A DNA stretch of 32,945 nt. It comes from Bdellovibrionales bacterium. GTDB taxonomy: Bacteria > Bdellovibrionota > Bdellovibrionia > Bdellovibrionales > UBA1609. Below are positions 1 to 32,945 of the stretch, in pieces. The first letter of the stretch is position 1, and each line of letters begins with the position of its first letter. The notes beneath the pieces are model-generated. The model worked only from the letters and a program-made list of their open reading frames with translations, did no database searches and was not told where the DNA came from. Where the stretch lies: contig JABSOQ010000029.1 of assembly GCA_013216195.1 (NCBI GenBank), forward strand, positions 1 to 32,945. The letters are read 5' to 3'. The translations under genes and the position numbers were made by a program.

Positions 1-1215
1 GCTGCTAAGCAGGGGTTGAAAAAAGCTATGTCTTTGGCCGAACTCGGTCTAAAGCAGGGCGTACTGGCGCCTCATGCGAGGCCTGATTTGAAAACGCTAA
101 GGCGGCTTGGTTTCACAGGTTCTGACACAGAGGTAATCGAAAGGGCAGGCAAGAAGGCTCCCGAAATTTTGGCTGCCTGTTACAGTGCTTCAGCGATGTG
201 GACAGCGAATGCCGCGACAGTTTCACCAAGTGCAGACAGTTCAGACGGCAAAGTGCATTTCACTCCTGCAAATCTAAATAACAAGTTTCATAGATCGATT
301 GAACCAGAGCTCACTGGCCTTATATTGAGGGCGACCTTTAATGACTCAGAGGTGTTTACCCATCACAGTCATTTGCCAGAGGCTCCACAGTTTGGTGATG
401 AAGGTGCTGCTAATCACACTCGGTTTTGCAATGCTTATGCCTCAGGGGGGGTGCAGTTTTTTGTGTATGGCCGCTCTGGTTTTAATTCAGCTGTTCCCGA
501 GCCGAAAAGGTTTCCAGCGAGGCAAACCCTAGAAGCTTCAATGGCCGTGGCCAGGTTACATCAGTTAAATGATGAAAACGTAGTCTTCGCCCAGCAAAAC
601 CCTGATGTCATTGACCATGGTGTGTTTCACAACGACGTGATTTCGGTAGGAAACCAGAACCTGTACTTTTATCATCAGTTGGCTCTGCTAGACACAAAGA
701 AGACTCTTGCAGAAATTCAGCAAAAGTTTGAAGGCGAATTTCATTTTGTTGAGGTGCCTTCAAATGAGGTCTCAGTGAAAGATGCCGTTGAATCTTACCT
801 TTTCAATAGCCAATTGGTGACTCTACCAGATGGAGACATGGCTATCGTTGTGCCCGAGGAGTGCCGCAAGAACGAATCCGTCTGGCGCTACCTTGAGAAG
901 CTACCTTCGTTAGGCAGTCCCGTGCAAAAAGTTCTGGTCTACGATGTCACTGAGAGTATGAAGAATGGCGGAGGGCCTGCGTGCTTGAGACTTCGTGTCG
1001 CATTAAGCGAGTCAGAACTGCAAGCCGTGAATCCCAAAACGTTGATGAATCAGAAGCTGTTTGAAACCCTAAATGCTTGGGTCGACAAGCATTACCGCGA
1101 CAGAATTGAGCCTGCTGATTTGCTAGACCCGAGTCTTTTAACAGAGACTCATTCGGCTCTTGATGAGCTGACACAAATCTTGGGGCTCGGCCCAGTCTAC
1201 GATTTTCAGAGATAG
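1..1215 (+). CDS. astB: N-succinylarginine dihydrolase AstB (5' end outside window)
   Basis: Second enzyme of the arginine succinyltransferase (AST) pathway; it converts N2-succinylarginine to N2-succinylornithine, two ammonia and CO2 in the cytoplasm. The frame is already open at base 1 and reads [14 protein letters not shown], which matches the region starting near residue 41 of E. coli AstB, so about 40 residues lie off the left edge and the ATG at 16 is internal. The catalytic triad of the family is visible: Glu in GDEGAANH, His in GVFHNDVI and Cys in [10 protein letters not shown]. Family signatures [14 protein letters not shown] and NLNNKFHRS are also present, and the C-terminus ends in VYDFQR like the E. 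coli protein. The next gene is not an ast gene, so any operon would have to lie upstream. No frameshift or missing key residue. Confidence 0.97.
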
Positions 1216-1346
1216 CTCTACTGGCCCTAGGTCTTAGTTCGCCTCGCATTTTCGATTTGAGTGTCTCAGTTTGAGACAACTTGATTTTCATTTCAGTCGC
1301 CTCGTTTTGATACCGATAGCATTTATAAGGGGGCTTATGAGGGTTT

Positions 1347-2486
1347 TTGATTCTAATTGTAAGTATAGTGGCGGCAAGCTGCATGACTGTATCTGCTGAG
1401 GCAAAGACACGTTTAGCCATCAGCACTTTCGAGAACAAAACAGGGTCATCAAGTGGGAGCTGTAAATTCAGATACCGAAGGTGGGCAAGTTTAGGTAAGG
1501 GTTTGAAAACTCAACTCACTACCTGGCTGGTTAAAACCAGAAGGTTCTCAGTTCAAGAGAGAGAGAACTTAAAAAAGATGCACCGTGAAGAGCATCAGTT
1601 GATCAACTCTGATAAGAGATACGCCCCCAAAGCAAATCAGTTCAAAGCGGCACATTACAGTATCACTGGTGCGATAACTAAGTTTGAAATGTGTGAGTCT
1701 GGATTAGGCGGTGATGTAGATGTTGGGGGCCTATTCGGATTGAAAAATGCTGGTCTTGAAGTTGGGGCGCAGAGATCAACAGCCAAGGTGGGTCTTGATA
1801 TTCGCATTGTTGATGTTGAAACAGGTGAAGTTCTCAGTGCTTTTACAGCCTCTGGTAAAGCCAGCTCAACCGGGGTAAAGATCGATGGCGACATCAAAGG
1901 TGCAGATTTTGGAACAGAGGCTTTTAAGAATACCCCGCTAGGTGAGGCCACAGACAAAGCAGTTAAAAAGGCAGCGAAAAAGATTTTCGAAATCGTACCA
2001 GAGCGCACGAGTGCTCCATCTCAAGATGTAGCATCTGCTCGGGGTACAAATGGAGATGCGGTGACAGCTGGTGCAAATGGTAGCTCTGGTGGAGCAGTAT
2101 TTAGAGTTGATGGTCAGTCAATTGATCACATCTGTTTGTCGAGTTCATTTCCAATAGGCTGTAAACCAATCGCTACGAGTAAGACTGGCAAAAAGGTGAA
2201 GGTTATTGATCTGTCTAAGGGCAAGAAGCAGGTCTATGATTCGAAGAATGTCAAAAAGCTAGAGCCCGCAGGCGATAAGCTTAAGGTCGGTTCAGAGGCC
2301 TATGTGTCTTGCTATTTCAAGGGTGCTGGTTGTGGTCACAGGAAGAAGACCTTCAAAAGTTGCCTGATCACCGATCAGTTCGATGATAGCTTCATTATCA
2401 ATTGTGGAGGCTCCGACTACACAGTCCAACCGCAAGCTCTTTTTCTTGGTACTGATATGAAGCGCAAAGTTGCGGGGCAGAAATAA
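1347..2486 (+). CDS. CsgG-family (curli assembly-type) exported protein
   Basis: 379 aa. Residues about 20-215 have the CsgG/lipoprotein pattern: RLAISTFENKTG at the start, then a stretch reading VGLDIRIVDVETGEVL and ending in DKAVKKAAKKIFEIV. CsgG proteins form outer-membrane secretion channels in curli systems, but the family is also widespread as periplasmic proteins of unknown role. No curli subunit gene is nearby, so a curli function is not supported. Residues 215-379 are an extra Cys-containing region I do not recognise. The first in-frame start is TTG 1347, just after an in-frame TGA at 1338. It gives a short hydrophobic leader (LIVSIVAASC) that could be a weak lipobox or a Sec signal cut after AEA. 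ATG 1383 is the alternative start but would remove the leader. The next gene begins one base after the stop, so the two are probably co-translated. Confidence 0.75.
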   Translation: MILIVSIVAASCMTVSAEAKTRLAISTFENKTGSSSGSCKFRYRRWASLGKGLKTQLTTWLVKTRRFSVQERENLKKMHREEHQLINSDKRYAPKANQFKAAHYSITGAITKFEMCESGLGGDVDVGGLFGLKNAGLEVGAQRSTAKVGLDIRIVDVETGEVLSAFTASGKASSTGVKIDGDIKGADFGTEAFKNTPLGEATDKAVKKAAKKIFEIVPERTSAPSQDVASARGTNGDAVTAGANGSSGGAVFRVDGQSIDHICLSSSFPIGCKPIATSKTGKKVKVIDLSKGKKQVYDSKNVKKLEPAGDKLKVGSEAYVSCYFKGAGCGHRKKTFKSCLITDQFDDSFIINCGGSDYTVQPQALFLGTDMKRKVAGQK

Positions 2487-2487
2487 T

Positions 2488-2847
2488 ATGGCGCGAGTTT
2501 GGTTATCGGCCTTAGTCACTATTGCCTTCTTGCTGCCTAGTTTGGCACTGGCCTGGACCTGTGAAGAGACTGGGAGCCGAAGGCTCGGGCCGAATACTAT
2601 AGAAGCTTGCGGAGTTGCTGAGGCCGAGACCGAAGAAGAGGCGAGGGCAAGTGCCTACGGCCAGGCCAAACGTGAGTTTGAGATGATCTGTAACGATTCG
2701 GCTAATTGTCGTGGGCGAGATTTCAATGTGAACCCTAAGCGCAGCACATGTTCAAAGGGCAAGAAGACCTACAAGTGCTACAGAGCGATTGAGTTTCAGA
2801 TTCTCGAGGCTAAGAAAGACAAGGATTCGATCTTTCATGATCACTAA
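2488..2847 (+). CDS. Small exported Cys-containing protein, unknown
   Basis: 119 aa from ATG 2488, one base after the TAA of the CsgG-like gene. A TTG start at 2470 is possible, but it would overlap the upstream gene and put RGRNN before the signal peptide. Clear Sec signal peptide: positive MAR, hydrophobic core and ALA cleavage site before WTCEE. The mature part has six cysteines and an alternating charged helix (AEAETEEEARASAYGQAKREF). The regular cysteines suggest disulfides in the periplasm. I do not recognise the family. The tight coupling to the CsgG-like gene suggests the two products act together; this is an inference from position only. Confidence 0.7.
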   Translation: MARVWLSALVTIAFLLPSLALAWTCEETGSRRLGPNTIEACGVAEAETEEEARASAYGQAKREFEMICNDSANCRGRDFNVNPKRSTCSKGKKTYKCYRAIEFQILEAKKDKDSIFHDH

Positions 2848-2942
2848 ATTGGGTAGCCAGCCTTAGGCTCCTGCACTTCGATTTTTGCATTTTTAGACAG
2901 TCTGACGTTTTCAAAGTACTCTCATTCTGCCGATAAGTAAAT

Positions 2943-3566
2943 ATGGAAGCATCACAGCCTTCGATCAAAAGTTTTAAGAGATTCAAAATAAACAGACTCA
3001 TTGCTTCAGGGGGGATGGGAGATGTTTATGAGGCTATAGACACATCCAATGGATCTCGGGTCGCCTTAAAACTCATGACCATAGACATTGAAGACAAACT
3101 GCCTGATGCCCAGCGCAGGTTTAAGCTTGAAGCTCAAAGCCTCGAAAGGCTCGATAGTGAGAATGTTGTGAAGATTATCGAGACAGGAACTTTTGAGGGT
3201 GTACCTTATATCGTGATGGAGTTTCTTGAAGGGCGCTTGCTGTCTGAGATTACGGATAACTTCGTTTTTGGCGTAGATGAAGCCTTTCCGATCATGCTGC
3301 AGTTGCTCGAGGGCCTATCGGCCTGTCATAAGCTTCGAATCATTCACCGAGACATTAAGCCGTCTAACATAATAATCACAGATGCGGGTACTGCTAAGAT
3401 TCTTGATTTTGGTATCGTCAAAGATCTAGAAGGCTCTAAAGGTGAGCAAACCACTCAAGGTTTGATCATGGGGAGTTTTAAGTATTTGTCGCCAGAGATT
3501 GCGAATTGCTTGTCTCCAACCCCTAGGTCTGACATTTGGGCTCTTGGGGCGTCCGCTGATCACTAG
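2943..3566 (+). pseudogene. Ser/Thr protein kinase, N-terminal part of a broken gene
   Basis: Hanks-type (PknB-like) Ser/Thr kinase domain, 207 aa before the frame stops. Visible motifs: glycine loop ASGGMGDVYE (22-30), ATP-lysine K43 in VALKLM, Glu63 in helix C, catalytic loop HRDIKPSN (135-142), DFG at 155-157, SPE (the APE motif) at 183-185, and SDIWALG of helix F at about 196. All catalytic residues are present. The frame then hits TAG 3564-3566 just after WALGAS. The rest of the C-lobe is found first in frame +1 (about 3560-3635, reading NLLKELNDPRFDFPEHARNG) and then back in the original frame (from about 3636, reading IPFELEGIIRKMCEPNPALR). Helix F to subdomain XI is about eight residues shorter than usual, so the first lesion is probably a small deletion and the second a one-base change. 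The downstream part is described in the next entry. Confidence 0.85.
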
Positions 3567-3671
3567 CAAAAATTACCCGAACCTTTTAAAAGAGCTGAAT
3601 GATCCCAGGTTTGACTTTCCGGAGCATGCTCGGAATGGATCCCTTTCGAGCTCGAGGGAATCATTAGAAAA

Positions 3672-5090
3672 ATGTGTGAGCCAAACCCTGCACTCAGGTA
3701 CGTCTCAGTTAGAGCCGTGCTAGACGATCTTAAATGGTTGCAAGAAAAGTACAGCCTCAAGCCAGATCTTGATATCTCCCACCTGTTCGAGAACTTTTCA
3801 AATGCTGATGAAATGGTACGCCTACTTGAGAGAGATAACCTTAACACCACTGAAGTTAAGCGGGTCATGGCTCAGGCAGCAAAAATTGGAAGAGACAATT
3901 GTTCACAGACCAAAGACGAACTAGATCTGTCTTTAGACTTCAATCTGCTTGATATGGAGTCACTAGAGGAGGCGCGAGCTGAGTTTCTCGCACTCTGCCC
4001 GGTAGCAGAAAAGCAGGCTTTGCCAAGGCCGAGTTTACAACCCTTTTTAGTGGTTGCCTTACTTCTAGCTCTAGTCGGCTTTTTAGGGATGAACAGTGGA
4101 AGGCTAAGTGAGAACCTGTATTCGTGGTACCAGTCTTTCCAGAAGGTAGCTAGTAATCAATCGATAATGGTCGTGAACACAAAAGTGAGCTCTGACCTCA
4201 GGCTTTTGAATCGACGTGTAGACTTTCAACCTCAGGTAGGCGTTAAAAGTCAGAAGCAGAACTATATCGACCTTTCTTGGCAAGATGACCGTGAGGCTTC
4301 TGAGCTTTTAATCGAGGTTTCAACAGAGCCGAGTTTTAATTCTGTTTTGGAGAGTCATCAGGTTTCTGGTACGAGCCTGAGATGGTGGCCTAAGCTCGCA
4401 GGCAACTACTTCTGGAGAGTGCGTGCCAAAGAGCCAGAGCAAGATGTGTTTCGCACGAGTAAAACTGGCATTTTGAATGTACTTCCTCATCCGCCGTTAT
4501 TCGAAGACTACTACGTTTTCAAAAAGTACGGAAAAACTGAAAGTCAATTGGCGCTTCTTAAGGTCAAGGCTGATATTAATTGGCCCAATCAACCACTTGT
4601 TGAGAAGTGGCAAGTGCAGGTTTCACAGAGCCCTCGATTTCATAAAATCGTACATTCACAAGAGGTGTCTAAGAGCCGCTTTCGATATGAGTTTTTAAGA
4701 TCAGGAGAGTACTTTATTCGGGTTTCTCCGATGGGTAACTTTGCAGATGGCTACAAACCGAGTTACTCGAGCACCAGGGTTTTGATTTCGAAAGATCTCA
4801 AGTTGAGAGCTCCAGCCTCAAGGGCTTTGCTGCCTTTGAAATCAAGCCGAGTGCGAGATCCTATGCAATTTGAGTGGGAGATGCTTGTGGGGGCCAGAAA
4901 TTATGAGATTCAGCTGTCTGAAACACCTGGTTTTGAAGCCGTATATCTCAGAAAATTAGCGTCAAGAAACAAGATGGTGATTTCTAAAAGCGCCATTCGC
5001 AAAGCTTCGTACTGGAGAGTAAAAGCAATCTATGCAGAGGGCCACTCGAAATGGAGCGAGCCTAGCCAAATTTTACTGGTAGATAAGTGA
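3672..5090 (+). pseudogene. Ser/Thr kinase, C-terminal part: subdomain XI, TM helix, FN3-like repeats
   Basis: Same reading frame as the kinase N-terminal part and its continuation. ATG 3672 lies inside kinase subdomain XI (CEPNPALRY; the Arg is conserved) and is not a natural start; the true frame is open back to 3615. After the kinase tail comes a cytoplasmic linker, one transmembrane helix (about residues 123-140, FLVVALLLALVGFLGM) and a large extracytoplasmic part. That part holds three beta-sandwich repeats with matching strands YFWRVRAKE, YFIRVSPMG and SYWRVKAIY, each preceded by a W- or K-rich strand and a phrase like 'STEPSF', 'SQSPRF' or 'SETPGF'. This is the FN3-like architecture of receptor kinases whose outer domain senses cell-wall or surface ligands. 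The intact gene would code for about 715 aa plus the deleted residues. A separate gene starting at 3672 is unlikely. Confidence 0.8.
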
Positions 5091-5133
5091 TTGAAGTCGG
5101 TCACGAAATCGAATCTTTGTGGCCAAGTATAGA

Positions 5134-5532
5134 CTAACCTTCATGAACCCATTGCAAGAAATGGTTTATCTGATCTCTGTAGGACTGAATGTGTTGTAAA
5201 AATTCAGGATCAATTTCTTTCTTAACAAACCACTGCTCGGTTTGTCTGGTGTCCTCTAAGGCACCAGCGTGCGGGGAGTCCTCAAGATCGTAGGGGATAT
5301 CCCAACATAATGAAAGGTACAGCTCACCATCCCAAAGGTTCAGCTCTAGAATTGCTTCATACTCTTCAGGGTGGTATTCAATTCCGGCCTTGCTAATGCT
5401 TAAGCTGAGTTGTTGACCTGCGATAATTTGATCGAACAGTTCTATGACATTCGGGTCGTGGTAGTTGCTGTAAAAAATCTCACTTTTATATTTGTCTTCT
5501 ACACAAATCTTGAAATCAAAGAACTTTTTAGT
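5134..5532 (-). pseudogene. Open frame without start codon, continuing past TAG 5533-5535
   Basis: 132 sense codons on the minus strand between TAG 5533-5535 and TAG 5134-5136, in exactly the same frame as the 110-aa upstream gene. The translation is protein-like: it begins TKKFFDFKICVEDKYK, has an alternating hydrophobic strand (AILELNLWDGELYLSLCWD) and ends FLQWVHEG. There is no ATG or GTG in the frame, and no TTG until near the end, so it cannot be a separate gene with a normal start. Either the TAG is a nonsense mutation inside one gene of about 243 codons, or a downstream gene lost its start codon (the codon after the TAG is ACT, where a coupled ATG might once have been). I do not recognise the family. 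Confidence 0.6.
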
Positions 5533-5865
5533 CTAGGTAGAACTTGAGCCACCTGAACTCTCCAGATACTCAACAAGTTGGCGATGGTAGTTGTTGAGCT
5601 GTTCTTTAAGCTCCTGGTTTTGGGAGATCTCTTTTATTGAGAACAAAAGGAGATCGCCGACTACGTCGCTTCTCCAAGAGCCGAATAGGTTAGCTATCTT
5701 GCCTTTTCTAAAGTTGCCGAGATCTTTCCACGAACTTTTAAGGCTACTGTATTGGGGGTCTTCCTGACTTGCTTTTTGGGGTAGAGAGGTAAGGCAAAGG
5801 CAAGGGCAAGGGTAGATTTCTAAACTCTCTTCGTACTCGTAAAGACTCTTGTCATCGTTTTCCAT
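5533..5865 (-). CDS. Hypothetical protein, 110 aa
   Basis: Starts at ATG 5865 (minus strand) with a GAGG about 10 bases upstream. The protein is soluble, with an acidic N-terminus (MENDDKSLYEYEES), three close cysteines (YPCPCLCL), a basic middle and a helical C-terminus ending in a Gly/Ser tail (GGSSST). No signal peptide, no membrane helix, no family I recognise. It follows the 72-aa gene on the same strand by 28 bases, so the two are likely an operon. The frame continues for 132 codons beyond its TAG, so this may be only the N-terminal half of a larger protein. Confidence 0.55.
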   Translation of the reverse strand: MENDDKSLYEYEESLEIYPCPCLCLTSLPQKASQEDPQYSSLKSSWKDLGNFRKGKIANLFGSWRSDVVGDLLLFSIKEISQNQELKEQLNNYHRQLVEYLESSGGSSST

Positions 5866-5893
5866 CTAACTTACCTCTATCGGGGTGTATGTC

Positions 5894-6112
5894 TTAGCTT
5901 TGCTTGTAGGCTGAAACCAAAGACCCTTTGGCAATTAGTACGACTCTCACGGAGCCCATCGAGTCTTTAAATTCATAAATTACACTTGTGAGGCTCAAAG
6001 GTGAAGCGTTATCAGCTTGTATGTGCACGATAGCGGACTCTAGCCGTTTCATTAGCTCAGTAGCTGCGGTAGTTGTTGCCGGCAGGTCTTTTGCCCAGTC
6101 GTGGACAGACAA
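5894..6112 (-). CDS. Hypothetical protein, 72 aa
   Basis: Small soluble protein from TTG 6112 (minus strand); an in-frame TGA lies a few codons upstream, so no longer form is possible. It has a helical N-terminal half (AATELMKRLESAIVHIQAD) and a beta-rich C-terminal half (SVRVVLIAKGSLVSAY). No signal peptide. It lies 40 bases from the divergent start at 6153 and 28 bases before the next minus-strand gene. The family is not recognised. The start codon is uncertain because no clear ribosome binding site precedes it. Confidence 0.45.
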   Translation of the reverse strand: MSVHDWAKDLPATTTAATELMKRLESAIVHIQADNASPLSLTSVIYEFKDSMGSVRVVLIAKGSLVSAYKQS

Positions 6113-6152
6113 ATATCTGGTCAGTCAAAACCTTGAGTAATAACATCACTCT

Positions 6153-6332
6153 ATGATCCGCAGTGGAAACGACTTTAATAAAAGCACTCGAATGGTTTAC
6201 GTGTGGCAAGCCGTTCAAGATCTGGGCAGAGCCAACCCTGCTGAGGTATTGGATTGGGTGAAGAGAAAGGTCGGCCTAGATGAGGTCACCGAAAAACTGA
6301 AGCGCAGTATCTACCGAGATCTAAAGACTTAG
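6153..6332 (+). CDS. Winged-helix-like N-terminal part (59 aa) of a probably frameshifted gene
   Basis: ATG 6153 to TAG 6330-6332. The sequence reads as a three-helix winged-helix/HTH start: VYVWQAVQDLGRANPAEVLDW, then a second helix, then KRSIYRDLKT, which looks like a recognition helix cut short. The expected next part, a strand-turn-strand wing, is found one frame away: frame +2 reads KDLALNDEIGVEYHLPSGE. Joining the two at about 6325 gives RSIYRDLKDLALNDEIGVEY, a natural helix-to-wing transition. A single missing base in CTAAAGAC would explain the break. As it stands the product is an HTH domain without its wing. The likely role is DNA binding or an effector-adaptor domain; this is an inference from pattern only. 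Confidence 0.55.
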   Translation: MIRSGNDFNKSTRMVYVWQAVQDLGRANPAEVLDWVKRKVGLDEVTEKLKRSIYRDLKT

Positions 6333-6334
6333 CA

Positions 6335-7054
6335 TTGAATGATGAAATCGGCGTCGAATATCATCTGCCCTCAGGTGAGATCGTCGAACCGGGTCGCGAA
6401 GGGGAGCATAAATACATCAAGGCGCAGTACTTCTCCTACACCTCAGATACCAGAATACCAGGCGGTGGTCTCCTTGCTCCATATGATATGATTTTTTTGC
6501 GGCAGAGGCAAAATGTGGTGAATTGGTCTGTGTCAGATCTTGAGAATGGTTTTATAAGTAGGTCGATCTGCCTTGTGGTGAGCGTTTCGCCCTATAAGTT
6601 TTTGAGCCTTAACCTAAGCATTGATGACTTGCCTGCCAAGTTACTGATTGCGAGATCGTCAGGGCTATCAGACGTTGCTCCATTTGTGGCTCAGGCTGAA
6701 AGTGAGCTTGGTCTCAGAGCGTCTTCGCTTATGGTTCCAGATAAGAGTGTGAGCCGCGGTGGCTCTGCAGATAGGCTTGGTCATTGTATTTTGAACTTTA
6801 CCGGTGACGCAGAATCATATGAGTTTCGTGATCTTGCCTCGAGCTCCGGTAGTCTCTTTGCTGATGCAACTGCCGAAGATGAAAACAGTCTTCAGCTACT
6901 TACAGGGCAAGAGGAGACATTTCGATCTTCTTCAGTTTCTCCGTTTGAAACAGAACGAAATTGGCAAAATCTGGGTGATGAGCCCATCTCATTGAAGTAT
7001 CCAAGCTTTGTAAGGGCTGGAAATTTCAAGATAATGGTGTCTAAAACCACTTAG
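6335..7054 (+). CDS. Hypothetical protein, 239 aa (likely C-terminal part of the winged-helix gene)
   Basis: Open frame from TTG 6335, two bases after the 59-aa frame ends. The frame is open back to 6284, and the residues before the TTG (RSKDLA) fit the helix of the preceding frame. The first residues, IGVEYHLPSGEIV, look like the wing of a winged helix. The rest (about residues 25-239) is a soluble mixed alpha/beta domain with no signal peptide or membrane helix; it is not a family I recognise. No ribosome binding site supports TTG 6335, so independent translation is doubtful except by coupling. The plain reading is one gene, 6153-7054, of about 300 aa with one frameshift. Confidence 0.6.
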   Translation: MNDEIGVEYHLPSGEIVEPGREGEHKYIKAQYFSYTSDTRIPGGGLLAPYDMIFLRQRQNVVNWSVSDLENGFISRSICLVVSVSPYKFLSLNLSIDDLPAKLLIARSSGLSDVAPFVAQAESELGLRASSLMVPDKSVSRGGSADRLGHCILNFTGDAESYEFRDLASSSGSLFADATAEDENSLQLLTGQEETFRSSSVSPFETERNWQNLGDEPISLKYPSFVRAGNFKIMVSKTT

Positions 7055-7141
7055 AAAAACTCTTGTTTCAGGTTGAAACGCGACGATCAGTGACGCGATT
7101 GATGGTTTATCTTTTTGTTATCAACACAAGGAGATTAGACA

Positions 7142-7786
7142 ATGAGTTTTTCAAGAGTTTTCGTAATCAAGAGCCTATTTCTTTCAGTATTTTCTTTTTC
7201 TGCCGCCGCTCAATTGGTGGTACCTTCTGCGCTAAAAGAGCAGCAAAGAGAGCCAAAGCAGGTCTTTACCTGTGAGATCAACACACTTGTGCAATACGGA
7301 GAGGTGACTCCCCAAGAAGACCAATGGTTCATGATGCCTGTTGATAATCTTCGCAAGAATAATGCGATTTCGAGCATTTTGATTCGGGCAGACCACACGG
7401 TTGACCCAAGTGTCATAGAAGTTAAAGCGGCAAAAATTTGTCAAAAGAGACTAGCTAAGCAAGTTTCGAGACATTGCCAAAGCTTTCGGGTTCAGAAAAA
7501 TAGAATTGAGAAACTGCCACACTTCCACCTACCGCCACATCTTGAAAGAGCCAGAAGGTTTACAGTAAAGCCTTATATGACAACCAGCACAGCAAGACTC
7601 TACCGCAAAGACATGAGAGGGCATGGCTGGGGAGAAGTTGGAAGTCATCTCTCATACATGCAGATTCCATTTCAGCTTGAGTCTCCAGATCAGCCAATTC
7701 ATGGCCCAGGTGCTCAAGAGATTCTAAATGAAAGCTCGCAGTGTGACCCTGAGGGCAACAGAATACCTATGCCAGAATATCGATAA
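7142..7786 (+). CDS. Exported protein of unknown function, 214 aa
   Basis: ATG 7142 is preceded by a strong ribosome binding site (AAGGAG at 7129-7134). Sec signal peptide MSFSRVFVIKSLFLSVFSFSAAA, cut before QLVVP. The mature protein of about 190 aa is basic, with four cysteines (FTCEIN, KICQKR, RHCQSF, SQCDPE) that could form two disulfides, and a His-rich stretch (LPHFHLPPHLERA). No transmembrane helix, no lipobox. I do not recognise the family. It is a single transcription unit ending at the strong terminator at 7853-7883. Confidence 0.75.
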   Translation: MSFSRVFVIKSLFLSVFSFSAAAQLVVPSALKEQQREPKQVFTCEINTLVQYGEVTPQEDQWFMMPVDNLRKNNAISSILIRADHTVDPSVIEVKAAKICQKRLAKQVSRHCQSFRVQKNRIEKLPHFHLPPHLERARRFTVKPYMTTSTARLYRKDMRGHGWGEVGSHLSYMQIPFQLESPDQPIHGPGAQEILNESSQCDPEGNRIPMPEYR

Positions 7787-7852
7787 TTAGCCAGACCGGA
7801 TGTCTAGCGCGTTGAACGTTGATTGTCTTTAATCCCACAATTCTCAACCTCG

Positions 7853-7883
7853 GCCGACTCTAGCTCAAGAGTCGGCTTTTTTT
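7853..7883 (+). terminator. Rho-independent terminator
   Basis: Perfect 8-bp stem GCCGACTC / GAGTCGGC with an 8-base loop, followed by seven T. It ends the transcript of the 214-aa exported protein. It also lies just past the 3' end of the minus-strand His-rich gene but lacks a T-run in that direction. Confidence 0.92.
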
Positions 7884-7886
7884 ACT

Positions 7887-8168
7887 CTAGCCTTTCTCGG
7901 GGCCTTCACAGTCGTGGGTATGGCCATCAAGCTGATGATGCCAGTGCCCATCATGAAGGTAGTCAGTGTGGCCATTGTGCTCTTTTGAAGAGTGTCCACA
8001 CTTTGGACCATGCTGATGGCTGTGATTTTGGTGGTGATTATGATGATGGTCAACATGATTGTGATTTGCGTGTTGGTAGTGTGAATCATCAGTCTTGTGT
8101 TCATGAGAGTCAGCATTTGCGTATGCGCTCATTGCAAACGCGATAAGGCAAATCATTAATGGTTTCAT
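7887..8168 (-). CDS. His-rich periplasmic metal-binding protein
   Basis: 93 aa from ATG 8168. An earlier ATG at 8177 overlaps the AAGGA ribosome binding site, while AAGGA is well spaced for 8168. Sec signal peptide MKPLMICLIAFAMSAYANA. The mature chain is extremely His-rich (NHNHVDHHHNHHQNHSHQH). It ends in a recognisable module, HGPKCGHSSKEHNGHTDYLHDGHWHH, given here split by its parts: GPKCGH, then HNGHTDYLHDGHWHH, then a final HTHDC. Short proteins with the CGH...DYLHDGH pattern occur beside zinc homeostasis genes in many proteobacteria, so zinc (or nickel/copper) binding is likely. The neighbours here are not transporters. It lies 113 bases downstream of the hybrid kinase gene on the same strand. 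No Zur-type operator was seen. Confidence 0.8.
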   Translation of the reverse strand: MKPLMICLIAFAMSAYANADSHEHKTDDSHYQHANHNHVDHHHNHHQNHSHQHGPKCGHSSKEHNGHTDYLHDGHWHHQLDGHTHDCEGPEKG

Positions 8169-8281
8169 TTTGAGCATCCTTTCGGCGAGTCTCTTCAGTT
8201 TATCGAAGATGTCTTAAAAGTGCAAAAGAGCCCAGAGAGATATAGCAATACTCTCAAGAGAGTAATTCGAAAGACTAATTG

Positions 8282-10927
8282 TTACGCGACTTTACGACCA
8301 TGTTCTTTATTGAAACAGTCTTCTATCGCCTTGGCGACTTGCTCTGAACTGAATGGCTTGAAAAAGTAGCTGTCGTAAAGCCCGTTCAACTCACTGGTTG
8401 GAGAGTCAAGATCGAGATTAATGCCCCCAGTGAAGAATATCACCTTTGTTTCGTTGAGTTCTGGCAATTGTTTGATTTGCTTTAGTAAGCTTAGACCGTT
8501 CATCACAGGCATTTGCATGTCTGTCATCACCATGTCGAAGCACTTCTTTGAAGCCTTGAGTGTCTTGATGGCCACCTCGCCATTTTCAGCGGTTGCGACT
8601 GTGTAGCCAAGGCCTTCGAGAAGCTCAGTTAGAATTTCTCGTATCTCAATCTCGTCTTCAACCAGAAGGATGCTCTTGCCGCGGTGAGGATTTTCTGCTT
8701 TTTCCAAAGTTGGCAGTTCAGTTACTTTAGTGGGTTCACTCATCGGAAACCTGAGAGTGAACTCAGTGCCCTCGCCCTTTTTGGAATTGACGCTAATGCT
8801 CCCACCCATCTCTTTGACATAATTATGAACTAACGAAAGGCCGATACCTGTGCCTTGGTTGACCCCCTTGGTGGTGAAGAAAAGATTAAAGATCTTACTT
8901 TGAACCTCTTCAGACATGCCTTGGCCCTTGTCACTTACAACAATTTCAAAGGTTTCATTGACCTCGCCAAGTGCGATTTTGATTCGCTTGTCTCTGCAAT
9001 CAGCCAATGCATCTTTCGCGTTGCTAACTAAGTTCATAATAACTTGTTGAAAACGACCCCGGCTTCCCACGATTATGCTGCTGTTTTGAGTCCTTTTGCT
9101 GTCGAGTATGAGTTTGTATCCCTCTCGAGAATAAATATCGTTCAACAGATCGTGAGATTCTTCGAGAGCCTCAAGTGGATCAAACTCGGTGGTCTCATCT
9201 GAGTCAGTACGGGCGAAGGTTCTTAGGCCCTTAACGATTTTGTTAATTCTCTGTGTTGCGATATCCATTTTGCCGATAATTTGAATCAGTTTTTCGTCGG
9301 GCTGATCGCTCATCTCTTGCTTGTATTTGATGGCATCAAGGTAACCCTTGATGATGGCTAGAGGGTTGTTGATCTCATGCCCAACACCAGCTGCAAGTTC
9401 ACCTACAGAAGCCAGTTTGGCATTGTGTTGTGCTAGCTGGGCCTGCCTCTTGGTCTCTTCTTCTCGCTTCTTGATGGCCGTATTGTCACGCCAGCCTACC
9501 AAGAGTGCCTGTGAACCTTGGTAGTCAATGAGTGAGATGTTGACGTCACATGGAAAAAGCTCACCATCAAGCCTGCGGTGAATCCACTCGAATCTGTAGT
9601 TTCCGTTTTCGAGCACCTGGTCGGTGTTGCCTTGAATCAGGTCTTCTGATCTTTCACCATTGGGTTGGAATTCAGGTGACAACTGGTCTGGTGTTGCGCC
9701 GAGAAGGTCTTCTTTCGTGCCCTTTAGCATAAGTGCTGCAGAGGAGTTGCAGTCGATGATTCTTGAAGCAGAGAGCTCCATAATTAGGTAGGCATCAGGT
9801 GAATTCTCAAACAGGGTTTGAAATTTCATTCTCTCTCTTCGAGAATTTTCTTCTGCCTGAACTCGGTCAGTTATATCTCGAGATGAGGCATACAAGACCC
9901 TCCGCCCATTGATTACGATGCCTTTAGCATGCACTTCAACATCAAAAGTACTGCCGTCTTTTCGCTTGTGCTTAGTCTGGAAATTTGCGGTTTTATCGAA
10001 TAGATTTTTTGTGATGCCTGGTAACTCATCTTTTGGAAGCTGGGCGTCCCAGTCCACAACATTGAGTCTCATGACCTCTTCGTGCGTGTAACCAAGTGAG
10101 TCGGCAAATGACTTACTGAACAGAAGCACATTACCCTGTTCGTCAAGAACATGAATGGAGTCTGTTGATACCTCAAGGAGCGTCTTGTATTTGCTTTGGG
10201 CTTCAGCGAGAGCCTCGGCGTTAACAATCTTAGTAATGTCTCGAGCAATGCCAAAGAGACCTGTGATCTCGCCTTTCTCATTTTTCATTGGGTACTTGCG
10301 GTTGTCGACCCAACCCTTGTTGCCGTCGTTGTCGATAAACTCTTGAATGTCTTGAGCCACTTCGATTTCACCGTTGAAGACCCTTTTCTCCAGGGCGTAG
10401 TACTCGTCCGCATATTCCTTTGGAAACAGATCGTAGTCGGTCTGACCGATAAGATCTTGCCAGTTTTCTCTGTTGGTCACATGGCAAAGAGTCTGGCTGG
10501 CGCCGGTGAACACATGGTTGCGGTCTTTAAAGAAAATGTAGTCATTGGTGGTGTTCATCATTGCTGAGAAGTTCTCAATGACAGTTGAGTCTTGAATTTC
10601 GTTCACCAGCTTGTGTGGATCTTCGAACTTTAGGTCAACCGTTATCGCATGAGTCGATTCATTTCTAATTTTCTGGCACGTCACCCTCGCGATTTTGATT
10701 GTTCCGTTTGTTTTACGAAACCGTAGAGTCTTGATTTTTGGAAAACCCTTGATAACTTGAGACGTAATTTCATCGAATATGTCTGTGTCGCTAGGGTGGA
10801 TGTGTTTTTTAACAAACTGTTTGATTTCTTCGATCATGCAAATGTGTTCACCAACGAATGGAGCGGTGTCTCCAATAAGTGATGTAACTTTGACTGAATG
10901 ATCTTTGACTTCCAGTTGCAACTGCAT
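8282..10927 (-). CDS. Multi-PAS hybrid sensor histidine kinase with receiver domain
   Basis: 881 aa, soluble: no membrane helix or signal peptide, so it probably senses a cytoplasmic or diffusible cue. Order: a divergent PAS-like region (about 1-115); PAS domains at about 120-235, 245-360 and 365-490, two of them closed by GIARDIT or SSRDIT PAC motifs; HisKA with H-box GVGHEINNPL (phospho-accepting His517); HATPase with N-box (Asn636), G1 DKGQG (666-670) and G2 GTGIGLS (693-699); and a C-terminal receiver (751-870) with acidic EDE, phospho-acceptor Asp803 in MTDMQMPVMNG and Lys857 in FFKPF. All residues needed for phosphotransfer are present. No separate response regulator or Hpt gene lies beside it. 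Short-range output could be the attached receiver, with a partner elsewhere. No transmembrane segment and no unusual break were found. Confidence 0.95.
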   Translation of the reverse strand: MQLQLEVKDHSVKVTSLIGDTAPFVGEHICMIEEIKQFVKKHIHPSDTDIFDEITSQVIKGFPKIKTLRFRKTNGTIKIARVTCQKIRNESTHAITVDLKFEDPHKLVNEIQDSTVIENFSAMMNTTNDYIFFKDRNHVFTGASQTLCHVTNRENWQDLIGQTDYDLFPKEYADEYYALEKRVFNGEIEVAQDIQEFIDNDGNKGWVDNRKYPMKNEKGEITGLFGIARDITKIVNAEALAEAQSKYKTLLEVSTDSIHVLDEQGNVLLFSKSFADSLGYTHEEVMRLNVVDWDAQLPKDELPGITKNLFDKTANFQTKHKRKDGSTFDVEVHAKGIVINGRRVLYASSRDITDRVQAEENSRRERMKFQTLFENSPDAYLIMELSASRIIDCNSSAALMLKGTKEDLLGATPDQLSPEFQPNGERSEDLIQGNTDQVLENGNYRFEWIHRRLDGELFPCDVNISLIDYQGSQALLVGWRDNTAIKKREEETKRQAQLAQHNAKLASVGELAAGVGHEINNPLAIIKGYLDAIKYKQEMSDQPDEKLIQIIGKMDIATQRINKIVKGLRTFARTDSDETTEFDPLEALEESHDLLNDIYSREGYKLILDSKRTQNSSIIVGSRGRFQQVIMNLVSNAKDALADCRDKRIKIALGEVNETFEIVVSDKGQGMSEEVQSKIFNLFFTTKGVNQGTGIGLSLVHNYVKEMGGSISVNSKKGEGTEFTLRFPMSEPTKVTELPTLEKAENPHRGKSILLVEDEIEIREILTELLEGLGYTVATAENGEVAIKTLKASKKCFDMVMTDMQMPVMNGLSLLKQIKQLPELNETKVIFFTGGINLDLDSPTSELNGLYDSYFFKPFSSEQVAKAIEDCFNKEHGRKVA

Positions 10928-11173
10928 TTTGTTAGTTAAACCTCACGCTTGTGATTCAAAAAGCCTTTTTGTCTCAATATATTTATCGAGATTTAGTCGG
11001 GCCAACTGAAGTCGTCACAGTTAGTTTTGGCTTATCTGGACTAGTCGAAAGAATTGAGATTGTAGCTAGGATTTTCGCTAGAAATTTGGCATAACCCCAT
11101 TGAGGTGTATTGTCTCAAGCCGGTGCCTTGGTTCAGGGCCTTGGGCTAGGGTGATCGTTTGAGTTTTTACGTT

Positions 11174-11177
11174 GGAG
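11174..11177 (+). promoter_or_regulatory. Ribosome binding site fixing the ogt start
   Basis: GGAG five bases before ATG 11183. It favours this ATG over the upstream in-frame TTG at 11159, which has no such site, and the ATG also matches the usual family N-terminus. Confidence 0.7.
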
Positions 11178-11182
11178 TCTTC

Positions 11183-11638
11183 ATGTTTTACGACGAGTAC
11201 GATTCGCCAATTGGGCTGATTGGAATCTGTGCAGATGAGTCGAAAATTTCGTCGGTTCTATTTGAGAGTTCAATGAGACCTATCTGCCCGAACGATGTGA
11301 CAGCAGCTTGCAAAAGCCAATTGGTCGAATACTATAGTGGCAGCAGAAATGAATTTGATTTGCCACTCAGTTTTGAGGGCACCGAGTTCCAAAAACAAGT
11401 TTGGGCTGCCTTGACTCGTATACCTTACGGGCAAACTTCCAGCTACGCCCAGCAGGCTTTGGCTATTGAAAGGCCTAAGGCTGTCAGGGCGGTTGGTGCA
11501 GCTAACGGTAAGAACAAGCTTTTGATCGTGGTCCCTTGCCACCGGATTGTTGGCGCAGATGGGAGCTTGACTGGTTTTCGCGGAGGGATTGAGCGAAAAA
11601 AGTGGCTGCTCGACCATGAAGCGGGTCATCATTTTTAA
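11183..11638 (+). CDS. ogt: Methylated-DNA--[protein]-cysteine S-methyltransferase
   Basis: 151 aa. Suicide DNA-repair protein that moves the alkyl group from O6-methylguanine (or O4-methylthymine) to its own cysteine. The active-site motif VVPCHRI is present with Cys at about 119. The arginine finger lies in AVRAVGAANGKN, and the HTH region reads FQKQVWAALTRIPYGQTSSYA. The N-terminus (MFYDEYDSPIGLIGI) is like Ogt/MGMT, not the larger Ada, and there is no AraC domain. It starts from a 255-base gap shared with the divergent hybrid kinase gene. It stands alone; nothing suggests an adaptive-response operon. Confidence 0.95.
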   Translation: MFYDEYDSPIGLIGICADESKISSVLFESSMRPICPNDVTAACKSQLVEYYSGSRNEFDLPLSFEGTEFQKQVWAALTRIPYGQTSSYAQQALAIERPKAVRAVGAANGKNKLLIVVPCHRIVGADGSLTGFRGGIERKKWLLDHEAGHHF

Positions 11639-11731
11639 AACCTAGAGGTAGTTTTTTCCACAACGCAGATGTGGCGTGAACTCTCGCGGCGAGATTGAGA
11701 CTCTAATCAGCCAAACTTACAAGGAGGCCTC

Positions 11732-12274
11732 ATGTCTGTATTTTATGCCCTTCTAATGGCGTTCAGCCTGCAAGCTCACTCTTGGAACGGCTTTCATTGT
11801 GATGATGAGAGGTGGGAGGAGTACACAGAGGCCTACTTTGATATCAGAGATGTGACTCAAGTTTGCGAAAGCTCGACACGTGTAGAGCTCAATTTACTGA
11901 AAGAATCAGATGAAGCTTTCGCTTCAAAAGTCTCAGAGCTTAGCCACTTGGTTGATGATTGCGGAGCCGGCGGAGCAGCTTCAAAAACGCTAACCGACTG
12001 CATGTTTAGGGTGAGGCAAATCAAATCAGCCGAGCAATGTGCAGCCTATAACGAGAGTTTGCCTGAGTTTAAAGAGCAGGTCGGGCAGTGCGTAGCGGCC
12101 TCAGAAGCAGGTCTCCTTGATTGGATAGACGCTCATGAATCTGCCACAGCAATTGATAAAGAGCTGGTGAAATGGCGCTTATTGGCTTCGGGCTGTGAAG
12201 AGCACAGGGCTAACTATGATTCATTGAATGATCAAATACGAAACTGTAGATTTAGAGTTCGGCAAGGCTTGTGA
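11732..12274 (+). CDS. Exported protein with internal Cys-FRVRQ duplication
   Basis: 180 aa; ATG 11732 has a strong AAGGAGG four bases upstream. Short Sec-type leader (MSVFYALLMAFSLQAHS). The mature protein is acidic, with eight cysteines. Two related segments are visible: LVDDC...TDCMFRVRQ (residues 73-96) and LASGC...RNCRFRVRQ (151-178), suggesting a tandem duplication of a helical hairpin, each held by a disulfide. The family is not recognised. It is followed after about 50 bases by the LETM1-like gene on the same strand. Confidence 0.7.
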   Translation: MSVFYALLMAFSLQAHSWNGFHCDDERWEEYTEAYFDIRDVTQVCESSTRVELNLLKESDEAFASKVSELSHLVDDCGAGGAASKTLTDCMFRVRQIKSAEQCAAYNESLPEFKEQVGQCVAASEAGLLDWIDAHESATAIDKELVKWRLLASGCEEHRANYDSLNDQIRNCRFRVRQGL

Positions 12275-12324
12275 AGAGGTTTTGAAGCTCGTCTTGTTAG
12301 CCAACTATTAGAAAAGGCCCATTG

Positions 12325-12705
12325 GTGAGCAATAAGTTACCGGTAAAAGCAAAAGAGACTCTAGCGCAGAAGTTCTGGTTGAGGGCTTACATTTACTTTG
12401 CTCTCAATGCGAATTATGTACGTGACCGCCTAGTGCACTCTCTCGAGATTTTGAAAAAAGGTCTTGAGAACGAGACGGCTCAAACCAAAGAGATGCTGAA
12501 GACTTACGTCCAACAGAGTCAGGGGCAAGCAAGCCCAGAAGACATTAAGCTCGCGAATAAGCAGTTTCGTGATTTGCTAAAAAGCATGGGTTTAGGGGTA
12601 ATCATAGTGCTGCCATTCTCGCCGATCACTCTACCTCTAGTGGTGAAGCTAGGCAGAAAGCTAGGGGTGGAAGTGCTGCCCGATTCTTTCAAAGACCTCC
12701 TATAG
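12325..12705 (+). CDS. Small LETM1-like protein
   Basis: 126 aa from GTG 12325, chosen over TTG 12322 because AAAAGG at 12312-12317 is spaced seven bases from the GTG. The C-terminal half reads IIVLPFSPITLPLVVKLGRK followed by LGVEVLPDSF, a pattern I know from LETM1-type proteins ('LLPF..P..P.lvklgrrlg...lP..f'). LETM1 is a mitochondrial membrane protein linked to K+/H+ or Ca2+ exchange; the bacterial short forms have no established function. There is one hydrophobic stretch (about 90-108), which may touch or cross the membrane. No signal peptide. The N-terminal half is a basic helix bundle. Confidence 0.65.
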   Translation: MSNKLPVKAKETLAQKFWLRAYIYFALNANYVRDRLVHSLEILKKGLENETAQTKEMLKTYVQQSQGQASPEDIKLANKQFRDLLKSMGLGVIIVLPFSPITLPLVVKLGRKLGVEVLPDSFKDLL

Positions 12706-12963
12706 GAGATCACAAGACTCAAAGGTCTCGTTTTTAAGCTCAAATTGCTTAAAGCACAGGCGGTGTTAGCTGTGTGGCGGCTGTCAAAGACTTCAGCACA
12801 GATTGAGCTTCATCTGGATTAAGTTCTCTCTTTCTTGGCTCAATGGCTGCAACCAACTCTGAGCAGTATGATGCCCCTGTCTTGCTCAAAAAAGCCATTT
12901 AATTTTGTGCTGTTTCAGACTCTGCTGGCCAAGTAACTTTTAGGAGCAGTTGCAGTTGGCTCA

Positions 12964-15087
12964 TTGGCAGCCGCTGAAACTGAAATAGATGGTGGAGGAG
13001 CCAGCCCAGCTACACAGCAAGAGGTTGAGGCCGCCGTAGGCGCTGAGGGCTCGGCGGGCTGTGAAGCCATCACCTCTCAATGCTTAGTCATAGAGAATGA
13101 CTTTCGTGACCACCTCGTCGGGGTCTCACAGCAGACGGTGGAGCCTTTTCAGCAGACTTACCAGTGCCTTATGGGCTCTGTTGAAGCCGGCGAGATTTGT
13201 GCCCAAATCAACACGGCCGCTCTGGCCTTGCTCAGTGAGTACAGAGCCGCGATTGAGTTTCTTAACAGCAGAGCAATGTGGTTGGAGATTGAGAGGCTTG
13301 ATAGCACTACCAATGGGCTGGGCCGTCGATGCTTTGTTGGAGAAAACGGTGAAATCGCTTTTGATGGCGACTTGAATTTGCCAATGGTGCAGGCCACAGA
13401 TTACAACCGTTGTGAAAACCTAATCACCTCGGCTGAGATTCAAGAGCAGGTCTCAGTTCTGGCGGCTGATCGATCGGCTACAGGTGTTTCTGAGGCTCAT
13501 TTTCGTGCCATTGAGGCCTTTATGAGTTCACCAATAAGTGGAGTGATCGATCAATCGATACTGAACCGAACCCCAGTCACTAATCAAGAGATGTTGGATG
13601 CTTTAAAGCGAGCCTTTCATCGCTTGGCTGTTGGAGCAACCCAAATCCAAACCCACTTGACTGAGTTGAGGGACCCAGAGCTTCATCAGGTCTACATTTT
13701 TCAAAATCAGTTTGAACAGTTCACCGAAGGGCTCTCTGGGTCACAAGCTGCACAGGCTCCACGTTGTCAGTCTTGTGCTAACGTCTTTTCTGATTGCCGC
13801 TTAGGTCAAGATCGTCCGCAAATGCCGAGTATTAACCCCGCAGTAGACTTAGTTGCGGAGGCTGGCATGACTTTCGGAGAAGCATTGTCCGGCTCGAGGG
13901 GAGAGCGGTGCCAGGCTCGAGCCAATAGTTTTGCTCGAGAGCTGTTTCCATTGACAGCCATCATCGATGCCAGTCAGGCTTTGGAGAGGGTGGGGCAGGC
14001 AACTGATGCTGGTATTATGACAAGATCAGAGGCCAATCTCGAAACAGCACTACAGTATTTGAACCTTGCTTTTGGGGTAGCTGAGGTGCCGGGTTATAGC
14101 TACTTAGCCGAACAAGGTCTGAGAGGTTTAGCAAGGGTTGCAGCTGGTGGCTTGGCGAATTTGCCAACAAGATCGCCAGGTCTGCCAAGTGGTTTAGTAG
14201 ATCTTGCTCAGCCCTATACAGATGCGAGAGTGCCTGGCGGTATGCATGGGCTCAGCGTAAATGGTTATCAAGAAGGCCAATTCATTCGAAGCCTTGAGAT
14301 CTCATCAGGTGACCTGCCTTACGACCAAGCTTTGAGAGACCCTCGAAATGCAGTTCAATATGGAGAAATGGCCGACCTGCCAAGGGTTGAAGTTTCGCCG
14401 ACTGATATTGTGCTGGTATCGGGTGAGCATAGTGGCTCAGCCTCTGTCGTAAGACTTGCAACCTTACCAGACGGTAGACCTGTGGCGATCAAGTCTCTGG
14501 CGATTGATGATGAAATTGTAGGGCTCAACCCTGATCCGAATTTCTTGCAGCAGAGGTTCTTAAGAGAGGCTCAAGGCTTTGAGATTGCCGATGCGATGGG
14601 TATCGGGCCGAGGTTTCACGGAGTGTATGTCGATGAAGCTGGACGACCCAATTTCGTAATGGATCTGGCCACAGGTGACTTTCCCTCTCAAAGTGGTGGT
14701 AACATCACAACCCAAACCTTTACTGATTTTGAAGAGATGTTTCAAAGAATCCAGAGATCTGGCCAGGGCGCCAACCTTGAAGACTTTCAATTCTTCGTGA
14801 CAGACACTGGCAGCTTGAGAGTGATTGATGCCGGCAACTTCACTCTCACTCCGACTCCCAATTCGACAGGAGCTGATCGGTTTCGTGAGCGAGTAATGCA
14901 GTACAGACTAGAGCTTTTGCGGGAGGCGAGCCCTGATGTCGGCAGAGTCTACTTAAATCAGCTGAGAAGCGCCGATAGAAGAGCCTACCTAAGCACCATG
15001 GATACCATCGCTAGGTGGAATCATGACCAGTTGAGGCATCTGTATGAGGCTTATGAAGATATGCTAATTGAAGCGGGCTCGATCTAG
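12964..15087 (+). CDS. Large exported protein with C-terminal degenerate kinase-like domain
   Basis: At least 707 aa. TTG 12964 is the first start after an in-frame TAA (12934-12936), but the frame between them already reads LLGAVAVGSLAAAET, the end of a Sec signal peptide. Upstream of the TAA, ATG 12868/12871 opens the same frame with SKKPFNFVLFQTLLAK, so the true start is probably there and the TAA interrupts the leader. Residues 30-330 are helical with many cysteines. Residues 475-640 look kinase-like: P-loop region VSGEHSGSASVVRL, Lys510 in RPVAIKSL, Glu535 in FLREAQ, hinge FVMDL (564-568) and VIDAGNF at 620-626 in place of DFG. The catalytic-loop position (NLEDFQFF, 604-611) lacks HRD and its Asn, so activity is doubtful. 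Possibly a secreted effector or pseudokinase; the function is not known. Confidence 0.7.
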   Translation: MAAAETEIDGGGASPATQQEVEAAVGAEGSAGCEAITSQCLVIENDFRDHLVGVSQQTVEPFQQTYQCLMGSVEAGEICAQINTAALALLSEYRAAIEFLNSRAMWLEIERLDSTTNGLGRRCFVGENGEIAFDGDLNLPMVQATDYNRCENLITSAEIQEQVSVLAADRSATGVSEAHFRAIEAFMSSPISGVIDQSILNRTPVTNQEMLDALKRAFHRLAVGATQIQTHLTELRDPELHQVYIFQNQFEQFTEGLSGSQAAQAPRCQSCANVFSDCRLGQDRPQMPSINPAVDLVAEAGMTFGEALSGSRGERCQARANSFARELFPLTAIIDASQALERVGQATDAGIMTRSEANLETALQYLNLAFGVAEVPGYSYLAEQGLRGLARVAAGGLANLPTRSPGLPSGLVDLAQPYTDARVPGGMHGLSVNGYQEGQFIRSLEISSGDLPYDQALRDPRNAVQYGEMADLPRVEVSPTDIVLVSGEHSGSASVVRLATLPDGRPVAIKSLAIDDEIVGLNPDPNFLQQRFLREAQGFEIADAMGIGPRFHGVYVDEAGRPNFVMDLATGDFPSQSGGNITTQTFTDFEEMFQRIQRSGQGANLEDFQFFVTDTGSLRVIDAGNFTLTPTPNSTGADRFRERVMQYRLELLREASPDVGRVYLNQLRSADRRAYLSTMDTIARWNHDQLRHLYEAYEDMLIEAGSI

Positions 15088-15244
15088 CGAAGGGTGGCTG
15101 TTAACTAAGCCTCCTAGGCATGAGCATGCGACTTGGAGCGTGGTGTGAGCAGCAAATCTCTAGCTCTTGTAATAACTAGTCTAAATTTTGCTGAATAGGT
15201 TTGGCCTACTGAAAGAATCTGACTAAACTTTGAGCTATCAACAA

Positions 15245-15670
15245 ATGGAGCTTGATGTGAACGTAGCCGATTCTGATATTAGACCTTTGCTTGAGAGGTA
15301 CCAGAAGTTTGGAGTTTATGGGTTGAGCTCAAACCCAGAAAAACCAAGCCACTATGTGCCTCTTTATATGCGTAACCAGGGCTGGGACCCTGTCGGCGCC
15401 TACCCCAAACCGCATAGCCAAAATGATTTTCAAATCTATAAAAGCTTTGCTGATTTGCCAGTCGAGTATCAAAAGTTTGCCAATGTGTTTCGAGCTTCAG
15501 AGAAGATCCCTGAGATTGTTGATGAGCTTCTCGAATTGGGCGGGGTTGAAGTGCTCTGGCTACAGCTTGGCATCCAGCACGAAGAGGCCGAGAGACGTGC
15601 CGAAGAAGCGGGTTTAAAGGTCGTATCGAACCGGTGTTTGATCATTGAGCATAAAAAATGGTCAGAGTGA
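15245..15670 (+). CDS. CoA-binding domain protein (YccU-type)
   Basis: 141 aa from ATG 15245 (TTG 15230 adds five residues; neither has a clear ribosome binding site). Rossmann-like CoA-binding fold: glycine motif FGVYGLSSNPEKPSHYVP, then a second strand (GWDPVGAYPK), then NVFRASEKIPEIVDELLELG and VLWLQLGIQHEEAERRAEEAG, and the C-terminal NRCLIIEHKKW. The length and motif order fit the stand-alone YccU/CoA_binding_2 family, which binds CoA-type ligands but has no assigned reaction. Cytoplasmic. Single gene, no operon partner. Confidence 0.88.
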   Translation: MELDVNVADSDIRPLLERYQKFGVYGLSSNPEKPSHYVPLYMRNQGWDPVGAYPKPHSQNDFQIYKSFADLPVEYQKFANVFRASEKIPEIVDELLELGGVEVLWLQLGIQHEEAERRAEEAGLKVVSNRCLIIEHKKWSE

Positions 15671-15999
15671 CAAAAAAATAGACGCAGTTTTTAGGGAAAA
15701 GGGGGTGCCTGCTTCATTTCTTGAAAACGCCAGTTTTCGGTCTGACCATTAGATATTTTCGACTTTAGGCTGCTTTGGATTTGGGTTTTGCAACACATCC
15801 TCAAGTGCAGCTGCACAAACACTAGACATCTCTCATTTGTGGCGATGATTCATATCGAGACAGTGTTCAACTAGTTGATAGTCTCAAATGGAGCCATTGA
15901 CCAATAGACTAGAAATCAAAATTTTTAATACAATACTCGCAGCATCGTTTAACAAACTACTTTAACATTTGCGAAGGATGAAAATTGCTGGGGGGCAAG
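15671..15999. other. Intergenic region, no gene seen
   Basis: 329 bases between the CoA-binding gene and the glycoside-hydrolase-like gene. AT-rich towards the right end. A weak hairpin GAAAAC/GTTTTC lies at 15723-15738 without a T-run. TTGACC at 15897 and TACAAT at 15929 resemble promoter hexamers but are 26 bases apart, too far for one promoter. No open frame with coding character on either strand. Confidence 0.6.
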
Positions 16000-16467
16000 A
16001 TGAATACACGAAGTCTATTAGGCGTCTTCTTTGGTGCCATATCTCTAGTTCTGATGATCTCTTTTCAGAACTTCTCACCACTCTCACAAGGTTCTCGTGT
16101 TTACGAGTTATACCTGAAAGATGGAAACAATCTCATCGGATACATCTGTGCCAGTGATGGCTTTAGTCTAAGAGCTGAAAGAGGCAATCACAGGCTACAG
16201 ATCAGTCATGTGTTGAGGTTCGATGAAAACAGTTCTAGCCGCAGACATAAAATGTGGAACCGATTTAAATATTTAAAAAGTGCCTGTGGTAACAGTAGAA
16301 AAAAACTCTATTTTATCTCGCAGCGACTCACTGGCAACGTCAACACCAAGACCTACAGCAACGTGCGCTTTAAATTAAATGGCTCAACGGTTAACCCTGT
16401 GGTTTTAACTCACAGCCGAGATCATCAAGTGGGAATTTTGTATTCGACCTTTCATTGCCATGTTTGA
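16000..16467 (+). pseudogene. Glycoside-hydrolase-like exported protein, N-terminal part
   Basis: ATG 16000 follows a G-rich ribosome binding site (GGGGGG at 15990-15995). Signal peptide or anchor: MNTRSLLGVFFGAISLVLMI. An N-terminal beta-rich domain (about 30-145) ends in HQVGILYSTFHCHV, where TGA 16465-16467 stops the frame. The frame continues directly with EHHPSRIRDILRYIRGN and a typical catalytic-domain start, so the stop falls inside one gene. In related glycoside-hydrolase-like proteins the string 'VG(V/I)FYFLWHG' precedes '...HHWGEP..GYY', the same order as seen across this stop. All three fragments together would encode roughly 615 aa. Confidence 0.65.
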
Positions 16468-16497
16468 GAGCATCACCCGTCGCGCATTCGAGATATC

Positions 16498-17403
16498 TTG
16501 CGCTACATTCGTGGTAATGCAAGCCACTTGGGGCCACTTAACTGGCACCACTGGGTTGAAAAGCCCGTTGATGGCTACTACTGCTTGAGCCATGTTGATA
16601 GCAATGGTGTAGAGCGACCCAATAATGACTTGATTGACAAGCACGCCTTCTTAATGACGAATGCGGGTATCGATTACATCTATATCGACATTTCAAATTG
16701 GCCAAGGTTTTACAGCAACGGTCAACTTCGAGATGACGTCAGAAAAAGAATCGTCGTACCAGTAAAAGCCATCCTAGACCGTTACTCTAGTCTGCACATT
16801 AGCCAAAAGAGGTATGTGTCTAAGATCGTATTTTTTATGGGCCTAACCAATCGGCAGGGTGGCAGCACAGTGTGGAACTCTCAGAGCTCTGCGGACTGGC
16901 TGAACGAGATCTACAATACGAGCAAGTACAGAGATCTGCTTTATCGTAGACCAGGCAATAGTAAGCCGTTACTGTTGGTTAAGACTCAAAATGCAGTTGA
17001 TGACCCGAACCCGAATGTTGCGCAGAAATCATACCGCTGGGCTAACGTTTCGGCTGTGATCAATAACTTCAATCTGGGCAATAAGTTTGAGATCATTCCA
17101 ATGTGGGCAAACATCAACCATCACTTTCGGCATGGTAACTCGTCGAGCTTGAACAAAAATAATGTTTGGTCCTACGTGGAGAGATGCCGAACTTCTAGTG
17201 GTAACATTGTACAAGATTGCGATCAGAGACGAGCATCGCTTGGTAGACAGATTGCTGTGGCACCTGCCGCAAAGAATGGCAGTGCACTGGCTTCAGATAT
17301 GCAAACCAGACGAAACGGTAGAACCTTTTGTCAGCAGTTTAGAAGAGCCTCAAGAACCGACGTTGATACTATCTCTCTCAAACTGGAATGCTTGGGTAAC
17401 TAG
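16498..17403 (+). pseudogene. Glycoside-hydrolase-like protein, central catalytic-type part
   Basis: Same frame as the N-terminal part; TTG 16498 is an arbitrary internal codon and the frame is open back to 16468. Motifs match a TIM-barrel glycosidase-like family of unclear substrate: NWHHWVEKPVDGYYC, then DKHAFLMTNAGIDYIYIDIS, then KPLLLVKTQNAVDD and FEIIPMWANI. True coding in this frame runs to about 17345 (NGRTFCQQFRRAS). Beyond that the family's final strand is found in the next frame, so the last ~20 residues before TAG 17401 are out-of-frame noise. The substrate cannot be named: catalytic acids are not certain from sequence alone. Confidence 0.65.
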
Positions 17404-17845
17404 AAGAACCTGTACAGGCAGCAACAGCATTGGTCGTACGACCACAGTGGTAAACGGTCAGAGAGTGAAAAGAAGTCATCCAGCCTGGGATGACATCAAC
17501 GGCCATCGAACGGTCTATAGATGCAAGTCTGGTAGACGTGATTTTGTGCAATACACTTCGAGCCAAAGGAACCAGTATTCTGACCTATTCAACAAGTACT
17601 ACAGCAACCCAGGTGGGTCTGGTAACACACACCAATGGAAGCGTAATTTCTTTCCACAGTTTGTAGATCACTTTGTGAAAGAAAGAACTCGCAACATTGA
17701 GCCGAGCAGTGAGAACTTTGATTGCTACTACCAGCTTATGCGGTACTCACTGCTAGCTAAGAAGCGTAACCAGTCTGACATCTCGATGAATGTAAAAAAC
17801 CGTCTAGAAAGCAGCAGTGTGTGTAACTTCGATTTGAGGCGATAG
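17345..17845 (+). pseudogene. Glycoside-hydrolase-like protein, C-terminal part after a frameshift
   Basis: Frame +2 relative to the central part; open from 17162, but with coding character only from about 17345. It begins EPQEPTLILSLSNWNAWVTR, which fits the last barrel strand of this family (usually '..li.gWNEW'), then an extension with Arg/Ser/Tyr-rich repeats and cysteines ending CNFDLRR. The shift is a one-base indel between about 17341 and 17360. It is followed by a set of hairpins and a bidirectional terminator. Confidence 0.6.
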
Positions 17846-17852
17846 GGCTTAA

Positions 17853-17923
17853 GCCAACTCTAAGACCGAAATCTGGAGTTGGCCTTGCACTCGTTGAGCA
17901 GAGGGTAATGATCGGCGAGTGCA
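17853..17923. repeat. Two consecutive inverted repeats after the gene end
   Basis: First: GCCAACTC (17853-17860) pairs with GAGTTGGC (17876-17883). Second: TGCACTCG (17886-17893) pairs with CGAGTGCA (17916-17923). Both are perfect 8-bp stems with long loops and no T-run. They may be mRNA 3'-end structures or weak terminators. Confidence 0.45.
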
Positions 17924-18002
17924 CTGATAGGTTTTCTGTTTGAATGGAGTTCTCTTTGAATCGCAGTTGGCTTGAGAACTTTTATATCGTGCGCAGTTAA
18001 AT

Positions 18003-18031
18003 AAAAAAGGGATACTCACGTATCCCTTTTT
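18003..18031. terminator. Bidirectional terminator between convergent genes
   Basis: AAAAAGGGATAC, loop TCAC, GTATCCCTTTTT: a 12-bp perfect stem with A-run and T-run on opposite sides, so it can end transcripts from both directions (the gene ending at 17845 and the minus-strand gene ending at 18071). Confidence 0.93.
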
Positions 18032-18070
18032 GTTAATTCTTCATCTGTTAGCTAAGACTCTGATTGAGGC

Positions 18071-19399
18071 CTACTCAGCTCCTACGAAAGGGGCGCAGCC
18101 TGGGTTTTCAACTGTATTGAAAGCCTCAGGTGCTTTCAGCGGAGCTGTGCTGTAGGCGTCAATTGACAGCTTCGCAATGCCGTTTGGTGCCCAAAGACTT
18201 CCGTTGTCCCAATCGGTGCAAAGCACGAAGTCGGCGTTGTGTAGTGAGCGGTTGAACGAGCTCTCAGGGGTTGTAACATTGTAGATCTGATCCCATACAG
18301 TGCCCTCGGCTGAGGTGCCTTCGACAAAGCGCTGGTAGTCGTGAGCACCGCTGACTTGATCCCAATCAGGTAGCTGCTCTTGCAAGCCAGAGAGCATCAC
18401 AAATATCTGCTGGCCAAATGTGCTAGCTGCACCTTCTCGGGTTAGGCACACGATGTCAGCACTCTGACAAGGCTGATAAGATGCAAGCACTTGTGTCGGG
18501 TGCAGGTCGGGCCAGCCACCAGTCGAGACCATACCTTCTCTGTACTTCATGTCTGTCCAACGAGCGCCAATTGGCTTTCGGGCTTCACGCAGAAGCTCTT
18601 CACCACTGTTGCCAGATGGAATCGGTTGGATGTTGGTGAGGCCAGGTTCAGCAGGTGAGGTCGAAAGGGCATCGAACCACTTACCTGAGCCGAGCGCATA
18701 GAACTTCTCACTCTTCAGATCACCAGGGTGTTTGACTGCAGGATGAGTCAGCTGATTAGCCGCTGAAAGTTCAAGTTGGTCAACCACCTCTGTTTGCGGC
18801 GGCAGCCAGTAGCCGTACTTAATGGTTTGTTGTGGAACTGAAAACAAAGAGACATCTTCAACTTGAAACGAATTGTAAGCAGCCTGAGTCTCTAAGTACT
18901 GCGTGTAGCCTTCTTCAACTAACAGTGCAGTAACCGGAAATGCCTGAATGCTTTCACCGATGTCAGAGAAAACCTCTGAGTCTCTGTTCAAGAGCAAGCC
19001 CGTTTGCTCGACGTGTGCGAGAACGACCCCTGCAAATTCTTTCGCACAGCTCTCTTGTTCTGGGTTAGGCCATAGAATCTGGTCTTTGCTAGCTTGAGCA
19101 CATCTAGTTAAAAAGTTTTGCTGAGCTAGCAAGATCTCAGGGTTTACCGTGTGGCCACTATAAAAGTCGCCTGCTTTACCAATCGCAAGTGCGAACTGTT
19201 TGAAGTCGATGAAGCCTGGTCTGAAAAGCAAATTGCCGTCTTTAGCAGGCTGAAAGCTGCCAAAGTTCTCTGCGGCATCGCTGATTCTAGCAGACAGCTT
19301 AGAAAGGTTGGCCGGGTTTGCACTGCCAACTGAGTTGGCAATCAAAGCTTTTGTAAGGTCGTCGTTAAACAAGGGGGCAAGCGCCTGGTTAACATTCAA
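18071..19399 (-). CDS. Patatin-like protein lacking the N-terminal nucleophile half
   Basis: 442 aa from TTG 19399, which has GAGGGA spaced five bases upstream. Cytoplasmic by sequence: no signal peptide. The motifs IDFKQFALAIGKAGDFYSG (about 64-82), LSTSPAEPGL and TGGWPDLHPTQVL resemble the second half of large patatin-like phospholipases, where the Asp of the Ser-Asp dyad sits in a D-[GA]-like motif (here GGWPDL). The first half, with the oxyanion glycine loop and GxSxG nucleophile, is missing from the protein and I could not find it in any minus-strand frame of the next 430 bases. So this is either a truncated gene with a new start or a non-catalytic relative. The family call rests on memory of motifs, hence the modest confidence. 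Confidence 0.5.
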   Translation of the reverse strand: MNVNQALAPLFNDDLTKALIANSVGSANPANLSKLSARISDAAENFGSFQPAKDGNLLFRPGFIDFKQFALAIGKAGDFYSGHTVNPEILLAQQNFLTRCAQASKDQILWPNPEQESCAKEFAGVVLAHVEQTGLLLNRDSEVFSDIGESIQAFPVTALLVEEGYTQYLETQAAYNSFQVEDVSLFSVPQQTIKYGYWLPPQTEVVDQLELSAANQLTHPAVKHPGDLKSEKFYALGSGKWFDALSTSPAEPGLTNIQPIPSGNSGEELLREARKPIGARWTDMKYREGMVSTGGWPDLHPTQVLASYQPCQSADIVCLTREGAASTFGQQIFVMLSGLQEQLPDWDQVSGAHDYQRFVEGTSAEGTVWDQIYNVTTPESSFNRSLHNADFVLCTDWDNGSLWAPNGIAKLSIDAYSTAPLKAPEAFNTVENPGCAPFVGAE

Positions 19400-19828
19400 G
19401 TTTCCCTCACAACTAACGCTTCATGTTATAAGCCAAAAGCCTCAGGTTTTGAATAGAGGTTGAATTGTTTACTTCGTTAAATCACTGATTTTCCGAGAGA
19501 AATGAGCTCAATTGCATTTGAGCCCAAAGAATTGCTGGCCCAAGTGGTGATCGCAGCTGTGAGCCTAAGCCAGTTAGCTCGAGGCCGGGGGAGGAGCGGC
19601 ACAAAAGTGTTAAGAGCTGGTTAAAAAGGTCTCGTCTTGGCGTGATTTGAAAAGGCGATGTGCTCAACTTGTGGAATCTGATGAAACCGGTTGCGACCGC
19701 TGGCTAGGTACTCTGAAAACTACAAGCAGCAGGAATGTTTTCCGTCTCAGGCTGAGAATCCAAAAAGTCAGGAGTCTTCGGTTTAGGCCCAGTCGGAGTA
19801 GACTGGGGTTGGGCGTAAGGAGGACGAT
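19400..19828. other. Intergenic region between divergent genes, no gene seen
   Basis: 429 bases. It carries the ribosome binding sites of both flanking genes at its ends (GAGGGA on the minus strand; AAGGAGG at 19817-19823). The longest frame inside (minus strand, 19482-19667) has no coding character. No promoter could be assigned with confidence, and no patatin nucleophile motif was found in any frame. Confidence 0.6.
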
Positions 19829-20857
19829 ATGTACTACCTTTTTGCACTGCTTCTGCCCGTATATTTCTCAAGCTTTATATCGGCACAAGCCCTCGATGAT
19901 CAGTTAGACCAGAACATGAGAAGGCTAAACAGCATGATGCTGTTAGCAAATAGAACCAATAGTGTTTCTTCTGTCAAAGACATGGCCTTTTTGAACGAGG
20001 GGTACATACCTCAGGGTATACATGTCAATGCTGAGGGGTTCTTCGTTAGTATGTATCACAAAACCATCAGTGGAGAGATCGCCTTAAGGCCTTCGATAGT
20101 GGTGCATTACAATTTCGACAACGAGGTGATCAGCAAGACGGAGCTTTCGGTAAACAGCCGCCCTTACTATGGTCACATGAGCGGGTTAGCTGTATTGGGT
20201 GATTATTTTTTAGTGCCCGATCAAAAGAGTATTCGCTTTTTCGCAAGAGCAACTGGAGCTGAAGATACAGCAAGGCAAACGCGACTTAAACTCAACTCTC
20301 AAGAACAGAATTTTTCAAGGTTCTCACAGCTCGACCTGAACACTGATCACAACGATGATCATGTGCTTTGGGTCACCGAGTTCAGACACCAGAATCATAG
20401 CAAGGCAGATTCTACAGGTAGGCAAAGAGCGATAGATCAGAATTATATTTTTGGCTATGTCATTGATCCCGATACTTTGTCTATAGAGACAAAACCAGCT
20501 TATCGGTTTTATGTGCCCGGCAGGGAGGTTTACAGAATTCAAGGTCTGACCCCTGTGGCAGCTGGGCGTGACCAGTATTCTTTCTTAGCAAGCTCCTCTT
20601 GGGGAGATGACGACTCAAAATTGATTCGACTCGACTATGTGGCGAATGAGTCTTATTACAACTACAGGTTTGTTGGAGCGCGCCAAATTCTTTCTCTTCC
20701 AGCGGGCCTTGAAGAAGTTCATGCCACCAAGGCAGGCGTATGGACTCATTTCGAATCCGGAGCCCAATACTTTCAAAAGCGCAAGCACAAGAAGACCTGG
20801 GAGAGCTATTTCCCTTACATCATTCGGATGACCAAAGCTAAGTTGCTTGATTTGTAG
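19829..20857 (+). CDS. Exported beta-propeller-like protein, unknown
   Basis: 342 aa; ATG 19829 with an ideal AAGGAGG five bases upstream. Signal peptide MYYLFALLLPVYFSSFISAQA. The mature chain is built of repeated four-strand units typical of beta-propellers: GYIPQGIHVNAEGFFVSMY, then GHMSGLAVLGDYFLVPDQ, then DDHVLWVTEFR, then IQGLTPVAAGRDQYSFLASS and SKLIRLDY. The phrases 'GHMSGLAV..DYFLV' and 'WTHFESGA' recall secreted lectin-like or NHL-like propellers in environmental bacteria, but I cannot name a family. No catalytic motif seen. Single gene. Confidence 0.7.
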   Translation: MYYLFALLLPVYFSSFISAQALDDQLDQNMRRLNSMMLLANRTNSVSSVKDMAFLNEGYIPQGIHVNAEGFFVSMYHKTISGEIALRPSIVVHYNFDNEVISKTELSVNSRPYYGHMSGLAVLGDYFLVPDQKSIRFFARATGAEDTARQTRLKLNSQEQNFSRFSQLDLNTDHNDDHVLWVTEFRHQNHSKADSTGRQRAIDQNYIFGYVIDPDTLSIETKPAYRFYVPGREVYRIQGLTPVAAGRDQYSFLASSSWGDDDSKLIRLDYVANESYYNYRFVGARQILSLPAGLEEVHATKAGVWTHFESGAQYFQKRKHKKTWESYFPYIIRMTKAKLLDL

Positions 20858-21027
20858 AACCAATGATTACTGCCGCCCTATTCAGCAGTTGGTCTACTCT
20901 TGCACTGCCATAAGACCTGCCAAATAGGTAATGGCCTCCAGCTATCAGATTGATAGCCAATCGATATATTTTCTCAATCACCCCTAGTGTTAGCAATAAG
21001 AACTCAAGGCAACACAAGGGGGAGATT

Positions 21028-22098
21028 ATGCCTTTTAGCAAGAACCTAATAGTGAGTTCATTTTTGAGTTTGTTTGTTTCAGCTTCAGCCGTTGCGGCGG
21101 TCGACGTGGGAGACGTAGCTGGTAATGAGAAGAAAGTGCGGTTTAGCTTCACTGGGCCAGACATCGACAATCGATATAGCAAGCTCGTTGATGCGTTTGG
21201 CGACAGTGCTGAGAAAGGCTGCGCTGATCTTGAGACTGGTAAAGACAATTTGGGTTTTCCAAAGGTTGAAACAGTATGTTCGATTGTTCTAGAGATGGGT
21301 GTGCATTTTGAGATGCATGTTAGCGGCGCTTTAGAGATTAAGCCAACATCGGCAGACCGTTTCTTTATGAATGATGTGTCGACTCGCCAGCCTCTACTTG
21401 TGAGCTTACAAGAGATTGTGCCAATGAGGAGCTGCACAATTACGAACTCAAACCCAAGCTGCTCGACTCGTCTTGGTCCGAGAACTGTAAATCATTCTCT
21501 CGCAAGACTCTCTGATGATTTTAATGGCGATCCTCAAAGTCTATCAGGTGCAGTGTTTTGCGCAGACGAAAGCTACTCGAGTGGCGGGCTTACTGTTTTG
21601 TCTGGTTGCTACATTTTCGCTAAGAAAGACAGAACAGCAGTGAAAATAGACACCAACTTGAATTGTGATATCGAGAACTTGCTTTACAAAGAAGTGGGCA
21701 TTCGTATGGCTCCAAAAGGTCAGCCTGGCTCGAATGTTGAGATTTTCTTGAAACTCGGTCGAGGCACTCGCTTGAACGAGATTCACCGACCAGAGAGCGC
21801 AAAAGAATTTCAGCCAGAAGTCGATAGACCACAAGCTTTTCATTTGCAGTTAACAGACTCAGCGTTCAGCGGTGTGATTGGCTCTTTTGGGCAACGTGGC
21901 GACAACCCAGATGCTGGTAAGCTCGTTAAAACCACAGATATCGAATGTCTGCAAGGAGAGAGCGTGAACCCTTTTGACAACACCTTGAGAGTTGTCTGTT
22001 CAAATCAGAGTAACAAGAACATCAACTTGTATGAAAGCGGCGATGCGGTCGGTTTGATTCAAGCCAGAGCATGCAATTACTACGACTCTTTTAGATAG
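21028..22098 (+). CDS. Exported protein of unknown function, 356 aa
   Basis: ATG 21028 follows AAGGGGGAG (21016-21024), which rules for this start over a possible upstream in-frame start at 20950. Signal peptide MPFSKNLIVSSFLSLFVSAS plus AVAA, cleaved before VDVGD. The mature protein of about 330 aa is rich in strands and contains cysteines in pairs (KGCADLE and ETVCSIV; RSCTITNSNPSCS; GAVFCADE and LSGCYIF; LNCDIEN; DIECLQG and RVVCSNQ). No motif I recognise. The ribosome binding site and leader resemble those of the next gene (ATG 22442), but the proteins differ. Confidence 0.75.
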   Translation: MPFSKNLIVSSFLSLFVSASAVAAVDVGDVAGNEKKVRFSFTGPDIDNRYSKLVDAFGDSAEKGCADLETGKDNLGFPKVETVCSIVLEMGVHFEMHVSGALEIKPTSADRFFMNDVSTRQPLLVSLQEIVPMRSCTITNSNPSCSTRLGPRTVNHSLARLSDDFNGDPQSLSGAVFCADESYSSGGLTVLSGCYIFAKKDRTAVKIDTNLNCDIENLLYKEVGIRMAPKGQPGSNVEIFLKLGRGTRLNEIHRPESAKEFQPEVDRPQAFHLQLTDSAFSGVIGSFGQRGDNPDAGKLVKTTDIECLQGESVNPFDNTLRVVCSNQSNKNINLYESGDAVGLIQARACNYYDSFR

Positions 22099-22153
22099 AA
22101 TTTTGACCAACAATCTTACCAGGCCTTCAAAAATTCTGTTTTCGAGGGCCTGA

Positions 22154-22179
22154 TTGCACCGAAAATGTTTTCGGTGCAA
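22154..22179. repeat. 26-base palindrome
   Basis: TTGCACCGAAAA, spacer TG, TTTTCGGTGCAA: 12 perfectly paired bases on each side. The two-base spacer is too small for a comfortable RNA hairpin loop, and no T-run follows, so an operator-like protein-binding site is as likely as a terminator. Confidence 0.6.
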
Positions 22180-22428
22180 AACCTGTCGGCTCGCATCAGT
22201 TGCCAGCTAACCTTTTGCTGAACACTCTGAGCCACTCTTTTTCAAGTGCAAAACGGCTCTACACAACAACTTCAAATCGCTTGTGAGATTGATCTGACGA
22301 CAAATTTGCGTCGTCTCATAATGAGTCAGCTAGCAAAATACATGTAATTTTAGTCATCTGCAAGATTATAGTGATCATGCTTGTAGATGTAATCCCCACT
22401 CTTTGATTGAGAAACTAAATAGGTAATC

Positions 22429-22438
22429 AAGGGGGGAG
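22429..22438 (+). promoter_or_regulatory. Strong ribosome binding site before an interrupted gene
   Basis: AAGGGGGGAG, three bases before ATG 22442. It shows that translation is meant to start here, although TAA follows after only 12 codons. Confidence 0.75.
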
Positions 22439-22441
22439 AAA

Positions 22442-22884
22442 ATGAAGTTTTTAGCACTAATACTAAAGATTGTACTGTAAGTATCGCTTATTCACACAAC
22501 AAGTGCTGTCGCTGGTTTGAATATTCCAGACGACTACTCGCTACCAGAGGGTGGCTTCGATGACCCATGGGAAGATGTCAAAAGTCAGCCCGGTAGTCAG
22601 TAAGGAGAGGCTGGGGTCGGCAATGACGGCAATGCTTTTAACGGAACAAAAGAGCATTCGATTGGGGTTGATCCCGAGACCGGCAACTACACAGGGCCAA
22701 GTTCTTTTGGCGGTAACGATGACGATGATGGTGACAGCAGCCATTCAGGCAATTCAGGCTAGAACACCTCGAGTGGCCCGACGCCTACAGATGTGTTTGC
22801 GAGCCCTACCCCTAAGACCCGAACACGAATGGTCCTCAAGACATCTTTGACCCTTATCTTGGTGAAGAAACCAAGGCCCAACTG
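22442..22884 (+). pseudogene. N-terminal part (signal peptide and linker) of a large interrupted exported protein
   Basis: From ATG 22442 the frame reads MKFLALILKIVL, TAA (22478-22480), VSLIHTTSAVAGLN: together a normal Sec signal peptide with a stop in its hydrophobic core (a Leu TTA to TAA change would do it). It goes on as a plausible acidic, Gly/Asn/Asp-rich secreted linker, with further stops TAA 22601-22603 and TAG 22760-22762. Near 22812 the frame shifts by one, after which DPNTNGPQDIFDPYLGEE runs into the next open frame without a stop. The strong ribosome binding site and continuous secreted-protein character show that this was the start of the gene that continues at 22885. Confidence 0.6.
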
Positions 22885-24324
22885 GTGGAGGAGTTGCAGA
22901 GAGCCCTTGACCGTGCATTAGGTGTAATTAGCTATGGTCTCAATGGTCGGTCAGAGTCTTGGCACAAAAACCACAACGTAACAAGTGGAACTCCTGCAGA
23001 GAACGTACAAGCTGTTGCAGATGCCATTGAGCCTCATGTTGAGGCTGCGAAGGCAGGTCATGAGCGAGCTCGAAAAGCCTTGGCTGATGTAACTGAGCTA
23101 CGCGATGCTGCCGAGCAAGCCATTTATGACCGCGAATATCGTAGAGCCTATGATCAGGGAGTTAACGCCTATTATAACGGTCAAACTCTCGATCCTTACA
23201 CAGGTCAGCCAGTAGGCGAGCCTGTAAGTTACTCTTTTGATGCCCAAGGCAACTATCAGGGCCAACCAAAAATAGAAAACCCTCGAGTGGCACCTGAAGA
23301 CAGATTGGTGCCTTCAGGGCCTATGAGCAGGGCTGTTCAAAACGCGGCTGTGAACACATCATCTTCAAATGAGGCGTATGAAGCGGCCTTTCTAGACGAA
23401 AAACAAAGCATTCCCGGCCCAGGTAGAGACCCTGAAGATCAAAAAAAGATTGAGGTGATGAATGAGCTTGATGAGCTTTACCGCGAGGGGCACTACGCAA
23501 ATCTAGGTCTGCCAGGCGATCCAGCAGTGCAGTCATTGCGAGGCTATGACCTCAACAATACAGAAATATTTGGACTAAACAACACCATCGCTGTAACTGG
23601 CCCGCAGCCAGCGATAGCCCAGCTAGCAACAAGTTTAATCAACAACCTTGGGGGAAGAAGCAACAGAGGGGGGAGAGTGCTTGCTTTCAACGCAGATATC
23701 TTCTCCAACTTTGCGCTCGGCGGTATCACTGCAATTCCGACCACCTATAGCAACACAGACTTCACCATTGGTGAGGTTGTGCGGCACGAACTGAGTCATG
23801 CGGGGAGAACAGCTGCGTTGAATGATGCGAGAGTAAGGGCTCGGCAGATGAAAAGAAGGCTCGGTAGCGAGGATTTGTCGGCCGAAGAGAGGGGTGAATT
23901 AAACGCTCAACTCGACGAGGCCCATGCCGCAGAGAGAGCGGCTCTGACTGCAAACGATCGTATCAGAAAGGTCGAAGTAGACGGAGTCACTTACAATCTC
24001 GATGGATACACGGGCCACATCACTGAAATTCATTCTCATGCGAGGCAAACTCCAGATGCGATGAAAGATCGAGTAATGGTGAATCTTGGTGTAACTGATG
24101 AAGTTGCAGAAAGAATTTCTCAAGCTTTAATGAATGACCCCTTAGTTGAAGAGGCGGCTTTGACTCTCGAAGCTTACGCAATGGGAAGGCTAGGTGATTC
24201 AGCGGTTCAATTTTCAAGTCCGTTCGGAGCGCCTGCAGCTGAAGTCGGTTCGGTTGATCCTGTAGGAGTAGGTGGTGGGGCCGAGGCGGGCACCGCTAGT
24301 CTGGCAGGTCGAGACTCAGAATAG
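22885..24324 (+). CDS. HExxH zinc metalloprotease-like domain, middle part of an interrupted gene
   Basis: 479 aa as an open frame from GTG 22885, but the same frame is open back to 22816 and the GTG has no ribosome binding site, so it is not a true start. N-terminal 100 residues: helical, with a coiled-coil-like stretch. Residues about 190-450 form a protease-like domain: zinc-binding HELSH (301-305) after IGEVVR, and a likely third ligand Glu381 in TGHITEIHSHARQ, as in gluzincin-type metallopeptidases. The C-terminus is Gly/Ala-rich (GVGGGAEAGTASLAGRDSE), like a linker, and stops at TAG 24322-24324. That TAG is followed in frame by the next open frame. Predicted to be exported through the upstream signal peptide. 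The exact peptidase family is not recognised. Confidence 0.65.
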   Translation: MEELQRALDRALGVISYGLNGRSESWHKNHNVTSGTPAENVQAVADAIEPHVEAAKAGHERARKALADVTELRDAAEQAIYDREYRRAYDQGVNAYYNGQTLDPYTGQPVGEPVSYSFDAQGNYQGQPKIENPRVAPEDRLVPSGPMSRAVQNAAVNTSSSNEAYEAAFLDEKQSIPGPGRDPEDQKKIEVMNELDELYREGHYANLGLPGDPAVQSLRGYDLNNTEIFGLNNTIAVTGPQPAIAQLATSLINNLGGRSNRGGRVLAFNADIFSNFALGGITAIPTTYSNTDFTIGEVVRHELSHAGRTAALNDARVRARQMKRRLGSEDLSAEERGELNAQLDEAHAAERAALTANDRIRKVEVDGVTYNLDGYTGHITEIHSHARQTPDAMKDRVMVNLGVTDEVAERISQALMNDPLVEEAALTLEAYAMGRLGDSAVQFSSPFGAPAAEVGSVDPVGVGGGAEAGTASLAGRDSE

Positions 24325-24336
24325 CTACGTGAAGAC

Positions 24337-27009
24337 GTGAGATCTCTGTCGCTTGAGCTTTCAGATATAATTCGCGAACAGGAAGGCTCTGATTCTGTAA
24401 AACAGTTTTTAAGCAATGAAAAGCGGCGCATTTCAAATGGGTTGGCCTTAGTTCAAAACCTGCATAGTTGTGAAGCCCTGCTTGAAGCTGACCCCTATAT
24501 GGTCTCGGGCAAATACGTTCTAGCCGATGATGACAATCAAATGCAGCTTTGGAGCTGCCAGGTAAGTGAAGGTGAGCTGACTTTGTCTGTATACATTGGT
24601 GCGATTGATCAGCCCGGGTCTTGCGCTGACACGGGCTCGTGTGAACTGTTCAGAGTTCAGTCTGAGGTCATCATTTGTAAGAGCACTCCAGATCAGCCGA
24701 ACCAATGCGAGCCAAGGGGGCTAATCGTACCTCCAGTGCTGAAGGCCGATTTGGGAAGTGTGGCCTGTGTCTACGGTGAGAACTATGGTTTCACGACAAA
24801 CGGTGTGTGGACGACAGATGGCTGCTCTGGGCGTTTCGAGGTCAAGTTCTTCGCCGACAGAGGCACGCTTGATGCCATGGCAAATGACAAGTTTTGGGGT
24901 GAAGATCCTGCAAGAGCTCCATTCTGCAGACCCAACACGACTGGTATTTCAATTGCGAGTCTTACTGACATTTCAAGTTTAAGGAGCAGACACAACTGGG
25001 TCACTCCAGAGAGAGCACAGTGTAGCCCCGATTCTGAAAGAGCAAAAAGATCAAGACACACACTTGAGTCGCTAGTTGGCCTGTTTGAAAACTACAAAAC
25101 GATTCACGATAGAAAGTCAGGGGCGAATTCTATTCGAAAAGCTGAAATTCGAGTTGAGAGAAAGGCGAATGACCTCACTCAAAGACTCATTCACAACGAA
25201 AGACTTAGAACTTGCTCTGAGTTGAGCGAACTTTTGCCGGATGCCATTTCAGGTGAGTACTTTTTCTACTCGTCTCAGCCGCACCCTGAGCACCGAAGAG
25301 TGAGACCTAAATCTGTAAGCTGTGACTTTCGCAAAATTGTCTGGACTGAAAAGCCCGAGGTGAGAGCAACTTATCAGGCTACAGCTACCACCAATCCGCG
25401 AAATGATGTAGTGATGAAGTCGGAGTTCTTGTCGATTCCAAGGCACTCGATGCCATTTATGAGCCCAAGCCGATATCTTGGTGACGATGTTACAACTGTG
25501 ATTGCGGCGAATCCTTATACCTCACCCATTTTGGCTGGCTTTAGAGTTTCAAAATGTTACCCGAGGAAGGCCATTGAGATACCCGAGCATGGTCCCTACT
25601 CTTACCTAAAAAAGGGAGTCTTCGGGGATATCATAGTAATTAAGAAAGGTCTGCGGTACTGTTTTAGAATTGACGAAGAGCAAAGGTTTGATACAGATCA
25701 CATTGCTCACTCTTATCTCATGAGCTCAGGTGCAGTCGACTCAATTTTTGAGCGCGATATCAAGCTGATCGAAGATCAAGAGTCTAGCCAAAAAGTCACT
25801 CTCGCTTGGAAGAGCGAGTATGCCACAGCTGACCTGCAAATTGAGGTGAGAGGCGAAGAGGGTCAGTTCTCAAAGTGTAAGAGCATGAACAATGATGGCA
25901 TGTGGCTTATGCAGAACATGCTTTCAGGTGGCCTCATGAGTGATGGTTGGATTTACTCAGACGAGTGGGATGGCTCTTGTTCAAACAGTAGCCGTCATGC
26001 CTTGGCGGCTTCGACCCAGGTGCGAATTTGTGGCCGTGTGCCAAGCGTTTACACTAGTGTATCTGGTATAGCCCCTGGTGAGTGGGTGTGTACGAATCCA
26101 GCAAACATCGACAGTTCATTTGTCAGATTGGCTCAAGCTCCTAACAAAAAGCAGGTAAAACTGAGTTTAGAGCTAAATGCAGATCGGTATAACAAACTCG
26201 ATTCTTACATTCGGCCTGCGGGCTCATCATCAGCTCAGTTGTGTGATGCCGACCTCTACCGAATCGGTCCACAACTTTCGGTTGCGATATTCTCAGGAGT
26301 TTACACCGGATCACCGCATTTTGACGCAAAGATCTTGCTTGGTGGTAGCTGCAGTGCTTCGGGCGTGCTTGCTAGTTACCCATTCGACTCAACCTACGAG
26401 ATTCAAGTTTGCTACCAGGGAGCCTTTGATGCCTCTACTCCGAGTGGTTGTACTGAGTTCTATCCAATACAGAGCTCTGACTTTAGTGTTCCTAGTTTTG
26501 CTAAAGAACAAGGTGTGTTTTTGCAGTGGTCGGCTCAAGCAGAGGCAAAGAGCTACCGAGTGGATTATGAGACCAGCAATGGTAAATTCACCCCTTGCTT
26601 TAGCACCGAGACTGTTGGCGTTATGTTCGAGGGTAGTTGTGAGCTTGCGACCACCAGAGAGAGTGTGCCGTGGCTGTCGACTCAAAGGCTCAGAGTGTGT
26701 TCAATCACGAAGCTTAGAGGTGAAGATCTTGAGCTTTGCTCTGAGCCCTTGGCAATGAACTCTTCAGCTCTTAATTTTACGCTCCCAACTCTGCCACCAA
26801 ACTTGTTTGAGGTAGAGCTCGGCACAGAGGCTCCTTTTGTTAATCCTTGGGAGTCGAAGCTTGTTGGCTGCCTCACAAAGAGTGATATGAACAAGAGTCA
26901 GATGACTTCTCATCAATCGCTCTTGAGTAACAGTAAAAGAGTAGTTGTAGAAATGGACGGCGTTCATTTCTGTGCCTACGGAGAGCAAAAGAAGAACTTC
27001 AAGGCCTAA
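24337..27009 (+). CDS. Large Cys-rich multidomain exported protein, C-terminal part of the same locus
   Basis: 890 aa. GTG 24337 lies in the same frame as the metalloprotease part, four codons after its TAG, with no ribosome binding site and no signal peptide, although the content (many Cys, FN3-like strands) is that of an exported protein. This argues for one gene read through the TAG position. Near residues 45-60 (CEALLEADPYMVSGKY) and 293-310 (CSELSELLPDAISGEY) the motif 'C-x2-L-L-x3-P-x3-SG-x-Y' recurs; it resembles the start of fibrinogen-type domains. The C-terminal half has repeated beta-sandwich units with the pattern 'W...A.SYRVDYETS' and 'RVC', like FN3 modules. Likely an adhesin or substrate-binding part of the protease. 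It ends at TAA 27007-27009. Confidence 0.65.
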   Translation: MRSLSLELSDIIREQEGSDSVKQFLSNEKRRISNGLALVQNLHSCEALLEADPYMVSGKYVLADDDNQMQLWSCQVSEGELTLSVYIGAIDQPGSCADTGSCELFRVQSEVIICKSTPDQPNQCEPRGLIVPPVLKADLGSVACVYGENYGFTTNGVWTTDGCSGRFEVKFFADRGTLDAMANDKFWGEDPARAPFCRPNTTGISIASLTDISSLRSRHNWVTPERAQCSPDSERAKRSRHTLESLVGLFENYKTIHDRKSGANSIRKAEIRVERKANDLTQRLIHNERLRTCSELSELLPDAISGEYFFYSSQPHPEHRRVRPKSVSCDFRKIVWTEKPEVRATYQATATTNPRNDVVMKSEFLSIPRHSMPFMSPSRYLGDDVTTVIAANPYTSPILAGFRVSKCYPRKAIEIPEHGPYSYLKKGVFGDIIVIKKGLRYCFRIDEEQRFDTDHIAHSYLMSSGAVDSIFERDIKLIEDQESSQKVTLAWKSEYATADLQIEVRGEEGQFSKCKSMNNDGMWLMQNMLSGGLMSDGWIYSDEWDGSCSNSSRHALAASTQVRICGRVPSVYTSVSGIAPGEWVCTNPANIDSSFVRLAQAPNKKQVKLSLELNADRYNKLDSYIRPAGSSSAQLCDADLYRIGPQLSVAIFSGVYTGSPHFDAKILLGGSCSASGVLASYPFDSTYEIQVCYQGAFDASTPSGCTEFYPIQSSDFSVPSFAKEQGVFLQWSAQAEAKSYRVDYETSNGKFTPCFSTETVGVMFEGSCELATTRESVPWLSTQRLRVCSITKLRGEDLELCSEPLAMNSSALNFTLPTLPPNLFEVELGTEAPFVNPWESKLVGCLTKSDMNKSQMTSHQSLLSNSKRVVVEMDGVHFCAYGEQKKNFKA

Positions 27010-27048
27010 GATCTAGCAGTCGGATATCTATTTACTTCAATAGAAAAC

Positions 27049-27414
27049 ATGAGCCTTCCAGTTACTGTTTCGCAGAGAAACGAAGTTATCTCTGTTGCTG
27101 AGGGCTCAGCTCCTCCGGCAGAAGGAGCGATCGCCTGTCTTAGGCAGCGAAGTGCCTCAAAGATGCTCTGGTCATCAGGTCTTGATCAGCCACATGCCCA
27201 TCAGGTCGGTCGCTTCGCCGAGCGCCTGGTAGAAAAAGATGGCAGGTTCTATTGCCTATTCGACAAAGAAGCCGATTTGGTTACTGAGGTAGAGACACTG
27301 TTTATCGAGAGAAATCTGGTTGTTGGTTATCTGTTCAAAAAGGCCGGGGCAGAGCCTGTTGAAAAACAGATGTCATTTGAGAATTTCCCAGAGCTAAGTG
27401 TTCAAAGAGACTGA
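27049..27414 (+). CDS. Hypothetical protein, 121 aa
   Basis: From ATG 27049, 39 bases after the large protein's stop; no clear ribosome binding site. No signal peptide. Soluble alpha/beta protein with two cysteines (AIACLRQ and FYCLFDKEAD). It contains RFYCLFDKEADLVTEVETLF and VVGYLFKKAG as strands of a small fold I do not recognise. It may share the transcript of the upstream gene and ends at the terminator at 27471. Confidence 0.5.
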   Translation: MSLPVTVSQRNEVISVAEGSAPPAEGAIACLRQRSASKMLWSSGLDQPHAHQVGRFAERLVEKDGRFYCLFDKEADLVTEVETLFIERNLVVGYLFKKAGAEPVEKQMSFENFPELSVQRD

Positions 27415-27470
27415 CTGACTGCTTGCTTGAAAAAGCTCGCTTATTGAGCTGAAATTCTATTCAAATTGGA

Positions 27471-27501
27471 CCCCACTTTTAGCTAAGTGGGGTTTTCTTT
27501 T
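27471..27501 (+). terminator. Rho-independent terminator
   Basis: CCCCACTT / AAGTGGGG stem of 8 bp with a 6-base loop, followed by TTTTCTTTTCT. It ends the transcript of the 121-aa gene and probably of the large locus before it. Confidence 0.92.
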
Positions 27502-27597
27502 CTCAGGCGATAAAGCATCCTCTAGATAAGTACTTTAGAAGTAGCTAGATTATTCGCACAATAGAAGCTCAAGTGGTCCCAGCAAAATAACTAAGAG

Positions 27598-27882
27598 TTA
27601 GGGGACATAACGGCAGCGGAACCCGAATCTACTACTGGAGACGGATGGGGCGCTGTTTAGATCTGTGTAAAAAAGGCCTGCGCCTGCGTTAAAGATCCAA
27701 TCGCCCCCACGAAATATGGCACCACCAGGAGTAGAATCATCAGAGAAAAACCCTATCGAAAGCAGATCCGGCTTGATCACCAACTCACCCTTGCTCATTT
27801 CGATCCAAATTGGCTTTTTCAGCATGCTTATAAGCTTTTTGTTTGTCTTAAGATCACTGAACGGCCAGTTCAAAATCGCCAC
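27598..27882 (-). CDS. Fragment of an FGE/SUMF-type protein (C-terminal end)
   Basis: 94 aa from GTG 27882, preceded by AGAAGG; GTG 27891 overlaps that site. The last 45 residues match the C-terminal signature of formylglycine-generating-enzyme-like (SUMF1/EgtB/PvdO) proteins: GGAIFRGGDWIFNAGAG, then YTDLNSAPSVSSSRFGFRC. In that family this is the end of a 250-300 aa domain; the rest is missing here. No signal peptide. The residues before it are not recognised. It is probably a remnant of a larger gene, or a very short family member. Confidence 0.5.
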   Translation of the reverse strand: MAILNWPFSDLKTNKKLISMLKKPIWIEMSKGELVIKPDLLSIGFFSDDSTPGGAIFRGGDWIFNAGAGLFYTDLNSAPSVSSSRFGFRCRYVP

Positions 27883-28093
27883 AAAACCCACCTTCTTTTA
27901 CTTTCTTTCAAAATGTTATGGGTTCTTTACTCAAAACTCAAGTTAGCGACAGGCATACTTGAGCCTCACCCTAGCTGGGCGCTAGTAAGTGTACTGGATT
28001 TTGGCCAATTACGTGTTTTTTATAGGTTCGCCCGAATTAGATTGAGGTCTGTTCTACGCGCAGTAAAGTGCTTCCATTGCAAAGGAGATTTTC

Positions 28094-28642
28094 GTGGTGC
28101 CGGTTTTAAGATATGTGATCTGTCTGTGTCTGATTTCAATTTCTTTCGGTGTTTCAGCTCAAACGACTCCCGGAGATGCTCTTCTTGCTTTTGAAGAGGG
28201 AGAGTCAGCAAAGCCCATTCTGCTGGTAATGGTGGAGGAAGGTGATCAAAACTACGTGGAAACTCTCGAATACCACAATGAGGAAGCTACGTTTTTCTTC
28301 TATGAAAGCACAAAGGTAGACGAGGTTCTTTCTAAGATCAGAGAGCGAAGAGCGGCAAGCGACGAGCATCCTCTCGATGTCGACATTGGCGACTTGATCG
28401 TTCAGCTCCCTATCGTTGGAGGATTAACTATCGGCCGGCTAACAGATCGCTCCTTTGTACAGTTGGTTCATCACGACCACTATCACAGCTATCCCATGAA
28501 CCTCTCAAAAACTGAGGCAGATTTGCCGCAGGAGATGGTCGATGAGATTGAACAGCAAGGCCTGTCTTGCTTTGATAAGTTGTCTGGTGGCGTCCTTGGA
28601 TACAGAAGCAGGGTCTTTTTGACTTTCTGCGAACAGCTGTAG
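28094..28642 (+). CDS. Exported protein of unknown function, 182 aa
   Basis: GTG 28094 with AAAGGAG (28081-28087) upstream. Signal peptide MVPVLRYVICLCLISISFGV then SAQ, cut before TTPGD. The mature chain of about 160 aa is acidic, with strands AKPILLVMVEEGDQNYVETL and VDIGDLIVQLPIVGGLTIGR. His-rich patch HHDHYHSYP and two C-terminal cysteines (LSCFDK, TFCEQL), possibly a disulfide. The family is not recognised. Single gene. Confidence 0.65.
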   Translation: MVPVLRYVICLCLISISFGVSAQTTPGDALLAFEEGESAKPILLVMVEEGDQNYVETLEYHNEEATFFFYESTKVDEVLSKIRERRAASDEHPLDVDIGDLIVQLPIVGGLTIGRLTDRSFVQLVHHDHYHSYPMNLSKTEADLPQEMVDEIEQQGLSCFDKLSGGVLGYRSRVFLTFCEQL

Positions 28643-28905
28643 ATGGCCCCTGCGGTCTAAGCAAAGAGCCCAATCTACTCAAGATTCAACATAGAAAACT
28701 ATACTGTTATGTACGCCATGCTTATAAACACTCATTCTGGCTCAGGTGGGCCTAGCCCAGAACTTCAAATTGGAGCGATAGGGCTTTAAGGGTGGGTGAA
28801 GCGTTGCGGTGATATTCTGCTAATAGGCGTTCTGATAGCAAAATAGATGACTTCGCAAGGCCAAAAATGCACACTTGATGCCTTCACTTTATGGGAGGTT
28901 TCTAG

Positions 28906-30801
28906 GTGAGATTACTATTGTCGGTTTTGATAACTGCAAGCTTTGTTGTTGGCTGTGCGACTACAAAAATGGGTGGCACTCAAGCTGGTCGAATTCCAAT
29001 AGAAGACTTTTTTAAAAACCCTGAAGTTAGATCTTTTTCGATCTCTCCAAATGGTGAGTATCTGGCCTATCTCAAGCCCTTCAAAAGCCGCATGAATGTT
29101 TTTGTGCAGAAGGTCGGCGAGGGCAACTCAGTTAAGAGACTTACGAATCAGACAGACAGAGATATTGCGGGATTCTTCTGGAAGGAGAATAGCACAATTA
29201 TTTTTGTTCGAGACTTTGGCGGCGATGAGAACTTTCACCTTTTTAGGGTGGGTGTTGATGGAACTGGTGAAAGAGATTTGACGCCATTTAAAGAAACCCG
29301 GGCAAGAGTCATTGATGATCTTGATAAGATTGATTCTGAGCACATGATTATTAGCATGAACAAGCGTGACAAAAAGGTGTTTGATGCCTACCGCTTGAAT
29401 ATTAAGACTGGTGAGTTGAAGATGATTGCCCAAAACCCAGGAAACTATTCGGGTTGGCTAACTGACCACAATGGCAAGCTCAGGGTCGCCACAGTCACAG
29501 ATGGTGTGAACACATCAATTTTCTACAGAGATAAAGAGGGTCAGAAGTTTAAAAATCTGATCACGACAAACTTCAAAACGAGTTTGAGCCCGCTATTTTT
29601 CACTTTTGACAACAAAAGACTGTACATGTCTTCAAATATGAAGAGAGACAAATCGGCAATTGTTGTTTTTGATCCTAAGACGAAAAAAGAAACCTCCGTT
29701 CTCTACAAGCGTGATGATGTTGACGTAACATCCCTTGATTACTCTAAGAAGCGAAAGGTACTGACTCATGCAAGCTTTGTTACCTGGAAGCGCGAGCTGA
29801 ATTTTTTCGATAATGAGACTAAAGCTATTTATGAGGATCTGCGCTCAAAACTACCAGGCTTTGAAGTTGTCTTAGGCTCAAGTGACACAGCTGAGACTAC
29901 GCACATAGTCCGCACTTATAGCGATAAAAGTCAGGGTGCATATTACCTTTACAATTCGAGTACTAAAGTGTTGAGCCCACTAGGTGAGCTTAGCCCCTGG
30001 TTAGACACTAAGAAGATGGCGGCAATGAAGCCTATCCAATACAAGTCTCGTGATGGCTTGATGATAAATGGATACCTCACTTTGCCAAATGGTATGGAGA
30101 ATGCCAAAAAGTTACCAACAGTAGTTTTGCCTCACGGTGGCCCTTGGGCGAGAGATGTTTGGGGTTACCGCCCAGACATTCAGTTCTTGGCAAACCGAGG
30201 CTATGCTGTGCTGCAGATGAACTTTCGCGGGTCAACTGGATACGGCAGAAAGTTTTGGGAGGCCTCGTTCAAGAAGTGGGGCAAAGAGATGCAGAACGAC
30301 ATTACCGATGGCGTGAATTACTTGGTAGAGCAAGGGGTGGCAGATAAGGACCGCGTTGGGATTTATGGCGGCAGTTACGGTGGCTACGCAGTGCTGGCTG
30401 GGCTTGCCTTCACTCCAGACGTTTATGCTTGTGGTGTCGACTATGTGGGTGTTTCAAACATCTTCACATTAATGGAGACAATTCCTCCATATTGGGAGCA
30501 ATATCGAGAGATGTTTTATGAGATGGTCGGCCATCCTAAGAATGACAAAGCTCTGCTAACAGAGGTGTCGCCGGTATTTCACGCCGACAAAATCACCGCT
30601 CCTTTAATGGTGGTGCAAGGGGCTAAAGACCCACGAGTAAAGAAGTCTGAATCAGACCAGATCGTAGAAGCTCTGAAAAAACGAGGGATAGACGTTCCCT
30701 ACATCGTGAAAGACAATGAGGGGCACGGTTTCAGAAACGAAGAAAACAAAATGGAGATGTACTCTAAGATGGAAGAATTCTTTGGCAAACACCTCTTATA
30801 G
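28906..30801 (+). CDS. S9-family prolyl oligopeptidase-type peptidase, lipoprotein
   Basis: 631 aa; GTG 28906 with GGGAGG upstream. Lipoprotein signal with lipobox VVGC (Cys17), then ATTKMGG, so it is probably anchored in the envelope. N-terminal seven-bladed beta-propeller-like domain (about 35-370; repeats of 'S.NGEYLAY', 'VFVQKV' type), then an alpha/beta-hydrolase domain (385-631). Catalytic triad: Ser490 in GIYGGSYGGYAV, Asp575 in GAKDPRV, His607 in NEGHGF. Also HGGPWARD (oxyanion region) and NFRGSTGYGRKFW, typical of acylaminoacyl/dipeptidyl peptidases (S9C). It cleaves short peptides, likely in the periplasm. Single gene, ended by the terminator at 30881. Confidence 0.95.
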   Translation: MRLLLSVLITASFVVGCATTKMGGTQAGRIPIEDFFKNPEVRSFSISPNGEYLAYLKPFKSRMNVFVQKVGEGNSVKRLTNQTDRDIAGFFWKENSTIIFVRDFGGDENFHLFRVGVDGTGERDLTPFKETRARVIDDLDKIDSEHMIISMNKRDKKVFDAYRLNIKTGELKMIAQNPGNYSGWLTDHNGKLRVATVTDGVNTSIFYRDKEGQKFKNLITTNFKTSLSPLFFTFDNKRLYMSSNMKRDKSAIVVFDPKTKKETSVLYKRDDVDVTSLDYSKKRKVLTHASFVTWKRELNFFDNETKAIYEDLRSKLPGFEVVLGSSDTAETTHIVRTYSDKSQGAYYLYNSSTKVLSPLGELSPWLDTKKMAAMKPIQYKSRDGLMINGYLTLPNGMENAKKLPTVVLPHGGPWARDVWGYRPDIQFLANRGYAVLQMNFRGSTGYGRKFWEASFKKWGKEMQNDITDGVNYLVEQGVADKDRVGIYGGSYGGYAVLAGLAFTPDVYACGVDYVGVSNIFTLMETIPPYWEQYREMFYEMVGHPKNDKALLTEVSPVFHADKITAPLMVVQGAKDPRVKKSESDQIVEALKKRGIDVPYIVKDNEGHGFRNEENKMEMYSKMEEFFGKHLL

Positions 30802-30880
30802 AGCTCTGATTTCTTGGATTTAATTTAGGTTTATTGGTCATGAATAGGGAATCTGCCTAAATTGACTAGAATTTAGACGA

Positions 30881-30905
30881 GGCCAGCTTAGCTGGCCTTT
30901 TCTTT
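30881..30905 (+). terminator. Rho-independent terminator
   Basis: GGCCAGC, loop TTA, GCTGGCC: a 7-bp GC-rich stem followed by TTTTCTTT. It ends the S9 peptidase transcript. Confidence 0.92.
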
Positions 30906-31063
30906 AGGTCGAAACTAAGGCTCTTAACAGTTTCTAAACTTGCGGTGAGAAAGCCAGTCTCTGCAAATGGCCTTTGGTGCTGGTTTTCAGGCTGTTTGGC
31001 CAAAAATATTTGGTCAGTTTTTCGATCTTTTGAGTTGTGGTCGGTTTGGCCCGATCATTAAGT

Positions 31064-32149
31064 ATGATCTTAGCCAACCAAACCTTAGCCAGACTTTGCT
31101 TTGCTGTATTGAGTGTCTTGTTTGCAGCGGCTTGCTCGGCCCCTTCACATGGCATCTTTAAAGGCCTTTCTCCAGAGGGTGACGGGGTTGTTGCTGTTGA
31201 TGTGAATGAGACCGAGCAGGAGCAAGAAGCCGTTGCAGATGAGATTGCTGCAGAAGAGGCCGAAAAAGAACAATCAGAGAATGAGTCAGTAGAGGTCGAA
31301 GAGTCTGACCCAGAGTTTCGTGCCGCCGATCAACTCTCGGCAAGAGAGTTGGAGCTCGTAGATGACTTGCACAATGGTGAGCGATACAAATTGAGTTTTA
31401 TCGTAGTAGATGCTGAAAGATCTTTGGTCATGCGAAGCTACCTTGCCGAAGTGCCAAGACGCTTGGCCTCAGTGTCAAAGATTCCTACAGCCCTAGCTGC
31501 CTTAGAGCGTGTTAGAAACGTGAATGTGAGCAGTGTGACTCGAATGCTTAAGAATAGCCATAACGGTGAAGCTTCTCGCTACATTCGGCTTGTCGGCAGA
31601 GCTATTGGTGGGCATGTGACCACTGGCGCTAGCTACTCTCAGGCTGCAAGTTGCCCTTCAGCTTTTGAGAATGATTTTCGGGCAGCAAAGATTGGTCAAG
31701 AGTGGGTGTTTGATCAAATGCCAAACACAGACTGGTCAGAGGCCTCCTTGAACGACGGGGCTGGCTGTGATTACCGCAATTTTATGAACTCTGTTCAGAT
31801 TGCCTCAATGCTAGAATGGGCAGATTCAAGAGGGCAAGCTTATGGAGGTCAATCTTTTGAGAGGTTGCTCTCAATAGCCGGTGTGGACGGGACCTGGAGA
31901 AATCGCAATCGTGAGAGCACAGGCCAAATATTTGCGAAAACTGGCACCCTACGGCCAAATTCTAATTTGGCTGGCTACTTCTATGCCCGAAGAAACGGAG
32001 TTTTAAAGAAATACTACTTTTCTGTACTGGTTGAAAAACGGGGCGCCGGCTCGCACACCACAAAAGCTAGGCAGTTGATTGAATCGCTAATGCGCTACTG
32101 GATTGCCTACTACTCACAAACCCCTGGGCAACCAGTTGGTGAATTCTAA
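31064..32149 (+). CDS. D-Ala-D-Ala carboxypeptidase-like (S13/PBP4-type) lipoprotein
   Basis: 361 aa from ATG 31064 (an upstream GTG at 31037 would add nine residues before the leader). Lipoprotein signal with lipobox FAAAC (Cys24). Next a very acidic Glu-rich linker (about 45-85), then a penicillin-binding fold: SVSK (SxxK, Ser136/Lys139), SHN (SxN, 165-167, in MLKNSHNGEASRYIRLVGRA) and KTG (292-294, in FAKTGTLRPNSN). SxN and KTG placement fits peptidase family S13 (DacB/PBP4), but the domain is shorter than E. coli DacB, which has a large insert. Role: cutting D-Ala-D-Ala ends or cross-bridges of peptidoglycan in the periplasm. The three catalytic motifs are intact. Confidence 0.88.
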   Translation: MILANQTLARLCFAVLSVLFAAACSAPSHGIFKGLSPEGDGVVAVDVNETEQEQEAVADEIAAEEAEKEQSENESVEVEESDPEFRAADQLSARELELVDDLHNGERYKLSFIVVDAERSLVMRSYLAEVPRRLASVSKIPTALAALERVRNVNVSSVTRMLKNSHNGEASRYIRLVGRAIGGHVTTGASYSQAASCPSAFENDFRAAKIGQEWVFDQMPNTDWSEASLNDGAGCDYRNFMNSVQIASMLEWADSRGQAYGGQSFERLLSIAGVDGTWRNRNRESTGQIFAKTGTLRPNSNLAGYFYARRNGVLKKYYFSVLVEKRGAGSHTTKARQLIESLMRYWIAYYSQTPGQPVGEF

Positions 32150-32441
32150 AGACCAGGCTCCTCTAAGTTTATACCGCTAATATTAAGGTTGGGCTTTCAA
32201 AGATAAGTTCGAATAGAATTCTCAAGGTAAATACTTCATGACTAGTAAGCTTGTTTGCGCTTTAGAAATCTAATGGTTCCAGGATGCATTGGTCTTATGT
32301 TCGACCAGTAACGAGCCACCTTCGCTCGACAAGGATCTCCTAAGAAAAAAGTTAAATGCTCAATAAATGATTTTCAATGGCATTGATGGGTTCTGAAGGT
32401 TGAGACAAGGTGCTCTCAGAAGATATGCAAAAGGAAACTCT

Positions 32442-32945
32442 ATGAAGAAATTGGCAATAGCTATCGTTGGGCTTGTGGCCTTGATAACTCTCAATTGGAG
32501 TGATGCTAACGCAGATGAGGCAGACTGGTTCCGTCAGCGCGCAGCCGAACTTGGCTGGACATCGTCTGAAGATATAACCGGCGCTTGCCATGCTCATCTC
32601 GGAGGCTTTAGTAGCCACGTGCAAGAGGCACTAAAGCAACCTTTCAAATTTGCACGCGACTTTCGGGCCTATACTGTGCCGAACGAAGAGATTCGAGTTC
32701 TGCTGGCTGAGATAGTTCTTTCAACAGATTATGTGCCTGCGCAGTACATTCCGTTGTTTCAGATTTCTGATCCAAATGAAAGGGCCAGGCTCTTCGAAGT
32801 AGGCCTAGAACACGACAATGATAGGACTTTGTACTATTCAATAAGTTTTGCCTTGAACACCGAAGAATCAGTGAATTTAGCAGCTCTCTCTGTAGAGCGT
32901 GGTCTTATAGACCAGGCCGTCTATGTTCCCTTCGTTTCACACTTT
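32442..32945 (+). CDS. Exported protein of unknown function (3' end outside window)
   Basis: ATG 32442 with AAGGA (32431-32435) upstream; 168 codons to the window edge without a stop. Signal peptide MKKLAIAIVGLVALITLNWS then DANA, cut before DEADW. The visible mature part is helical and mixed-charge, with one cysteine (ITGACHAHLGG). The pattern 'PNEEIRVLLAEIVLSTDYV' and 'AALSVERGLIDQAVYV' suggests alpha-helical repeats. The family cannot be judged from this fragment. Confidence 0.7.
   Translation, partial: MKKLAIAIVGLVALITLNWSDANADEADWFRQRAAELGWTSSEDITGACHAHLGGFSSHVQEALKQPFKFARDFRAYTVPNEEIRVLLAEIVLSTDYVPAQYIPLFQISDPNERARLFEVGLEHDNDRTLYYSISFALNTEESVNLAALSVERGLIDQAVYVPFVSHF

Follow-up and report, generated by a model that had tools for sequence, protein, structure and literature searches.

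Proteins with the DUF3011 domain have a single characterised member, AKL, the egg lectin of Aplysia kurodai, which binds galacturonic acid and is built of three DUF3011 repeats alone (PMC5484111). The locus described here, from an uncultured Bdellovibrionales bacterium, has in the half that we call B one copy of this domain scoring above the curated Pfam cut-off, but the copy is set within ~1,030 residues that also include further modules, among them fibrinogen-like segments. Bacterial fibrinogen-like proteins (GGGWT_bact, NF040941) offer another term of comparison: B has a start of the form CxxLLxxDPxxxSGxYxL followed by Cys, whereas its match lies under the cut-off (13.1 bits vs 30) and no GGGW core can be seen. 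The likeness to RTX and DUF4214 exoproteins is restricted to a paralogous B protein encoded elsewhere in the genome, which terminates in RTX repeats and DUF4214 copies; the B under study has neither. The other half of the locus, A, resembles zincin metallopeptidases in having a HELSH motif and a Glu ~80 residues downstream, both placed in helices by a predicted structure of low confidence (pLDDT 37, from a two-row alignment), yet neither Pfam nor NCBIfam gives it a peptidase family match above cut-off, and its intact relatives have EELHH instead.

Extent and Interruptions of the Coding Tract

The window, namely the whole stretch of 32,945 nucleotides that was analysed, is contig C212 of a draft genome of 4.1 Mb (97.6% complete, 296 contigs). 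Codon and dicodon statistics, the dicodon model having 22 further stretches of this genome (45,899 codons) as its training set, delimit a coding tract of ~1,657 codons between 22,442 and 27,411. Frame 2 scores best across the first stops up to about 22,800, and frame 1 from there across TAG 24322 and TAA 27007 up to TGA 27412, in agreement with an earlier note on this DNA that had described one frame apart from a single shift near 22812. These frames are top-scoring along nearly the whole tract, with a few 120-base windows within B slightly preferring another frame and pieces of 12 and 16 codons too small to be judged alone. The strong ribosome binding site and the signal peptide containing TAA 22478, also claimed previously, are both present in the sequence. 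The features of the tract, all on the + strand, are as follows.

22431..22438, +, Shine-Dalgarno sequence GGGGGGAG, preceding ATG 22442
22442..22513, +, signal peptide MKFLALILKIVL*VSLIHTTSAVA, with TAA at 22478; leaders are found at the start of the intact relatives as well
22514..22815, +, linker of A rich in Gly, Asp and Ser, containing TAA 22601 and TAG 22760, the frame change lying near its end (dicodon)
22816..24189, +, A part with a helical region and a zincin-like core (pairwise z to the L049 and L009 A proteins)
23785..23799, +, HELSH motif; EELHH at this site in both intact relatives
24025..24027, +, Glu381, possible third metal ligand; aligned Glu in A relatives
24190..24324, +, junction rich in Gly and Ala, with no counterpart in the relatives; its last codon is TAG 24322 (alignments)
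24325..27006, +, B part, lectin/adhesin-like, with no leader of its own (E 8.5e-29 to the B of G058)
24469..24558, +, fibrinogen-like segment CxxLLxxDPxxxSGxYxL...C (GGGWT_bact E 0.073; COLFI E 0.0013 in the C241 relative)
24661..24846, +, DUF3011 domain (PF11218, 27.0 bits vs cut-off 25)
25213..25330, +, second fibrinogen-like segment (alignment, by inspection)
25528..25725, +, Cys module copy 1 (leave-one-out profile E 4e-7)
25776..26780, +, beta-rich repeats with Cys, FN3-like on inspection only (no Pfam match)
26848..27042, +, Cys module copy 2, broken by TAA 27007 (leave-one-out profile E 4e-4)
27010..27414, +, in-frame C-terminal extension of B, to TGA 27412, with no leader of its own (dicodon)
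27121..27363, +, Cys module copy 3, scoring above all 2000 shuffles (leave-one-out profile E 0.009)
27468..27505, +, intrinsic-terminator-like feature, hairpin at 27468-27495 (terminator scan)

The tract is interrupted six times, by five in-frame stops (TAA 22478, TAA 22601, TAG 22760, TAG 24322 and TAA 27007) and by one frame change near 22,815 (range about 22,800-22,830), which leave 502 codons open from 22816 to 24321 and 894 from 24325 to 27006. A locus had been proposed at 22442-27009, with ~1,520 codons and five interruptions; it is indeed a real tract, but its end has to be moved to TGA 27412. Because TAA 27007 interrupts copy 2 of a Cys module that occurs three times, it counts as a sixth interruption and not as the end of the tract. 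Each copy of this module is recognised by the profile derived from the other copies with a score that none of 2,000 shuffles reaches. A strong terminator-like hairpin, with an 11-pair stem and a T-rich tail, begins 3' of the tract at 27,468, and no second one was detected by the scan of the + strand from 22,050 to 27,700.

Intact Relatives with Separate A and B Genes

When the halves were searched separately, B homologues emerged in a Bdellovibrionia MAG (G058, contig JAUHWN010000134.1; E 8.5e-29) and, as partial ones, on contigs C241 and C179 of the present genome. Searches with a single sequence fail to link the A proteins, which have diverged too far; by pairwise shuffling, the A of the window gave z values of 9.3 and 6.5 against those of L049 and L009, versus 1.4-2.6 for the control, and the values for the A proteins altogether were 9.3, 6.5 and 7.0. 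In the MAG (L049/L008) the two genes lie 18 bases apart, a 558-residue A protein with a leader coming first and an 884-residue B protein with its own hydrophobic leader second. On C179 (L009) a 610-residue, leader-bearing A protein precedes a B protein of 1,256 residues that resembles a lipoprotein, the paralogue with RTX repeats and DUF4214 copies mentioned above. These leaders were called by eye from a charged start and a hydrophobic core, not by a predictor. Both relatives are intact, consisting of adjacent separate genes with a leader on each and no stops of the kind found in the window.

Could A and B then be separate living genes also in the window, starting without leaders at GTG 22885 and GTG 24337? 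Their long open runs (479 codons for A and 890 for B) would be consistent with this arrangement, but neither start has a convincing ribosome site or leader, as previously noted for the later pieces, the coding signal extends upstream of both and beyond 27007, and both relatives have leaders; we consider it very unlikely. The proposal of one large locus holds for the window, where a fused tract has one leader, but not as a conserved single protein. A full-length fused A-B homologue, which the earlier note had suggested looking for in related genomes, was not found in searches of this genome and of the collections: the halves form separate adjacent genes in two loci, each gene intact and with its leader (G058 and C179), and the fused form is not universal. 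This arrangement is the one that the note had itself named as refuting its proposal.

The A profile, run against 369 genomes of the phylum, detected A only at three loci (the window, G058 and C179), and the A-B gene pair is present in 2 of these 369 genomes. Scans of wider collections returned the G058 contig JAUHWN010000134.1 as their sole match, and those of viral contigs and of plasmids returned none. The A-B family is narrow and undescribed.

Separate from this distribution, weak extra matches of the A profile were Lon-like proteases and a different secreted protein with HEMAHA, the latter not tied to A by pairwise shuffling, and profile matches to the PDB were due to chance. Just upstream of the intact paralogous pair on C179, L009 2821-3663 encodes a secreted, matrixin-like protein with HEILHLLG. 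On C241, L010 6456-7477 (- strand) encodes a B-type N-terminus, fibrinogen-like plus DUF3011, without an adjoining A and apparently frameshifted after DUF3011.

Possible Functions of A and B

The HELSH motif and Glu381 are where they had been reported, at 23785-23799 and 24025. Among A copies, however, the HExxH motif occurs only in that of the window; the intact relatives have kept its Glu and second His, with Glu replacing the first zinc-ligand His. Since this ligand is missing in both intact relatives, proteolysis by A is doubtful, and A may be a pseudoenzyme or the user of another metal site.

The sole significant domain in the tract is DUF3011, of which small proteins are common in this order: a profile of the B N-terminus matches 33 of 141 genomes, nearly always over the DUF3011 part. 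Of the C-terminus formerly described as fibrinogen-like and FN3-like, the fibrinogen-like character receives weak support from below-cut-off matches, whereas the FN3-like one is a matter of inspection. The predicted structure of the B N-terminus has a pLDDT of 30, again from a two-row alignment. DUF3011, the sugar binding of AKL and the fibrinogen-like signals together make sugar-dependent attachment the best guess for B, which, its C-terminal modules being swappable as well, is probably a surface lectin or adhesin.

Decay versus Sequencing Error

One alternative is that the gene is intact and encodes one exported fusion protein, the breaks having arisen through consensus or assembly errors where coverage of the MAG is poor. 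The fragmentation into 296 contigs, the crowding of breaks near the start and the persistence of long open runs are compatible with this possibility. Yet none of the 47 ABC-transporter matches in this genome contains a stop, when the local stop rate would predict ~16 in the ~5,300 codons of the stronger ones, and AstB, an S9 peptidase and an 881-residue sensor kinase are whole on the same contig, whereas its protein-kinase gene at 2943-5090 is, like the tract, broken. The 47 matches without a stop make sequencing error unlikely as a general cause. Gene loss fits better, although a local defect may be present in this single assembly; overall, an intact gene appears unlikely. Programmed readthrough or recoding would account for the conservation of the frame past each stop, but it would have to operate in one gene on a frameshift and on five stops, of two different kinds, at codons that normally end other genes of the genome and in a protein whose relatives lack such stops, which renders it extremely improbable.

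We therefore favour the reading that the tract is a pseudogene, a conclusion that is likely but must be qualified by the distribution of the breaks: three of the five stops and the frameshift fall within the first 125 codons (leader and linker, 22478-22815), a clustering with a chance of roughly 5e-4 under uniform placement, judged post hoc. This is tighter than simple decay predicts and counts against the reading.

Evolution of the A-B Locus

How did the halves come to share one frame in the window, while remaining separate in their relatives? At the junction, ~45 Gly/Ala-rich residues are followed by one TAG and then directly by B, whose first residues correspond to positions ~35-60 of the other B proteins, beyond their leaders; no leader for B is found there in any frame. 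As A continues via the linker into a leaderless B, we infer that the ancestor in this genome was probably an A-B fusion, which later decayed. The simplest scenario would start from a neighbouring gene pair, A with a leader, a low-complexity linker and a zincin-like domain, and B with a leader, fibrinogen-like and DUF3011 lectin-like domains and a C-terminus that varies. Loss of the sequence between the genes and of the B leader in this lineage would have produced one A-linker-B frame ending at 27411, which then gained five nonsense changes and one frameshift. The direction is not polarised between fusion here and splitting elsewhere, because only two other A-B loci are available.

The tract would thus be the likely remnant of an exported, fused A-B protein. 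The copy in the window has no open reading frame with an intact leader, and with its first stop inside the signal peptide no exported product is to be expected now. This does not sustain the suggestion of a working exoenzyme, possibly of a new predation- or matrix-related type. Function is the most tentative part of our interpretation: intact B would most likely have bound sugars on another surface, with A as its processing or structural partner.

A broader idea, which we regard as rather unlikely though worth stating, is that A-B represents a new exported two-component type in Bdellovibrionota, in which a constant zincin-like A with EELHH would process or display B proteins with a common sugar-binding head at the N-terminus and interchangeable C-termini (RTX/DUF4214, GWAC modules or Cys modules), the window holding a fused and decayed version. 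If A were a metal-dependent partner of a modular lectin, this would be a new exported pairing. The Bdellovibrio group counts many predatory bacteria among its members, and the locus may illustrate how large surface proteins are built, fused and lost in this group, the copy found here being a probable relic.

Other Genes in the Window

At 12964-15087 the window encodes a 707-residue protein with no Pfam match, the C-terminal part of which looks by eye like a divergent kinase fold. The serine/threonine kinase gene at 2943-5090 is disrupted by TAG 3564 together with a compensating pair of frame changes, its frame leaving and returning between about 3,560 and 3,640, and part of the C-lobe is apparently missing. 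The reading frame at 15985-17845, without a family match, also appears disrupted, with a stop codon at 16465 and a shift of frame near 17,390, and a short gene at 5865-5090 (- strand) looks interrupted, with an in-frame continuation beyond its first stop near 5,533.
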